Source: Bordetella holmesii ATCC 51541 (GTDB lineage Bacteria; Pseudomonadota; Gammaproteobacteria; Burkholderiales; Burkholderiaceae_B). Taken from it: 64,000 nt of DNA. Both the position numbers and the translations under genes were made by a program. The notes beneath the pieces are model-generated. The model did not search any database. It was not told the origin of the DNA and worked only from the letters and a program-made list of their open reading frames with translations. Positions 1-64,000 of the stretch are shown here, in pieces (the stretch's first letter is position 1; each line of letters begins with the position of its first letter). Location of the stretch: assembly GCA_000612485.1 (NCBI GenBank), contig CP007494.1, positions 248,001 through 312,000 of the forward strand. The letters run 5' to 3'.

Positions 1-1
1 C

Positions 2-577
2 GCGCTTACCCACTACTTTCCGGCTCCCCGCCGCGCCAATTTCTGCAGCCAATGCGGCTCGCCCGTTCAGCATCGTGTGCCCGACGGCGACAACCGAGAA
101 AGAGACGTCTGTGATCACTGCGGCGCCATCCACTATCAGAATCCGCGCATGGTGGTCGGCACGGTCCCGGTCTGGGAGGGGCGCATTCTGTTATGCCGCC
201 GCGCCGTCGAACCCCGCTACAACACCGGGACACTGCCCGCCGGCTTCATGGAGCTAGGCGAAAGCACAGCCCAGGGCGCCGGGCGCGAAACCTTGGAAGA
301 ATCCGGAGCACGCATCCGGTTGGGGCAGCTGTACACCATCATCGATGTCCCCCAGATCGAACAGGTGCATATCTTCTATCTGGCCGATCTGCTGGGCCCC
401 GAGCTCGATCCCGGTCCCGAAAGCCTCGAAGCCCGCTTCTTTGAGGAATCAGACATCCCCTGGGATGACCTGGCCTTCCGTACCGTGGCCACCACGCTTG
501 AGCGCTATCTGCAAGACCGGCGGACAGGCACGTTTCCGACCCATCACTACACGCTCGAATCGCATCGCTCATCTTGA
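2..577 (+). CDS. NUDIX hydrolase with N-terminal zinc ribbon (5' end outside window)
   Basis: The frame is open from the first bases of the window, so the start codon lies upstream; a GTG at 77 is inside the zinc ribbon and is not the real start. Two Cys pairs, CSQC and CDHC, form a zinc ribbon. A complete Nudix box follows (G-x5-E-x7-RE-x-x-EE-x-G, beginning GFMELGE). This order matches zinc-ribbon NUDIX pyrophosphohydrolases that cleave nucleoside diphosphate derivatives; the substrate cannot be read from sequence. The stop overlaps the TTG start of aat, which suggests translational coupling. Confidence 0.9.
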
Positions 578-1326
578 AGCTGCCCTGGCTGCAGGCCGAT
601 ACCCCGTTTCCGCCGCCGCACACCGCGCTGGATGAGCCCAACGGCCTGCTGGCCGCCGGCGGCATGTTGACGGTCGACCGCTTGCGGCAGGCGTATTCTC
701 AAGGCATCTTCCCTTGGTATTCGCAAGGTGAACCGGTTTTGTGGTGGAGCCCCGATCCGCGCATGGTGCTGGCTTGTGATGACTTCGCCCCCTCGCACTC
801 CTTGCGCAAGAAACTGCGCGGCCTGGCGCGCGCCGAACAAGCAGGAGAGTCGACGCTGAGCGTTCGCGTGGATACGGCCTTTGCCGAGGTCATGGCCGCC
901 TGCGCCGGCGCACGGCAGGGGCAGCCCGGCACCTGGATCACGGCCGAGGTGCAGGCTGCCTATTGTGCCTGGCATGCAGCCGGCCAGGCGCACAGTATCG
1001 AAACCTGGCAGGACGGTCGCATGATCGGCGGGCTGTACGGCGTGAGCCTGGGCGGCATGTTCTTCGGCGAATCGATGTTCGCACATGCCACGGATGCCTC
1101 CAAGATTGCGCTGGCCTATCTGGTAGGACTGCTCAGGCGCCATGGCGTGACCTGGATCGACTGCCAGCAGCAGACCCGCCATCTGGCCAGCCTCGGTGCA
1201 CAGCCCATTCCCCGTGCCCGCTTCCTCGATCATGTCGCGCAGGCGACCCAGTTGCCGCCGCCGCCATGGCGAAGAGGCAGGCTGCTTCAAACCGGCGACA
1301 TTCTGGATCTGCCTGAACAGCGTTAA
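574..1326 (+). CDS. aat: Leucyl/phenylalanyl-tRNA--protein transferase
   Basis: Aat transfers Leu or Phe from tRNA to proteins with N-terminal Arg or Lys, marking them for ClpS/ClpAP degradation. The 250-residue length is normal. Family motifs are present in order: GIFPWY, WWSPDPR, GESMF and a [14 protein letters not shown] block near the C-terminus. The start is taken as TTG at 574, because translation from there begins MKLPWLQ, the usual N-terminus; it overlaps the upstream stop (TTGA). bpt follows after 42 bp on the same strand, so the two N-degron enzymes are probably cotranscribed. Confidence 0.95.
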
Positions 1327-1368
1327 TATGGCCACAGCCGCGCCCCAACCCGCCGGCTGCCGCCCCGG

Positions 1369-2088
1369 ATGAGCCAGCTCAAAGAACTCCCTTTCTCGAC
1401 GCTACAGTTCTACGCGACCGCGCCTTACCCGTGCAGCTATCTGCCTGGCCATCAGGCACGCTCGCAAGTCGCCGCCCCGGGACACTTGATCAACGCCGGA
1501 ACCTACTCCCAACTCGTGCAACAGGGCTTCCGGCGCAGCGGCCTGTTTACCTACCGTCCGCATTGCGACAACTGCCGTGCCTGCACCCCGGTACGCGTCA
1601 ATACGGATCTCTATGCCCCCAATCGTAGTCAGCGTCGAGCCTGGAAAGCCCACCAGGACCTGCGCGCCTTCGTGGCCGAACTGGCCTGGTCGCCCGAGCA
1701 CTACGACCTCTATACGCGCTACCAGCAAGGCCGCCATCCCGGAGGCGGCATGGACGACGACAGCCGCAGCCAGTATGCCCAGTTCCTGCTGACCTCCCGG
1801 GTCAATACGCGCCTGGTCGAGTTCCGCCGCCCCGACGGCGCACTGGCCATGATTTCCATCATCGACGTCCTGGAAAATGGCCTGTCGTCGGTGTATACCT
1901 TCTACGATCCCGATGCCGCAGGCAGCCTGGGCACATACAGCATTCTTTGGCAGATAGAGCAGTGCCGCAAACTTGAATTGCCCTGGCTCTACCTGGGCTA
2001 TTGGATCAAGGACAGCCAGAAAATGGCCTACAAAGCCAGCTTTCAGCCGCAAGAGCTCCATATCGATGGCCAGTGGCGCGCCCCCTGA
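1369..2088 (+). CDS. bpt: Aspartate/glutamate leucyltransferase (Bpt)
   Basis: Bpt transfers Leu from leucyl-tRNA to N-terminal Asp or Glu and is related to eukaryotic arginyltransferase ATE1. The protein has 239 residues. The conserved N-terminal block YPCSYLPG and the Cys cluster CDNCRAC are visible, and the C-terminal GNAT-like half includes YLGYWI and MAYKASF. It sits directly after aat, so the tertiary and secondary destabilising-residue branches of the N-degron pathway are encoded together. No frame disruption is seen. Confidence 0.95.
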
Positions 2089-2130
2089 TTCTGCTTGGCT
2101 CGAGCGTCGTCTCGCATACAATTGCGCCTC

Positions 2131-3186
2131 ATGTCTATCCTCTTCAATGCCTACCCTCTGGCCCGCCCGGCGCTGTTTGCCATGGATGCGGAAACCGCCC
2201 ACGAAGTCACGCTCGCCGGGCTGCAACGCGCCTACGATTGCGGTGCAACACGACGCTGGCTCAATGACCAGCCACGGCTGCCTACGACACTGATGGGGAT
2301 GACGCTGCGTAATCCGGTGGGGCTGGCGGCGGGGTTGGATAAAAATGGCGCTCATATCGACGCGCTGGGCAACCTGGGCTTTGGATTCGTCGAAGTCGGC
2401 ACGGTCACGCCGCGAGCTCAGCCCGGCAATCCCAAGCCGCGTATGTTCCGCCTGCCGCAGGCCAACGCCCTGATCAACCGCCTGGGCTTCAACAATCAGG
2501 GCCTCGATGCCTTCCTGGCCAACGTCCAGCGCAGCCAGTTTCGCAGCGAAGGCGGCATTCTTGGGCTGAACATCGGCAAAAACGCCGATACGCCGATCGA
2601 GCGTGCGGCCGACGACTATCTGATCGGTCTGGCTGGCATCTATCCGCATGCCGATTACGTCACGGTAAACATTTCTTCGCCCAACACCAAAAACCTGCGG
2701 ACACTGCAAGGAGGCGACGAGCTGTCTGAATTGCTGGCCGCGCTGCGCGACAAGCGTATCGAGCTGGCGCAGCAGCACCAGCGCCAGGTTCCGCTGGTGG
2801 TAAAAATTGCGCCTGACCTCACACATGAGCAGATCGACGTTATCGCCGATGCACTGTTGGCCCATGGGGTCGACGGGGTCATCGCGACCAACACGACGTT
2901 GTCGCGCGATGCCGTGCAGGGCATGGCCCATGCTTCCGAAGCCGGCGGCCTGTCGGGCGCCCCCGTCCATGAACTGTCGCTAGCCGTCATTGCCCGACTG
3001 CGCCAGCGTGTCGGCTCGGCGCTAGCCATCATTGGCGTGGGAGGCATCGTTTCCGGACAGCAGGCTCGCGAAAAAATCGCCGCAGGCGCCGATGCCATAC
3101 AACTGTATACCGGCCTGATTTATCGCGGCCCAGGACTGGTCGGCGAATGCGTAGGCACTCTTAAAAACGCCGGCCCCAAGCGCTAA
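2131..3186 (+). CDS. pyrD: Dihydroorotate dehydrogenase (quinone), class 2
   Basis: PyrD oxidises dihydroorotate to orotate with quinone as acceptor, at the inner membrane, in pyrimidine synthesis. The ATG at 2131 gives 351 residues starting [10 protein letters not shown], the hydrophobic membrane-associating N-terminus of class 2 enzymes; an open frame further upstream is not conserved-looking. FMN and substrate motifs are present: [26 protein letters not shown] (with the class-2 catalytic Ser) and IGVGGI. An IS1001-like element begins 27 bp after the stop, so the native pyrD terminator region is split. Confidence 0.95.
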
Positions 3187-3258
3187 TCCCGATCTTCGCA
3201 GCGGATAAAAAAAGGTTCATCGCGGAATAGCGTGGAGCCGTGCTTGATTGCCGTTACG

Positions 3259-3286
3259 CTTGATCCTTGATTTTTCAAGGATCAAG
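3259..3286 (+). other. Perfect 12-bp hairpin just upstream of the transposase start
   Basis: CTTGATCCTTGA and its exact complement are separated by TTTT, ending 9 bp before the transposase ATG. The same hairpin occurs at 7827-7854 (minus strand) in copy 2 and 46933-46960 in copy 3. In IS10 and IS50, a comparable inverted repeat hides the transposase ribosome binding site in transcripts that read in from outside. That role here is inference. Confidence 0.6.
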
Positions 3287-4189
3287 GCCGGGATCATGCT
3301 GGACCGCAAGACGATCGAGAGGTTGGGTGGGTGGGAAGGTTATCGGGTGGAGCGGGTCGTGTGGCCTGAAGGTGAGAGCCGGACGGTCACGATTTACCTG
3401 AAGCCTTCAGCGCGAACGATGCACTGCGAGCACTGCGGCAACCGATGTCGGCAGGTGCATGAGACGACCACGCGCCGGGTGCGGGATCTGCCGCTAATGG
3501 CGCTGCGAGTGACGCTGGTAGTGCCGCGTCGGCGGGTCTGGTGCGAGCAGTGCGGTGGACCGCATCTGGAGAGGCTGAGCTGGCTGGGCCGTTACCAGCG
3601 AGTGACCGACCGGCTGGCCGAGGCGGTCAGCCAGTTGCTTGAGTCCAGCAACATTCTGGCCGTGGCGCGCTTCTTCCAACTGGGTTGGCACACGGTCAAG
3701 GCGCTGGACAAGGCCCTGCTGCGACGGGCGATCCAAGAGCCGGACTGGAGCCAGATCCACTACCTAGCGATGGACGAGTTCGCTCTACACAAGGGCCATC
3801 GTTATGCCACGGTCGTTGTCGATCCGATCCGCCGTCAGGTGCTATGGATCGGTGATGGCCGCTCGCGCGAGACGGCCAGAGCCTTCTTCGAACAACTGCC
3901 AACTGGGGTTGCCCAGCAGATCCGGGCCGTAGCGATCGACATGACGACGGCCTATGAGCTGGAGATCCAGGCCAACTGCCCCAACGCCGAGATCGTCTAC
4001 GACCTGTTCCACGTCGTGGCCAAGTACGGCCGTGAAGTGATAGACCGGGTGCGTGTAGACCAAGCGAACCAGTTGCGGCACGACAAGCCGGCCCGCCGGG
4101 TGATCAAGTCCAGTCGCTGGCTACTGCTGCGCAATTGACCTGCTCCCCGTGATTAGTACGAAATCGATGTAGAGTCCGTTCCCAAAGGA

Positions 4190-4456
4190 ATGGCAATGAA
4201 GAAACGATTTACGGAAGAGCAAATCATCGGCGTGCTCAAGGAAGCCGATGCAGGTGCCAAGCCCGCAGAGTTGTGCCGCAAGCACGGAATCTCCGAGGCA
4301 ACGTACTACAACTGGAAGGCGAAGTTCGGTGGCATGACGGTGTCGGACGCTCAGAGGCTCAAGGAGCTGGAGCAGGAGAACAACAAGCTCAAGAAGCTGT
4401 TGGCCGAGTCGATGCTGGACAAGGCGGCGCTTCAGGATCTGCTAAGCCGAAAGTAG
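4190..4456 (+). CDS. IS3-family transposase OrfA (helix-turn-helix protein)
   Basis: The 88-residue protein opens MAMKKRFTEEQI and has the HTH of IS3 OrfA proteins (CRKHGISEATYYNWK). A leucine-zipper-like coiled coil follows (residues about 50-80: LKELEQENNKLKKL), used for multimerisation. A second ATG at 4196 is an equally good start. The 3' end overlaps orfB, which lies one base back (-1), so a fused OrfAB transposase probably arises by -1 frameshifting near the A-AAG at 4450-4453. Confidence 0.9.
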   Translation: MAMKKRFTEEQIIGVLKEADAGAKPAELCRKHGISEATYYNWKAKFGGMTVSDAQRLKELEQENNKLKKLLAESMLDKAALQDLLSRK

Positions 4457-5316
4457 TCAGCCCGCAGGCCAAACGCGAGGCGGTCAGGACATTAATGACC
4501 GAGCGCAGCATGGGTGTTACCCGGGCCTGTGGGCTGGTAGGAATTTCGCGGTCGCTGTTTGCCTACGAGAGCACACGCTCAGGCGATGCTGCGCTGACCG
4601 AGCGCATGAAAGAGATGGCAGTGGCGAAACGACGCTACGGCTATCGGAGGATCCATGTGCTCTTACGTCGCGAAGGCTGGCAAGCAAATCACAAGCGAAT
4701 CTGGCGGCTGTACAGTCTGGCAGGGTTAAGCGTGCGAAAACGAAAGCGTAAGCGAATCGCGGCGACCGAGCGCGTGGTTCGCCCAGCGGCAATCGCGCCG
4801 AATCAGAGTTGGTCAATGGACTTTGTGGCCGACGGCCTAGCCTATGGCCGCCGATTCCGCTGTTTGACTATCGTCGATGACTACACTCGCGAATGCCTGG
4901 CCATCGAGGTCGATACGTCGTTGCCGGGACTGCGTGTTGCCATGGTGCTGCAACGGCTGGCGGAGATGCGTGGCCTGCCGCGATCTATTACCGTGGACAA
5001 CGGGCCAGAGTTCGCCGGAAGAGCCTTGGACGCCTGGGCCTACCAAGCAGGCGTAAAGCTGTCGTTTATTCGGCCGGGTAAGCCGGTGGAGAACGCTTAT
5101 ATCGAAAGTTTCAACGGCAAGTTCCGCGACGAATGCCTTAACGAGCACTGGTTCTTGTCCCTGCGACAGGCTAAAAGCTTGATCGAAAACTGGCGAGTCG
5201 AGTACAACACCGATCGGCCTCACAGCGCGCTCGGATATTTAACGCCGGCGCAATTCGTGCAGGCTCATCAGAAAGAAGGTCTTTTACCCCTGGGCTCTAT
5301 GTCGGTGCCGTACTAA
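4441..5316 (+). CDS. IS3-family transposase OrfB (DDE integrase domain)
   Basis: This part supplies the rve-type catalytic core: an HTH-like region, then first Asp in WSMDFVADG, second Asp in TVDNGPEFAG, and Glu in YIESFNGKFRDECL. The coding frame is -1 relative to orfA, and the start given marks where sequence becomes OrfB-like (AKPKVVSP); the protein is most likely made as OrfAB by programmed frameshifting. An internal ATG at 4495 could also start a shorter OrfB. It differs from copy 2 by one visible residue (DDYTRE here, DDYTHE there). Confidence 0.9.
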   Translation, partial: AKPKVVSPQAKREAVRTLMTERSMGVTRACGLVGISRSLFAYESTRSGDAALTERMKEMAVAKRRYGYRRIHVLLRREGWQANHKRIWRLYSLAGLSVRKRKRKRIAATERVVRPAAIAPNQSWSMDFVADGLAYGRRFRCLTIVDDYTRECLAIEVDTSLPGLRVAMVLQRLAEMRGLPRSITVDNGPEFAGRALDAWAYQAGVKLSFIRPGKPVENAYIESFNGKFRDECLNEHWFLSLRQAKSLIENWRVEYNTDRPHSALGYLTPAQFVQAHQKEGLLPLGSMSVPY

Positions 5317-5720
5317 ATCTGGGGGCAGGTCACAATCGCAAAAACCTCGATCCGTGCCAATCGGTAAAGTTGGACGAGTTGCTCCAGGCCAACCAGCCCT
5401 TGCTCACCGCTTATCTGATGCGCGATGAGCTCAAACAGCTGTGGTTCTACCAACACCCCGGCTACGCCCGCCAGGCATGGGATCACTGGCTGCAACAGGC
5501 TCAGGGCAGCGGCATCGCCGCCTTGGCTCACTTCGCGCTCAAGCTAAAAGCCTATCTGCACGGGATTCTGTCTCGCTGTCGCCACCGGCTCAACACCAGC
5601 ATCGTCGAGGGCATCAACAACACCATCAAAGTCATCAAGCGCCGCGCCTACGGCTACCGCGATCAGGAGTACTTCTTCCTCAAGATCCGGTCTGCATTCC
5701 CCGGTATTCCTCGATGAACC

Positions 5721-5749
5721 AAAAAAAAGGCCACCCGTATCGGGTGGCC
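5721..5749 (-). terminator. Terminator of phaP, A/T run hit by IS1001-like copy 1
   Basis: An 8-bp perfect stem (GGCCACCC / GGGTGGCC, 5729-5736 and 5742-5749) with loop GTATC lies beside eight A, which read as a T8 tail for the leftward phaP transcript. The IS end abuts the A run. On the plus strand the stem is followed only by TTAATT, so it would be a weaker terminator in that direction. Confidence 0.8.
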
Positions 5750-5875
5750 TTAATTCCAGCTCTGCTCTGTCACTCAACATTACTACGACACGGCCAGGAC
5801 AACAAGCCCGGCAGACACAAAACCGGCGGCAAAAATATCGGCGGGCTGACGACCGTTATCAACAGGCCACGTACA

Positions 5876-6454
5876 TCAGGCCGAGCGGCGCGTGCGACCG
5901 GCGGCTTTCGTGGCAACATCAGCGGCGTCCGAGGCAGCCTTGAACGTGGCATTGGCGGCCGCGTTCAGATTGGACTCGGCGACTTCGGCAGCCTGCTTGG
6001 CAGCCTTGGTCAGCGAATCATAGGCGCTGTTGGCGGTAGCCAGCGAGGACTTCATCAAGGCCACGGCGCTTTCCGAGCCGCTGGGCGCATTCTTGGAAAA
6101 TTGCTCGACGGCTTCCTGCATCTGCTGCTGGCCCTCGGCGATTTGCTCTTCGGCGAGCTTGGCCAGATCAACCTGAACACCGTTGAGAATGTCATAGACA
6201 TGCTTGCCATAGGCCAGAGCCTTTTCGGCGCTGGGCTGCACCAGACCGGTGCCAAACGAGGCGGCGTCTTGTGCATCCTTCAGGTCGACAGCCTGCTGCG
6301 ACTTCTGGGCAACTTCATCCAGCGTTGCCTTGACGACCTTCAGGTTCAGATCGATAAGTTTTTCAAATCCGCCGAAAACGGCGGTCTGCGCTGCAACCAG
6401 CGTCTGGATGGCGGATTTCTGGCGGGCCAGAACGTGTTGGGGGATGGCGCTCAT
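5876..6454 (-). CDS. phaP: Phasin (PHA granule-associated protein)
   Basis: The 192-residue protein is Ala/Gln/Lys-rich and helical with no Cys, starting MSAIPQHVLARQKSAIQTL and including FGGFEKLIDLNLKVVKATLDE, a pattern typical of the betaproteobacterial phasin family. It ends in a basic tail (GRTRRSA). Phasins coat polyhydroxyalkanoate granules and control their size and number. A strong AGGAG lies 7 bp before the ATG. Both IS1001-like copies 1 and 2 flank the gene in inverted orientation; copy 2 sits 139 bp upstream and has replaced the distal promoter region. Confidence 0.92.
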   Translation of the reverse strand: MSAIPQHVLARQKSAIQTLVAAQTAVFGGFEKLIDLNLKVVKATLDEVAQKSQQAVDLKDAQDAASFGTGLVQPSAEKALAYGKHVYDILNGVQVDLAKLAEEQIAEGQQQMQEAVEQFSKNAPSGSESAVALMKSSLATANSAYDSLTKAAKQAAEVAESNLNAAANATFKAASDAADVATKAAGRTRRSA

Positions 6455-6553
6455 AGGGGTTCTCCTTCACATTAATTAGGATGGGCCTGGCCTTACTGGC
6501 CATGGCCGACCACCAAACGGGCGCGGACCTGGTGAAACTGACCGCCGGCTCGT

Positions 6554-6569
6554 TTGCTGCGATGCACAA
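6554..6569. promoter_or_regulatory. Left arm of a 16-bp inverted repeat upstream of phaP (candidate PhaR operator)
   Basis: TTGCTGCGATGCACAA here is the exact reverse complement of 7923-7938, on the far side of IS1001-like copy 2. TGC-rich sites of this kind are used by the PHA-responsive repressor PhaR upstream of phasin genes. The match to PhaR is by resemblance only. A TACAAT box lies just upstream (6575-6580, minus strand), with its expected -35 region inside the IS. Confidence 0.45.
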
Positions 6570-6593
6570 TTTACATTGTAGGTCGAAAAAAAA

Positions 6594-7899
6594 GGTTCAT
6601 CGAGGAATACCGGGGAATGCAGACCGGATCTTGAGGAAGAAGTACTCCTGATCGCGGTAGCCGTAGGCGCGGCGCTTGATGACTTTGATGGTGTTGTTGA
6701 TGCCCTCGACGATGCTGGTGTTGAGCCGGTGGCGACAGCGAGACAGAATCCCGTGCAGATAGGCTTTTAGCTTGAGCGCGAAGTGAGCCAAGGCGGCGAT
6801 GCCGCTGCCCCGAGCCTGTTGCAGCCAGTGATCCCATGCCTGGCGGGCGTAGCCGGGGTGTTGGTAGAACCACAGCTGTTTGAGCTCATCGCGCATCAGA
6901 TAAGCGGTGAGCAAGGGCTGGTTGGCCTGGAGCAACTCGTCCAACTTTACCGATTGGCACGGATCGAGGTTTTTGCGATTGCGCAGCAGTAGCCAGCGAC
7001 TGGACTTGATCACCCGGCGGGCCGGCTTGTCGTGCCGCAACTGGTTCGCTTGGTCTACACGCACCCGGTCTATCACTTCACGGCCGTACTTGGCCACGAC
7101 GTGGAACAGGTCGTAGACGATCTCGGCGTTGGGGCAGTTGGCCTGGATCTCCAGCTCATAGGCCGTCGTCATGTCGATCGCTACGGCCCGGATCTGCTGG
7201 GCAACCCCAGTTGGCAGTTGTTCGAAGAAGGCTCTGGCCGTCTCGCGCGAGCGGCCATCACCGATCCATAGCACCTGACGGCGGATCGGATCGACAACGA
7301 CCGTGGCATAACGATGGCCCTTGTGTAGAGCGAACTCGTCCATCGCTAGGTAGTGGATCTGGCTCCAGTCCGGCTCTTGGATCGCCCGTCGCAGCAGGGC
7401 CTTGTCCAGCGCCTTGACCGTGTGCCAACCCAGTTGGAAGAAGCGCGCCACGGCCAGAATGTTGCTGGACTCAAGCAACTGGCTGACCGCCTCGGCCAGC
7501 CGGTCGGTCACTCGCTGGTAACGGCCCAGCCAGCTCAGCCTCTCCAGATGCGGTCCACCGCACTGCTCGCACCAGACCCGCCGACGCGGCACTACCAGCG
7601 TCACTCGCAGCGCCATTAGCGGCAGATCCCGCACCCGGCGCGTGGTCGTCTCATGCACCTGCCGACATCGGTTGCCGCAGTGCTCGCAGTGCATCGTTCG
7701 CGCTGAAGGCTTCAGGTAAATCGTGACCGTCCGGCTCTCACCTTCAGGCCACACGACCCGCTCCACCCGATAACCTTCCCACCCACCCAACCTCTCGATC
7801 GTCTTGCGGTCCAGCATGATCCCGGCCTTGATCCTTGAAAAATCAAGGATCAAGCGTAACGGCAATCAAGCACGGCTCCACGCTATTCCGCGATGAACC
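6594..7899 (-). mobile_element. IS1001-like element (ISL3 family), copy 2, complete
   Basis: The 1306-bp element is bounded by the GGTTCATCG-type inverted repeats and flanked on each side by eight A (6586-6593 and 7900-7907), a perfect 8-bp target duplication. It lies in inverted orientation to copy 1 with phaP between them. It is inserted in the phaP upstream region, between two arms of a 16-bp inverted repeat, and carries an intact transposase gene. Confidence 0.95.
6597..7817 (-). CDS. ISL3-family transposase (IS1001-like), intact
   Basis: The 406-residue DDE transposase starts at MLDRKTIERLGG; an in-frame extension upstream runs through the 5' hairpin and is unlikely to be translated. 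It has two CxxC zinc-ribbon pairs (CEHC, CEQC), an HTH region (FFQLGWHTVKAL), and catalytic Asp (AMDEFALHKG), Asp (AIDMTTAYE) and Glu (SIVEGINNTIK). Nothing is disrupted, so this copy could mobilise the others in trans. Confidence 0.95.
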   Translation of the reverse strand: MLDRKTIERLGGWEGYRVERVVWPEGESRTVTIYLKPSARTMHCEHCGNRCRQVHETTTRRVRDLPLMALRVTLVVPRRRVWCEQCGGPHLERLSWLGRYQRVTDRLAEAVSQLLESSNILAVARFFQLGWHTVKALDKALLRRAIQEPDWSQIHYLAMDEFALHKGHRYATVVVDPIRRQVLWIGDGRSRETARAFFEQLPTGVAQQIRAVAIDMTTAYELEIQANCPNAEIVYDLFHVVAKYGREVIDRVRVDQANQLRHDKPARRVIKSSRWLLLRNRKNLDPCQSVKLDELLQANQPLLTAYLMRDELKQLWFYQHPGYARQAWDHWLQQARGSGIAALAHFALKLKAYLHGILSRCRHRLNTSIVEGINNTIKVIKRRAYGYRDQEYFFLKIRSAFPGIPR

Positions 7900-7922
7900 A
7901 AAAAAAAGCTGTCAAGCTCTAT

Positions 7923-7938
7923 TTGTGCATCGCAGCAA
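7923..7938. promoter_or_regulatory. Right arm of the 16-bp inverted repeat split by IS1001-like copy 2
   Basis: TTGTGCATCGCAGCAA is the exact complement of the arm at 6554-6569. Before the IS arrived the arms were about 39 bp apart. It now lies about 180 bp upstream of the Bug-protein gene, so it may serve that gene, phaP, or both. Confidence 0.4.
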
Positions 7939-8121
7939 CAGCAGCAAATCCTTGGTGGAAAAGCCTTTTTCTGCGCCGTCAGGAATTTCCCCAGGGTGAC
8001 GTGGCAGACAGAGTTTTCTACACTCAACCCTCACCCAATGGATAACAAAACATTACAACTTGGGCCAAGATAAATTTATAACAAGTCATTCGCAGCGTTT
8101 TTTCTCTGCATTGGAGACCCC

Positions 8122-9099
8122 ATGAATCGCCTTTCCCGCACGCTTACGGTAGCTTTTGCCTCCGGCACGATGTTTGCTGCCGCCGGTGCAACGGCCGCCT
8201 ACCCGGATCACCCCGTCAACATGGTGGTGCCCTTTGCCGCCGGAGGCCCGACGGACAACGTCGCGCGCTCTCTGGCGGAAGCGATGCGTCCGAGCCTGGG
8301 CGAGACCATCGTCGTCGAAAACAAAGGCGGCGCTGGCGGCACCATAGGCACCAATCAAGTCGCAAGAGCTCCTGCCGACGGCTACCAGACCCTGCTCATG
8401 CACGCCGGATTCTCGACCGCCCCCTCACTGTACAAGAGCCCCGGCTACGATCCGTACACCAGCTTTGCCCCCATCGGCCTGGTCGTGGACGTACCCATGA
8501 CGATCATCGCGCGCTCGGATTTCCCGGCCAACAATATCCAGGAACTGGCCGAGTACGTGAAGAAGAATCACGACAAGATCTCGCTGGCCAATGCAGGCAT
8601 CGGTGCTGCCAGCCATCTGTGCGGCGTCATGCTGGCCGACGCCTTTGGCGTAAATCTGCTGACCATTCCCTACAAGGGGACGGCTCCGGCCATGAACGAT
8701 CTGCTGGGCAAGCAGGTCGACCTGTTGTGCGATCAAACGACCAACACCACTCAGCAGATCGCTTCGGGTAAGGTCAAGGCCTACGCTGTCACCAGTCTCA
8801 AGCGCGTGCCCACCTTGCCGGATCTGCCCACCATGGACGAATCAGGCTTCAAGAACTTTGAAGTCGGCATCTGGCATGGCATGTGGGTTCCCAAGGACAC
8901 GCCCAAGGATGTCCAGGAAAAGCTGGTCAAGTCGCTTCAGGCCGGGCTGGCCGACCCCAAGTTCCAGGAGCGCATGAAGCAACTGGGCGCCACCGTGCTG
9001 TCCTCCGAGGCAAATCCCAAGGCGCTCGACGCCAAGGTCAAGCAGCAAGTCCCTCAATGGGAAAAGCTCTTCTCCAAGGCCGGTGTAGAAAAACAATAA
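8122..9099 (+). CDS. Bug-family periplasmic solute-binding protein (TctC-like)
   Basis: The 325-residue protein has a Sec signal peptide (about residues 1-26, cleaved after ATAA) and the Bug/TctC fold signatures: YPDHPVNMVVPFAAGGPTD near the N-terminus, VVENKGGAGGTIG, ADGYQTLLM, and PYKGTAPA. Bug proteins bind small carboxylates for tripartite tricarboxylate transporters and are hugely expanded in Bordetella; many, like this one, lie away from transporter genes. The ligand cannot be read. GGAGA lies 6 bp before the ATG, and a strong terminator follows. Confidence 0.92.
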   Translation: MNRLSRTLTVAFASGTMFAAAGATAAYPDHPVNMVVPFAAGGPTDNVARSLAEAMRPSLGETIVVENKGGAGGTIGTNQVARAPADGYQTLLMHAGFSTAPSLYKSPGYDPYTSFAPIGLVVDVPMTIIARSDFPANNIQELAEYVKKNHDKISLANAGIGAASHLCGVMLADAFGVNLLTIPYKGTAPAMNDLLGKQVDLLCDQTTNTTQQIASGKVKAYAVTSLKRVPTLPDLPTMDESGFKNFEVGIWHGMWVPKDTPKDVQEKLVKSLQAGLADPKFQERMKQLGATVLSSEANPKALDAKVKQQVPQWEKLFSKAGVEKQ

Positions 9100-9130
9100 A
9101 CACGACGCGCCAGGCCGCTTTACCCATGAA

Positions 9131-9160
9131 CAGCCTCTGCTCTGCGCAGGGGCTGTTTTT
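9131..9160 (+). terminator. Rho-independent terminator of the Bug gene
   Basis: A stem CAGCC-CTGC / GCAG-GGCTG with a short loop is followed by TTTTT, 32 bp after the stop codon. Confidence 0.85.
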
Positions 9161-9247
9161 CCTGGGAGGCAAGGCAAAGCGCATGGATTCCCGGCTACAG
9201 ACGAGGCACTGCACCCGCCGTGCGGTCCAGCGCTGGCGTGCAGGATG

Positions 9248-10078
9248 CTAGGCGGCAGCCACGCCGGGATGGCCGTCGGGTTCGAAGCCCAGAGCCTCGG
9301 AAATCGTAGCGGCCGCGTCGGTCAGCAGACGCACCCATTCATCCTGCAGACGCTCGGCGGGTGCCGAGATGGACAGCCCCGCAACCAGACGACCGGTGTC
9401 GTCGCGGATGCCCACAGCAATACAGCGCACACCCAATTCGAGCTCTTCGTTATCGCGCGCATAGCCGTGGCGTCGAACCAGGGCAAGCTCGCGCTCGAGA
9501 CGATCGGGTTCGGTCAGGCTATTGCGTGTATGGCCCGCCAGGCCCGTACGCAAAGCATAGGCACGCACCTGGCGCTGATCCCAAGTCGACAGGAACAACT
9601 TGCCCGTGGATGTCAGATGCAGCGGGGCGCGGCCGCCGATGGCTCGCACGACCTGCATGCCCGAGCGCTCGCTCCAGGCGCGGTCGATGTAGACGATCTC
9701 ATCGCCTTGCTGCACCGACAGATTGATGGTCTGCCCGGTAGAACGATGCAAGTTGCGCATGATGCTGATGGCGGCCTCGCGGACATTCAGCCGCCCTTTT
9801 ACCAAGGACCCGAGCTCAAGCAACCGCATGTCTAACTGGTACAAGCCATTGTCCACACGCTCTACATAACGGCCAATGACCAGATCGTTAAGAATGCGGT
9901 GCGCGGTTGAAGCATGCAAGCCCGTCGTGGCTGACAACTCCTTGAGCGTGACCGGCTCCGGTTGGGCGGCCAGCGCATCGAGCAGGCTCATGGCGCGCTC
10001 GATCACCTGAATGGCGATTTGCGGCTGACCGGCATCGGAGTCCGGCGTGGTGACGGAGGCGGAAGGCTGACGGGACAT
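9248..10078 (-). CDS. IclR-family transcriptional regulator
   Basis: The N-terminal winged HTH (about residues 22-80: VTLKELSATTGLHASTAHRIL) is followed by an IclR effector domain with conserved RCIAVGIRD and GLSISAP. The ATG at 10078 gives 276 residues; a GTG at 10096 would add six but has no ribosome binding site. IclR proteins usually control a neighbouring catabolic operon through a small-molecule ligand. The neighbours here are the Bug gene, convergent to it, and cinA upstream on the same strand, so a target is not obvious. Confidence 0.9.
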   Translation of the reverse strand: MSRQPSASVTTPDSDAGQPQIAIQVIERAMSLLDALAAQPEPVTLKELSATTGLHASTAHRILNDLVIGRYVERVDNGLYQLDMRLLELGSLVKGRLNVREAAISIMRNLHRSTGQTINLSVQQGDEIVYIDRAWSERSGMQVVRAIGGRAPLHLTSTGKLFLSTWDQRQVRAYALRTGLAGHTRNSLTEPDRLERELALVRRHGYARDNEELELGVRCIAVGIRDDTGRLVAGLSISAPAERLQDEWVRLLTDAAATISEALGFEPDGHPGVAAA

Positions 10079-10191
10079 AGGCTCTGACGTGCGCACCCGA
10101 ATTGCGGCAACGCAGCAAAATTTTATTTATCGTATTGTGAAATTCGGGCCGCCATTTGGCAACCCTTATTTGTAGGCCCGCGAGGCGGGCA

Positions 10192-11007
10192 TCAGCTTTT
10201 CACTGGCGCGGTGAACTGCCCGCCCAGGCGCTGCACCTCGGCGCGCAGGAACTCGAGCGCCTGAGCCGCGGGCTCGGGCTCGCCTTTGACGCCCAGTTCG
10301 ATATGCCCGGGCGCGCCCGCCTCGCCCACGCTTGGCAGGCTGAATGCCCGCACGCCCGGCCAGCGTTGCTCCAGCGTCTGCAACGACAGCGTAATGCGCG
10401 ACTCCGGCATGTTGAACACCAGGAAAGAATGTTCGCTGTGGCGCACGGTGTGCTGCAGGTCACGATAACGGGTGTCCAGCGTCCACTCCAGCATCGGCCA
10501 CGCCATGATCGGGAATCCGGGCACGAAGCTGTGTTCGCGAATATAGAAACCCGGAATGCGGTTGTAGGGGTTGGGGATGATCTCGCAACCCTGGGGAAAC
10601 ATGCCCATCTGCAAGCGCTGTTGATTCTCTGGCGTGCGCATATCCACCGTGCCTTGTCCCTTGGCGGCCAACTCCTGCGTGCGCTGCACGATGGCCTCCT
10701 CGGCAGAGGGATGCAAGACAAGATCGGTACCCAACGCCTGGGCGGCGGCCTGCCGGGTATGGTCATCGGGCGTCGCGCCGATACCTCCACATGAAAAAAC
10801 AATATCGCCACAGGCAAAACTGCGCCGGTAAGCCGCCACCAGCCTGTCGCGGTCATCGGGCAGAAATTCGGCCCAGGACAATTGCATGCCGCGCGTGCCC
10901 AGCATATCGATCACTTTGGCGAAGTGCTTGTCCTGCCGTCTTCCGGACAGGATTTCATCACCCACGATGATCAGACCGATGCGGCGGGAAGCAATATCTG
11001 CGGCCAT
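10192..11007 (-). CDS. CinA/MoaB-type molybdopterin-binding-domain protein
   Basis: The 271-residue protein begins with the domain shared by MoaB, MogA and the N-terminal half of CinA: GLIIVGDEILSGRRQDKH, then FSCGGIGATPDDHTRQA. The C-terminal nicotinamide-deamidase domain of full CinA is absent. Such short proteins are labelled competence/damage-inducible protein A, but neither a molybdenum-cofactor nor a competence role is established by sequence. It starts 22 bp after the EI24 gene and is probably cotranscribed with it. Confidence 0.85.
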   Translation of the reverse strand: MAADIASRRIGLIIVGDEILSGRRQDKHFAKVIDMLGTRGMQLSWAEFLPDDRDRLVAAYRRSFACGDIVFSCGGIGATPDDHTRQAAAQALGTDLVLHPSAEEAIVQRTQELAAKGQGTVDMRTPENQQRLQMGMFPQGCEIIPNPYNRIPGFYIREHSFVPGFPIMAWPMLEWTLDTRYRDLQHTVRHSEHSFLVFNMPESRITLSLQTLEQRWPGVRAFSLPSVGEAGAPGHIELGVKGEPEPAAQALEFLRAEVQRLGGQFTAPVKS

Positions 11008-11029
11008 GGCAACTCCAGAGTAAAAAGGT

Positions 11030-11821
11030 TCAGTTGACTAGCTGCTGCGATTGCTCAGCCCGCCGACGCTGCAGCGCATGTAGCCCGTAGTGGGCATATA
11101 CCAGACTGGAGTAAACCGGCAGAATGATCCAGGCCGGCGGCAGCAGATTCAGCAGCGCGCAGATCAGCCCGATGATCCAGAAACCAGTATTGTTGCGCGC
11201 CAAGAGCCAGCGACGCTCCTCGGCGGTGGCGTGCTCAACAATGGCATCGAGGCGCAGCATCCGTGTAAATGCAAACGCCCACCAGAATACGGACAACAAA
11301 AGCGCCATGGGCGGCACCAGCCACAACGGCAGAGTCAGCAACCATCCAAGGGCAAACAGCACGCTGACCCAGATGGCGTTCCAGACACTGACCACCGTGG
11401 CATTGCGTCCCTGGCGGGCCAGCCCGGCATACTCGCGCTCAGTGACATGGCGCAGCACCAGCGGCATGACGAACACCGCAGCAATCGCCAGGCCCAGAAT
11501 GCCCGAGACCGGCAGCAAAATGGCGGCCGCCACCAAGGGCACAAGATACAGCTTGAGGGAGAACAGACCGATGGCCACGAGCCACTCGTCCAAGCGATTG
11601 ACCAAGTCCCATTGCGACGCTTCCAGACGCAACCAATCCGTCAGCGGCGTCCAAAACAGCCAGAGCAACAGGATGGAACCCAGCAGCGCGATCAAAAATG
11701 GCAGCAGCACCGCGAACAGCATGTTCGGATGCAACTGGGAAACGAAGGCGCGCTTGAATGCGCGCGCCACATCGGCCCCGGTACTGGCCGCGAGGGCCCG
11801 AGGAGGAGAGAGAAGGCTCAT
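11030..11821 (-). CDS. EI24/CysZ-like multi-pass membrane protein
   Basis: The start ATG at 11821 (MSLLSPPRAL) gives 263 residues with five to six hydrophobic segments, including LFAVLLPFLIALLGSILLL, LYLVPLVAAAILLPV and FWIIGLICALLNLLPPAWI. The arrangement resembles the EI24 domain shared by CysZ sulfate permeases. A longer frame upstream runs into the divergent thioredoxin-like gene and is not supported. The role is unknown; sulfate uptake is possible but unproven. Confidence 0.8.
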   Translation of the reverse strand: MSLLSPPRALAASTGADVARAFKRAFVSQLHPNMLFAVLLPFLIALLGSILLLWLFWTPLTDWLRLEASQWDLVNRLDEWLVAIGLFSLKLYLVPLVAAAILLPVSGILGLAIAAVFVMPLVLRHVTEREYAGLARQGRNATVVSVWNAIWVSVLFALGWLLTLPLWLVPPMALLLSVFWWAFAFTRMLRLDAIVEHATAEERRWLLARNNTGFWIIGLICALLNLLPPAWIILPVYSSLVYAHYGLHALQRRRAEQSQQLVN

Positions 11822-11882
11822 GGGCGCTGCCGAAAGAAATGCATGCCGGGTATGATAGTCAATCACGCTGCGATTTGCCCAC

Positions 11883-12266
11883 ATGCCTTTACTTCTGCCC
11901 GGAACCGACTCCGAACGCCTGCGCCAGGCATTGGCGCGACCCGATGCCTGGCTGATCGCCTGCTTCTGCGCCGCCTGGTGCAGCACCTGCCTGCAATACC
12001 GTTCCAAACTCGAAGCACTGGCGCAGGCCCGCCCTGAACACGTATTCGTCTGGATAGATATCGAAGACCATCCGGACCTGTTGGGCGATGAGGATGTCGA
12101 AAACTTTCCGACTCTGCTGGTGCAGGCCGGTGGACGCACGCTTTTCTACGGCACGATGCTGCCGCATATCGGGCATCTGGAACGGTTGCTCGACAGCCTG
12201 GCGGCCGATGCGCCTGCGGTCAAGACGGCACTGCCTGACGTCGGTGGACTACTGGCGCAGGCATGA
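11883..12266 (+). CDS. Thioredoxin-like protein
   Basis: The 127-residue protein has a thioredoxin fold with active site AAWCSTC (CxxC with Ser-Thr between) and the cis-Pro segment ENFPTLLV. There is no signal peptide, so it should act in the cytoplasm. It diverges from the EI24 gene (61 bp between starts) and converges on rhlE. The CSTC pair differs from classical CGPC thioredoxin, so its redox potential and partners may differ. Confidence 0.88.
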   Translation: MPLLLPGTDSERLRQALARPDAWLIACFCAAWCSTCLQYRSKLEALAQARPEHVFVWIDIEDHPDLLGDEDVENFPTLLVQAGGRTLFYGTMLPHIGHLERLLDSLAADAPAVKTALPDVGGLLAQA

Positions 12267-12274
12267 ACGAATCA

Positions 12275-12295
12275 AGGCCGCCCTTGCGGCGGCCT
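12275..12295. terminator. Hairpin between convergent thioredoxin-like and rhlE genes
   Basis: AGGCCGCC and GGCGGCCT pair across the loop CTTGC. There is no T tail on either strand, so termination efficiency is uncertain. Confidence 0.5.
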
Positions 12296-13820
12296 AGACA
12301 TGCCATGGTTCGAAAAATCGACACTGCTCAACCCGCCCGGGCACGATGCGGGCCGGGCCGCAAGCCGCGTGATCAATCCGGCTTGCGGCCGCCACCCAAC
12401 AGCACCCCAATTGGCGCTTTCCCGTCGAAGGCGTGCGCGGCGCGTCCGGTTCGGCGGCGGTGCTCGACGCGGCGGGTACATAAGGCTTGTAGAAAAAATC
12501 GTCGACCGGCTGGCGCGGCGCACGGCGATTCGTGTCGCGCCAGGAGTCACGGCCTTCGCGGTTCTCGCGCGAGCCGTCGCGTCCTTCCCGGCTTTCACGG
12601 CTGCCGCTGCGCTCGCGGCCGCGGCCATGCGCCAGCAGTTCGGCGGGAAGCTCGAGCTTGCCGCGCGGCACTTGACGCTTGATCAGCTTCTCGATGTCCA
12701 GCAGATAACGCTCTTCTTCCGGTGTAAAAAGGGCGATGGCCTCGCCGCTTGCTCCTGCCCGGCCCGTGCGGCCGATACGGTGCACGTAGTCCTCAGCGTT
12801 GTAGGGCAGGTCATAGTTGATGACGCAGGGTACCCCTGCCACATCCAGGCCGCGCGCGGCCACGTCGGTGGCAACGAGCACTTCGAGCTCACCTGCCTTG
12901 AAAGCTTCGAGCGCCTTCATGCGGTCGGCCTGGGACTTGTCGCCGTGGATCGATTCGGCCTTGACGCCGTCGCGCTCGAGGTCGCGCGCCAGACGAGCCG
13001 TGCCGATCTTGGTGTTGGAAAATACGATGACCTGCTTCAGGCCGCGTGACTTCACCAGATGGACAACTGCAGCCCGCTTGGCATCGCCCGTCATCGGATA
13101 GGCAATCTGCGTCACCGTATCGGCCGTGGCATTACGCGCGGCAACCTCAAGCTCGATCGGCTGATTGAGATAAGAGCGGCCCAGCTTGCGGATTTCGTTG
13201 CTGAACGTCGCGGAAAACAGCAGACCCTGCCGCTGCGGCGGCAGCAAACGGATGATGCGCTCGAGATCAGGCAGAAAGCCCATGTCCAGCATACGATCGG
13301 CTTCATCCAGAACGAGAATGCCGACCTGGCTGAGGTTGACGTTCTTCTGCTCGACGTGATCAAGCAGACGACCGGGCGTGGCCACGAGAATCTCGCAACC
13401 GCGGCGCAGGGCTTCTTTTTGCGGACCGATGTCCACGCCCCCGAACACCACGGCCGAACGCAAGGGCGTATGCAGGCTATAGCGTTTGACGCTTTCGTAG
13501 ACCTGATCGGCGAGCTCACGCGTCGGCGTCAGTATCAAGGCGCGCACCGGATGGCGGGCAGGCGACGCACTGCTGTTGGCCAGAGGCATCAGCCGATGCA
13601 GAATGGGCACCGTAAATGCGGCTGTTTTGCCGGTGCCGGTCTGCGCCGCCCCCATGACGTCGCGGCCTTCCACGACGACCGGAATTGCCTGCGCCTGGAT
13701 AGGCGTGGGGCTGGTATAGCCCGTCTCGGCAATGGACTTGAGCAATAACGGATGAAGTCCGAATTCGGCGAAGGTGCGGCCCTCTGATGAGGGCGCGGCG
13801 GAGGAGGTAGATTCAGTCAT
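12294..13820 (-). CDS. rhlE: DEAD-box RNA helicase RhlE, 3' end frameshifted
   Basis: All helicase motifs are present: Q motif (TPIQAQAIP), AQTGTGKT, PTRELA, TPGR, DEAD, SAT, RGLDV and HRIGRTGR, followed by an Arg/Gly/Ser/Glu-rich tail. The ATG at 13820 is preferred to a TTG at 13859. The expected C-terminus GKAPIGVLLGGGRKPD lies in another frame and ends at a TGA at 12373. Adding one C to the CCC at 12421-12423 restores it. As written, the protein instead runs about 30 unrelated residues to 12294. The helicase core is unaffected; RhlE acts in rRNA maturation and RNA decay. Confidence 0.88.
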   Translation of the reverse strand: MTESTSSAAPSSEGRTFAEFGLHPLLLKSIAETGYTSPTPIQAQAIPVVVEGRDVMGAAQTGTGKTAAFTVPILHRLMPLANSSASPARHPVRALILTPTRELADQVYESVKRYSLHTPLRSAVVFGGVDIGPQKEALRRGCEILVATPGRLLDHVEQKNVNLSQVGILVLDEADRMLDMGFLPDLERIIRLLPPQRQGLLFSATFSNEIRKLGRSYLNQPIELEVAARNATADTVTQIAYPMTGDAKRAAVVHLVKSRGLKQVIVFSNTKIGTARLARDLERDGVKAESIHGDKSQADRMKALEAFKAGELEVLVATDVAARGLDVAGVPCVINYDLPYNAEDYVHRIGRTGRAGASGEAIALFTPEEERYLLDIEKLIKRQVPRGKLELPAELLAHGRGRERSGSRESREGRDGSRENREGRDSWRDTNRRAPRQPVDDFFYKPYVPAASSTAAEPDAPRTPSTGKRQLGCCWVAAASRIDHAACGPARIVPGRVEQCRFFEPWHV

Positions 13821-13896
13821 CGAGATGGGCAGATACCGGGGCCACGAGGGAAAGAACAAAACGGATTGCGGCTAGCCCGGATTGCTGTGGATAACT

Positions 13897-14307
13897 TTAT
13901 TTTAGCGCAGCCGCGCAACGACGCCCGGACCGGGTCTGAAAGGGCGTCTGGCGAGGGTCGGGCGGGGCCTGCCCCCTTTGCTCAGCCAGCCAGCGAAGGC
14001 CCCAGAGGGCCAGCATCCCGACGACAATGACCAGTACTGCACTGCGGGTACGCAGGAAAACGATAATACCGAGCAGTGCAGCGACCAATTTGTAATCAAA
14101 CACCGGTCCCAGGCCTGCCTGCCAGGGTAAAAAATCGGGCACGACGATGGCGGTCAGCGCAGCGACCGGCGCATAGCGCAAGGCGCGTCGCATGGAGGCC
14201 GGCAGCGGTATATAGTCACCGAACAGCATGAAACCCGAGCGCGTAATCACGCTGCACAACGCCAGCAGCAAGATAGCGCTATAGACATAAACGTCGTGGT
14301 CGTCCAT
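13897..14307 (-). CDS. azlD: AzlD-family branched-chain amino acid exporter small subunit
   Basis: The 136-residue protein has four hydrophobic segments with RSGFMLFGDYIPLP and the AALTAIVVPD motif of AzlD. Its start ATG shares one base with the azlC stop (TGATG), indicating coupled translation. AzlC and AzlD together export branched-chain amino acids or analogues. The C-terminal tail after the last membrane segment is about 30 residues longer than in compact AzlD proteins. Confidence 0.88.
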   Translation of the reverse strand: MDDHDVYVYSAILLLALCSVITRSGFMLFGDYIPLPASMRRALRYAPVAALTAIVVPDFLPWQAGLGPVFDYKLVAALLGIIVFLRTRSAVLVIVVGMLALWGLRWLAEQRGQAPPDPRQTPFQTRSGRRCAAALK

Positions 14308-15059
14308 CAGCGCGCCGACCGTTTCAAATAGCGCTCGGCCCAGATGCCGGCCACGATGCCGGCGATGACAGCCGCGGCCAGTCCCAGGCGCAGGGGCAGC
14401 ACCTGCCCGACCCAGGCCACCAGGCCCGCAGCCAGGACCGAGACCACGATGGGTCGGGTCGTGACCAGGGGCACGGTGATCGCCATCAACGCCAACACCG
14501 CCGCAAAATCCAGCGACCAGGCTGCGGGCACCATGCTGCCCAGGTACACACCAATGATCGACGAGACCTGCCAGACCACCCAACCCGGGCTGATGGTGCC
14601 CAGAAAAAACCAGAGCTGCTCACGCGTGCCGCGCACACTGGCTTCGCCGAATCGCGGCATGAACAGCACGAAACCCATGTCCGTCGTGAAATATCCCAGC
14701 CCCAGCCGCTTGGGCCAGCTCAGGTGCCGAAAAAACGGATGCAGCGCGGCCCCGAAAATAAGAAATCTCAAATTGACGACAAACCCCGCGGCGAAGATCA
14801 ACCAAAGGGGTGCCCCTGCGACGATCAGCGGCAACGAGGTCAACTGTGCCGAACCGGCATACAGCAGCAATGTCATGGTCACGGCCATGGACTCGGTCAA
14901 TCCGGACTTGACCATGGCCACGCCGGTCACCAACCCCCAGGTCCCGGTCGCGATCAGAGCCGGCGCAATCGCGTGCACGCCCTGCCGAAAAGCGACTCGG
15001 CGCTCATGGCGGATCTGCTGGATATCTTCAAGCGTACTGTCGGAAGAATCAGAGGCCAC
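14307..15059 (-). CDS. azlC: AzlC-family branched-chain amino acid exporter large subunit
   Basis: The 250-residue membrane protein has the AzlC blocks LYAGSAQLTSL and FVVNLRFLIFGAAL and about seven hydrophobic segments. A GTG start at 15059 is supported by an AGAGG nine bases upstream. It is the first gene of an azlCD operon. The N-terminal 20 residues are polar and acidic. Substrate specificity within the family varies. Confidence 0.9.
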   Translation of the reverse strand: MASDSSDSTLEDIQQIRHERRVAFRQGVHAIAPALIATGTWGLVTGVAMVKSGLTESMAVTMTLLLYAGSAQLTSLPLIVAGAPLWLIFAAGFVVNLRFLIFGAALHPFFRHLSWPKRLGLGYFTTDMGFVLFMPRFGEASVRGTREQLWFFLGTISPGWVVWQVSSIIGVYLGSMVPAAWSLDFAAVLALMAITVPLVTTRPIVVSVLAAGLVAWVGQVLPLRLGLAAAVIAGIVAGIWAERYLKRSAR

Positions 15060-15406
15060 TGTCTGGCCTCTGGCGGAACAACGACATGGGGCTCACAGAA
15101 ATAGGGAAAGGCAGGGCCCGCGGCCCCGATCGGCTGCGTAACACTGTACAACGCTGCAACGTCTCGGAGCCAGAAGGCAAGAATTGACCCCTATTGTAAC
15201 CTTCCTGCTTGATACAATACGGCGCACGGAAAGGAAGAAGGCATGCCAATGGCGCATCGCAATGGTTTCATCTCGACGGCCGCAGTCGCCGGGCGAGCCG
15301 CCGGCCTGTCTGCCCCTTTCGCTGCGATGCCACGCCGCCGGCCACGCCCCGGCAGCACTGAACCTTTCCCACCACTGATCGTCTTACGTTTTTTTAGGAA
15401 CGTCCC
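15060..15406. other. Non-coding gap between divergent azlC and the zf-CHCC gene
   Basis: Only short unconvincing frames occur here. A TTGACC (15184-15189) and a TACAAT (15213-15218) look like promoter elements but are 23 bp apart, too far for one sigma-70 promoter. I see no RNA gene. Confidence 0.5.
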
Positions 15407-15609
15407 ATGACCGCCGCTGCCCAAGCCGCGCAAACTGCCATCGAAGTCGGTGCCGAAGATCTGCCGGTGTACTGCCCTGGCCCCAAGGCCCCTTGTGGAG
15501 CATGCATCCGCGCGTGTTTCTCGACGTCGCCCACACCGGTAGCGCCCGCTGCCCCTACTGTGGCACCGAGTACCGGCTCAAACCCGGCACCGTCGTCCAC
15601 GGTCACTAA
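15407..15609 (+). pseudogene. zf-CHCC zinc-finger protein, frameshifted
   Basis: The N-terminal part (AEDLPVYCPGPKAP) is in one frame. The rest (WSMHPRVFLDV, then RCPYCGTEYRL) is in the next, ending at TAA 15607-15609. Together they form the family pattern with a distal CPYCG. Adding one C to the CCCC at 15489-15492 joins them into a protein of about 67 residues. Proteins of this small family are related to an accessory subunit of mitochondrial complex I. As written, the frame continues into the next gene. Either a pseudogene or a base-calling error. Confidence 0.85.
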
Positions 15610-15638
15610 ACGCGCGTCGAGCGCTTGCCCCTGCCGCC

Positions 15639-16061
15639 ATGTTCGCCACTCCCGACGAAGCCGAGCACGCTTTCTACGAAGCCCTAGAGCAGGCCGATGC
15701 AGACCGGCTCATGCAGATATGGGCCGACGATGAAGAAGTCGTCTGCATACACCCTGGCGGCTTGCGCATCGTGGGCCACTCCGCCGTGCATGAGTCCTGG
15801 CAGCAGGTGCTGACCAATGGGCCGTTGCGCATCCGTCCGCTGCGCCCGGTTGTGGTGCAGAGCATGATGTGCGCGGTCCATGTTTTGGTCGAGCAGGTCA
15901 CCGTACAGACCCGCGAAGGCACGCAGTTCGCCAACTGCTACGCCACGAATATCTATCACAAGGGTCCGACCGGCTGGCGCATGGTCATGCATCATGCTTC
16001 GCAGGCACCGGCCGAAGCCGGCGTGCTGGACCTGCATGATGTCCCCGACCGCTTGCACTAG
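15639..16061 (+). CDS. SnoaL-like / NTF2-fold protein
   Basis: The 140-residue protein resembles the small cone-fold proteins of the SnoaL/NTF2 superfamily: DEAEHAFYEALEQADADRLM, MQIWADDEEVVCIHPGG, and a C-terminal WRMVMHHAS. Members are enzymes or binding proteins with no shared substrate, so no reaction is proposed. It lies between two frameshifted genes and is intact itself. It is 12 bp from the YheT-type gene, so they are likely cotranscribed. Confidence 0.85.
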   Translation: MFATPDEAEHAFYEALEQADADRLMQIWADDEEVVCIHPGGLRIVGHSAVHESWQQVLTNGPLRIRPLRPVVVQSMMCAVHVLVEQVTVQTREGTQFANCYATNIYHKGPTGWRMVMHHASQAPAEAGVLDLHDVPDRLH

Positions 16062-16072
16062 GTACGTTCTCC

Positions 16073-17169
16073 TTGGCTGCAACCCGGATCGACCTCACCG
16101 CCTGCCCCGTTCCGTCATGGCTGCCCGACGGGCATAGCCAGACGCTGTACGCGGCTTCGCTGGCCCAGTATCACCGCATAGCCTTTGTACGTGAGCGGGT
16201 GGACACGCCGGACACCGATTTCGTCGACTTCGACTGGACCGGACCCGGCCTGTTCCCACACAAGATGGCCGATGGGCGCGCCTTCACGGGGATGCTCCCG
16301 TCAATGGCAAGACCGCCGCCGCGCGCTGGATGTCTGCCGAGGATTGGAACTCACTTCCGCGCAGCGCCGATACGCCCGCGCTGGTGCTGTTTCACGGCCT
16401 CGAGGGTGGCAGCAATAGCCGCTACGCTCAGTCCATTGCCCACCACTTCCGCGCGCGCGGCTGGATCGTGGCCATCGCGCATTTCCGCGGCTGCTCCGGG
16501 GTGCCCAACCGCCTTGCACGGGCCTACTATTCGGGCGACTCCGAAGAAGTCGGTTTCATGCTCGATACGGTGCGCCAGCGCATTCCTCAGGCTCGCTGGC
16601 ACGCCGTTGGGGTGTCGCTGGGTGGCAATGCGCTGCTCAAGTATCTCGGCGAGCACCCTGACAGCACCCAGTGGCTGGCGGGCGCGGCCGGCGTCTCGGT
16701 CCCCCTGGATCTCATGGCCAGCGGCAAGGCCCTGTGCCAGGGCTTCTTTGCCCGACGCATCTATACACCCTACTTCCTGCGCACCATGAAACATAAGGTG
16801 CTCGAGAAAGCCAAGCGATTCCCCGGCGCCATTGACGTCATGCGCATCGCCAACGCCCGCGACCTGCGAGACTTCGACGATGCCTACACGGCACCCATGC
16901 ATGGTTTTCGCAACGCGCTGGATTACTGGGCGCGTGCATCGAGCAAGCCGTGGTTGGCCAAAATAGGCATCCCGACGCTGGTGCTCAATGCACGCAACGA
17001 CCCTTTTCTACCCGAGAGCGCGTTGCCCGTGCCGGCGGAGTGCGCCGATCAGGTGCTGCTGCACCAGCCGGCCGCAGGAGGACACGCCGGTTTTCCGGCA
17101 GGCCCCTTCCCGGCTCATTTGAACTGGTTGCCCCAACGCCTGGGCCGATTCTTCGAGACGGGCAAGTAG
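16073..17169 (+). pseudogene. YheT-family alpha/beta hydrolase, frameshifted
   Basis: The N-terminal segment (VPSWLPDGHSQTLYAAS, about 72 residues) is in one frame and the hydrolase core is in another. The core has FHGLEGGSNSRYA, the nucleophile elbow GVSLGGNALLKYLGEH, the acid region LNARNDPFLP, and the His in GGHAGF. Adding one G to GGGG at 16288-16291 restores DAPVNGKTAAARW at the junction and a single protein of about 365 residues. The start is taken as TTG at 16073. The catalytic triad is intact. Confidence 0.88.
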
Positions 17170-17181
17170 ACCGCCTCCGGG

Positions 17182-18698
17182 TCAGCCCGAGCGGAAGCGC
17201 TCCAACAGCGCTCGCTCGTCGGCCAGCTTCTGCTTGACCTCACGAATCTGCACGTCTATCTGCGACTGCTCGTAAAAATCCGTGGACATACTGCGGGCTT
17301 GCTGCAACTGCGATTCGGCCGCGGCGTAGGCGCCTGTTGCCACGTAAAACCTCGCCATATCGCGCCGCGCCTCGACGGGGTGGCCCGTGCGTTCCTGGCT
17401 TTGCGCCAGCAACTGGTAAAGCCCGGGCTCGTCGCTGCCCCATTGCTCGATGCGTTTGCGCAGATAGGCCTGCGCCTCGGCATTACGTCCGCTATCCTGC
17501 AGCGCTTGCGCATAGGCCATGCCGAGGGCTCGGCGGTCGGGCCATTGCTTGATCGCGGCCTGCGCCAGCGCGAGCTCACGCGCCGTATCTTTACGCGCGG
17601 CAGCCAAATCGATAGCAAGCTTAGCCATCTGCGGCGAGGTTCTGCCACCCGCGCCAGCCAGATCCAGGTAATGCTGCGCCTGAACCAGATCGTTGCGCAG
17701 GAAGTTGTAGTACGCCAACCCATACTCGGCCGCCGCGCGCCGCACGCCTGACAGGGCACGGCTTTCATCGAGCAACTGTTGCTGAGCCGTGCGCAGGCTG
17801 GCCGCATCGCGCCCCTGCGCCACCCGCATTTTGGCGCGGATGAACCAGAAATCATCGCTATCGATGTACCGCGACGAGGGCTGCTCCCGAATGCGGTTCT
17901 GTACGTCAGACATCCGTTCTATCGAAAGTGGGTGGGTGCTTGCCCAGGCACCACCGCCCAGGCCTTCGTTCAAGCGCGAGGCATTCATCAGCCGCTCGAA
18001 CATGCGCGACATGCCGGCCGGGTCATAGCCGGCGCGCGTGAGCATCTGCAAGCCGGTCCGATCCGCCTCACGTTCGGCGTCCCGCGAAAAACCCAATTGC
18101 CGATTGATCGCAGCGGCCTGTCCGAATGCCGCCACCCCCATGGCCAGGTTCCCCCGCCGCCTGCCAGCGCCGCCAGCAACGCCGCGGCCAGGCTGGCCAT
18201 CATGACGACGCTGCTCTGATTCTGTTGCGTCATCCCACGCGCGATGTGGCGTTGTGTGACGTGACCGATTTCATGAGCGAGCACGGCGGCCAGCTCGGAC
18301 TCGCTCGACGACGACACGATCAACCCTGTGTTCACGCCAATGAAGCCGCCTGGCATGGCAAATGCGTTGATTTCCGGATCACGCACCCCGAACATTTCCA
18401 CCTCGGGAATGCCCCCGGGCGAATGCGAGGCCAATTTGCGCCCCATGGTGGTGAGGTACTGCGCCAACTCCGGGTCATTGACGTAAGTCGGGTCCCGCCG
18501 GCCCTGGGCCATGATGGCCTCGCCCAACTGCCGCTCCAGGGCGGGAGACAGGTCCGCCGAGGACGCCGCTCCCATTGAGGGCAGCCCAACGGGTTGAGCG
18601 ATGGCAGGAGCTACCGGCACCAGAAGTGCCAGGCAAAGGAAGGCGGCCAATGAACGATTCCCAGCCTTGAGCGAAAATAAGCAGGTGTGGCGGATCAT
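17182..18698 (-). pseudogene. M48 metalloprotease with TPR domain (BepA-like), frameshifted
   Basis: The upstream frame has a signal peptide (cleaved near AIAQ) and the zinc-protease motif AHEIGHVTQRHIARG. The downstream frame has the third zinc-ligand region READRTG and a long TPR-like tail. The frames join if one C is added to CCCCC at 18151-18155, giving a Gly-rich linker. BepA/YfgC-type proteins degrade misassembled outer-membrane proteins and chaperone LptD assembly in the periplasm. As written the peptide is cut between active-site motif and TPR domain, so it would be inactive. Confidence 0.9.
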
Positions 18699-18771
18699 GG
18701 CACTATGATAGCTAGAGCCAGAAAAAGTTTTCGCCCCAATCTACTTACCGATCAAATTTGTTGGAGTCTCG

Positions 18772-19611
18772 ATGAAAACCGTGCGAAAGGCCGTCTTTCC
18801 CGTAGCAGGCATGGGAACGAGGTTTTTGCCCGCCACCAAGGCCATGCCGAAGGAAATGCTGCCGGTGGTCGACAAGCCCTTGATCCAATATGCCGTGGAG
18901 GAAGCCGTTGCGGCAGGGATTACCGACCTGATTTTCGTCACGGGCCGCAACAAACGGGCTATCGAAGACCATTTCGACGCCGCGCCCGAACTCGAGACCG
19001 ATCTCGAGAAAAAGGGCAAGACCGAGTTACTGGCCTTGGTGCGCGACATACTGCCCCCCAACGTCAACTGCATCTATATCCGCCAGTCTGCGCCGCTCGG
19101 CTTAGGCCATACCGTGCTGACGGCCGCGCCCATCGTGGGTGACGAACCGTTTGCCGTGGTGTTGGCCGATGACCTCATCGATGCCGATACACCGGTGCTC
19201 TCGCAGCTCATTTCCTGCGCGGCAGAGCATCAAGGCAGCGTCCTCGGTGTCCAGGAAGTCCGCCGCGAAGATACCCGTAAATACGGCATCGTCGCCGCAT
19301 CGGCAGTGGCCCCGCGTACCGAGCGCGTCTCGCACATGGTAGAAAAACCTGCCCCTGAAGACGCGCCCTCGACCTTGGCCGTGGTGGGGCGTTACATCCT
19401 CGAGCCGCAGATCTTTGACCATCTGCGCGCCACCAAAATGGACAAGAGCAATGAGATCCAGCTCACCGACGGCATTGCTGCCATGATGCGCGAACGCGCG
19501 GTATTCGCCTACCGCTACGAGGGCAGGCGCTATGACTGCGGCAGCAAAACGGGGATGTTTCAGGCCACGGTGGCCATCGGCCGCAAATACCACGGCCTGA
19601 CTCCAGAATAA
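18772..19611 (+). CDS. galU: UTP--glucose-1-phosphate uridylyltransferase
   Basis: GalU makes UDP-glucose for LPS, glycan and trehalose synthesis. The 279-residue protein has the nucleotidyltransferase signature [41 protein letters not shown] and the C-terminal [13 protein letters not shown]. It diverges from the M48 gene with 73 bp between starts. It is intact. Confidence 0.95.
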
Positions 19612-19632
19612 ACGTCTGCGCTCAGCGGCGCA

Positions 19633-20490
19633 TCATCGACTGCGAAGCTGGCCCGGCACCTGCCGGGCCAGGCGGTCCACCCGCCGCAAGCGACCCTTGC
19701 CCGACAGGCGCATCAGTGTGCCCAGGGCCACCAGCAGCCCGATGACCTCGACCAGCGCTGCCGGTATCCACATCGTAAGGCCACCAATGGTCTGGTCCGT
19801 CTGGGCCGATATGGCCATTGCGCGTCCGCACAGCTCGAACAGCGGATAGATATCGGTTTCGGTGAAGGCGATGACCGCGCCCGCTACCATTTGCGGCACC
19901 ATGGTCAGGATGGGAGACAACACCCTTGCGCCCGGCGACATGGCCGCTGGCGGACAGGGCCGCCGATCGAGAATGAGGTTCCAGTACATCAAGCCACTGA
20001 TCACCACTGACCAATTCATCAAGCGGTACAGCCGCCAATCCAGCATGGAGTAGAACTGGACCGTCGGCAGCAGCCAGACCAGCACCAGAAAAACAAACAG
20101 AAATGGCACGAAGAATGGCTGCGTGAGCACGGCCACCCACATTCGCCCGGGCCCGGTGGCCAGGGCTTGGCGCAAGCTGTGGCGCCACGCCAATGGCAAG
20201 CCTGCGCGCATGACCGACCCGGGATAACTGGCCATTACCAGCAAAGGCCCTAAATGATGCAAGACCAAATGCTGGGCGCGGTGAATGAAAAACAGCCGCT
20301 CGGCGTAATAATCCAGGCGTGTATGCAAGGACAGATAGAGCAGGACGAGGCCGCTCCAGAAAAACAGCTGCCGCGCGAGCGTGACGTGATGGACCTTGCG
20401 TCCACGCACAAAGAGCACGGTGCTTGCGACAAAGGCCAGCACCAGCGTGGGCGAGAATTCCCAGGGAATGAACCAAGCGAGGACATCCAT
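19633..20490 (-). CDS. ctaG: CtaG-type (caa3) cytochrome c oxidase assembly membrane protein
   Basis: The protein has about seven membrane segments and the His-rich motif HRAQHLVLHHLGPLL, typical of the caa3-type CtaG family. These multi-pass proteins are distinct from Cox11, which is also called CtaG. The ATG at 20490 gives 285 residues (MDVLAWFIPW), with GGAGG upstream but 12 bases away; a GTG at 20538 would add 16 residues. It lies 72 bp after the porin gene on the same strand. No oxidase genes are adjacent. Confidence 0.85.
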   Translation of the reverse strand: MDVLAWFIPWEFSPTLVLAFVASTVLFVRGRKVHHVTLARQLFFWSGLVLLYLSLHTRLDYYAERLFFIHRAQHLVLHHLGPLLVMASYPGSVMRAGLPLAWRHSLRQALATGPGRMWVAVLTQPFFVPFLFVFLVLVWLLPTVQFYSMLDWRLYRLMNWSVVISGLMYWNLILDRRPCPPAAMSPGARVLSPILTMVPQMVAGAVIAFTETDIYPLFELCGRAMAISAQTDQTIGGLTMWIPAALVEVIGLLVALGTLMRLSGKGRLRRVDRLARQVPGQLRSR

Positions 20491-20562
20491 GCCGCGACCG
20501 AACCTCCAGGAAACCTGAACGCTGCGCAGGGCCGCCACGCAGCGGCTTCGATCCGATTGTAG

Positions 20563-21681
20563 CTAGAACTGCTGCGTCAGTCCCACGGCGACGCGCGTCG
20601 TATGAGTGGCCTCTGGGGTGAAACCCTCGTCCAGGCTGCCATGACGCATCCGACCGACAAAGGCATAGATGCTGGTGCGCGACGAGAGGTCCTGACGCCA
20701 ACCGACGGTGTAGAGCTGTATGGCACGAGCTCGTTGCCCGTTGTCCCAATGCCAATTCGGGCGCGACCACGAGGCCTGCAATAGCAATGCCGACGATGCG
20801 CCCAACGGCATTTCGGTACCGACTAGCCAGGCATCGGCCCGCCCGCCCTGAACAAAGCCCAAGGGACCCAGGCCCTCGATGCCGCCGGCGTCCTGCCCAA
20901 CATAACCATCGCGTTGCCTGGACCACGCGATCGACATCTTCCAACCGTCGGCCCGATAGGACATACCCGCCTGCCATGCCATGGGCTGACGCCCGGACGC
21001 CGCACTGCCCAACCCGGGATGCAAACGATCCCAGGTCAGAACGGCCAACCAGGGCTCGCTGTCGTACTTCAGCCCGGCGCTCCAGGCATGCCCGCGTCCT
21101 TGCGGCGAGGGACCATCCGGACCCGCCGCATCAAAGGCATAGCTCAAGCCAGCCTGCCAGGGGCCCCACTGTGGTGTATAGACATTGACCAGATTATCGC
21201 GCTGGTAGTTATCGGAAGCCTTGAACAAGGCCCCCATCCCCATGTCGCGCCACGGAGCAACCTCGAGCTCACTGCCAAAGCTGGCGCCAACGGTTGCCTG
21301 GCGCCCCAGACGTAGCTCGCCCAGGCTGTCGTTAGCCAAGCCTACCCAACTGCCATAGTCGAATAGCTGGCCACTCGTGTTGGACGAGCCATTGACCAGG
21401 TCAAAGCCGCTTTCCAGGCCGGCATTGGCGCGCCAGCCGTCACCCAGAGACTCCGACACCCGCAGCCCCCAGAGGCTGTCGCTCTGCCCGCCCGAAAGCA
21501 AGCCGCTGCGCGTGCCGGAGGTGGTGCCTGCACTGACATGCATGCTGGCAATACCGGCATCCACCAAACCGTAGAGTTGCAGGACGGTGTCTTCGGCGTG
21601 GGTGCTGCCACCCCACGCTGCGGTCGACAGAAAAAGCGCCAACACCCGGCGCCGGCCACGAATCAACTTATTGCCAGCCAT
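20563..21681 (-). CDS. Gram-negative porin
   Basis: The 372-residue outer-membrane protein has a signal peptide (ending near STHAE) and mature start TVLQLYGLVDAGI, typical of general porins of Bordetella and Burkholderia. Alternating beta-strand pattern, the FDLVNG/LRLGRQ blocks and C-terminal Phe (VAVGLTQQF) are visible. The ATG at 21681 overlaps the end of the mgtA remnant by 14 bp. Its original upstream context is therefore gone, and expression may depend on the nearby IS. Confidence 0.92.
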   Translation of the reverse strand: MAGNKLIRGRRRVLALFLSTAAWGGSTHAEDTVLQLYGLVDAGIASMHVSAGTTSGTRSGLLSGGQSDSLWGLRVSESLGDGWRANAGLESGFDLVNGSSNTSGQLFDYGSWVGLANDSLGELRLGRQATVGASFGSELEVAPWRDMGMGALFKASDNYQRDNLVNVYTPQWGPWQAGLSYAFDAAGPDGPSPQGRGHAWSAGLKYDSEPWLAVLTWDRLHPGLGSAASGRQPMAWQAGMSYRADGWKMSIAWSRQRDGYVGQDAGGIEGLGPLGFVQGGRADAWLVGTEMPLGASSALLLQASWSRPNWHWDNGQRARAIQLYTVGWRQDLSSRTSIYAFVGRMRHGSLDEGFTPEATHTTRVAVGLTQQF

Positions 21682-22295
21682 AGCGACGTACCCAAGCATT
21701 TTTTAGCAGTTGGGTAAGCCAGGCATAACCCAACAATATGACCAGGAGGAAGGGGAAGTAAGACCAGGATAGAGGCTGCATGTCGAAATAGACCGCGAGC
21801 GGCGAAAAAGGTAATAGCAGACCGGCCAACATCACCAGCGCCGTCATGATGAGTAAGGCAGGCGCTGCACGGCTTTGCACAAAAGGAATGTTGCGCGTAC
21901 GGATCAGGTGCACGACCAACGCTTGTGACAGCAGGCCTTCAACAAACCAGCCCGATTGAAACAATGACTGATGCTCGGGCGAGTTGGCGCCAAACACGTA
22001 CCACATCAACACGAAGGTCAGTATGTCGAAAATTGAGCTGATGGGCCCGAAGAACAACATAAAGCGGCCCAATCCTGCAGGGTCCCAACGCTGCGGCGTT
22101 TGCAGTTGTTCCGGATCGACGCGATCGAAGGGGATAGAGGTCTGCGAGAAGTCGTGCAGCAGATTCTGCAGCAGCAACTGGATGGGCAGCATGGGCAGAA
22201 ACGGCAGAAACGCGCTGGCGACAAGTACCGAAAACACATTGCCGAAATTGGAGCTGGCCGTCATCTTCAAGTACTTGAGCATGTTGCAGAAAATA
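21668..22295 (-). pseudogene. mgtA: 3' remnant of mgtA, magnesium-transporting P-type ATPase
   Basis: About 209 C-terminal residues remain, beginning IFCNMLKYLKMTASSNFGNV and ending VRRYGWQ, with the transmembrane helices of the MgtA/MgtB C-terminal half (LPFLPMLPIQLLLQNLL). The ATP-binding, phosphorylation and actuator domains are missing, cut exactly at the IS3-family element end at 22296. A full MgtA is roughly 900 residues. The remnant frame is open into the IS, but no function is expected. Confidence 0.93.
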
Positions 22296-22311
22296 TGACC
22301 TGCCCCCAGAT

Positions 22312-23187
22312 TTAGTACGGCACCGACATAGAGCCCAGGGGTAAAAGACCTTCTTTCTGATGAGCCTGCACGAATTGCGCCGGCGTTAAATATCCGAGCG
22401 CGCTGTGAGGCCGATCGGTGTTGTACTCGACTCGCCAGTTTTCGATCAAGCTTTTAGCCTGTCGCAGGGACAAGAACCAGTGCTCGTTAAGGCATTCGTC
22501 GCGGAACTTGCCGTTGAAACTTTCGATATAAGCGTTCTCCACCGGCTTACCCGGCCGAATAAACGACAGCTTTACGCCTGCTTGGTAGGCCCAGGCGTCC
22601 AAGGCTCTTCCGGCGAACTCTGGCCCGTTGTCCACGGTAATAGATCGCGGCAGGCCACGCATCTCCGCCAGCCGTTGCAGCACCATGGCAACACGCAGTC
22701 CCGGCAACGACGTATCGACCTCGATGGCCAGGCATTCGTGAGTGTAGTCATCGACGATAGTCAAACAGCGGAATCGGCGGCCATAGGCTAGGCCGTCGGC
22801 CACAAAGTCCATTGACCAACTCTGATTCGGCGCGATTGCCGCTGGGCGAACCACGCGCTCGGTCGCCGCGATTCGCTTACGCTTTCGTTTTCGCACGCTT
22901 AACCCTGCCAGACTGTACAGCCGCCAGATTCGCTTGTGATTTGCTTGCCAGCCTTCGCGACGTAAGAGCACATGGATCCTCCGATAGCCGTAGCGTCGTT
23001 TCGCCACTGCCATCTCTTTCATGCGCTCGGTCAGCGCAGCATCGCCTGAGCGTGTGCTCTCGTAGGCAAACAGCGACCGCGAAATTCCTACCAGCCCACA
23101 GGCCCGGGTAACACCCATGCTGCGCTCGGTCATTAATGTCCTGACCGCCTCGCGTTTGGCCTGCGGGCTGACTACTTTCGGCTTAGC
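22312..23187 (-). CDS. IS3-family transposase OrfB
   Basis: Same catalytic core as copy 1 (WSMDFV, VDNGPEF, YIESFNG), in the -1 frame relative to orfA. One residue differs from copy 1: His in DDYTHE. It is expected to be expressed as an OrfAB frameshift fusion. Confidence 0.9.
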   Translation of the reverse strand, partial: AKPKVVSPQAKREAVRTLMTERSMGVTRACGLVGISRSLFAYESTRSGDAALTERMKEMAVAKRRYGYRRIHVLLRREGWQANHKRIWRLYSLAGLSVRKRKRKRIAATERVVRPAAIAPNQSWSMDFVADGLAYGRRFRCLTIVDDYTHECLAIEVDTSLPGLRVAMVLQRLAEMRGLPRSITVDNGPEFAGRALDAWAYQAGVKLSFIRPGKPVENAYIESFNGKFRDECLNEHWFLSLRQAKSLIENWRVEYNTDRPHSALGYLTPAQFVQAHQKEGLLPLGSMSVPY

Positions 23188-23438
23188 AGATCCTGAAGCG
23201 CCGCCTTGTCCAGCATCGACTCGGCCAACAGCTTCTTGAGCTTGTTGTTCTCCTGCTCCAGCTCCTTGAGCCTCTGAGCGTCCGACACCGTCATGCCACC
23301 GAACTTCGCCTTCCAGTTGTAGTACGTTGCCTCGGAGATTCCGTGCTTGCGGCACAACTCTGCGGGCTTGGCACCTGCATCGGCTTCCTTGAGCACGCCG
23401 ATGATTTGCTCTTCCGTAAATCGTTTCTTCATTGCCAT
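23172..23438 (-). CDS. IS3-family transposase OrfA
   Basis: The 88-residue HTH and coiled-coil protein is identical to that of copy 1. It overlaps orfB at its 3' end. Confidence 0.9.
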   Translation of the reverse strand: MAMKKRFTEEQIIGVLKEADAGAKPAELCRKHGISEATYYNWKAKFGGMTVSDAQRLKELEQENNKLKKLLAESMLDKAALQDLLSRK

Positions 23439-23492
23439 TCCTTTGGGAACGGACTCTACATCGATTTCGTACTAATCACGGGGAGCAGGTCA

Positions 23493-23952
23493 AAAGACCA
23501 TAGACGGCAAGAAAGAACAGGCCCAGCCAAGGCTTCCAGGCAAAGGCCAACAGCCCCAGGCCGACTTTGAACACAAAAATGCCCATGAACCAGGCTTGAT
23601 CGCGCGCCAGGCGAGGCTGGTCGGCATTGATGACCAGTGACTGACCGGCGCGCCTGGCACGCAATAGCGCCAGCCCCACCACCGCATAGGCCAGCGTGGC
23701 CAGCACCAGCGGCCCGCCCATGGCAGCGCCCACGCCTATATCTTTTTGCTCGGGGGTCTGCCCGAACACCACGGCCATGAAGGTCACGGCGCTCTCAGGC
23801 AGCGCGGTACCAAAGGCGGCCAACACGGTACCGGTGGCGGTAGCCCCCAGACGGAAATGATGACCGACCCATTCGACGCCATTGACGAAAAACTCGCAGG
23901 CGAGATAAATGATCGCTGCGGCCAGCAGAAACAGAAATATCGAGAGAAACAT
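23493..23952 (-). pseudogene. 5' remnant of a CaCA-family cation antiporter
   Basis: About 153 residues remain from MFLSIFLFLLAAAI. They include the first alpha-repeat of sodium/calcium exchangers (ATGTVLAAFGTALPESAV) and four to five membrane segments. The frame then runs into the IS and stops after a few residues. The second alpha-repeat, needed for transport, is gone. A yybP-ykoY riboswitch lies upstream, suggesting the intact gene was a Mn- or Ca-linked exporter. Confidence 0.9.
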
Positions 23953-24021
23953 GATGGGCAGCCGAGCGAGCAGACAACTTTGGCGCGACAACGCGGCTCG
24001 CCCGGCTGGGGTGAACGCGAT

Positions 24022-24158
24022 GTGGCCAAAGGTCTCGCCGGGCCCTGTACGCACACCGCTCAACGGTGCCGTAAGGCTGCCAGCGCCATGGGGATGATCC
24101 ACCAAGTTTGTTGACGCTGACTCCTTTGGGGAAACAAAGGATGGCTACTCCCCAATGA
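24022..24158 (-). ncRNA. yybP-ykoY manganese riboswitch upstream of the truncated antiporter
   Basis: Reading leftward, the conserved blocks appear in order: TTGGGGAGTAGCC, a CCTTTG/CAAAGG hairpin, GTCAACAAACTTGG, and finally GGCGAGACCTTTGGCC. These match the 5' GGGGAGUAG and 3' GACCUUUG(G)CC signatures of the yybP-ykoY class, which senses Mn2+ and activates manganese or cation exporter genes. It ends about 70 bp before the remnant's ATG. The downstream gene is broken, so the switch is orphaned. Recognised by eye; no covariance search was run. Confidence 0.8.
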
Positions 24159-24262
24159 CAGTGGCGCGATTGTAGCAGCGCGGCATTAAATGACCAGCGC
24201 GCCTCGCGCGCGCCTGTGGGGTACAGTACACAAATTGCCGTCCGTTACCTCCGCCCGCGATC

Positions 24263-25606
24263 ATGAGCCTGCCCGCCGACGATATTTCTGCCTTCGTGGC
24301 GCGCCGCCGCCGCGTCCTCGATTGGATGCAAGCGCAGGGCGGCGGTGTGGCCATCCTCGCGACCGCGCCGCAGGCATTGCGCAATCGCGATGCTGACTAT
24401 CCCTATCGGCACGACAGCGATTTCTACTATCTGACGGGTTTCATCGAACCCGAAGTGTGGCTTATCCTCATCGCGGGCGCCGATACGCGCGCCATCCTGT
24501 TTTGCCGCGCCCGCAACGAGGCGCATGAAATCTGGGAAGGCGTGCGCATAGGCCCGCAAGCCGCGGCCGCGCGGTTCGGCATGGATGACGCCCACCCCGT
24601 GGACAGCCTGGACGAACTGATGCCGCAATGGTTGCTGGATCAGCCCAACCTCTGGCTGTCGCAGACAGCAAACGCTGCCGTCGGTAATCGCGTGCAGTCC
24701 TGGATGCAGGCAGCGCGCGACCAGGCCCGTTTCGGGGCACGGCCGCCATCGGCCCAGCGCGACATCAACCCCCAGCTGGCCGAGATGCGTCTGATCAAAG
24801 ATGCGACCGAGATCGCTGCCATGCGGCGTGCCGCCCGTATTTCGGCAGGCGCGCATGCGCGCGCCATGCGGGCGGTCAGACCCGGCATGCACGAGTACGA
24901 ACTCGAGGCGGAGCTGCTCTACGAGTTTCGCCGCCATGGCGCGCAAGGCGTGGCCTACAACAGCATCGTGGCCGCGGGCGCCAATGCCTGCATCCTGCAC
25001 TATCAGGCTGGCGACGCCGTGCTGCGCGACGGAGATCTGGTGCTTATCGATGCGGGCTGCGAATACGACAGCTACGCCTCGGACATCACCCGCACCTTTC
25101 CGGTCAATGGGCGTTACAGCGGTGCGCAACGCGCCCTCTACGACCTGACCGCAGCCGCGCAGCAGGCGGCGGTGGCCGCGACCTTGCCGGGCAATAACTG
25201 GGACGACGGACACCAAGCCGCCTTGCGGATACTGGCGCAGGGCATGCTAGACGAGAGACTGCTGCGTGGCAGCTTGGACGGCGTGCTCGAATCCGGCGCG
25301 TACAACCGGTTTTACATGCATCGTACAGGTCATTGGCTAGGGCTGGATGTCCATGATGTGGGCGACTACCGCGACCCCTGCAACTGCGCCGGCACGCCCG
25401 GCCCCTGGCGCCGCTTGCGACCCGGCATGATGCTCACCATCGAGCCCGGCATTTATGTGCGCCGCGCCGATGATGTACCCGCCAAATTCTGGGACATCGG
25501 CATCCGCATCGAAGACGATGCCCTGGTCACGGAAACCGGGTGTGAGCTCCTTACCCGAGGCGTACCTGTGGATGCCCGGGAAATCGAAGCCCTGATGCGG
25601 GAATGA
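24263..25606 (+). CDS. pepP: Xaa-Pro aminopeptidase (aminopeptidase P)
   Basis: The 447-residue cytoplasmic metallopeptidase removes the N-terminal residue before proline. The creatinase-like N-terminal domain is followed by the pita-bread domain with five dinuclear-metal ligands in expected contexts: LIDAGCEY, SDITRTFP, HRTGHWLGLDVHD, TIEPGIYV and GIRIEDD. It is in the same orientation as the UbiH-like gene at 26158 but separated from it by a reverse-strand gene, an arrangement that breaks the frequent pepP-ubiH linkage. Confidence 0.95.
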   Translation: MSLPADDISAFVARRRRVLDWMQAQGGGVAILATAPQALRNRDADYPYRHDSDFYYLTGFIEPEVWLILIAGADTRAILFCRARNEAHEIWEGVRIGPQAAAARFGMDDAHPVDSLDELMPQWLLDQPNLWLSQTANAAVGNRVQSWMQAARDQARFGARPPSAQRDINPQLAEMRLIKDATEIAAMRRAARISAGAHARAMRAVRPGMHEYELEAELLYEFRRHGAQGVAYNSIVAAGANACILHYQAGDAVLRDGDLVLIDAGCEYDSYASDITRTFPVNGRYSGAQRALYDLTAAAQQAAVAATLPGNNWDDGHQAALRILAQGMLDERLLRGSLDGVLESGAYNRFYMHRTGHWLGLDVHDVGDYRDPCNCAGTPGPWRRLRPGMMLTIEPGIYVRRADDVPAKFWDIGIRIEDDALVTETGCELLTRGVPVDAREIEALMRE

Positions 25607-25614
25607 CGCGCCGG

Positions 25615-26063
25615 CTAGAACACATAGCCATCCAACCAGCCCATGGCCGTCCAGACATGCACCACCACCATGGCCACGGCCAGCATTGAGACGATCCCGC
25701 CCGCCAGGCAAGCCAGCAGGGCAACCAGCACCGCCGGCCACCCGGTGCGTGACACCGCACCCAGACCGGGGTTGTAACGCTGGTCAAACTTGTGATCGGC
25801 CATCAAGGCGTAGACGGCCGCCTCGATGAATCCCGCGATCATCGGGATGAACAGCAGGAAGAAGGCGGGATTGTCCCACCACGAAGGGAAGGCCGACGTC
25901 GCGGCCAGACACACGGCGGCGTACAGAGTCACCAGCCACGCATACCGCCGGCCAAGATACCAGCCCTGGGCGCCGATCACCCCGAGCAGGCAGGCCACAA
26001 CCCCGCGATGACTTTGCTGCGCGGCGCGTGCGGCCGTGCTGTCAGTGTCTGGCCCTGTGTCAT
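25615..26063 (-). pseudogene. TM2/NINE-type small membrane protein, frameshifted
   Basis: The first frame gives MTQGQTLTARPHAPRSKVIAG and then stops early. The other frame continues VACLLGVIGAQGWYLGRRYAWL and two to three further membrane segments. Together they form the TM2-domain signature (R-S-K-x-x-A followed by GxxGAxxxYLGR). One extra C in CCCC at 26001-26004 restores a protein of about 149 residues. No function is known for these proteins in bacteria. Confidence 0.85.
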
Positions 26064-26157
26064 GGTGCGCCTCCGCAGCGGATGGAAGGCACCCGCGAAT
26101 CGAGCCACATTCTAGGTCGGCCACGCGACAAACTGAAGCCCCGGTAAAATCTCGATC

Positions 26158-27309
26158 ATGAATCAAACGGTCTACGACATTGCGATCCTCGGAGCGGGCC
26201 CGGTGGGCCAGGCACTGGCCCTGCTGCTGGCGCGTGCCAGCGCCCACCCTGAGCGCATCGTTCTGCTGGCCGGCCAGCCCGCGCCGGCCCGATCGCAGCC
26301 GGCAGCCGATCCGCGCGTGTTGGCCATGAACCATGGCAGCCGCGTCCTGCTCGACAGCCTGGGGGCCTGGCCGTCCCGGTTTGCCGACATCCGCCACGTT
26401 CACATCTCGCAGCGCGGGCGTCTGGGCCGCACGATCATCGGGCATGAGGATTTCGGCGTGGAGCAGTTGGGCAGCGTCGTACCCTATGCCGCCCTGCATG
26501 ACCGCCTGGCCGAACGCGTATCGCAAAGCGGCGTGACGGTGCTCAGCGGATCAGCAGCCACCATGACCTCCCAGTCCCTGGACAGCGTGCACCTGGCTCA
26601 CGGCAGGCAGGTAATCTCCTGTCGGGTCGCCGTGCAGTGCGATGGGACGGGCGGGACGGACCTCAAGCGTGATTATGGCCAGCATGCCGTCATCACCAGC
26701 GCCCGGGCCAGCCTGCCGCGCCCCGGCTGGGCCTGGGAGCGCTTCACCGCCGAGGGGCCGCTGGCACTGCTGCCACATCCGCAGCAGGCCGGCAGCTATT
26801 CCGTTGTCTGGTGCGTGGCGCCGGAGCGTGCGCAAGCGCTGGCCACATTGGATGATGCGCAGTTTTCCGCCCAGCTCAGCGCCGCCTTCGGCGAACGGCT
26901 CGGCCGATTGAGCAGCCAGGCGGCGCGGCATATTTTTCCCCTCGAACTCAAGGCCCGGCATGCTCAGGTACACGGCCGCGTCGCCACGATAGGCAATGCG
27001 GCACAAACACTGCATCCCGTAGCAGGCCAAGGGCTGAATCTGGGGCTGCGGGATGCCGCCCAACTGGCCCAGGCCCTGTCGGGCTGGCACGCTGCCGACG
27101 ATCCGCGCCAGCGGCTCGGTGACTTTGCCCGCATCCGTAGCGCCGACCGTTGGCTCACCGCCGGTCTGACTGACCTCATGCCGCGCGTGTTCGCCACCGG
27201 GCTGGCGCCCGTCGAGCATGCCTGCGGGCTGGCCTTGCTCGCGCTCGATCTGGCCGCGCCTGCACGTGCGCCCCTGGCGCGCCACCTTTTGCAGGGGTTG
27301 CGCGCCTAG
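26158..27309 (+). CDS. UbiH/UbiF-type FAD-dependent monooxygenase
   Basis: The 383-residue flavoprotein has the FAD dinucleotide fold at the N-terminus (ILGAGPVGQALA), the class A monooxygenase region around RVAVQCDGTGG, and the C-terminal IGNAAQTLHPVAGQGLNLGLRDA block typical of ubiquinone ring hydroxylases. It probably hydroxylates a ubiquinone precursor; which carbon is not readable. The stop TAG lies inside the IS481 target duplication at 27305-27310 and is therefore preserved. Confidence 0.9.
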   Translation: MNQTVYDIAILGAGPVGQALALLLARASAHPERIVLLAGQPAPARSQPAADPRVLAMNHGSRVLLDSLGAWPSRFADIRHVHISQRGRLGRTIIGHEDFGVEQLGSVVPYAALHDRLAERVSQSGVTVLSGSAATMTSQSLDSVHLAHGRQVISCRVAVQCDGTGGTDLKRDYGQHAVITSARASLPRPGWAWERFTAEGPLALLPHPQQAGSYSVVWCVAPERAQALATLDDAQFSAQLSAAFGERLGRLSSQAARHIFPLELKARHAQVHGRVATIGNAAQTLHPVAGQGLNLGLRDAAQLAQALSGWHAADDPRQRLGDFARIRSADRWLTAGLTDLMPRVFATGLAPVEHACGLALLALDLAAPARAPLARHLLQGLRA

Positions 27310-27310
27310 C

Positions 27311-28352
27311 TGTGAAGATTCAATAGGTTGTATGCATGGTTCATCCGAACCGGATTTGAGAAACTGGAAATCGCCAACCCCCAGTTCACTCAAGGAGCCC
27401 GGCCGGATGAACACCCATAAGCATGCCCGATTGACCTTCCTACGTCGACTCGAAATGGTCCAGCAATTGATCGCCCATCAAGTTTGTGTGCCTGAAGCGG
27501 CCCGCGCCTATGGGGTCACCGCGCCGACTGTGCGCAAATGGCTGGGCCGCTTCCTGGCTCAGGGCCAGGCGGGCTTGGCCGATGCGTCCTCGCGCCCGAC
27601 GGTCTCGCCCCGAGCGATTGCGCCGACCAAGGCGCTGGCTATCGTGGAGCTGCGCCGCAAGCGGCTGACCCAAGCGCGCATCGCCCAGGCGCTGGGCGTG
27701 TCAGCCAGCACCGTCAGCCGCGTCCTGGCCCGCGCCGGTCTGTCGCACCTGGCCGACCTGGAGCCGGCCGAGCCGGTGGTGCGCTACGAGCATCAGGCCC
27801 CCGGCGATCTGCTGCACATCGACATCAAGAAGCTGGGACGTATCCAGCGCCCTGGCCACCGGGTCACGGGCAACCGACGCGATACCGTTGAGGGGGCCGG
27901 CTGGGACTTCGTCTTCGTGGCCATCGATGACCACGCCCGCGTGGCCTTCACCGACATCCACCCCGACGAGCGCTTCCCCAGCGCCGTCCAGTTCCTCAAG
28001 GACGCAGTGGCCTACTACCAGCGCCTGGGCGTGACCATCCAGCGCTTGCTCACCGACAATGGCTCGGCCTTTCGCAGCCGCGCCTTCGCCGCGCTGTGCC
28101 ATGAGCTGGGCATCAAGCACCGCTTTACCCGACCTTACCGCCCACAGACCAATGGCAAGGCCGAACGCTTCATCCAGTCGGCCTTGCGTGAGTGGGCTTA
28201 CGCTCACACCTACCAGAACTCCCAACACCGAGCCGATGCCATGAAATCCTGGCTACACCACTACAACTGGCATCGACCCCACCACGGCATCGGGCGCGCT
28301 GTACCCATCTCCAGACTCAACCTGGACGAATACAACCTATTGACAGTTCACA
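27311..28352 (+). mobile_element. IS481
   Basis: The element is about 1.04 kb with ends beginning TGTGAAGATTCAATAGGTTG (left) and, complemented, TGTGAACTGTCAATAGGTTG (right). It is flanked by the 6-bp repeat CCTAGC (27305-27310 and 28353-28358), fitting the NCTAGN preference of IS481. It carries one intact transposase gene. IS481 is the multicopy element used for diagnosis of B. pertussis and is also present in B. holmesii. Confidence 0.93.
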
Positions 28353-28357
28353 CCTAG
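27407..28357 (+). CDS. IS481 transposase
   Basis: The ATG at 27407 gives 316 residues (MNTHKHARLTFL). The N-terminal HTH region (VCVPEAARAYGVTAPTVRKW) precedes the DDE core: Asp in LLHIDIKKLG, Asp in LLTDNGSAF, Glu in TNGKAERFIQS. The stop codon TAG lies outside the element, in the duplicated target CCTAGC, so the last codon and the stop are completed by host sequence. The open frame upstream of the ATG belongs to the overlapping ubiH region. Confidence 0.93.
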   Translation: MNTHKHARLTFLRRLEMVQQLIAHQVCVPEAARAYGVTAPTVRKWLGRFLAQGQAGLADASSRPTVSPRAIAPTKALAIVELRRKRLTQARIAQALGVSASTVSRVLARAGLSHLADLEPAEPVVRYEHQAPGDLLHIDIKKLGRIQRPGHRVTGNRRDTVEGAGWDFVFVAIDDHARVAFTDIHPDERFPSAVQFLKDAVAYYQRLGVTIQRLLTDNGSAFRSRAFAALCHELGIKHRFTRPYRPQTNGKAERFIQSALREWAYAHTYQNSQHRADAMKSWLHHYNWHRPHHGIGRAVPISRLNLDEYNLLTVHT

Positions 28358-28500
28358 CGGTCCCTTTTCAGGGGCGGCGGTCTCCAACGCCCTTCGCAAT
28401 CGGCCTCTGAAGGGGGGTCTGGCGTCGCCATTGCGCACCGAATCTGGATTCGGCGAGACGGCGGAAATGGGGCCAGGCCCAAGACGGTTAAAATGTGAGC

Positions 28501-29526
28501 ATGCGCATCGGCCCCTGGTCTCTTTCCAATAATGTTTTCGTCGCCCCTATGGCCGGGGTGACGGATCGCCCTTTCCGTCAATTATGCAAACGGCTGGGGG
28601 CGGGTTATGCCGTGTCCGAAATGGCCGCCAGCAATCCGCGGCTGTGGGACAGCGTCAAAACGTCCAGACGCTTGAATCATGAAGGCGAAATAGCACCGAT
28701 TTCGGTGCAAATCGCAGGCGCAGACCCGGAAATGATGGCAGAAGCGGCCATTTTCAACATCAACAAGGGCGCGCGCATCATTGATATCAACATGGGTTGC
28801 CCGGCCAAAAAGGTTTGCAACCTGGCTTCGGGCTCGGCGCTGTTGCGCCATGAGGATCTCATTGCCCGTATTCTGGATGCCGTCGTCGCCGCCTGCGCCC
28901 CCAAAGGCGTGCCCGTCACACTCAAAACCCGTACCGGGTGGGATCGCGAAAGCCGAAACGCTTTACGCGTGGCCCGGTTGGCCGAGCAAAGCGGCATCGC
29001 CGCCCTCACGCTGCACGGCCGCACGCGTTGCGACCTGTACACCGGGCATGCCGAGTACGACACCATACGCGCCGTCAAGGCCGAGATCGGTATTCCCGTG
29101 GTGGCCAATGGCGATATCGACAGCCCCGAGAAAGCCCGTCACGTCCTGGCGTATACGGGAGCCGACGCGGTGATGATAGGCCGAGCGGCCCAGGGCCGGC
29201 CCTGGATTTTCCGCGAAGTCGATCACTTTCTGCGCACCGGCCAGACGCTTGCTGCGCCCAGCTACGCCGAAATGCGCGACCTGCTGCTCGAGCACCTGGA
29301 CGACCATTACCGTTTCTACGGCGAGCATACCGGCGTGCGTACGGCACGCAAGCACATTGGCTGGTATATCGACTCCCTGCCCGGGGCGGAAGCTTTCCGC
29401 ACCCAAATGAACCTCATCGACACTACCGCCGAGCAATTCCGTGCGGTAGCCGACTGGTTCGATCACTCGCTTATGGGTGGCGGCAATCCAAGCCATGCCG
29501 TCACCTCGAACTTGCTGGCGGTATAA
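28501..29526 (+). CDS. dusB: tRNA-dihydrouridine synthase B
   Basis: DusB is an FMN enzyme that reduces uridines in the tRNA D-loop (position 17 in E. coli). The protein has VAPMAGVTDRPFR, IDINMGCPAKKVC with the catalytic Cys, and GADAVMIGRAAQGRPWIF. The ATG at 28501 is chosen; a GTG at 28495 would add two residues. fis follows after 40 bp, the same dusB-fis order as in E. coli. IS481 ends 148 bp upstream and may have changed the promoter. Confidence 0.95.
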   Translation: MRIGPWSLSNNVFVAPMAGVTDRPFRQLCKRLGAGYAVSEMAASNPRLWDSVKTSRRLNHEGEIAPISVQIAGADPEMMAEAAIFNINKGARIIDINMGCPAKKVCNLASGSALLRHEDLIARILDAVVAACAPKGVPVTLKTRTGWDRESRNALRVARLAEQSGIAALTLHGRTRCDLYTGHAEYDTIRAVKAEIGIPVVANGDIDSPEKARHVLAYTGADAVMIGRAAQGRPWIFREVDHFLRTGQTLAAPSYAEMRDLLLEHLDDHYRFYGEHTGVRTARKHIGWYIDSLPGAEAFRTQMNLIDTTAEQFRAVADWFDHSLMGGGNPSHAVTSNLLAV

Positions 29527-29566
29527 GCGCCAGCCTCACCATAAAAATATCTGTACTCAAAACCAA

Positions 29567-29806
29567 ATGAACAAAAAAGATGTCCTGGAAGAATGCGTGC
29601 GCGCCAGTCTGGAGCGCTATTTCGAAGACCTGGGTGATTCCGAACCCCACGATATGTGGGATATGGTGATGCGCTGCGTCGAGCGCCCGGTACTCGAAGT
29701 GGCCCTGGAACGCGCTGGCGGCAATCAGTCGCGCGCTTCCGAGATGCTGGGCATCACACGTAATACGCTGCGCAAAAAGCTGTTGGCCCACAACATCCAG
29801 CCCTGA
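29567..29806 (+). CDS. fis: DNA-binding protein Fis
   Basis: The 79-residue nucleoid protein bends DNA and activates stable RNA promoters in fast growth. The C-terminal HTH is clear (GNQSRASEMLGITRNTLRKKL), and the N-terminal half (VLEECVRASLERYF) forms the dimer helices. ATG at 29567 matches the usual betaproteobacterial start MNKKDVLEE. Cotranscription with dusB is expected. Confidence 0.95.
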   Translation: MNKKDVLEECVRASLERYFEDLGDSEPHDMWDMVMRCVERPVLEVALERAGGNQSRASEMLGITRNTLRKKLLAHNIQP

Positions 29807-29835
29807 TTGCCCGATCGACGGATTTCCCTGTATCC

Positions 29836-29853
29836 GCATCCCCGAGGGGATGC
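29836..29853 (+). other. Hairpin in the fis-purH spacer
   Basis: GCATCCCC pairs perfectly with GGGGATGC across GA. There is no T tail. It could end the dusB-fis transcript weakly or act in the purH leader; sequence does not decide. Confidence 0.35.
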
Positions 29854-29871
29854 CCCTGACCCACCACCATC

Positions 29872-31461
29872 ATGAAAATCGAAACTGCTCTGCTTTCGGT
29901 GTCCGATAAGACCGGCATCGTGGAATTTGCCCGCGCGCTGGCCGCTCGCGGCGTACGCCTGCTCTCGACCGGCGGCACCGCCCGCCTGTTGGCCGAGTCA
30001 GGTCTGACCGTCACCGAAGTGGCCCAGCACACCGGCTCGCCGGAAATCCTCGATGGTCGCGTCAAGACGCTGCACCCGAAGATCCATGGCGGCTTGCTTG
30101 CGCGGCGCGACAGCCAGGAGCACATGGAGACGATTGCCGCCTCTGGCATCGACCGTATCGACATGCTGGTGGTCAACCTCTATCCCTTCCGTGAAACCGT
30201 CGCCAAACCCGATTGCACCTTCGCCGACGCGGTCGAAAACATCGACATCGGCGGCCCGGCCATGCTGCGCGCCGCGGCCAAGAACCATGGCACCGAAGCC
30301 GGTGGCGTGACCGTCGTCATCGATCCGGTCGACTACAGCCGAGTGCTGACGGAGATCGACCAGAACGGCAGCACCTCGTACGCCCTGCGCCTCGAGTTGG
30401 CCACCAAGGTCTACGCCCATACGGCGTCGTACGATGGCGCCATCGCCGCCTACCTGACCAGCCTGGCCGATGCGGCCCCGGCCCAGGACGCCGTGCCGGC
30501 CCGCAACGAGTGGCCCCGCACCCTGACCCTGCAAGTGCAGCAGCAACAGGCCCTGCGGTATGGCGAGAACCCGCATCAGACTGCGGCGTTCTACGTCGAC
30601 CCGCAGCGTCCCTCAGGCTTGCTGGGCAACTACCGCCAGCTCCAGGGTAAGGAACTCTCGTACAACAATATCGCTGATGCCGACGCGGCCTGGGAGTGCG
30701 TGCGCAGCTTCGACACTCCTGCCTGCGTGATCGTCAAACACGCCAACCCCTGCGGCGTGGCCGTGGCCGGCAGCAACCTCGAGGCCTATCAAAAGGCCTT
30801 CAAGACCGACCCCACGTCGGCATTCGGCGGCATCATCGCTTTCAACCGACCTGTTGATGCCGCCACGGCCGAAGCCGTGAGCGGTCAGTTCCTGGAAGTG
30901 CTGCTCGCGCCCGCCTATGACGGCGCGGCGCTGGCCATCCTGGCAGCCAAGAAGAATGTGCGCGTGCTGGAAGTCCCGGCCGGCACAGGCCAGAATGCTT
31001 TCGACGTCAAACGCGTTGGCGGCGGCTGGCTGGTACAGACGCCCGATGCCTTCCAGGTACCGCGCGATGCCCTGAAAGTCGTGAGCAAGCGCCAACCCAC
31101 CGAGGCCGAGCTGAACGATCTCGCCTTCGCCTGGAAAGTCGCCAAGTACGTCAAGTCCAATGCCATCGTGTTTGTCGGAGGCGGCATGACACTGGGTGTG
31201 GGCGCCGGCCAGATGAGCCGCATCGACTCGGCCCGCATCGCCTCGATCAAGGCCGAGAATGCTGGCCTGACCCTGCAGGGTTCGGCGGTGGCCTCGGATG
31301 CCTTCTTCCCTTTCCGCGATGGCCTCGACGTGGTGGTGGCAGCAGGCGCGACCTGCGTGATTCAGCTCGGCGGCAGCGTGCGCGATGACGAGGTTATCGC
31401 AGCTGCCGACGAACATGGCATCGCCATGGTCCTGACCGGTACGCGTCACTTCCGTCACTGA
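29872..31461 (+). CDS. purH: Bifunctional AICAR formyltransferase / IMP cyclohydrolase
   Basis: PurH catalyses the last two steps of purine synthesis. The 529-residue protein has the N-terminal MGS-like cyclohydrolase domain ([34 protein letters not shown]). The AICAR formyltransferase domain carries the catalytic KHANPCGVA and [12 protein letters not shown] motifs. The stop overlaps the ruvC start by one base (TGATG), coupling purine synthesis and Holliday-junction genes in one transcript. Confidence 0.96.
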
Positions 31462-32006
31462 TGCGTGTCCTCGGCATCGACCCCGGCCTGCGCCGCACCG
31501 GTTTCGGTGTGATCGATGCCGAAGGCTCGCGCCTGCGTTATGTCGCCAGCGGCACCATTGTCGTGCCGCCCGACCTGGCGCTGGCGCAACGCCTGAAAGT
31601 CATCCTCGACAATCTGCGCGAGGTGGCCCGCGAGACGCGGCCCGATGTGGCCGCGCTCGAAATCGTCTTTCTGAATGCCAACCCCTCATCCACGCTGCTG
31701 CTGGGCCAGGCCCGCGGCGCGGCGTTGTGTGCGTTGGCCGAAAGCGGGCTCGACGTGCACGAGTACACCGCACTGCAAATCAAGAAATCAACGGTCGGCA
31801 CCGGCCGTGCAGCCAAAGAACAGGTACAGATGATGGTGCAGCACCTGCTGTCGCTCAATGGCACGCCCGCCCCTGATTCGGCGGATGCGCTGGCCTGCGC
31901 CATCTGCCATGCCCATACCGGACCGCTGCAGGAACGGCTGTCGCCAATGGCAAAGGCATCGCGCTCAGGTAAAAGCCGGATACGCAACGGACGCCTGCTC
32001 GGCTGA
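31461..32006 (+). CDS. ruvC: Holliday junction resolvase RuvC
   Basis: The 181-residue endonuclease cleaves Holliday junctions on RuvAB complexes. Four acidic catalytic positions are visible: Asp in [10 protein letters not shown], Glu in AALEIVFLN, and the Asp pair in [14 protein letters not shown]. The C-terminal tail is basic. Start overlaps the purH stop; ruvA follows after 83 bp. Confidence 0.96.
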
Positions 32007-32089
32007 ACGTATAGAATCCCGCCATCGCCTGCCGGCCTGGCGCGACGCAATGTCTTTTCATTCCTACAGACTCTTGGCGAGACTTCCTC

Positions 32090-32662
32090 ATGATTGGCCG
32101 CATCACCGGAACCCTGATCGAAAAGACCCCGCCCGTGGTCTGCGTGGATGTCAACGGCATCGGCTATGACATCGATGTGCCCATGAGCACGCTGTACGCG
32201 CTGCCCGACACCGGCGCGCGCGTCACGCTGTTTACACATCTAGTGGTGCGCGAAGATGCGCACCTGCTGTATGGCTTTGGCACGGCCGGCGAACGCGCAG
32301 CCTTCCGGGAGCTGGTCAAGGTCAGCGGCATCGGCGCGCGCACCGCGCTTGCGGTGCTTTCCGGCATGTCGGTGGCGGAGCTTGCCCAGGCTATCACGTT
32401 GCAGGAAAGCGGCCGTTTGACCCGTGTGCCAGGCATCGGCAAGAAAACGGCCGAGCGCCTCTTACTGGAGATGCGCGGCAAACTGGGCGCAGATATCGGC
32501 GCGGCGCCCCATGCCGTGCCCGACAGCCAGAGCGACATTCTCAATGCGCTGCTGGCCCTGGGTTACTCCGAGAAAGAATCGCTGGCCACCCTCAAGACGT
32601 TGCCGGAAGGCCTCAGCGTGTCGGACGGCATACGCCAGGCGCTCAAGGCCCTGGCGCGCTAG
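32090..32662 (+). CDS. ruvA: Holliday junction helicase subunit RuvA
   Basis: RuvA binds four-way junctions as a tetramer and recruits RuvB. The 190-residue protein has an N-terminal OB fold ([12 protein letters not shown]), tandem helix-hairpin-helix motifs ([16 protein letters not shown] and [16 protein letters not shown]) and the C-terminal RuvB-binding domain ([14 protein letters not shown]). ruvB is about 1 kb downstream, separated by a lipoprotein gene on the opposite strand. Confidence 0.96.
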
Positions 32663-32665
32663 GGC

Positions 32666-33430
32666 TTATTTATCGATTTTCACGCCCTGGTACTCGTACT
32701 TGAAAGAAGACCGCGTCGTCCTCACCGCGCGGACCAGCGGCAGCCCCAGATCCGACACCCAGGCATACTTCACTTCCCGCAGCGTCACACCATTCTGATT
32801 ACTGTCGGTGCAGACCATCTCAATGGCCTTGCCCGGCAGCTCGGCCAACACCTGGCTGGCGTCATAAGCCTTGCCGGTCACGCAGACGCGACGCCAGGGT
32901 GTGCCCATGTCGAAGGGATCTTTCGTACCCTCACGCGCCTCGAAACGATACTCGCCATTCTCGGTGACCTGCGCCAGGCTGCTCCAGGATTTGGGTGCAC
33001 GCGCGAAGGTCGGAGGATAGGCGAGGCTGCGTGCCGGATCGGCGTTCTGGCTGGCCAGCGACGCCAGACCGTGATACTGAAGTTCAAAAGTCTGGCTGGC
33101 AGTCAGGCCGTTGAGCGAGGTGCGGCGGATCTGACGCAATGTGCCGTCATTGTCGTCATTGATATAAGCGGTCTCCTGCCCCGCCTTCAACTCGGGCTTA
33201 TCCTCGCTCCAGCCCACCGCCTTGAACTCGATGCGCTTGAAGGGGAAGGGTTCCGATCCGGCCGGTTTGAGCATGGCCTGCGTACCCATAGGCAAGGCCG
33301 CACGCGTAAACGTGGCGACCGAATACGCCTGCGGATCCGATACCATCGGCTGGACTTTCATATTACCCATGCAGCCGGTCAACGCCACAGCGGACGCGAG
33401 CGCGGCCAGGGTCAGCTTGTTAGGAAACAC
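32666..33430 (-). CDS. Predicted lipoprotein of unknown function
   Basis: A signal peptide with lipobox (VALTGC) follows a GTG (33430) or TTG (33433) start, giving about 254 residues. There is no ATG in a suitable place. The mature part is soluble-looking, with a conserved Cys pair (RRVCVTGKAYD, IEMVCTDSNQNG). I do not recognise the family. The gene is inserted between ruvA and ruvB on the opposite strand and converges on ruvA with three bases between stops. Confidence 0.75.
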   Translation of the reverse strand: MFPNKLTLAALASAVALTGCMGNMKVQPMVSDPQAYSVATFTRAALPMGTQAMLKPAGSEPFPFKRIEFKAVGWSEDKPELKAGQETAYINDDNDGTLRQIRRTSLNGLTASQTFELQYHGLASLASQNADPARSLAYPPTFARAPKSWSSLAQVTENGEYRFEAREGTKDPFDMGTPWRRVCVTGKAYDASQVLAELPGKAIEMVCTDSNQNGVTLREVKYAWVSDLGLPLVRAVRTTRSSFKYEYQGVKIDK

Positions 33431-33723
33431 CAAGCACCTCGGAAGGAAATCAAAGAAGGGGCGCTCAGGACAAGAACTGCCTGAGATCAAGACAGAACCA
33501 CACCGTGATACGGAAGTGGTCAAAACGTAAGGGGATGCAATAGTACTGCCAAATCCAGAATCTGGACGCAACAGACGAACAGAAATGCGGGGAGTCCGCC
33601 GGGATCTGGCCCGCCGGCACAGGCGCCTGACACCGGCTTGCCAAGCCCCCGTGCACCCAGGCTAGAGTCTGCACGGCGGGCATGCGAGAATGCTGGACAA
33701 ACAACCAGTTTTCGTACTCCGCC

Positions 33724-34791
33724 ATGGCTATCCAGTCCGACTCGCTCTCCTCGCGCCCTGACGCACCCCGCCTGGTGGCCCCTGCGCCCGCCTCCCCCAA
33801 CGAAGAATCCATCGAGCGCGCGCTGCGGCCCAAAGCGCTGCAGGAGTATGTCGGTCAGCGGCGTGCCCGCGAACAACTGGAAATTTTCATCGCCGCAGCG
33901 CGCAAACGCGGCGAAGCCCTGGATCATGTGTTGCTGTTCGGCCCGCCCGGCCTCGGAAAAACCACGCTGGCGCACATCATCGCCCATGAAATGGGCGTGC
34001 AAATGCGGCAAACCTCCGGCCCCGTGCTGGAGCGTCCTGGCGATCTGGCGGCTCTGCTCACCAATCTCGAACGCAACGACGTGCTCTTCATCGACGAAAT
34101 CCACCGGCTGTCGCCGGTCGTCGAAGAAATTCTCTACCCCGCGCTCGAAGACTTCCAGATAGACATCCTGATCGGCGAAGGCCCCGCAGCGCGCAGCGTC
34201 AAGCTGGATCTGCAACCCTTTACGCTGGTCGGCGCGACGACCCGCGCCGGCATGCTGACCAATCCGCTGCGCGACCGCTTCGGCATCGTGTCCCGACTGG
34301 AGTTCTACAACACCGACGATCTGGCGCATATCGTCACGCGCAGCGCCGGGCTGCTCAACGCCGACATCACCCCCGAGGGCGCGCGCGAAGTAGCCCGCCG
34401 CGCGCGCGGCACTCCACGCATCGCCAACCGGCTGCTGCGTCGCGTACGAGACTACGCCGAAGTCAAAGCCAATGGCCGCATCGACACCGAGGCCGCCGGC
34501 CAGGCACTGGCCATGCTTGAGGTCGACCCCCAGGGGCTGGACCTCATGGACCGCAAACTGCTGGAAGCCATCGTGCACAAATTCGATGGCGGCCCGGTTG
34601 GCGTGGACAGCCTGGCCGCGGCCATCGGCGAAGAGCGCGACACCATCGAAGACGTGATCGAGCCCTATCTCATTCAGCATGGGTACTTGCAACGCACACC
34701 GCGCGGACGCATGGCAACCCAAACGACCTGGCGCCACCTCGGCCTGCAGCCGCCTGCGGGCAGCCAATTCTCCAGCGGCGATCTGTTCTAG
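33724..34791 (+). CDS. ruvB: Holliday junction branch migration ATPase RuvB
   Basis: The 355-residue AAA+ motor has Walker [12 protein letters not shown], Walker [12 protein letters not shown], sensor 1 region VGATTRAG, arginine-finger area [12 protein letters not shown], and the C-terminal winged helix ([11 protein letters not shown]). ATG at 33724 is preferred over an upstream in-frame TTG/ATG region. It ends in CTAG, shared with the convergent recQ stop. Confidence 0.96.
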
Positions 34792-36608
34792 CGCGGCCGA
34801 GCGACGCAGCGCAGGACTTCCTCGCCGTAGGCTTCGAGCTTGCGCGCGCCAACACCGCTGACATGTCCGAGGTCTTCCTGCGTATCCGGCATGGCAAGCG
34901 CTATCTCGCGCAATGTCGCATCATGGAAGATCACATACGCCGGCACGCCGTGGTTGCGAGCCACTTCGGCCCGCCAACTGCGCAGCGCCTCAAACACCGG
35001 CATGCGGTCGGTCGGCAGGTCAATGACCGGCGCCTTGGCCCGTGTGCTGGTGCGCGTGCGAGGTTTTTTCTCTGACTCGCGGCGCAACATCAGTTGCACC
35101 TCGCCGCGCAGTACGGCCCGGCTGTCTTCGGTAAGGGCCAAGGTGCCATAGCCTTCGTGATCGACCATCAGCAAGCCCTTGGCCAGTAATTGACGCAACA
35201 CACCGCGCCAGGCGGTTTCCGACAGGTCAGCTCCCACCCCGAAGACACTGAGAGACTCATGGTCATGCTGGCGCGTGCGATCACTGCTTTTACCACGCAG
35301 GATATCGACGATGTGTCCTGCGCCATAACGTTGCCCGCGTTCCTTGCCCAGGCGGTAGATGGCCGACAGCGCCTTCTGGGCAGCGACCGTGCCGTCCCAG
35401 GCTTCGGGCGGCTCCAGACAGACATCGCAGTTGCCGCAGGCGCTGATGCTCTGGCCGAAATAAGCCAGCAAGCGCACCCGTCGGCACTCCACGGTCTCGC
35501 ACAAGCCAAGCATGGCGTCGAGCTGTTGACCCAGCCGGCGGCGGTAGCTCTCGTCGCCAGGCGACTCATCGATCATGCGCCGTTGCTGCACCACATCCTG
35601 CAAACCATAGGCCAGCCATGCCGTGGCCGGCAAGCCGTCGCGGCCGGCGCGGCCGGTTTCCTGGTAATAGCCCTCGACGGATTTGGGCAAATCGATATGT
35701 GCGACGAAACGGACATCGGGCTTGTCGATGCCCATGCCAAAGGCAATGGTGGCCACCATGACCACGCCGTCCTCGCGCAGAAAACGCGACTGATTGGTGG
35801 CGCGCACCTGCGCGCTCAGGCCGGCGTGGTAGGGCAAGGCATGCACGCCCTGGTTACAGAGAAACTCCGCAGTCTCTTCCACGCGTGCACGCGACAGGCA
35901 GTACACGACGCCGGAGTCGCCCTCGTGCTCGCTGCGGATGAGGTCGAGCAACTGCTTGCGGACTTCATTTTTTTCAACGATGCGATAGCGAATGTTGGGG
36001 CGGTCGAAACTGGCCACATAATGGCGTGCCTGATCCAGAGCCAGACGCTGCGCGATCTCGGTTCGTGTAGCGGCCGTGGCCGTGGCCGTCAGGGCAATAC
36101 GCGGCACCTCGGGCCAGCGCTCATGCAGCATCGACAGCCCGAGGTATTCCGGGCGGAAGTCATGGCCCCATTGCGACACGCAATGGGCTTCGTCGATGGC
36201 GAATAAGGCAATGCGGCCACGTTCGAGCAATTGCAGGCAGCGGTCCGTCAAGAGCCTTTCAGGAGCCACATACAGCAGATCCAGTTCGCCGGCCACAAAG
36301 GCGCGCTCGACCTCGCGCACCTGTTGCCATTCCTGGGTCGAATTCAGGAATGCCGCGCGCACGCCCAACTCGGTCAGGGCGTCGACCTGATCCTGCATCA
36401 GCGCAATGAGCGGCGACACGACAATGCCGGTGCCTTCCCGCACCAACGCAGGCACTTGATAACAAAGCGATTTACCGCCACCGGTAGGCATCAGAACCAG
36501 GGCGTCGCCACCTTGGATCACATGATCGACGATGGCCTGCTGATCGCCACGAAAGGACTCGTATCCGAAGACGCGCTGCAACACGCCAAGCGCGCGGGGA
36601 TCAGACAT
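34788..36608 (-). CDS. recQ: ATP-dependent DNA helicase RecQ
   Basis: The 606-residue 3'-5' helicase of the RecF pathway has motif 0 [13 protein letters not shown], Walker [17 protein letters not shown] box ([17 protein letters not shown]), motif [12 protein letters not shown], zinc-binding Cys ([15 protein letters not shown]), winged helix, and a C-terminal HRDC domain. Its TAG stop lies on the complement of the CTAG that contains the ruvB stop. It is intact. Confidence 0.96.
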
Positions 36609-36723
36609 AGGGGACGGGAAAGAATGCGTGCATCATGGATGGGCATTTTACGGCCCATCGCGAAAACCGTGCGCGCCGGCAGGACGCCCTTGCGCGCTCG
36701 TGCCTCAACAAGGCCGCAAAACG

Positions 36724-38017
36724 CTAAAAACCCAGCCAATGACCGCGCATGAATGTCTCGACCGGCATCGACAGCCTGGCCTTCCACTCATAGTCGCCCG
36801 AGAGCAGGTCGCGGTCCGCTCCCAGCGCGAACTGGACATTGCGCGCGAGTTCCATACTATGCTCCAGCCCCACCCGCCGGTCGTTGGGATCGCCCCGCCC
36901 GAACACATCGGATGTGTACGTGCCGCTCAGCGTCCCCATGCCGCGCAATGGCACGCCAGCCGACAATTTGCTGCGCATCAGCCGAGTCGATGCCGCGCCG
37001 CTGGTGTAGGAACTCAAGTCGCTAAAGCCTGCCCCGATGTCCTCGCCCGTCAGGCCTACCTTGACCGTGTCCGCCATGGTGACGTTGTAGCCGAAGCGAT
37101 AACGCCAGGCATTGACCGAGTCGAAGCTGCTCTGCGTGACGCCAGCCTCGAAGGTGCCGATATCCCCCGCGTTGTAGCGCGTGCCCATGCCCCGGGTAGT
37201 CAGGCCGTGGGTGGTCTGTAACTGGCCCTCCAGCGTGAGGGAGTTGCTCACCCCATAGCGCACGGTGCCGCTGCCAGCCGAAGCGCCATAATCCACCGCC
37301 CCAGCGGTGGCCGATGGATCCATGAGGTTGAGCCGCCCTACCGACGAGGAGTAACCGAATTTCGCCTCACCGATATTGCTGCTGCTGTCGAACTGATCCG
37401 ATATCTGTAGCTCTCCCAGCGCCGCAGTCGCGCCCCAGGCCGGCGAGTTGGCGGTCAGATTGCCAACCCCTACCGCCGGACCGCCCGAGGATCGATACAA
37501 CCAGTTACGATCACCATAACTCAGCGCAGGCCGCGCATTGATGGCCGAGAACCAGCGTGGTTGAGGCAGGATCACCCCCTGGCTCAACACCGGACGCGAG
37601 CCAGCCAACTCGCGGCGTTCCAGATCCAGGGCATAGGAAGGGCTTACCTGCGGCACCTCGTATTGCGGGAAGGCTCGCTGACAGTCAGAAGGCGCCTGTT
37701 GCCCCGGGGTTGGCGCCAGATCCGCCGGCGCGGGCGGACCCGCCCAATCAGCGCAAGGATCGGGTTCAGGGCTCAGCGCATAGCCCTCGACAGGACCGGG
37801 GAGCTGGACCGTTTGCGGCATGGCCGGCGCGAGCACACCGATGCCGTAACGCGCCGCTTGCCGCGTGGCGCTTGGCGCCTGGGCCGCAACGGGTGCAGCG
37901 GCAACGGGCGTTGTGGCCGCTTCGTCGGACACGGAGGGATCCGCCCCCCCCCGACATGGCGCAGGCGCCAAGCGCCATGTTGCCCGCCAATGCAATAGCC
38001 ACCACCGAGCGCGACAT
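36724..38017 (-). pseudogene. Putative beta-barrel outer-membrane lipoprotein, out of frame at a G9 tract
   Basis: Translation from the ATG at 38017 gives a signal peptide with lipobox LGAC and then enters a G9 tract (37944-37952). After it the frame is wrong. With eight G it continues ADPSVSDEAATTP through a Pro/Ala-rich linker into about 300 residues of alternating short strands rich in Gly, Tyr and Asn, and ends in WLGF with terminal Phe. That pattern suggests an outer-membrane barrel. I do not recognise the family. It may be phase-variable, a pseudogene, or a miscalled homopolymer. Confidence 0.65.
37944..37952 (-). repeat. G9 mononucleotide tract in the 5' coding region
   Basis: Nine consecutive C on the plus strand (G in the gene) lie right after the predicted lipobox Cys region. 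This is the longest G/C run I found in the window. Length changes would switch the downstream frame on (eight or eleven) or off (nine or ten). Confidence 0.9.
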
Positions 38018-38163
38018 CTGTAAACGAAGTTAATAAAACGGCACGGGATTTCCCGCGACCGCCCAGTGGCGGTTCGCTATTCTAGGACTAAATCTGGCGG
38101 GGCTTATTTCAGATCGTTTCTTTCCTCTTGTCGGACCTGCCCAAGCCCGGGCACTATCTCATC

Positions 38164-38865
38164 ATGGATAGCCCCCACACCAAACTGCTGGTCGTAGACG
38201 ACGATCCGGCGCTGCGCCAACTGCTGGCCGACTACCTCAACCGGCATGGCTACGATACCCTCCTGGCTCCCGATGCCAATGATCTGCCGGCACGCATCAC
38301 CCGCTACGCGCCCGACCTGCTGGTACTGGATCGCATGTTGCCCGGTGGCGACGGCGCGGACGCCTGCCGCCGCCTGCGCGAACAAGGCGAAGACATCCCC
38401 GTCATTCTGCTGACGGCGCGCGACGAGGCTGTCGACCGCATCATCGGTCTGGAGGCCGGCGCCGACGACTATCTTGGAAAACCCTTCGATCCGCGTGAAC
38501 TGCTGGCTCGCATCGAGGCCGTCCTGCGTCGCAAACGCGGGCCCTCGGCGCTGATCAAGGACCAACCGGTCACTTTCGGCCCCTTTCTTTTCGATCCCAC
38601 GACCCGCCAGTTGCTGCGCGACGGCACGATGGTCAAACTGACAGGTGGCGAGATCAATCTGCTCGAAGCGCTGGTCAGAAATGCCGGCAAACCGCTGTCA
38701 CGCGAGCGGCTGCTGGCGCTGGCGCGCGATGACGACAGCGGCGAGCGCAATGACCGCGCCATCGATATCGCCATCCTGCGCCTGCGCCGTGCCATCGAAG
38801 ATGATCCCAAACAGCCACGCTGGATTCAGACCGTCTGGGGTATCGGCTATCGATTCTCGCCCTGA
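38164..38865 (+). CDS. OmpR-family response regulator
   Basis: The 233-residue protein has a receiver domain with acidic pocket VVDDDPALR, phosphoacceptor Asp in LLVLDRMLPGGDG, switch Thr in LLTARD and Lys in GKPFD. A winged-helix output domain ends VWGIGYRF. ATG at 38164 is chosen; a TTG at 38128 would extend it by 12 residues. The partner kinase gene starts 12 bp after its stop. The outer-membrane lipoprotein gene diverges from it. Confidence 0.93.
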   Translation: MDSPHTKLLVVDDDPALRQLLADYLNRHGYDTLLAPDANDLPARITRYAPDLLVLDRMLPGGDGADACRRLREQGEDIPVILLTARDEAVDRIIGLEAGADDYLGKPFDPRELLARIEAVLRRKRGPSALIKDQPVTFGPFLFDPTTRQLLRDGTMVKLTGGEINLLEALVRNAGKPLSRERLLALARDDDSGERNDRAIDIAILRLRRAIEDDPKQPRWIQTVWGIGYRFSP

Positions 38866-38877
38866 GCGGCGCTCGCG

Positions 38878-40356
38878 ATGACATTCAAGCTGTCCCACGC
38901 CCTGCCGCGTTCGCTGCGCACCCGGCTCATCCTGCTTGTCCTCGGCTCGGTGCTGCTGGCCCAGGCCGCGACCTTGGGTACGATTTCGTATTACCGGCAC
39001 AAATTCATTGAGGATGTGGCGATCGGCTATATCGCCACCACCATTCGCACGCTGCGAGCTGCGCTGGCCCAGGTTCCCAGCGAAGACCGCGCCGAGTTCG
39101 TGCGCGCAGCCTCCCAGAACCAATGGCGTTGGTGGGCCAGGGGCCTGCCGGCGGAGGCCCGCCTGCAACGCTTGAACCGCCCGCCGCCTGACCGCATGGG
39201 GCCGGACGGCATGATGCCGCCGCCCGACGGCCCTCCTGGCATGATGCACCGGCGCTTCGACGACGATGACAGTGATAGACGCCACCGCCCTCCTCCTCCG
39301 CCGCACGACGATGTCAGGCGCGATTTGCGGCAATTGGTGCAGGAGCTCAACCTGCGCCTGAACGACGGCACGCGCGTGGCGCTGTCACGCGGGCCCCGCC
39401 CGGAAATCTTCATTTCGCTCGCCCCGAATACGGCCAGCGAAGATGTCCCCGCGCTGCGCGAATGGCTGGTCATCCCGCTGGACCGGCTGGATCCGCCCGT
39501 GGCAACGCCCATGGTCGCGTTCTGGCTGGGCGGGCTGGGCCTGGTGCTGTTGCTCGCGGCATGGTTCTCCTGGCATATCACCCGCCCGCTTACGCGGCTG
39601 GCCGACGCCGCCGACCGGCTGGCCGCAGGCCAGCCACAGCGCGTCGAGCCCTCCGGGCCGCACGAGACGCGCGTGCTCGGCGAACGCTTCAATGCCATGC
39701 TCGATGCACTGGCCGAATCCGATTCGGTGCGCCGCACCCTGCTGTCGGGCCTGCCTCACGATTTGAAAGGCCCTCTGTCGCGCATGTGGCTGCGCATCGA
39801 GATGACGGACGACCCGACTCTCAAGGATGGGTTGCGCAAGGACTTGCAGGATATGCAGCACATGGTGGATCAGTTCATCGGCTTTGTACGCGGCACGGAT
39901 CCGGCTGCCTACCGCTACGCGCCCCTGAATCTCAACGAGTGGATCAGCGAACGCGTGCAGAGCTGGAAAGGCGCAGGCACGGATATCTCCCTTACCGCAG
40001 CCGACGACGATAGCCTGACCATCCAGGGCGATGCCGTCGCCTTGGGGCGGCTGCTGGACAACCTGATCGGCAACGCCTTGCACCACGGCGCGCCGCCCAT
40101 CGACGTCCGGCTGCTAAACGATGCGCACTCCGCCATCATCGAGGTGGCCGACCACGGCGAGGGCATAGCGCCTCAACGGCGGGCCGAAGCGCTACGTCCT
40201 TTTGCCCGCCTGGACGGGGCCCGCACCCGCACGGGCAATGTGGGCCTCGGGCTGGCGCTGGCCGAAGCCATTGCGCGCGCGCACGGTGGCGACCTCGAAC
40301 TCGACAGCGGCAGCAGCGGCGGCCTGCTGGTTCGCATCCGCCTGCCGCGCGCCTGA
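38878..40356 (+). CDS. Sensor histidine kinase with Pro/Met/His-rich periplasmic insert
   Basis: The 492-residue kinase has two membrane helices (about residues 15-38 and 215-240) around a periplasmic domain, then HAMP, the HisKA H-box LPHDLKGPLSR with phospho-acceptor His294, N-box DNLIGNALHHG, and G-boxes ADHGEGI and GLGLALA. Residues about 101-145 are unusually rich in Pro, Met, His, Asp and Arg (for example GPDGMMPPPDGPPG, HRPPPPPHDD). This suggests metal contact or a flexible spacer. The signal is unknown. Confidence 0.9.
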   Translation: MTFKLSHALPRSLRTRLILLVLGSVLLAQAATLGTISYYRHKFIEDVAIGYIATTIRTLRAALAQVPSEDRAEFVRAASQNQWRWWARGLPAEARLQRLNRPPPDRMGPDGMMPPPDGPPGMMHRRFDDDDSDRRHRPPPPPHDDVRRDLRQLVQELNLRLNDGTRVALSRGPRPEIFISLAPNTASEDVPALREWLVIPLDRLDPPVATPMVAFWLGGLGLVLLLAAWFSWHITRPLTRLADAADRLAAGQPQRVEPSGPHETRVLGERFNAMLDALAESDSVRRTLLSGLPHDLKGPLSRMWLRIEMTDDPTLKDGLRKDLQDMQHMVDQFIGFVRGTDPAAYRYAPLNLNEWISERVQSWKGAGTDISLTAADDDSLTIQGDAVALGRLLDNLIGNALHHGAPPIDVRLLNDAHSAIIEVADHGEGIAPQRRAEALRPFARLDGARTRTGNVGLGLALAEAIARAHGGDLELDSGSSGGLLVRIRLPRA

Positions 40357-40371
40357 TCGGATCGGACTCGC

Positions 40372-41424
40372 TCAGCCCGGCGGTGGCAACAGCGCCGCGG
40401 CGCGGCGCTCCCGGCCAAAAACCGAGCGGTAAGCCAGAATATTGAACACCAGAACCACTGGCACTCCGATGACCACCCCGGCCAGCACCAGGCGCATGGA
40501 GTCCAACGCCCCGCTACCGTCCCATATCGTCATGTCGTCCAGAATGAGATACGGGAAAAAGCTGTAGGCCAGTCCGGCCAGCATCAGCAGGTACAGCGCC
40601 ACACACAACACAAAGGGCATCCAGGCGACGCGGTCCGCTTTGCCTGGCAGGCGGGCGAGCAACATTTCCGCCACCACGAACCCCAGCAGCATCAAGACCC
40701 ATACGCCCGCGGCAGCCCCAAGGTGCGCGGCATTGCTCCATTTATAGAATATCCCCGCGTTGGCCAGCCCCAGCGTCACGGCAATCGCCACCATGCCGGC
40801 CGCCGTCCAGCGGATGCCGTGACGCGCCCACGACACCGCACGGCGCTGCAACTCGCCGTCAATGCGCATGACCAGCCAGCAGGCCCCCAAAAGCGCGTAA
40901 GCCGCTACTGCGCACAGCCCGACGAACAATGAGAACCAACCATAGCCCGAGTCGCTCTGATAGTCGGTGGCGATACGGCCCAGAACCATACCCTGGCCCA
41001 TGGCCGCCAGAAGCGAGCCCACCCAGAACGCGAAAATCCAGCGCGGCTTGACCTCGGTGCTGGCGCGGATGCGAAACTCGAACGCGACACTGCGCAACAC
41101 GATGCCCAAGACCATGACCACCAAGGGCCCGTAGAGCTTGCCCATGATCACGCCCCAGGCAAAGGGAAAGGCTGCGCCCAGCAAGCCTATGCCCAGCAAA
41201 GGCCAGAATTCGTTGGCATCGCGCCATGGGCTGAGCAGTCCCATCATGCGGCCACGCTCCTCGGCCGGCGCGAACTGCAGCAGAATGCCTACGCCGATGT
41301 CGAAACCATCGAGCACGATGCCGGCCGCAATAAGCAGCAAGAGCAGGCCCATGAACACCATCGGCATCCAGAAGGTCGGATCTTCCGGACTCAGGCCCAG
41401 CGATGCGGCCAAGGTGGCGATCAT
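40372..41424 (-). CDS. Cytochrome bd-type quinol oxidase subunit II-like protein
   Basis: The 350-residue membrane protein keeps the CydB hallmark near its N-terminus (IVLDGFDIGVGILL) and a C-terminal block AYSFFPYLILDDMTIWD. About nine hydrophobic helices are present. The APHWDGNQVW region of E. coli CydB is changed to SPWRDANEFW. It starts inside the stop of the CydA-like gene (ATGA overlap) and so forms a two-gene unit. No CydX-like small gene is visible; the kinase gene ends 15 bp away on the other strand. Confidence 0.85.
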   Translation of the reverse strand: MIATLAASLGLSPEDPTFWMPMVFMGLLLLLIAAGIVLDGFDIGVGILLQFAPAEERGRMMGLLSPWRDANEFWPLLGIGLLGAAFPFAWGVIMGKLYGPLVVMVLGIVLRSVAFEFRIRASTEVKPRWIFAFWVGSLLAAMGQGMVLGRIATDYQSDSGYGWFSLFVGLCAVAAYALLGACWLVMRIDGELQRRAVSWARHGIRWTAAGMVAIAVTLGLANAGIFYKWSNAAHLGAAAGVWVLMLLGFVVAEMLLARLPGKADRVAWMPFVLCVALYLLMLAGLAYSFFPYLILDDMTIWDGSGALDSMRLVLAGVVIGVPVVLVFNILAYRSVFGRERRAAALLPPPG

Positions 41425-42758
41425 GATTTGCCTCCGATCTTGCGCACCGGCACCACTCCGTAGCGCGCGGCGTGAAACAACATCCCGATGAAGGCGCTCA
41501 GCAGCAAGGCGTATAACGCACCGTAACCGGCCAACCCCCACCAGAGCGTCGATGCAGACACGGCGCTGAGCACCTCGGATTGGGTGATCGTACGATTGAC
41601 GATGTAAGGCTGCAGCCCGATCTGGGCCACCCACACCCCCAGCACGACCGATACGCCGCCGGCAAACATCATGCCGGTGAGCATACGCAACCACCAGCGC
41701 GGCATTGCCGCCGGATCGTAACCTCGGCGAAAACTCAGGCAAAAAGAGAATAGCGCGGCCACAAACATCATCGCCCCCAGCAGCCACAAGGCGCGCAGGG
41801 CCAGAAACACCATGGCGACCGGCGGTGACATGCCGGAAAACTTATCCAGCCCGATGTACTCCGCATCGGCATCCTGGGCCAGCCAGCGCCCCCCCGAATT
41901 GCTCAGGGTCAGGGCGCTCTGATTGCGCTGCGCCGCCGTGTCGGGCACGCCGAGAATGACCAGCTCGGGCGTGGTGCCACTGTGCCAATAGCCTGCCAGC
42001 GCGGCGGCTTTGGCCGGCTGCAACCGGGCCACCACCTCCCCCAGTCCCCAGGCCGCGGGCGCCTGCAACAAGGCGGCGGCCAGGGCGATCACCAGCGCGG
42101 TTTTGTAGGCATGGCGTTCGCCGCCCACCAGTGGCCGGCGCAGTGCCTGCAAGGCCGTCACGCCCATGATGAGAAAGGCGGCCGCCAGCATGGCCCCCAG
42201 CACCGTCAAACCCATGCGCCAGCCGAACGAGGGGTTGAAAATTACCCGGACCCAGTCATAGACCTGATAGCGCCCATCAACGATGGCTGCGCCATCCGGC
42301 GTCTGCAGCCAGGACTGCAGGGAAACCGCCCAACCCACCGCGACCACCTGGCCGATCGCCACCATGAGCACGGCCAGCGTGTGCGCCAGATCGGAGACCT
42401 GACGCTGCCCAAAGAGCATCACCCCCAGAAAACAAGATTTCAGGATAAAGACCGACAACACGCCAAATCCCAGCAGCGGACCGGCCACATTGCCGATCTT
42501 GTCCATCAGGCCGGGCCACAGGCTGGCCAACTGCACGAGCACAGGCATGGCGCTGACCAGCGCCAGCACGAAAGACAAGGCGAAGATACGGACCCAGAAC
42601 CGGTAGGCGGCAAGCCAACCCGGTTGGCCGCTACGGGCTCGCAGCTTGAAAAACAACAGGATCCAGGCCAACGCCATGGAAAAGGCCAGGAACAAGGCCA
42701 GGAAGCTCAGGCTTGCCGTGAACTGGGTCCGGGCCAGCTGAAGAGGGGCGATATTCAT
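41421..42758 (-). CDS. CydA-like membrane protein lacking canonical haem ligands
   Basis: The 445-residue protein aligns by eye along its length with cytochrome bd subunit I: QF near the N-terminus, FLGVMLFG in helix III, a Q-loop-like region, and GLQPYIV in place of GRQPW. At positions equivalent to E. coli His19, His186 and Met393 (haem ligands) it has Leu. Glu99, Glu107 and Glu445 are replaced by Gly, Lys and Val, while Arg391 and Lys252 appear kept. Oxygen reduction by the usual mechanism seems impossible. It could be a divergent member of the bd superfamily with another role. ATG at 42758 is used. Confidence 0.8.
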   Translation of the reverse strand: MNIAPLQLARTQFTASLSFLALFLAFSMALAWILLFFKLRARSGQPGWLAAYRFWVRIFALSFVLALVSAMPVLVQLASLWPGLMDKIGNVAGPLLGFGVLSVFILKSCFLGVMLFGQRQVSDLAHTLAVLMVAIGQVVAVGWAVSLQSWLQTPDGAAIVDGRYQVYDWVRVIFNPSFGWRMGLTVLGAMLAAAFLIMGVTALQALRRPLVGGERHAYKTALVIALAAALLQAPAAWGLGEVVARLQPAKAAALAGYWHSGTTPELVILGVPDTAAQRNQSALTLSNSGGRWLAQDADAEYIGLDKFSGMSPPVAMVFLALRALWLLGAMMFVAALFSFCLSFRRGYDPAAMPRWWLRMLTGMMFAGGVSVVLGVWVAQIGLQPYIVNRTITQSEVLSAVSASTLWWGLAGYGALYALLLSAFIGMLFHAARYGVVPVRKIGGKS

Positions 42759-42876
42759 GATGGGCGGTAGTGTAGAGCCACTTCCACGGGCATGGGAGGC
42801 GGGTTTGCAACGGAAGTCCTTCCCGAACGTGGCAAAATGGGTCTTTTGTGGCCGCATTTTTCGACTTCGCCCCAGA

Positions 42877-44637
<1,761 letters not shown>

Positions 44638-44821
44638 ACGCCCTTGCCGCCCCTTCGCGCAGCGCCCCCGCCCTGGGGCGTTGTCGCATCCGGACGCCAA
44701 GCGTCACAAAGGCCGGACAAACCCATTTCACCAGCGACTCAACAGGGTCAGCCGGGTTATCATGCCCGACACTCCTGACCGGTCTGCACCTGCTTGCAGG
44801 CCGACCGCAAGACACCCCCTC

Positions 44822-45664
44822 ATGACTACCGAACCTCTCGCCCTGGATTTCAAAAGCGCCACGCTCTATGCCATCCGCGTGGTGCTGCATAGCGCCGACC
44901 TCGAACCGCTGCAAGAAGCTCTGGCTAGACGCATGGCAGACGCTGGCAGCTTCTTCGAGAACGAACCCGTGGTGATAGACGCCAGCCGTCTGACCGAGAC
45001 AGTGGACTGGCCCGCGTTGGTGCAGGCGTTGGCCGCGCACAATCTGCCGCCGATCGGAGTGGTCGCCGAGGGCGCCAATCTGCACGCCGCACGCAAGGCC
45101 GGCCTGACGCCGGTAGAACTGTCGACTACCGCAGCGCGCGCCCCCCAGGTTGTTGACCCTGCCCCCCCCAACCACGTATCAACGCCGGTGCCCGCTGCAC
45201 CGGAAGCCAGCCCGGCGGCCAAGCAACAGATCAGTGTCGCGCTCAGTGGCGACGCCCAAGCCGTGCCGACCCGGGCAGCGCGAGAGACCACCGCGGCGGC
45301 CAATCACACGCCGGCGGCACCGCAGTCGTCAACGGCCCTGGTCATTACCAAACCACTGCGCTCCGGTCAGCGCGTCTACGCCCGCCACACGGACCTCGTG
45401 GTCATCGGCATGGTCAGCCAGGGTGCCGAGGTCATTGCCGACGGCAATATTCATGTTTACGGGCCCTTGCGCGGCAAAGCTATGGCCGGCGCACGGGGCG
45501 ACACGTCGGCGCGGATTTTCACCACGCATCTGGACGCAGAACTGCTGGCCGTAGCAGGCGTTTACCGCGTCGTAGAAGACCGCCTGGACCGCAACCTGCA
45601 TAATCAACCTGCGCTCGTGCGGCTCAACGGCGATACTTTGCATATCGAGGCGCTCAAAGGTTAA
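44822..45664 (+). CDS. minC: Septum site-determining protein MinC
   Basis: MinC inhibits FtsZ polymerisation away from midcell. The 280-residue protein has the N-terminal FtsZ-inhibiting domain ([17 protein letters not shown]), a long Ala/Pro-rich linker (about residues 100-170), and the C-terminal beta-helix that binds MinD ([33 protein letters not shown]). ATG at 44822 matches the family start. minD follows after 93 bp. Confidence 0.95.
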
Positions 45665-45757
45665 GACCTGAGTGGCTCCCACACACTTGTAAGAAGCCAT
45701 TAAGGGCTTTTTGCTTTACGATAACGCGATTTATACGAACATAAGGGTTTGATCGTC

Positions 45758-46573
45758 ATGACACGTATTGTTGTGGTGACTTCCGGCAAAGGCGGGGTGG
45801 GCAAGACCACCACCAGCGCCAGCTTTTCATCGGGCCTCGCCATGCGCGGCCACAAGACCGCGGTCATCGACTTCGACGTCGGCCTGCGCAATCTCGACCT
45901 CATCATGGGATGCGAGCGGCGCGTCGTGTACGACTTCGTCAACGTGATTCAAGGCGAGGCCAGCCTCAAGCAAGCCCTCATCAAAGACAAGCACCTCGAA
46001 AACTTATTCGTCCTGCCCGCCTCGCAGACGCGCGACAAAGACGCGCTGACGCAGGAAGGCGTGGGTAAGGTCATCGAAGACCTCAAGGAAATGGGCTTCG
46101 ACTACATCATCTGCGATTCACCTGCCGGCATCGAAACCGGTGCGCTGCTGGCGGCCTATTACGCCGACGACGCGCTCGTGGTGACCAACCCCGAAGTCTC
46201 GTCAGTGCGTGATTCCGACCGCATCCTCGGCATTCTGGCAGCCAAGTCGCGCCGCGCCGTCGAGGGCGACGAGCCAGTCAAGGAATACCTGCTGCTCACG
46301 CGCTACAACCCCAAGCGCGTCATCGACGGCGAAATGCTGTCCTTGGGCGATATCGAAGACATTCTGCGCATCAAGATGATCGGGGTGGTACCCGAATCGG
46401 AAGCGGTGCTGCAGGCGTCCAACCAGGGTCTGCCCGCCATCCACCTCAAGGACACCGATGTGTCCGAGGCGTACAAAGATGTGGTGGCCCGCTATCTGGG
46501 CGAAGAACGCTCGCTGCGCTTTACTGAGTATGAGAAGCCCGGCTTCCTGAAGCGCCTGTTCGGAGGAAAGTAA
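45758..46573 (+). CDS. minD: Septum site-determining ATPase MinD
   Basis: MinD is a membrane-bound ParA-type ATPase that carries MinC and oscillates with MinE. The 271-residue protein has the deviant Walker A (TSGKGGVGKTTT), DFDVGLRNLD, ICDSPAGIE, and a C-terminal amphipathic membrane-targeting helix (KPGFLKRLFGGK). ATG at 45758 is preferred to an upstream TTG. minE starts three bases after its stop. Confidence 0.96.
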   Translation: MTRIVVVTSGKGGVGKTTTSASFSSGLAMRGHKTAVIDFDVGLRNLDLIMGCERRVVYDFVNVIQGEASLKQALIKDKHLENLFVLPASQTRDKDALTQEGVGKVIEDLKEMGFDYIICDSPAGIETGALLAAYYADDALVVTNPEVSSVRDSDRILGILAAKSRRAVEGDEPVKEYLLLTRYNPKRVIDGEMLSLGDIEDILRIKMIGVVPESEAVLQASNQGLPAIHLKDTDVSEAYKDVVARYLGEERSLRFTEYEKPGFLKRLFGGK

Positions 46574-46576
46574 GCA

Positions 46577-46848
46577 ATGTCCTTCCTGTCGTTTCTGCTC
46601 GGCCAGAAGAAAGCTTCGGCCAGCGTCGCCAAAGAACGGCTCCAGATCATCCTGGCGCATGAGCGCTCAGGCCGGGGCGACTCCCCGACTACCTGCCGCA
46701 ATTGCAGCAGGAACTGGTGGCCGTGATTTCCAAGTACGTCAAGATCAATCCCGACGATATCAAGGTCAACCTTGAGCGCCAGGACACCCTGGAAGTGCTC
46801 GAAGTCAAGATCGAAATGCCGCAGAGCGAAACACAGGCATCCGCCTGA
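46577..46848 (+). pseudogene. minE: Cell division topological specificity factor MinE, frameshifted
   Basis: The first 37 residues ([20 protein letters not shown] onward, with the MinD-contact helix LQIILAHER) are in frame. Then SPTTC appears where [12 protein letters not shown] is expected. Adding one C to CCCC at 46683-46686 restores a 90-residue MinE through [15 protein letters not shown] to TGA at 46846. MinE stimulates MinD and sets midcell placement; its loss normally gives filaments through unchecked MinCD. A sequencing error is therefore likely here. Confidence 0.92.
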
Positions 46849-46887
46849 TCAAGAAACACCCGGGCTTGACCCGGGTGCACAAAAAAA

Positions 46888-48193
46888 GGTTCATCGCGGA
46901 ATAGCGTGGAGCCGTGCTTGATTGCCGTTACGCTTGATCCTTGATTTTTCAAGGATCAAGGCCGGGATCATGCTGGACCGCAAGACGATCGAGAGGTTGG
47001 GTGGGTGGGAAGGTTATCGGGTGGAGCGGGTCGTGTGGCCTGAAGGTGAGAGCCGGACGGTCACGATTTACCTGAAGCCTTCAGCGCGAACGATGCACTG
47101 CGAGCACTGCGGCAACCGATGTCGGCAGGTGCATGAGACGACCACGCGCCGGGTGCGGGATCTGCCGCTAATGGCGCTGCGAGTGACGCTGGTAGTGCCG
47201 CGTCGGCGGGTCTGGTGCGAGCAGTGCGGTGGACCGCATCTGGAGAGGCTGAGCTGGCTGGGCCGTTACCAGCGAGTGACCGACCGGCTGGCCGAGGCGG
47301 TCAGCCAGTTGCTTGAGTCCAGCAACATTCTGGCCGTGGCGCGCTTCTTCCAACTGGGTTGGCACACGGTCAAGGCGCTGGACAAGGCCCTGCTGCGACG
47401 GGCGATCCAAGAGCCGGACTGGAGCCAGATCCACTACCTAGCGATGGACGAGTTCGCTCTACACAAGGGCCATCGTTATGCCACGGTCGTTGTCGATCCG
47501 ATCCGCCGTCAGGTGCTATGGATCGGTGATGGCCGCTCGCGCGAGACGGCCAGAGCCTTCTTCGAACAACTGCCAACTGGGGTTGCCCAGCAGATCCGGG
47601 CCGTAGCGATCGACATGACGACGGCCTATGAGCTGGAGATCCAGGCCAACTGCCCCAACGCCGAGATCGTCTACGACCTGTTCCACGTCGTGGCCAAGTA
47701 CGGCCGTGAAGTGATAGACCGGGTGCGTGTAGACCAAGCGAACCAGTTGCGGCACGACAAGCCGGCCCGCCGGGTGATCAAGTCCAGTCGCTGGCTACTG
47801 CTGCGCAATCGCAAAAACCTCGATCCGTGCCAATCGGTAAAGTTGGACGAGTTGCTCCAGGCCAACCAGCCCTTGCTCACCGCTTATCTGATGCGCGATG
47901 AGCTCAAACAGCTGTGGTTCTACCAACACCCCGGCTACGCCCGCCAGGCATGGGATCACTGGCTGCAACAGGCTCGGGGCAGCGGCATCGCCGCCTTGGC
48001 TCACTTCGCGCTCAAGCTAAAAGCCTATCTGCACGGGATTCTGTCTCGCTGTCGCCACCGGCTCAACACCAGCATCGTCGAGGGCATCAACAACACCATC
48101 AAAGTCATCAAGCGCCGCTCCTACGGCTACCGCGATCAGGAGTACTTCTTCCTCAAGATCCGGTCTGCATTCCCCGGTATTCCTCGATGAACC
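46888..48193 (+). mobile_element. IS1001-like element (ISL3 family), copy 3, complete
   Basis: The 1306-bp element has the same inverted repeats as copies 1 and 2. Its 8-bp target duplication is CAAAAAAA (46880-46887 and 48194-48201). The target was the A run of the bidirectional terminator between minE and the glycine-zipper lipoprotein gene; the stem remains on the right side. Confidence 0.95.
46970..48190 (+). CDS. ISL3-family transposase (IS1001-like), intact
   Basis: Intact 406-residue transposase with the zinc-ribbon and DDE features described for copy 2. One residue differs from copies 1 and 2: Ser in KRRSYGY where they have Ala. It reads away from minCDE toward the convergent lipoprotein gene. 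Confidence 0.95.
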   Translation: MLDRKTIERLGGWEGYRVERVVWPEGESRTVTIYLKPSARTMHCEHCGNRCRQVHETTTRRVRDLPLMALRVTLVVPRRRVWCEQCGGPHLERLSWLGRYQRVTDRLAEAVSQLLESSNILAVARFFQLGWHTVKALDKALLRRAIQEPDWSQIHYLAMDEFALHKGHRYATVVVDPIRRQVLWIGDGRSRETARAFFEQLPTGVAQQIRAVAIDMTTAYELEIQANCPNAEIVYDLFHVVAKYGREVIDRVRVDQANQLRHDKPARRVIKSSRWLLLRNRKNLDPCQSVKLDELLQANQPLLTAYLMRDELKQLWFYQHPGYARQAWDHWLQQARGSGIAALAHFALKLKAYLHGILSRCRHRLNTSIVEGINNTIKVIKRRSYGYRDQEYFFLKIRSAFPGIPR

Positions 48194-48194
48194 C

Positions 48195-48231
48195 AAAAAA
48201 AGCCCTGCGCATGCCGCGCAGGGCTTTTTTT
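48195..48231. terminator. Bidirectional terminator between minCDE and the glycine-zipper lipoprotein gene
   Basis: A 9-bp perfect stem GCCCTGCGC / GCGCAGGGC (48202-48210, 48216-48224) is flanked by seven A on the left and seven T on the right, so it works on both strands. It is now separated from minE by the IS. Confidence 0.92.
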
Positions 48232-48241
48232 GTATGGGGGT

Positions 48242-48463
48242 TTATTTGCCGACCTGATCCCCGATCACGCCGCCAATTGCCGCGCCGCCCACCGTGCCGA
48301 GAATCCCGCCATTGGTGATCACCGCGCCGGCTACACCACCCAGGGCAGCACCACCAACCGTGCTCTTTTGACGATGACTCATGCCGTCCCAGGACGAGCA
48401 GCCGGCCATCGAGGCCGCCAACGCAACGGCCAGACATGCTTTGGAAATCGTTTTCGTCTTCAT
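48242..48463 (-). CDS. Small glycine-zipper lipoprotein (OsmB-like)
   Basis: The 73-residue protein has a lipoprotein signal peptide with lipobox MAGC, then a glycine-zipper segment alternating Gly with Ala/Val (STVGGAALGGVAGAVI, GTVGGAAIGGVIG). Such small outer-membrane lipoproteins are often stress-inducible. AGGAG lies 6 bp before the ATG at 48463. It ends at the bidirectional terminator. Confidence 0.88.
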   Translation of the reverse strand: MKTKTISKACLAVALAASMAGCSSWDGMSHRQKSTVGGAALGGVAGAVITNGGILGTVGGAAIGGVIGDQVGK

Positions 48464-48658
48464 AGGGTTCTCCTGTTCTTGTGCCCGGGGTCGCACACCA
48501 GCAGCAGGTCTGACTACCTACGCGCTCCGTGCGCGCTCCTGAAAATTACCTGATCAGGATGACAAAAAACGGGCCTGAATGCTGTGAGGTTTACCCATTT
48601 TGCGTATCAAGAAATTAAAATTTCTTGCAAGTTGGGCAAAATATAACGGCCCATCCCT

Positions 48659-49192
48659 CTATTTGACCAGCCGTAACACGTCCCGAAAGCGAGGGTGTTC
48701 ACACGTCTGCATCCACTCGAAGATAGCCATCTCGCTGGTGACGATGTCTGCCCCGGCCGCCCGCGCGCGCCGCAGCGCGGCATGATGGTCGGAGGCTTTG
48801 CGCGACCCGACGGCATCGGCCACGACAACGGCGCGCCAGCCTTGGGCAAGCAGGCCCAGCGCCGTCTGCAGCACACAAATATGCGCTTCGCAACCGGTCA
48901 GCAGGACCGTTTTTCGGGCTGGCGGCAGCCAGGCTTCGAAGCCTGGCTCACGCATGGCGGAAAAATGCATTTTCTGGAAGGTCGATTGCACCTGCTCGTT
49001 CAGGGGTGCCAGCGTACCTCCCAGCATGGGGCGGTGATGCTCGGTCGCCACGACAGGCACGTCAAGCAAGCGCGCCGCGCGCGCCAGTTTATCGGCCGTG
49101 CCCACCACATCCTGGCCCCGGTCGATGACCGGCATGAGGCGCTCCTGCATGTCGACGACTAGCAGGATCGATTGATCGGCGCTCAAGAGCAT
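48659..49192 (-). CDS. Isochorismatase-like hydrolase
   Basis: The 177-residue protein has the family features: nucleophilic-site Asp in LLVVDMQERL, the Lys in STFQKMHFSA, and catalytic Cys in LTGCEAHICVLQTAL. It resembles the small YcaC-type group rather than siderophore enzymes. The substrate is unknown. GGAG at seven bases supports the ATG at 49192 rather than a further upstream start. Confidence 0.88.
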   Translation of the reverse strand: MLLSADQSILLVVDMQERLMPVIDRGQDVVGTADKLARAARLLDVPVVATEHHRPMLGGTLAPLNEQVQSTFQKMHFSAMREPGFEAWLPPARKTVLLTGCEAHICVLQTALGLLAQGWRAVVVADAVGSRKASDHHAALRRARAAGADIVTSEMAIFEWMQTCEHPRFRDVLRLVK

Positions 49193-49242
49193 GACAAGTC
49201 TCCGCAAGGAGGAAGGCCCGCAGGCCTTCCCTTCAGGCTTAT

Positions 49243-50916
49243 TTATTTCAACGCTTTATAGCGCAGGCGCTTGGGCTTGGCGCCCTCATCGCCCAGACGG
49301 CGTTTTTTGTCGGCTTCATACTCTTGGTAGTTGCCGTCAAAGAAGACCACTTGCGAATCGCCCTCGAAGGCAAGGATATGCGTCGCGATGCGATCCAGGA
49401 ACCAGCGGTCATGGCTGATGACCATCACACTACCGGGAAACTCCAGCAAAGCATCTTCGAGCGCGCGCAAGGTTTCCACGTCCAGGTCATTGGACGGTTC
49501 GTCCAGCAGCAACACGTTGCCGCCCGCGATCAGGGTTTTGGCCAGATGCAGTCGTCCGCGCTCACCGCCCGACAACTGACCGACGATCTTATTCTGGTCA
49601 CCGCCCTTGAAATTGAAACGTCCAAGATAGGCGCGCGACGGCATTTCGAACTTGCCCACGGTGAGGATGTCTGCGCCATCAGCCACCGCATCGAACACCG
49701 TCTTGACCGCATCCAGCGAATCGCGCGACTGGTCGACGTAGGCCAGCTTGACCGTCTGGCCACGTTTGATTTCGCCCGAATCAGGCTGTTCACGGCCGGC
49801 AAGCATGCGAAACAGCGTCGACTTACCCGCCCCGTTGGGGCCAATGATGCCGACAATCGCGCCGGGCGGCACCTTGAAACTCAAGTCGTCGAACAGCAGC
49901 CGATCACCATAGGCTTTGCTGACGTGATCGAACTCGATGGCCTCATTGCCCAGACGATCGCCCACAGGAATGAAGATTTCCTGGGTTTCGTTGCGCTTCT
50001 GGTACTCGTAAGAGGACAGCTCCTCGAAACGGGCAATACGGGCCTTGGCTTTCGCCTGACGGCCCTTGGGATTCTGGCGTACCCATTCCAGTTCTTTCTT
50101 GATGGTCTTCTGGCGGGCGGACTCGCTGGCCTCTTCCTGCTTCAAGCGCGCTTCTTTCTGCTCGAGCCAGGAGCTGTAGTTGCCCTTCCAGGGAATACCG
50201 TGCCCGCGGTCCAGCTCGAGTATCCACTCTGCGGCGTTATCCAGGAAGTAACGATCGTGGGTAACGGCCACCACGGTGCCTGGGAATTTATGCAGGAACT
50301 GCTCCAGCCACTCGACACTCTCTGCGTCCAGGTGATTGGTCGGCTCATCGAGCAGCAACATATCGGGCTTGGACAGCAGCAACCGGCACAGCGCCACGCG
50401 CCGCTTTTCACCGCCCGACAGATTGCCTACGGTGGCATCCCAGGGCGGCAGGCGCAGCGCATCGGCGGCAATCTCCATCTGGTGCTCGATGTCGTCGGCG
50501 CCATTGGAGGCAGCCGCCGCGATTACGGCCTCGAGTTCGGCCTGTTCGGCTGCCAGGGCGTCGAAATCGGCGTCAGGTTCGGCGTAGGCGCTATACACCT
50601 CGTCGAGTCGCTTTTTGGCGTTGAAGACGGCGCCCAGCCCTTCTTCCACCGATTCGCGCACCGTATGCTCGGGGTTGAGTTGCGGCTCTTGCGGCAAGTA
50701 GCCGATATTCAAGCCCGGCATGGGAATGGCTTCGCCTTCGATCTCCTTGTCCACGCCGGCCATGATTTTCAGCAGCGTCGATTTGCCCGAGCCATTCAGG
50801 CCCAGTACCCCGATCTTGGCGCCGGGGAAAAATGACAGGGAAATGTCGCGCAGGATCTGTCGCTTGGGCGGCACGATCTTGCCAACGCGATTCATGGTGT
50901 AGACGTATTGGGCCAT
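49243..50916 (-). CDS. ettA: Energy-dependent translational throttle protein EttA
   Basis: EttA is an ABC-F ATPase that binds the ribosomal E site and gates the first elongation step according to ATP/ADP. The 557-residue protein has two ABC domains: GLNGSGKST with LSGGEKRRVAL, and GPNGAGKST with LSGGERGRLHL. Both keep DEPTNHLD- or DEPSNDLD-type Walker B motifs. They are joined by a basic coiled linker (PtIM) with KEARLKQEEASESARQK. ATG at 50916 (MAQYVYTMNRV) is the normal start. Confidence 0.95.
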   Translation of the reverse strand: MAQYVYTMNRVGKIVPPKRQILRDISLSFFPGAKIGVLGLNGSGKSTLLKIMAGVDKEIEGEAIPMPGLNIGYLPQEPQLNPEHTVRESVEEGLGAVFNAKKRLDEVYSAYAEPDADFDALAAEQAELEAVIAAAASNGADDIEHQMEIAADALRLPPWDATVGNLSGGEKRRVALCRLLLSKPDMLLLDEPTNHLDAESVEWLEQFLHKFPGTVVAVTHDRYFLDNAAEWILELDRGHGIPWKGNYSSWLEQKEARLKQEEASESARQKTIKKELEWVRQNPKGRQAKAKARIARFEELSSYEYQKRNETQEIFIPVGDRLGNEAIEFDHVSKAYGDRLLFDDLSFKVPPGAIVGIIGPNGAGKSTLFRMLAGREQPDSGEIKRGQTVKLAYVDQSRDSLDAVKTVFDAVADGADILTVGKFEMPSRAYLGRFNFKGGDQNKIVGQLSGGERGRLHLAKTLIAGGNVLLLDEPSNDLDVETLRALEDALLEFPGSVMVISHDRWFLDRIATHILAFEGDSQVVFFDGNYQEYEADKKRRLGDEGAKPKRLRYKALK

Positions 50917-51015
50917 GGACTCGGTAAGAAGGATGCGAATGAATACCGGATTGTAGGCGGTAACTGCCCAAGCCGGCACGATGGCCCTGCTGGTGCGACG
51001 GTAACGCCCGGTTTC

Positions 51016-51921
51016 TCAGGACGACACCGCAGTGGCGGGCCGACGGCGCAAACGCACCTGGGCCAGGCTCACGCCGATCAGGGCCAGCAGGCCTCCGACG
51101 ATGTGGTAGCTGTGCGGCCGCTCTCCCAGGACAAGCGCGGCGATTGCCACGGTAGCAACCGGCATGAGGTTGAGAAAAATGCTTGCCCGATTGGGCCCCA
51201 GATAGCGCACGCCCTGCATCCAAAGAAACGGCGCGAACAGGGACGGGAAAATCGCCGCATACAGCACCAGAGGCAGGTTCTGTCCATTGAGTGGCGAGGG
51301 CGACGCCAGCAGGAAAAAAGGCAGTTGAAAGACCACGACGAAGGCAGCCTGCATGAATAGCGACTGCCATACGCCAATCTGCAAATGCCAACGCCGCAGC
51401 AGCACGCCGTAGAGGGCATATGACAGGGCGGCCAAGGCCATCAAGCCGTCGCCGAGGCTGCCACCGATCGCCAGAAGCCGGGTCGGATGGCCTTCGCCCA
51501 TCAGGATGCCCAGGCCAAACAGCGCCACCAGCGCCCCGACCACGGCCATGAGGCTTGGCGCTTCACGCAGCAGCAGCGCGCCGACCACGATGGTCATCAG
51601 CGGTACGGTCGAGGTGATGATGCCCATATTGGTGGCCGTGGTGCTGGCTGCCGCCACGTACGACAGCCCCTGAAAGACGGCCATGCCCAGCGCCCCTAAC
51701 ACGGCCAGGCGCCACAGCACCGCCCGTATCTGCGCCCATTGCCGCACAACGCCGGGCAAGGCGAAAGGAGCCAACAGCACGAGTGCAATGAGCCAGCGGT
51801 AAAAACTGATGGCGGCCGGTGAAATGACACTGACCGCCATTTTGGTTACCACCATATTGACGGACCAGATGAGCGCGGCCAGCAAGGGCAACACCATATA
51901 ACGGGCTGAAGCGGACGACAT
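51016..51921 (-). CDS. EamA-family (DMT) transporter
   Basis: The 301-residue protein has ten hydrophobic segments in two homologous halves, with AALIWSVNMVVTKM at the first helix and YLGPNRASIFLNLMPV in the second EamA repeat. These drug/metabolite transporters export amino acids or metabolites; the substrate is not readable. ATG at 51921 is used. It diverges from the acidic protein gene at 52047. Confidence 0.9.
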   Translation of the reverse strand: MSSASARYMVLPLLAALIWSVNMVVTKMAVSVISPAAISFYRWLIALVLLAPFALPGVVRQWAQIRAVLWRLAVLGALGMAVFQGLSYVAAASTTATNMGIITSTVPLMTIVVGALLLREAPSLMAVVGALVALFGLGILMGEGHPTRLLAIGGSLGDGLMALAALSYALYGVLLRRWHLQIGVWQSLFMQAAFVVVFQLPFFLLASPSPLNGQNLPLVLYAAIFPSLFAPFLWMQGVRYLGPNRASIFLNLMPVATVAIAALVLGERPHSYHIVGGLLALIGVSLAQVRLRRRPATAVSS

Positions 51922-52046
51922 AAACGACGAAGACAGGGGAAACCCCAGGATAGTAGCGCGCAGCGGTCGTCGTCGTTGCCACACCCCTGTCAAGCGCGCG
52001 GGAAAGCGCGACAATACGGTTTTCGCAACTCACTGTCAGGTATCTC

Positions 52047-52556
52047 ATGTCCGCCTCCGCCAAACCGCCCGCCGCGCTTGCACGATTCAGCGAGCCCGAA
52101 CTCGAGATGCTGGCCAAAACCGCTGACGCCTTGAGCGCCTATCTCGGCCAGCCGGTACTGGCCGAGGTCGCCGAAAGCGAGGAAGGCACCGAATGGGCTG
52201 CCTTCGGCGTAGCACTGGACGCCCAGGCCACGCAAGAGGATGACCGTCCTCACATGCAAATGGGTGGCCCCGGCGCCCGGATTCTGGGCGGACGCGGAGG
52301 CCTGCCCGATACGGCTGCGCAAACCTACGATTGCCTCTATTTATGGGCCATCCAGATCTCGATGACCGAAGGCGAACGCTTCATCAAACTGGATCAGGAA
52401 GGGGAAGAGTGCGCGTGGTCTGACGTCTTGTCCGACGTGCTGCCTTTCGACCTCAGCGAAAACGCCGAAGACATCCTGGACGAAGACGAGGCCGACGACG
52501 ACGAGGATGATGATCACGCCCATCGAGATCACGGCAGGCACGACCATCGGCATTGA
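52047..52556 (+). CDS. Hypothetical protein with acidic and His-rich tail
   Basis: The 169-residue protein has no recognised domain. The first 130 residues look globular (FSEPELEMLAKTADALSAYL, TYDCLYLWAIQISMTEGERF). The last 35 are almost entirely Asp, Glu and His (DEDEADDDEDDDHAHRDH), a composition seen in metal-binding or metallochaperone tails. It lies at the 3' side of the dpp-like operon, convergent with it. Metal binding is a guess. Confidence 0.75.
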   Translation: MSASAKPPAALARFSEPELEMLAKTADALSAYLGQPVLAEVAESEEGTEWAAFGVALDAQATQEDDRPHMQMGGPGARILGGRGGLPDTAAQTYDCLYLWAIQISMTEGERFIKLDQEGEECAWSDVLSDVLPFDLSENAEDILDEDEADDDEDDDHAHRDHGRHDHRH

Positions 52557-52573
52557 CTGCCCGCGCACCCGCG

Positions 52574-53569
52574 CTAGTCCAACCGCCCCTCCTGGACGGC
52601 ATGGCAGGCCACGATGACGCCGGCGCCAGCCGGCAAGGCCTGCGGCGCCTCGCTTTTGCAACGCGCATCGGCATGAGGGCAACGAGGATGAAACGTGCAG
52701 CCTGGTGGCGGATTCAGCGGGTTGGGCACCTCGCCTGCGACGGCGGTGCGCGGTTCTCCTGTACCGTCGAGGTCCGGAATCGCTTCCAGCAACATCCGCG
52801 TATAGGGATGCCGTGGCTTCTGAAACAGCGCATCGCGACTGGCCACTTCGACGATACGCCCCAGATACATCACCCCCACCCGGTCTGCCACATGATGGAC
52901 TACCGCCAGGTTATGTGAAATAAACAGATAGGTCAGGCCCAGTTCCCGTTGCAGGTCTTTCATCAGATTGAGCACCTGCGCCTGAACCGACACATCCAAC
53001 GCAGAGGTTGGCTCGTCACAAACCAGAAACTCAGGCCGCACGGCCAACGCTCGCGCAATCGAGATGCGCTGGCGCTGACCACCGGAGAATTGATGGGGAT
53101 AACGGCTGCCATCGGCCGGATCCAGACCGACCTGGTCGAGCAGCTCGGCCACGCGCTGCTCGCGCTCGGCAGGCGTCATCGTCGTGTGAGTCAGCAAGGG
53201 CTCGGCGATGATCCGGCCCACGCGCCAGCGCGGGTTGAGGCTGGCATAGGGGTCCTGGAAGATCATCTGCAGCCGGCTGCGCAACCTCCGGCCGCCGCGC
53301 CCCTGCATGCTGGAAAGCGGCTGGCCGTCAAAGGTGATGCTGCCGCGGGTGAGTTCATACAAGCCGACCAGCATGCGCGCCACCGTGGACTTTCCGCACC
53401 CTGACTCGCCCACCAAGGCCAAGGTCTCGCCACGCGCAATTTCGAACGACACCCCATCGACCGCTCGCAGCATGAGGCGGGGCTTGCGTGCCAGCTTGCG
53501 CTCCAACCAGGGTGCCGATACATCGAACCAGCGCGCGGCATCGTTGACTTTCACCAAAGCGCCACTCAT
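52574..53569 (-). CDS. dppF: Peptide ABC transporter ATP-binding protein (DppF/OppF-like)
   Basis: The 331-residue ATPase has Walker A GESGCGKST, Q-loop FQDPYASLNP, signature FSGGQRQRIS and Walker B VCDEPTSALD. A C-terminal oligopeptide-transporter extension carries a Cys cluster (GCTFHPRCPHADARC) that may hold an iron-sulfur cluster. It is the last gene of a five-gene leftward operon; its ATG overlaps the dppD stop (ATGA). Confidence 0.92.
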   Translation of the reverse strand: MSGALVKVNDAARWFDVSAPWLERKLARKPRLMLRAVDGVSFEIARGETLALVGESGCGKSTVARMLVGLYELTRGSITFDGQPLSSMQGRGGRRLRSRLQMIFQDPYASLNPRWRVGRIIAEPLLTHTTMTPAEREQRVAELLDQVGLDPADGSRYPHQFSGGQRQRISIARALAVRPEFLVCDEPTSALDVSVQAQVLNLMKDLQRELGLTYLFISHNLAVVHHVADRVGVMYLGRIVEVASRDALFQKPRHPYTRMLLEAIPDLDGTGEPRTAVAGEVPNPLNPPPGCTFHPRCPHADARCKSEAPQALPAGAGVIVACHAVQEGRLD

Positions 53570-54540
53570 GCCCGGCCCTCCTGCTCCAACAGCCAACAGG
53601 CTGCGCGCGAGGCCCCTGCGGCCACCAGTTCCGGCCGGTCGCGGCCACAGCGCTCGACACGCCGAGCGCAGCGCGGATTGAACGCACAGCCAGGCGGGAT
53701 GGCGTTGAGGCGAGGCATGCTGCCATCGATCTGAACCAGGCGCCCCGCCCCGCCATGCAGTTTGGGGATGGAACCCATCAGGCCAGCGGTATAGGGATGT
53801 TGAGGCCGATGGATGACATCGGCCACAGGCCCGATCTCGGCCAGCCGTCCCGCGTACATCACGGCCACGCGATCCGCGGTCTCCGCGATCACGCCCATAT
53901 CATGGGTGATCAACATGACGGCAGTGCCCTGTTCGCGGCAAAGCTTCTTCAAGAGCTCGATGATCTGCGCCTGAATCGAGACATCCAACGCGGTGGTGGG
54001 TTCATCGGCCACCACCAACTTGGGCTCGGCGGCCAGCGCCAGTGCAATCACGACCCGTTGACGCATGCCCCCGGAAAACTGGTGCGGATAGTGGTCGATG
54101 CGCTCGCGGGCGGCAGGAATGCCCGTGGCCGCCAGCAACTCGACAGCTCGCTCGCGCGCCTGCCGTGCCGTCAGCGGCAGATGCGTGACGATGGTCTCGA
54201 CCAACTGCCGGCCTACGGTATAGAGAGGGTTCAACGACGTCAGCGGATCCTGGAACACCGCCCCGATCTCTCTGCCTCGCACGCGGCGCATCTGCTCGTC
54301 GGGCAAGTTGTCGATACGTCTGCCTTCGAGCAGGATCTCGCCCGCGCTGATGCGCCCGGGCGGTTCGAGCAAGCCGATGATGGCCGCGCCCGTCAAGGAC
54401 TTGCCCGCGCCCGACTCTCCTACCACGCCCAAGACCTCGCCCGCAGCGATGGAAAACGAAACGTCGTCCAGCGCCTTGAGTACCCCGCGCCGGTTGGGAA
54501 ACTCCACCGACAGATGCTGGACTCGCAACAATGCACTCAT
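53566..54540 (-). CDS. dppD: Peptide ABC transporter ATP-binding protein (DppD/OppD-like)
   Basis: The 324-residue ATPase pairs with the DppF-like subunit. Walker A GESGAGKS, Q-loop FQDPLTSLNP, signature FSGGMRQRVV, Walker B VADEPTTALD and the C-terminal Cys block PPGCAFNPRCARRVERCG are present. ATG at 54540 lies seven bases after the dppC stop. Confidence 0.92.
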   Translation of the reverse strand: MSALLRVQHLSVEFPNRRGVLKALDDVSFSIAAGEVLGVVGESGAGKSLTGAAIIGLLEPPGRISAGEILLEGRRIDNLPDEQMRRVRGREIGAVFQDPLTSLNPLYTVGRQLVETIVTHLPLTARQARERAVELLAATGIPAARERIDHYPHQFSGGMRQRVVIALALAAEPKLVVADEPTTALDVSIQAQIIELLKKLCREQGTAVMLITHDMGVIAETADRVAVMYAGRLAEIGPVADVIHRPQHPYTAGLMGSIPKLHGGAGRLVQIDGSMPRLNAIPPGCAFNPRCARRVERCGRDRPELVAAGASRAACWLLEQEGRA

Positions 54541-54547
54541 GATTGCC

Positions 54548-55461
54548 TCAGTTGAGCCGCGGATTGAGCGCATCGCGCAGCCAATCGCCCACCAGGTTTA
54601 CAGACAGCACCAGCAACACCAACGCGGCACCTGGAAAGATGGTGATCCACCACTCTCCCGAGAAGAGAAAATCGTTGCCTATGCGTATCAGCGTGCCCAG
54701 GGAAGGAGCGGTCGGTGGCACGCCAACGCCGAGAAACGACAGCGTGGCCTCGGTGATGATGGCCGTAGCCAGATGCACGGTGGCCAGCACCAGAACTGGC
54801 CCGGTGACATTGGGCAGGACGTGGCGGAACATGATCACCAGCGAGGGCACGCCAATGACTCTTGCCGCCTGTACGTACTCACGGTTCTTCTCCACCAAAG
54901 TGGAGCCCCGCACCGTGCGAGCATACTGAGGCCAGCCCGCCAATGCGATGGCGCCGACCAACACCGGAAAGGCGATGATCTCGTGCATGTCGCGCGGTAC
55001 CACCGCGCGCGCCACCCCATCTATCAGGAGCGCGATAAGAATGGCCGGAAACGACAGTTGCACATCCGCTACCCGCATGATGAACGCATCGATTCGCCCG
55101 CCCGCATAACCCGAAATCAGGCCCAGCACCACGCCTATCAGCATGGACAGCGCCACCGATGCCACACCGATGAGCAGCGACACCCGGGTGCCGTACAGAA
55201 TGGCCGAGTACAGATCGCGGCCCTGGCTGTCCGTGCCCAGCAGGTACTTGCCCTGTCCATTACCGTCCCAGGCCGGCGGCAACAGTGCGTCGAGCAACTC
55301 CACGGAAACCAGATCGAAAGGGTTGTGAGGCGCGACCCAACCCGCCCCAAAAGCCCCACCAGCATCAATACCAGCACGAGCGTGGCGCACATGGCCACGG
55401 GGGCATGGCGCCACGACCAGCACAAGTCGCTGTCCCACCAGCGCTTTAACGTCGTCCGCAT
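54548..55461 (-). pseudogene. dppC: Peptide ABC transporter permease (DppC-like), frameshifted
   Basis: The N-terminal 38 residues (MRTTLKRWWDSD to LMLVGLLG, one membrane helix) are in one frame. The rest is in another: GWVAPHNPFD, four to five helices, and the EAA loop REYVQAARVIGVP. One extra C in CCCC at 55345-55348 joins them. Start ATG at 55461 shares a base with the dppB stop. If real, the frameshift would disable the whole importer. Confidence 0.9.
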
Positions 55462-56450
55462 CAATGCCCCCCCGCCTGGCGCGACAATCCGGCGCGCAGC
55501 CGCGGATCCACCACGAAGTACAACAGATCCACAACCAGATTGATGAGAACGAAGATCAACACGATAAGGCAGAGGTAGGCTGCCATGACGGGAATGTCAG
55601 CAAATTGCACCGCCTGAATGAAAAGCAAACCCATTCCCGGCCACTGGAAGACCGTTTCGGTCACGATCGCAAACGCGATGATGCCCCCCAGTTGCAGACC
55701 CGTGATGGTAATGACCGGCACCATGGTGTTCTTCAGCGCATGCCCGAAGTGGATAGCCCGGCGCGTCAAGCCCCTGGCCCGCGCGAACTTAATGTAATCG
55801 GCGCGCAACACCTCCAGCATCTCGGAGCGCACCAGCCGCAGCACCAGCGTCATCTGAAACAGCGACAGCGTAATCGCCGGCAGAATCAGGTGCTTCCAGC
55901 CACTGGCGGTCAGCAGGCCCGTCGACCACCATCCCAGTTTGACGGTATCTCCTCGCCCATAACTGGGTAACCAGCCCAGGTGCACGGAGAACACGAGTAT
56001 CAGCAGAATGCCGATCAGGAAGGTGGGCAGCGACACGCCAAGCAGGGAGCCGGCCAGCACAAGCTGGGCCAGCCAGCCCTTGCGACGCAACGCGGTATAA
56101 ACACCCAGCGGCAGGCCGATCACCAAGGCCAGACAAGCGGCGACAATGGACAACTCCAACGTGGCCGGAAGGCGGCTTTTGATCAAGCTGGAGACGGGCT
56201 CGCTTTGCCGCAAGGAAATACCAAAGTCGCCTTGCACGGCATTGCCGATGAAACGCGCAAACTGCAAAGGGGCAGGATCATCCAGACCCAACCTGTGGCG
56301 CAGCTCGCTGCGCTCGGCCGCCGTGGCGTCCTGGCCCAACATGATGGTCACCGGATCGCCCACGTACTGAAACAGTAGGAAGGCCAGCAAGGCAACGGCA
56401 ACCATCACCACGGCTGCCTGCACGAGCCGTCGAAGTATGAATGCAAACAT
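55461..56450 (-). CDS. dppB: Peptide ABC transporter permease (DppB-like)
   Basis: The 329-residue inner-membrane permease has the OppB/DppB N-terminus (FILRRLVQAAVVMVAVALLA), GDPVTIMLGQDAT, six membrane helices and the EAA loop (DYIKFARARGLTRRAIHFGH). It is intact and lies between two frameshifted partner genes. Confidence 0.93.
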   Translation of the reverse strand: MFAFILRRLVQAAVVMVAVALLAFLLFQYVGDPVTIMLGQDATAAERSELRHRLGLDDPAPLQFARFIGNAVQGDFGISLRQSEPVSSLIKSRLPATLELSIVAACLALVIGLPLGVYTALRRKGWLAQLVLAGSLLGVSLPTFLIGILLILVFSVHLGWLPSYGRGDTVKLGWWSTGLLTASGWKHLILPAITLSLFQMTLVLRLVRSEMLEVLRADYIKFARARGLTRRAIHFGHALKNTMVPVITITGLQLGGIIAFAIVTETVFQWPGMGLLFIQAVQFADIPVMAAYLCLIVLIFVLINLVVDLLYFVVDPRLRAGLSRQAGGH

Positions 56451-56511
56451 GGCAGCTCACTGCAAGGCGCGGCAGCTCGCAGGCAAGCCGCCGCGCATCA
56501 ATCGATGCCGA

Positions 56512-58082
56512 TCAGTCGACCTTTACCCAGTCGGCTACCAGACGATTGTCGGCGCGATGGATCACGCTGACATTCTTGCGCATCGCCCAGGGAATGACCT
56601 GGTCATGCAGCGGGATATGGCCAAACTCTTTGGCGTGTATTTCCAGCGCCTTATGAATATACGCATCCCGTTTGGCCGCATCGGTTTCGGTCTTGACGCG
56701 GTCAATGATCGCGTCGACATCTTTGTTGCTGTAGTTGCCGATGTTGTACATCCCGTCGGCACCCTCTCCTTTACTGTGGATGAGGTTTTGCAAGGTATAC
56801 ATGGCATCGAACGTGGGCACCCCCAGCCAAACAGATAGACGCTGGTGTCGTTGCTCTGAACCTTGGGGAAATAGGTCGCGCGCGGCATGGCGTTTAACGC
56901 GGCTTTCACGCCCACCTTGGCCCACATCCCCACGATCGCTTGGCAAATGGCCTCATCGTTGATGTAGCGGTTGTTCGGACAGTCCAGCGTGAAGTTCAAG
57001 GTGCCGTCGTAGCCCGCCTCCTTGAGCAGAGCGCGGGCCTTCTCCGGGTCGTAGGGCACGCGCTTGTGCAGGTCCTCGGTCCAGCCATGCACCTGCGGCG
57101 CGATCATGGTACCGGTGGGTGCTGACAGGCCACGCATCACTGCCCGCTTGATGGCGTCGGCATCGATGGCGCGGTAAAGCGCCTCGCGCACCCGCGCGTC
57201 CTGGAAGGGATTCTTGCCCTTGATGCTGGAGTACAGCAGCTCTGGCCGCTTCTGGTCATAGCCGATGTAGATGGTGCGATATTCGTTGCCCTCGACCACC
57301 TTGGCCTGCTGACGCAGGCGGTCCAGATCCTGCGCGGCCGGGTCGAGCACAAAGTCGATCTCACCGGAAAGCAGCGCCGCGGTGCGTGTGGCGTTCTGCT
57401 TGATGGGAGTGAACACCACTTCCGTCACATTGCCGACCTTGTCTTTCTTGTTCCACCAGTCCGGATTCTCCTCGAAGGTGGTGCGTACATCGACTTCGCG
57501 CGATTTCAGCTTGTAGGGACCTGTGCCGTTGGTATTGCGCGCGGCGAAGGTCTCTTCCTTGTTGACGAAATCCTGAGGCTTGGCGACGTTGTGCTTCTCC
57601 GACCAGGCCCGATTCATGATGAAGACGTTGGGCAACTGCCGCAACAGCACCGGATTCGGTGCGGTCGTCTCGATCTCGATGGTGTGATCATCGACCTTGC
57701 GTGCTTCCTTGATGCCGGTCGTATAGGCCTTGTAATTGGATGTGGGAGCCATGGCGCGATGGATCGAGAATACGGCATCATCGGCCGTAAACGGCGCACC
57801 ATCATGGAACTTGACGCCCTCGCGCAGTTTGAAGCGATACAACGTCGGAGAGACTTGCTCCCACGAAGTCGCCAGGCGCGGCACGACCTTGAAATCCTTG
57901 TCGTAATCCACCAGCGGCTCATAGACATAGCTATTGGCAGCGATGGTCATGCCTTCGTTCTGGGAGTGAGGATCGAAGGTAAGGATGTCGCCTTGAGCGG
58001 CCCAGCGCAAGGTTTTCGCTTGCGAGGCAAAAGGCATGGCAACAGCGGCGGCGATGGCCAACGCGATCAGGGTGCGGCGCAT
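56512..58082 (-). pseudogene. dppA: Peptide ABC transporter substrate-binding protein (DppA-like, family 5), frameshifted
   Basis: The ATG at 58082 has AGGAG six bases upstream and begins a signal peptide (cleaved after FASQA). The family-5 binding-protein signature follows (LREGVKFHDGAPFTADDAVFS). At VYLFGWG the frame shifts; one extra C in CCCCC at 56820-56824 continues VPTFDAMYTLQNLIHS to the native end DWVKVD at 56512. About 100 C-terminal residues are lost as written. The substrate may be peptides, glutathione or nickel complexes. Confidence 0.92.
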
Positions 58083-58255
58083 AAGAACTCCTGACATTAT
58101 TCTGAATGATCGGCGGATATTGCCGTAGCGCCGAATGCCGCGTCAATTAAGGGTTTGCGCGCCTAGGCAATGCAGTATCCCCGAACAACCCGGCAGGCAT
58201 CACCATAAGCATATGGAGCAGGGAAATATCGTGTCAGACCGGACCACGCTCGGTG

Positions 58256-59185
58256 TCAGGAGCGTGCACGATCACGCAGGTACAACAGATATCCCAGCGG
58301 CCACATGAGCCAGGCAAGCAGGCGGCCCACCGGATGGGTGAGACGGTAGGTGCCGGCAGCGGTCTGCCGGGCAGCGTGTTTCAGCAGCAACCGAAACCGC
58401 GTATAGCGCGCCGCAGCCATCAAAAATCCCTTGGGCCGAAAGCGAAACTGCGCGGTGTGGTGCTGCAACATGTCCCAGGCCAGAAGGTAAAGACCCTGCG
58501 CATTGCCCCCTGCAGAAACCTGTCCCTGACTCAGGCTATCGGCCGAGTCGTGATAAATGCGCACCACGCGATTGATGAAGCGGCTGCGATAACCGGCCCT
58601 GGCGATGGCCCACCAGACAAGGCTTTCCGGGACAAAACCGGGGACGTCTTGCGGAAACGGGAATTGCCTCAGGACGTCCGTGCGCATGCAGCCGAACTTC
58701 TCGCCCTGGACGCGGTATCGAAAATACATCTCGACGGCATTGCTATCCAAGACATCCGAAGGGAAACGATCTCCGACGATGCGGCCATCGGGGCGCGCAC
58801 ACAAGCCCGTGACGGCCACGAAACCAGCACGCTCGCCGGCCGGGATATCGCGCCATGCCTGGTCGAGTATGGCCAGCGCATCGGGCGTCATTTCGTCATC
58901 GCTATCCAACGCCACGATGAGTTCACCGTGCGCCTGCTTTACGCCCTGATTGAAAGCGGTTTTCTTGTGCTGGTTGTTTTGCCATACATAACGAATCGGA
59001 AACGCGCTGCGTGCCTGCCACTGGCCGACGATCTCCTCGGTATTGTCGGTAGAACCGTCGTCGACGATGAGCCACTCGAAGTCGCGCAAGGTTTGGCCGA
59101 CCAGAGACTGGTAGACACGATGCAGCATGGCCGCCCTGTTGTAGGTCGGCGTCAGGACGGTGAAGCGGTAAGCAGGTTTATCCAT
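58256..59185 (-). CDS. Family 2 glycosyltransferase
   Basis: The 309-residue GT-A enzyme has the N-terminal nucleotide-sugar motifs FTVLTPTYNRA, LIVDDGSTDNTEEIV and the DxD-type VALDSDDEMTPDAL. The C-terminal end is hydrophobic and basic (LLAWLMWPLGYLLYLRDR), suggesting membrane association. It probably adds a sugar to LPS or a surface glycan. No other glycan genes are adjacent, so the acceptor is unknown. Confidence 0.9.
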   Translation of the reverse strand: MDKPAYRFTVLTPTYNRAAMLHRVYQSLVGQTLRDFEWLIVDDGSTDNTEEIVGQWQARSAFPIRYVWQNNQHKKTAFNQGVKQAHGELIVALDSDDEMTPDALAILDQAWRDIPAGERAGFVAVTGLCARPDGRIVGDRFPSDVLDSNAVEMYFRYRVQGEKFGCMRTDVLRQFPFPQDVPGFVPESLVWWAIARAGYRSRFINRVVRIYHDSADSLSQGQVSAGGNAQGLYLLAWDMLQHHTAQFRFRPKGFLMAAARYTRFRLLLKHAARQTAAGTYRLTHPVGRLLAWLMWPLGYLLYLRDRARS

Positions 59186-59379
59186 GCGTTTGCGGGCTGT
59201 TGCTCAACTAAGCCGCGATCTGTCTGCAATGCCTTCAATGTGGCAGTTTAGGAAAGAAAACACGGCAAATTTGTGCCAATACAAGCCCAATTGAAATTCA
59301 ATATATCAACATATTGCTGTGGACCACGGATTCTGCGCGGTACACTTTGCCCTCGCGGACACCTGCAAGCGCCCACTCT

Positions 59380-60432
59380 ATGGAACCGAATACCGTCCAG
59401 CTCAACGACATCGCGCTATTCGTCGAAGTCGCCAAGCGCAAAAGCTTCAGCCTGGCGGCCCGGGCACTGCACATACCGACGTCGACGCTGTCGCGCCGCA
59501 TCGGCCAGCTCGAGCGCGCCATCGGGCTACGACTGATCAACCGCAATACGCGGAGGTTGGAACTCACCGACTCCGGGTCCACATATCTGCGCCGTTGCCA
59601 AGGCCTCATCGACGAGGCCCGCCTGGCACAGGAACAGTTGCTGTCGCTGTCGAGCAAGCCCAAGGGTCGATTGAGTATCTCGATGCCGTACAGCCTGGCG
59701 ATCTGGCTGCTGCCGACTTCGCTGCGCGCCTTCATGGACGCCTATCCCGATCTGGAGTGCGAGTTCGATCTCAGCATGAAATCCACCGCAGACTCGCAAG
59801 GCGAGCCTTTCGACATCGTGCTGCGCTTTGGCCGTGCGGGCAGTGACTTTCAGGACGACAACGCGGTCGTCGTCGATGAGATCATCCGTCTGGACAACTA
59901 TCTCTACGCCTCGGACGAGTATCTCGAGCAGCACGGCGAGCCGCAATCACCGGCCGACCTGATCCATCACCAGTGCCTGCGTACCGCCATCGACGACGCT
60001 CATTCGTTCTGGCTGCTGACTCATGGAAAGCAGACCGAACGCATCGAAATCAGCGGCCATCTCGCAGGTAACAACATCAGTGTCATGGGCACGTTTGCCG
60101 GACTGGGCCTGGGCATTACCCGGCTTCCCTCCTGCCAGGCATTGGACCCCATTATCGAACGGCACTCGCTGCGCCGCATTCTGCCGCAATGGCAGGTCCA
60201 GCCCATCTCCATATACGGCCATTTTCCGCAGCAGATTCTGCCCGCAAAGACACGGGCGTTCATGGACTTCATCCAGCCGCAACTGGGGCCCGCGGACACC
60301 CTGCCGGTGCAAACGCAACAGAAACCTCCCGCCGATGAGATGGACATCGACGGCTCCGCGCAGGCTGGTGTGATGCCCTCAGGCTCTAAGCGTCGCAACC
60401 GCGCCCACACGCCCGACTCCTCCTCCCACTGA
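59380..60432 (+). CDS. LysR-family transcriptional regulator
   Basis: The 350-residue regulator has the N-terminal winged HTH (DIALFVEVAKRKSFSLAARALHIPTSTLSRRI) and a periplasmic-binding-like effector domain (GRLSISMPYSLAIWLLP, GLGLGITRLPS). It is about 45 residues longer than usual because of a polar C-terminal tail after about residue 310. It diverges from the glycosyltransferase gene (194 bp) and converges on the sulfatase gene. Confidence 0.92.
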   Translation: MEPNTVQLNDIALFVEVAKRKSFSLAARALHIPTSTLSRRIGQLERAIGLRLINRNTRRLELTDSGSTYLRRCQGLIDEARLAQEQLLSLSSKPKGRLSISMPYSLAIWLLPTSLRAFMDAYPDLECEFDLSMKSTADSQGEPFDIVLRFGRAGSDFQDDNAVVVDEIIRLDNYLYASDEYLEQHGEPQSPADLIHHQCLRTAIDDAHSFWLLTHGKQTERIEISGHLAGNNISVMGTFAGLGLGITRLPSCQALDPIIERHSLRRILPQWQVQPISIYGHFPQQILPAKTRAFMDFIQPQLGPADTLPVQTQQKPPADEMDIDGSAQAGVMPSGSKRRNRAHTPDSSSH

Positions 60433-60458
60433 GGCGGGCAGGCCCGCGCACGGCCGCC

Positions 60459-62365
60459 TCAACGCTTTTTCCGCAGATGCGGCAGCGTGTAGGCCTGATC
60501 ACGGTAAACGCGTTGTGGCCACAGTGCATGAGCGAGCGTTTTGCGCAGCGCGCCCGCATCGGCAGGCACGATGGGCAAATAATCATCGCCGCCTTGATAG
60601 AGGTACTGGGAGCCCGGTTTGCCAGGTTCGAGAATGGTCAACGTCTGCTCCTGCAGCAACCCATAAACATCTCCGTACTGCATCACGGCGCGCCCACCGG
60701 CGGCCGGGTCGGTGAGATCGGCACCTATCATGGGGTGTTCGCCCTCGATGCCCAGCAGCGACAGCAGCGTAACCGGAAAGTCGATCTGGCTGACCACGCG
60801 CTCATCGATACGTGGGTGCACGGGACCGCCCAGGATCAGCGCCGGGATATGGAAATGCCGCAAGGGAATGCGCTGCTTGCCGCCGACGCGCACGTCGTGG
60901 TCGGCGGTCACGAGAAACACCGTGTCGTCCCAGTAGGCCGACTGTCTGGCCCGATCGAAAAATTGCCCGATGGCCCAATCGGCATACCGCACCGTGTTGC
61001 CCACGGTTGCCGGCTCGCCCACGGGGGTGATACGGCCGGCGGGGTACTCCCAAGGCGAATGATTGCTGACGCTAAACGCCAGAATGAAGCAAGGCTCATC
61101 GCCCGCCTGCTCCAGCACGTCATGCACGCGGTTGAACATATCCTCATCACTGGCGCCCCAAGTACCGACGAAAGCCGGATTATTGAAGGTCTTCAGGTCA
61201 TAGAGTTCGGTGAATCCATTGCCCAGAAAAAACGCCTTCATGTTGTCGAAGTGGGCTTCGCCCCATAGACAAAACAATTGCGATAACCCTGCTGCCCCAA
61301 CAACTGGGCCAGGGTAAAGAACCGAGATTGCGCGCCCGGCAGACGCAAGGCGGCTTGTGACAAAGATGGCGGAAAGCCCGCCGACAGCGCCTCCAGCCCG
61401 CGCACCGAGCGGGTTCCGGTGGCGTAGGCATGCTTGAACATCCAGGCCAGTGGCGCAAGCCGATCCAGCTCGGGCGTGCAACCACTGCCGCCCAGATGGC
61501 CGACAAACAGCGCCCCCAGGCCCTCTTCAACAATTAAGACGAGATGACGCTTGCGGCCAGGCCGTTGGGCAGGCACCTGCCGGTGCAATGTAGGAATGGC
61601 CGGATCCGAGGGCGCACCTTCGATACGCGAAGCCGCGCGCACGATGGCCTGGATGTCGGCATCATCCATGTCGCCATAGGCGCGGCTGGCTGACGCCTCA
61701 TTCTTGAGCGAATAGACGCTGAACATCACGTTATAGAGTGAGTTCAGCGCCAGGGCATTGACCAGCCCGTCGCCACAAAAGGCAACGGTGGATGGATTGA
61801 TGGGCCGATGCTTGAGGGTGCCGCGAATCGCCAGAACGCAAAGCGCGATGCCGGCCAGGGTCAGCAACGGCCGCAGCCACCAGGCCAGTACGGGGTCGGT
61901 AAACAGCCACGGTTGACTGAAAAGCCGCCAGCCCAGCCCAGCCAAAGCCGCCAGCAGCGCCACCCCCAGAAACAGCGCCAACCGGTACTCTTTGAAGAGC
62001 ATCGAGAAGACCTCACGGGGATACTTCAGATAGATGACGTAGAGCTGATTCGGGCGCGTGTCATATTCGATGACGTACTGCGGCGTAGAGCACTCCAGCA
62101 GACATATCAGCGACCATGCCGTGACCAGCCAGACGCCATTGACGGCGATGGCAGCGGACCATTGCCCCAGCCATGGCGCCAACGCCAGCGGCAATGCAAC
62201 CATGATGCCTATCAAATGGGCATCGATGCGCAGCCCGCCCAGCAGGATGCGCATCGGGTGGCCGGCCTCGGCCACGCGCTTACGCTGCCAGAGCATGAGA
62301 GCGAGCCGACTCAGCGTCAGCAAGATGAAGGCCGAGACGATAAAGACCAAAATCTGTGAGTACAT
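60459..62365 (-). pseudogene. LTA-synthase-like sulfatase / phosphoglycerol transferase, frameshifted
   Basis: Five N-terminal membrane helices precede an alkaline-phosphatase-superfamily domain with VEEGLGALF, the catalytic Thr in ATGTRSVRGLEAL, and metal ligands in VTADHDVR. The frame breaks after NCFVYG; one extra C in CCCC at 61261-61264 continues GEAHFDNMKAFFLGNG to the end at 60459. The intact protein would be about 635 residues. Relatives transfer phosphoglycerol or phosphoethanolamine to periplasmic glycans. Confidence 0.9.
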
Positions 62366-62585
62366 TCGCTGCTACCTGGATCCCGGGCGCGGGCTCGCGC
62401 CAAACCCGGAACATAGAAGAAAAGCCGTCAAGTTTCCATGAGCGGCATGACTATCGGTTGGCGGCCGCCAACCACCATCGCGCAACATTATCGCCAGTGA
62501 CTCACTCGACCGCCGCGCGCGTGCGATATCTGAGCGCACCGAATTGTTTCACGGGTCCGGCATGGGCTCAACGACTGCGGGCTGG

Positions 62586-63746
62586 TCAGCCACCCGCGGC
62601 CGGACCGATGTTCAGCGTCTGGCCTACCCAGAGCGTGGCCGCGTCCATCATACGACCTGCATAGGAGGCCGGCGCGACCTCTTCGCTGGCCAACAAGGGC
62701 GCCTGTCCCACCACCTGCCCGTCAAGCAGCCAGCGTACCTCGCCAATCTGCTGACCGGCCTGCACCGGCGCGCGAAGCGGCGTATTAAGAACCACCTGAC
62801 GCTCTGGCGTGCGCCCCGTGGGTACCGCAAGGTAGGGTGCATGCCGCGGAGCATAGCTGACCTCATCGCTTGCCCCCATCCACACGCGAGCGCTCGCGGG
62901 GGAACCCCAGGCCGGGGCCAGATCGTAGGCCTGATAGCCCCAATCGAGCAACGTCTGCCCAGCCTGAGTACGGCTTTTATCCGAATCGGTACCCGTGACG
63001 ACCGCGATCAGGCGCCGCGTCACGCCCTGCTCGGAACGGCTGGCGGTCGCAATGAGGCAATAGCCGGCTGCGCCCGTATGGCCCGTCTTGATGCCGTCCA
63101 CACTGCTGTCCTGCCAAAGAAGGCGGTTGCGATTGCGCTGACGGATCCCCCCGTACTCGAACTCGCGCTGAGCATCGAACCTCGTCGCCCACTGGGGAAA
63201 ATCGGCCACGTAACGCTGAGCCAGCCTGCCCAGATCACGCGCAGTGGAGTAGGTCTGGGGATCGGGCAGCCCGGCCGGACTGGCAAAACGCGTATGGGCC
63301 AGGCCGAGTTCGGCTGCCCGCCGGTTCATGCGGGCCACAAAGGCCTCCACCGACCCCGCGCTGGCTTCGGCCAGAGCGACTGCCGCGTCGTTGCCGGACT
63401 GCACCATCAGCCCGGTCAGCAGCGCTTGCACACTCACCTGCTGGCCGGGCTCCAGAAACATGCGTGAGCTGCCCGCAGGCACGCGCCAGGCGCGCGTCGA
63501 AATGCGCACTTTCTGATCCAGAGACAGACGTGCGGCCGCCAGATCCTCGTATATCAGGTACGCCGTCATGATCTTGGTCAGCGAGGCCGGCTCTATACGC
63601 ATGTCGGCCTGGCTCGAGGCCAGCTCCTGCCCGGTGGTGACGTCCAGCAGCAGCCAGGCGCGAGCATCGACAGCGGGCGCCGTGGCGGCCTGAGCGTCAA
63701 CGATCAGAGCAAACAAGGCAATGCCAAGGAGGTGGTTAGGTTTCAT
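62586..63746 (-). CDS. dacC: D-alanyl-D-alanine carboxypeptidase (PBP5/6 type)
   Basis: The 386-residue penicillin-binding protein trims D-Ala from peptidoglycan stem peptides in the periplasm. It has a signal peptide (cleaved near DAQA), the SxxK motif PASLTKIM, SGN (VQSGNDAA), KTG (GIKTGHTGAAGYC), and the C-terminal PBP5 beta domain. ATG at 63746 is chosen; the open frame extends upstream without a good start. The symbol follows usual Bordetella naming and could equally be dacA. Confidence 0.9.
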   Translation of the reverse strand: MKPNHLLGIALFALIVDAQAATAPAVDARAWLLLDVTTGQELASSQADMRIEPASLTKIMTAYLIYEDLAAARLSLDQKVRISTRAWRVPAGSSRMFLEPGQQVSVQALLTGLMVQSGNDAAVALAEASAGSVEAFVARMNRRAAELGLAHTRFASPAGLPDPQTYSTARDLGRLAQRYVADFPQWATRFDAQREFEYGGIRQRNRNRLLWQDSSVDGIKTGHTGAAGYCLIATASRSEQGVTRRLIAVVTGTDSDKSRTQAGQTLLDWGYQAYDLAPAWGSPASARVWMGASDEVSYAPRHAPYLAVPTGRTPERQVVLNTPLRAPVQAGQQIGEVRWLLDGQVVGQAPLLASEEVAPASYAGRMMDAATLWVGQTLNIGPAAGG

Positions 63747-63874
63747 ACAGCTTAGTTGCGCCATGAGTGCGCGTTGAGTTTCGACGCTGAAAAGCGAATC
63801 GTGGGAAACAAGGCCTGCGGTTCGATACCTTGCAGCCGGCCGGAGTTCCCGTACCGATCGACTCGGGAAAGGCG

Positions 63875-64000
63875 TCAAGCCCGTTGACGACCCGCAGCGA
63901 CTCTGACATAGACCAGCTCGGCGGCCAGCTCGACCAAGGTCTGGGTAAGGATGAAGGCCGGCACTAAAGGCTGCGCCCCGGGGATCGCCAACCCGATGGG
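63875..64000 (-). CDS. C-terminal end of an unidentified protein (runs off the window)
   Basis: Forty-one codons and a stop remain: PIGLAIPGAQ, then a hydrophobic segment (PLVPAFILTQTLVELAAELV) and a basic end (GRQRA). It looks like the last membrane helix of a multi-pass protein. I cannot identify the family from this piece. Confidence 0.55.
   Translation of the reverse strand, partial: PIGLAIPGAQPLVPAFILTQTLVELAAELVYVRVAAGRQRA

Follow-up and report, generated by a model that had tools for sequence, protein, structure and literature searches.

This locus raises the question of what a cydAB-like gene pair does when its CydA subunit appears to have lost the residues that hold haem. The window is the whole stretch of 64,000 nucleotides that was analysed, from a Bordetella holmesii genome of one contig of 3,699,674 bases; the features of the locus are shown in Table 1. 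An earlier sequence-only reading had placed the CydA-like gene correctly, to which the minus strand is added here, and its description of the gene as full length, unbroken and coupled to a CydB-like gene holds: the reading frame is open along all 445 aa and the two genes overlap by ATGA. As in bd oxidases, homologues of CydA and CydB are found in one operon, and the profile match to solved bd subunits covers nearly the full length; the bd fold is putative at this level. The NCBIfam cyd equivalog models remain under their cut-offs (best cydA 81 of 1025 bits, cydB 76 of 117), and homologues are named in databases as oxidase subunits. Identity is 92% to Bordetella genomosp. 12 and 88% to B. hinzii. 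A second cydAB, canonical and with all ligands kept, is found elsewhere in the genome. The divergent neighbour is, to judge from its sequence, presumably glnS (glutaminyl-tRNA synthetase). Concerning an FNR/ANR-type box upstream of cydA, the best matches in 92 upstream regions were not above the shuffled background.

Table 1. Features of the cydAB-like locus, in positions of the window; codon places are those of the residues discussed in the text.
Feature	Position	Strand	Remarks
CydA-like subunit without haem ligands	41421..42758	minus	445 aa; Pfam PF01654, E 1.6e-97 over residues 8-434
CydB-like subunit	40372..41424	minus	350 aa; Pfam PF02322, E 6.1e-60
Intergenic region between cydA-like gene and divergent glnS	42759..42876		
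glnS, constant divergent neighbour	42877..44637	plus	used as synteny marker
Histidine kinase (HAMP, HATPase_c), convergent with cydB	38878..40356	plus	domain matches
Response regulator, receiver and Trans_reg_C domains, OmpR type	38128..38865	plus	domain matches
Codon L20 (E. coli H19)	42699-42701	minus	place by arithmetic
Codon G99 (E. coli E99)	42462-42464	minus	place by arithmetic
Codon K107 (E. coli E107)	42438-42440	minus	place by arithmetic; agrees with place of CydA motif
Codon L184 (E. coli H186)	42207-42209	minus	place by arithmetic
Codon L324 (E. coli M393)	41787-41789	minus	place by arithmetic
Codon Q379 (E. coli E445)	41622-41624	minus	place by arithmetic
CydB Arg68 codon (Trp in oxidase CydB)	41221-41223	minus	family-specific residue; place by motif

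The register of the window CydA was fixed by two alignments to E. coli CydA (6rko): a phmmer alignment of the window protein, weak in its C-terminal half (i-Evalue 0.019), and that of a 23-sequence family profile, which matched the two CydA halves with i-Evalues of 1.5e-39 and 6.3e-8. His19 is here assumed to be a haem ligand, and Lys252 and Glu257 are presumably the residues of the quinol site. Both alignments give Leu at H19, H186 and M393 (L20, L184, L324), Gly at E99 (G99) and Lys at E107 (K107), as the sequence-only reading had seen by eye; the Val that it gave for E445 was a misalignment, this residue (the Glu of AEYGRQP) being matched by Gln379. The positions of the b558 ligands (H186/M393) are therefore Leu/Leu and those of the high-spin ligands (H19/E445/E99) Leu/Gln/Gly, so the residues by which a bd oxidase holds its haems are missing. 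At the quinol site K252 is present (as K250) and E257 is replaced by Ala, which leaves the pair incomplete. R391 is kept (as R322), R448 is Leu, and GRQP has become GLQP, the first and last of these also in agreement with the earlier description. Published excerpts on bd oxidases give Glu99 and Glu445 (PMC6853902) and His186 and Met393 (PMC5322542) as haem ligands, and describe the Met393 region as hardly varying among bd types (PMC5322542). The window CydA contains only four His (126, 216, 259 and 429), none at a ligand site, as had been claimed. H126 is conserved in 136/138 copies and H429 in 127/138; since both are also His in the canonical CydA of the genome, where they are not known ligands, no shifted His ligand is seen. 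We infer that the complex binds no haem, and haem binding together with quinol oxidation is, on these alignments, very unlikely.

Looking at the relatives, we used 74 loci from named genomes and 128 from further genomes, two sets that overlap, each locus with flanks of about 1.5 kb. In the named set 46 copies carry Lys107 and lack E99, H186 and E257, and in the remaining 28 no checked residue is lost; the 46 belong to Bordetella, Achromobacter and Paracandidimonas, or to MAGs that carry the label Achromobacter, Bordetella or Alcaligenaceae. Among the 128 further loci the Lys/Arg type accounts for 95 and the Glu type for 32, and one is a fragment that is blank at 107. Leaving out L179 (same place as L089) and L091 (a fragment blank at 107), 141 Lys/Arg copies (Lys107 in 139, Arg107 in 2) are compared with 60 Glu copies; these are copies and not independent species, in groups defined by residue 107, for which glnS linkage is the independent label. 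glnS lies in the stretch of 92/95 further and 44/46 named Lys/Arg copies, and in 0/60 of the Glu type. All 136 glnS-linked copies thus carry Lys or Arg at 107. Where no glnS is found within the stretch (65 copies with a letter at 107), 60 have Glu and five Lys/Arg; L043, L048, L168 and L173 among these five lie at contig ends, and L090 starts only at residue 97. E99, H186 and E257 are each kept in 0/141 Lys/Arg copies vs 60/60 Glu copies, and the Glu type keeps all twelve checked residues. Of the 141, 7 retain H19 (three have no letter there), 10 retain M393 and 6 retain E445, and high-spin haem could thus still be bound by a few of them. Also, the cydA–cydB overlap is four bases in 86 of the 94 measurable gaps among the 95 further copies. 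From 307 homologous proteins, drawn from the best 8000 candidates, the 120 listed (query included) all have Lys107 and none has E99 or H186; H19 is kept in 5 of these, M393 in 11 and E445 in 3. P0002, identical to the query, was left out of the residue counts.

We built a maximum-likelihood tree from 72 CydA sequences, masking the checked columns and leaving out the long branches L190, L195 and L196; in it the ligand-free copies form a single clade (100/100), whose stem has a length of 0.87. The window copy lies inside this clade. Its sister group, L160 and L167, comes from within the family and keeps all ligands. Placed on the tree, E99, E107, H186 and E257 require one change each, H19 three, and M393 and E445 four each. 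The simplest account of this pattern is that the first four residues were lost once and H19, M393 and E445 later and repeatedly; loss would then have begun with the electron-entry haem and the Glu residues for quinol and proton, the active-site ligands following. With such a stepwise record, the change of a respiratory enzyme to another role can be tested directly. L134 keeps H19, M393 and E445, and L148, L170, L172 and L175 keep H19 and E445, all without H186, E99 and E107; these five are natural intermediates for spectroscopy. With 445 aa, a short Q-loop and a tree position inside CIO, the protein belongs to this subtype by ancestry only, the label being the one that we assign from Q-loop length and tree.

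Concerning the distribution, the CydA motif K-S-C-F-L-G-x-M-L-F, searched as DNA, is found in 122/268 genomes of the family and in 1/369 of a class-wide draw, that one being the window genome itself; its order is represented in the draw by just three more genomes. For the CydB motif P-W-R-D-x-N-x-x-W the figures are 173/268 family genomes and 34/43 genera. A reversed control pattern matches 2 genomes, and the motif matches in G001:C28 and G188 look like chance, which makes 33 genera the safer figure. Three genera (g3, g5 and g39; L207-L216) possess a glnS-linked locus in which CydA has shrunk to 383-399 aa beside a CydB of 338-354 aa. In these ten short CydA, whose C-terminal half aligns poorly, the column of E257 is empty in 10/10 and that of K252 in 9/10; K107 is found in 8/10, Arg in one and Glu in one of doubtful alignment. 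Their CydB partners carry R68 in 8/10 and R111 in 10/10. Quinone sensing, which the earlier reading had suggested as a possible function, is unlikely at the known quinol site, given the absence of E257 from all 141 copies and from these reduced relatives. A separate CydA-type gene in G079 (C1:3891239-3892506) appears split in two, with two TGA stops in one of the pieces, and looks broken.

The claim that the pair is maintained and not decaying is borne out by dN/dS against four near relatives, which is 0.083-0.106 for cydA and 0.026-0.049 for cydB (the fourth pair, with dS of about 1.3, is less reliable). By these ratios the pair is under purifying selection. The cydA gene is less constrained than glnS in four of four pairs and than the canonical cydA1 in three of four (cydA1 0.019-0.042; fourth 0.093). 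The canonical pair shows the reverse order, cydA1 lying below cydB1 in all four pairs, with cydB1 matched over 260-267 codons only. The same is seen in protein identity: CydB exceeds CydA in 854/861 pairs of the ligand-free clade (57.1 vs 46.4%) and in just 32/276 pairs of CIO relatives (48.4 vs 54.0%), a comparison restricted to rows with a CydB of 300-400 aa and made without L174, L195 and L196. Judged by both measures, the load of constraint is moved from CydA to CydB. With the haem ligands lost and the pair maintained, another function is needed, as the sequence-only reading had argued.

For CydB we use what we take to be the E. coli numbering. By alignment, CydA R57 corresponds to K57 and R119 to D119 of the E. 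coli path; in CydB, E116 corresponds to D105, R120 to K109, D69 to D58 and W74 to Trp63, and R68 adjoins D58. R57 is found in 139/139 CydA copies with letters and R119 in 136/141. CydB R68 is present in 136/136 copies with letters vs Trp in 41/41 others, D69 in 135/137, R118 in 136/137, and R111, E116, R120, R205, W206 and D302 each in 137/137; these counts leave out rows outside 310-400 aa. R57 and R120 are conservative, since they replace Lys; positive charge is newly gained at K107, R119 and R68. In E. coli, according to the structural excerpts of PMC6853902, a chain of waters runs along the interface to haem d (D119A-K57A-K109B-D105B-Y379B-D58B), an O2 channel begins above Trp63 of CydB, and CydB holds ubiquinone-8 at the place of the haems. 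By the alignment, the pair studied here retains the CydB half of this old path, which no longer ends at a haem ligand. CydA S140 is found in 60/60 copies of the Glu type vs 15/141 of the Lys/Arg type, and its loss from most of the latter speaks against a working proton path.

The best explanation as a whole, which we consider probable, is a haem-free pseudo-oxidase: a heterodimer of CydAB fold with its function in CydB and the interface. That the complex is haem-free and not an oxidase is, from the replaced residues, highly probable. Its ancestor would have been a short-Q-loop (CIO-type) bd oxidase, from which quinol oxidation and O2 reduction were lost, and its function would now be located in CydB and at the CydA–CydB interface. 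A polar path facing the cytoplasm would be kept on the CydB side (equivalents of D58, R100, D105, R107 and K109), and the interface path would have become more basic (E107 to Lys, Arg in the place of D119, CydB W57 to Arg), with CydB E116 as the acidic partner. Because this path is retained and more basic, and constraint is weighted towards CydB, the complex may bind or pass a small, perhaps anionic, solute or signal its presence, at low abundance and without carrying electrons. The path for an anion or other ligand is a tentative part of the proposal, and the identity of the solute is a guess. A non-redox, CydB-centred transporter, channel or ligand sensor, in which the old proton/oxygen path forms an anion site lined by invariant Arg and Lys, is a rather doubtful extension. 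The conserved Arg and Lys could be structural salt bridges instead.

The closest known system is CioAB, the CIO-type bd oxidase with a short Q-loop, which shares the two-gene operon and has the closest sequences; the pair studied here differs in the loss of haem ligands, proton Glu107 and quinol Glu257, in the change of a CydB Trp to Arg, and in the reversed constraint on the subunits. Homology with bd-I (6rko) and bd-II (7ose) of E. coli extends across both CydA halves and CydB, but the window protein lacks ligands for all three haems (b558, b595, d) and has a short Q-loop; only 15 bases lie between cydB and the next gene, so there is no CydX there. The CydAA' type, in the excerpts of PMC8509429 and PMC10839748, is an earlier example of a superfamily member with a diverged CydA paralogue; it combines CydA with that paralogue as a (putative) O2 reductase, whereas here CydA, its ligands gone, is paired with a CydB (PF02322). 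Our searches of an open-licence library showed no description of the haem-free CydA clade.

Some experimental data exist for what is probably the same pair in B. bronchiseptica, cydAB3 (BB4012-4011), annotated and tested as a high-affinity oxidase (PMC11257404). The published deletion of 2373 bp, which starts 41 nt upstream of cydA3 and ends at nt 994 of cydB3 (PMC11257404), fits a CydA of 446 aa and a 4-nt overlap within one base; the identity thus comes from deletion length, not sequence. According to excerpts of the same study (PMC11257404), the single deletion grew as wild type in ambient air and the locus was dispensable for persistence in mice, a strain with cyd3 only could not be made, and cyd3 transcripts were low, with no change of cyd3 with O2 or CO2 named there. 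These data agree with a non-oxidase, although the failure to obtain a cyd3-only strain would also follow from low expression by itself. In 5% CO2, growth was impaired when cyd3 and four other loci were missing together (PMC11257404), which leaves room for a respiratory part of one of those five. An excerpt of PMC13367067 lists CydAB3 as a bd-type oxidase that is not biochemically characterised.

Most bacteria of the Bordetella/Achromobacter family keep an oxidase-annotated pair which, with its haem-holding parts lost, almost certainly does another membrane job. According to the 2021 classification, as cited in PMC8509429, helices that bind the two active-site haems are common to the whole bd superfamily; the ligand-free clade breaks this rule, in a family that includes human and animal pathogens, and lists of the oxidases of Bordetella and Achromobacter would have to be corrected. 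On the rather doubtful reading of a transporter, channel or ligand sensor, the bd fold would have been recast as a non-redox machine and kept through most of the history of the family, hidden under the label 'oxidase'.

Four other explanations of the locus were weighed against the haem-free pseudo-oxidase. The pair could be a degenerate copy that helps or regulates a canonical bd oxidase, as an accessory or assembly partner. The window genome has its canonical cydAB besides. Another PF01654 protein, counted by its Pfam family, is found in 57/60 genomes with the haem-free CydA and in 21/30 family genomes without a visible copy of the locus (ten genomes with weak matches set aside). However, these are raw counts uncorrected for kinship, three of the 60 (G202, G127 and G157, drafts of 40-60 contigs and 99% complete) have no other PF01654 protein, and the haem-free CydA has its own coupled cydB; we regard the accessory role as unlikely.

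A Lys-ligated haem protein, with haem held by other residues such as Lys107 near the old haem d/b595 site, would fit the constancy of Lys/Arg107 in the 141 copies and in all those linked to glnS, and titles cited in PMC6853902 place Glu107 of E. coli close to the haem d/b595 centre. It is improbable, as Arg, present in two copies, is not a usual haem ligand, neither H186 of haem b558 nor the quinol Glu is left, and no new His is conserved; M114 and M132 are conserved, yet off ligand positions.

Just as improbable is a membrane sensor that gives input to the adjoining two-component system. Of the 48 loci that extend 1 kb or more beyond the end of cydB, 37 have a histidine kinase gene within 700 bp on that side, and the low expression of cydAB3 in the cited excerpt (PMC11257404) fits a sensor. 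But the kinase gene is convergent with cydB, so the two do not form one operon; recQ and another gene lie between kinase and cydB in Achromobacter; and the rest of the gene order (glnS, minCD) is also conserved, so that the kinase linkage may be plain synteny. Coupling of the cydAB pair to the two-component system is a weak proposition.

A decaying remnant of an oxidase is scarcely credible. In its favour are the ligand places that drift to many residues, the long stem (0.87), a CydA dN/dS above most neighbours tested, the further shortening of CydA in three genera and the cydB3 broken in 7/14 B. pertussis strains (excerpt of PMC11257404). Decay in single lineages is real, but decay of the family as a whole is ruled out by dN/dS of 0.026-0.106 for both genes, beside which stand the lack of internal stops among the matches listed, the spread of the CydB motif and the invariant new residues.

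Some further observations concern the surroundings of the locus. A protein of 423 aa (36724-37995, minus strand), which has no Pfam match, lies between the two-component system and recQ, and the block from recQ to the kinase is inverted in Achromobacter loci relative to most Bordetella. The kinase contains a stretch rich in Pro, Met, His and Asp at about residues 100-145, which could bind metal. Downstream of minD, an ISL3-family transposase with a zinc ribbon of the IS204/IS1001 type is found at 46922-48190 on the plus strand.
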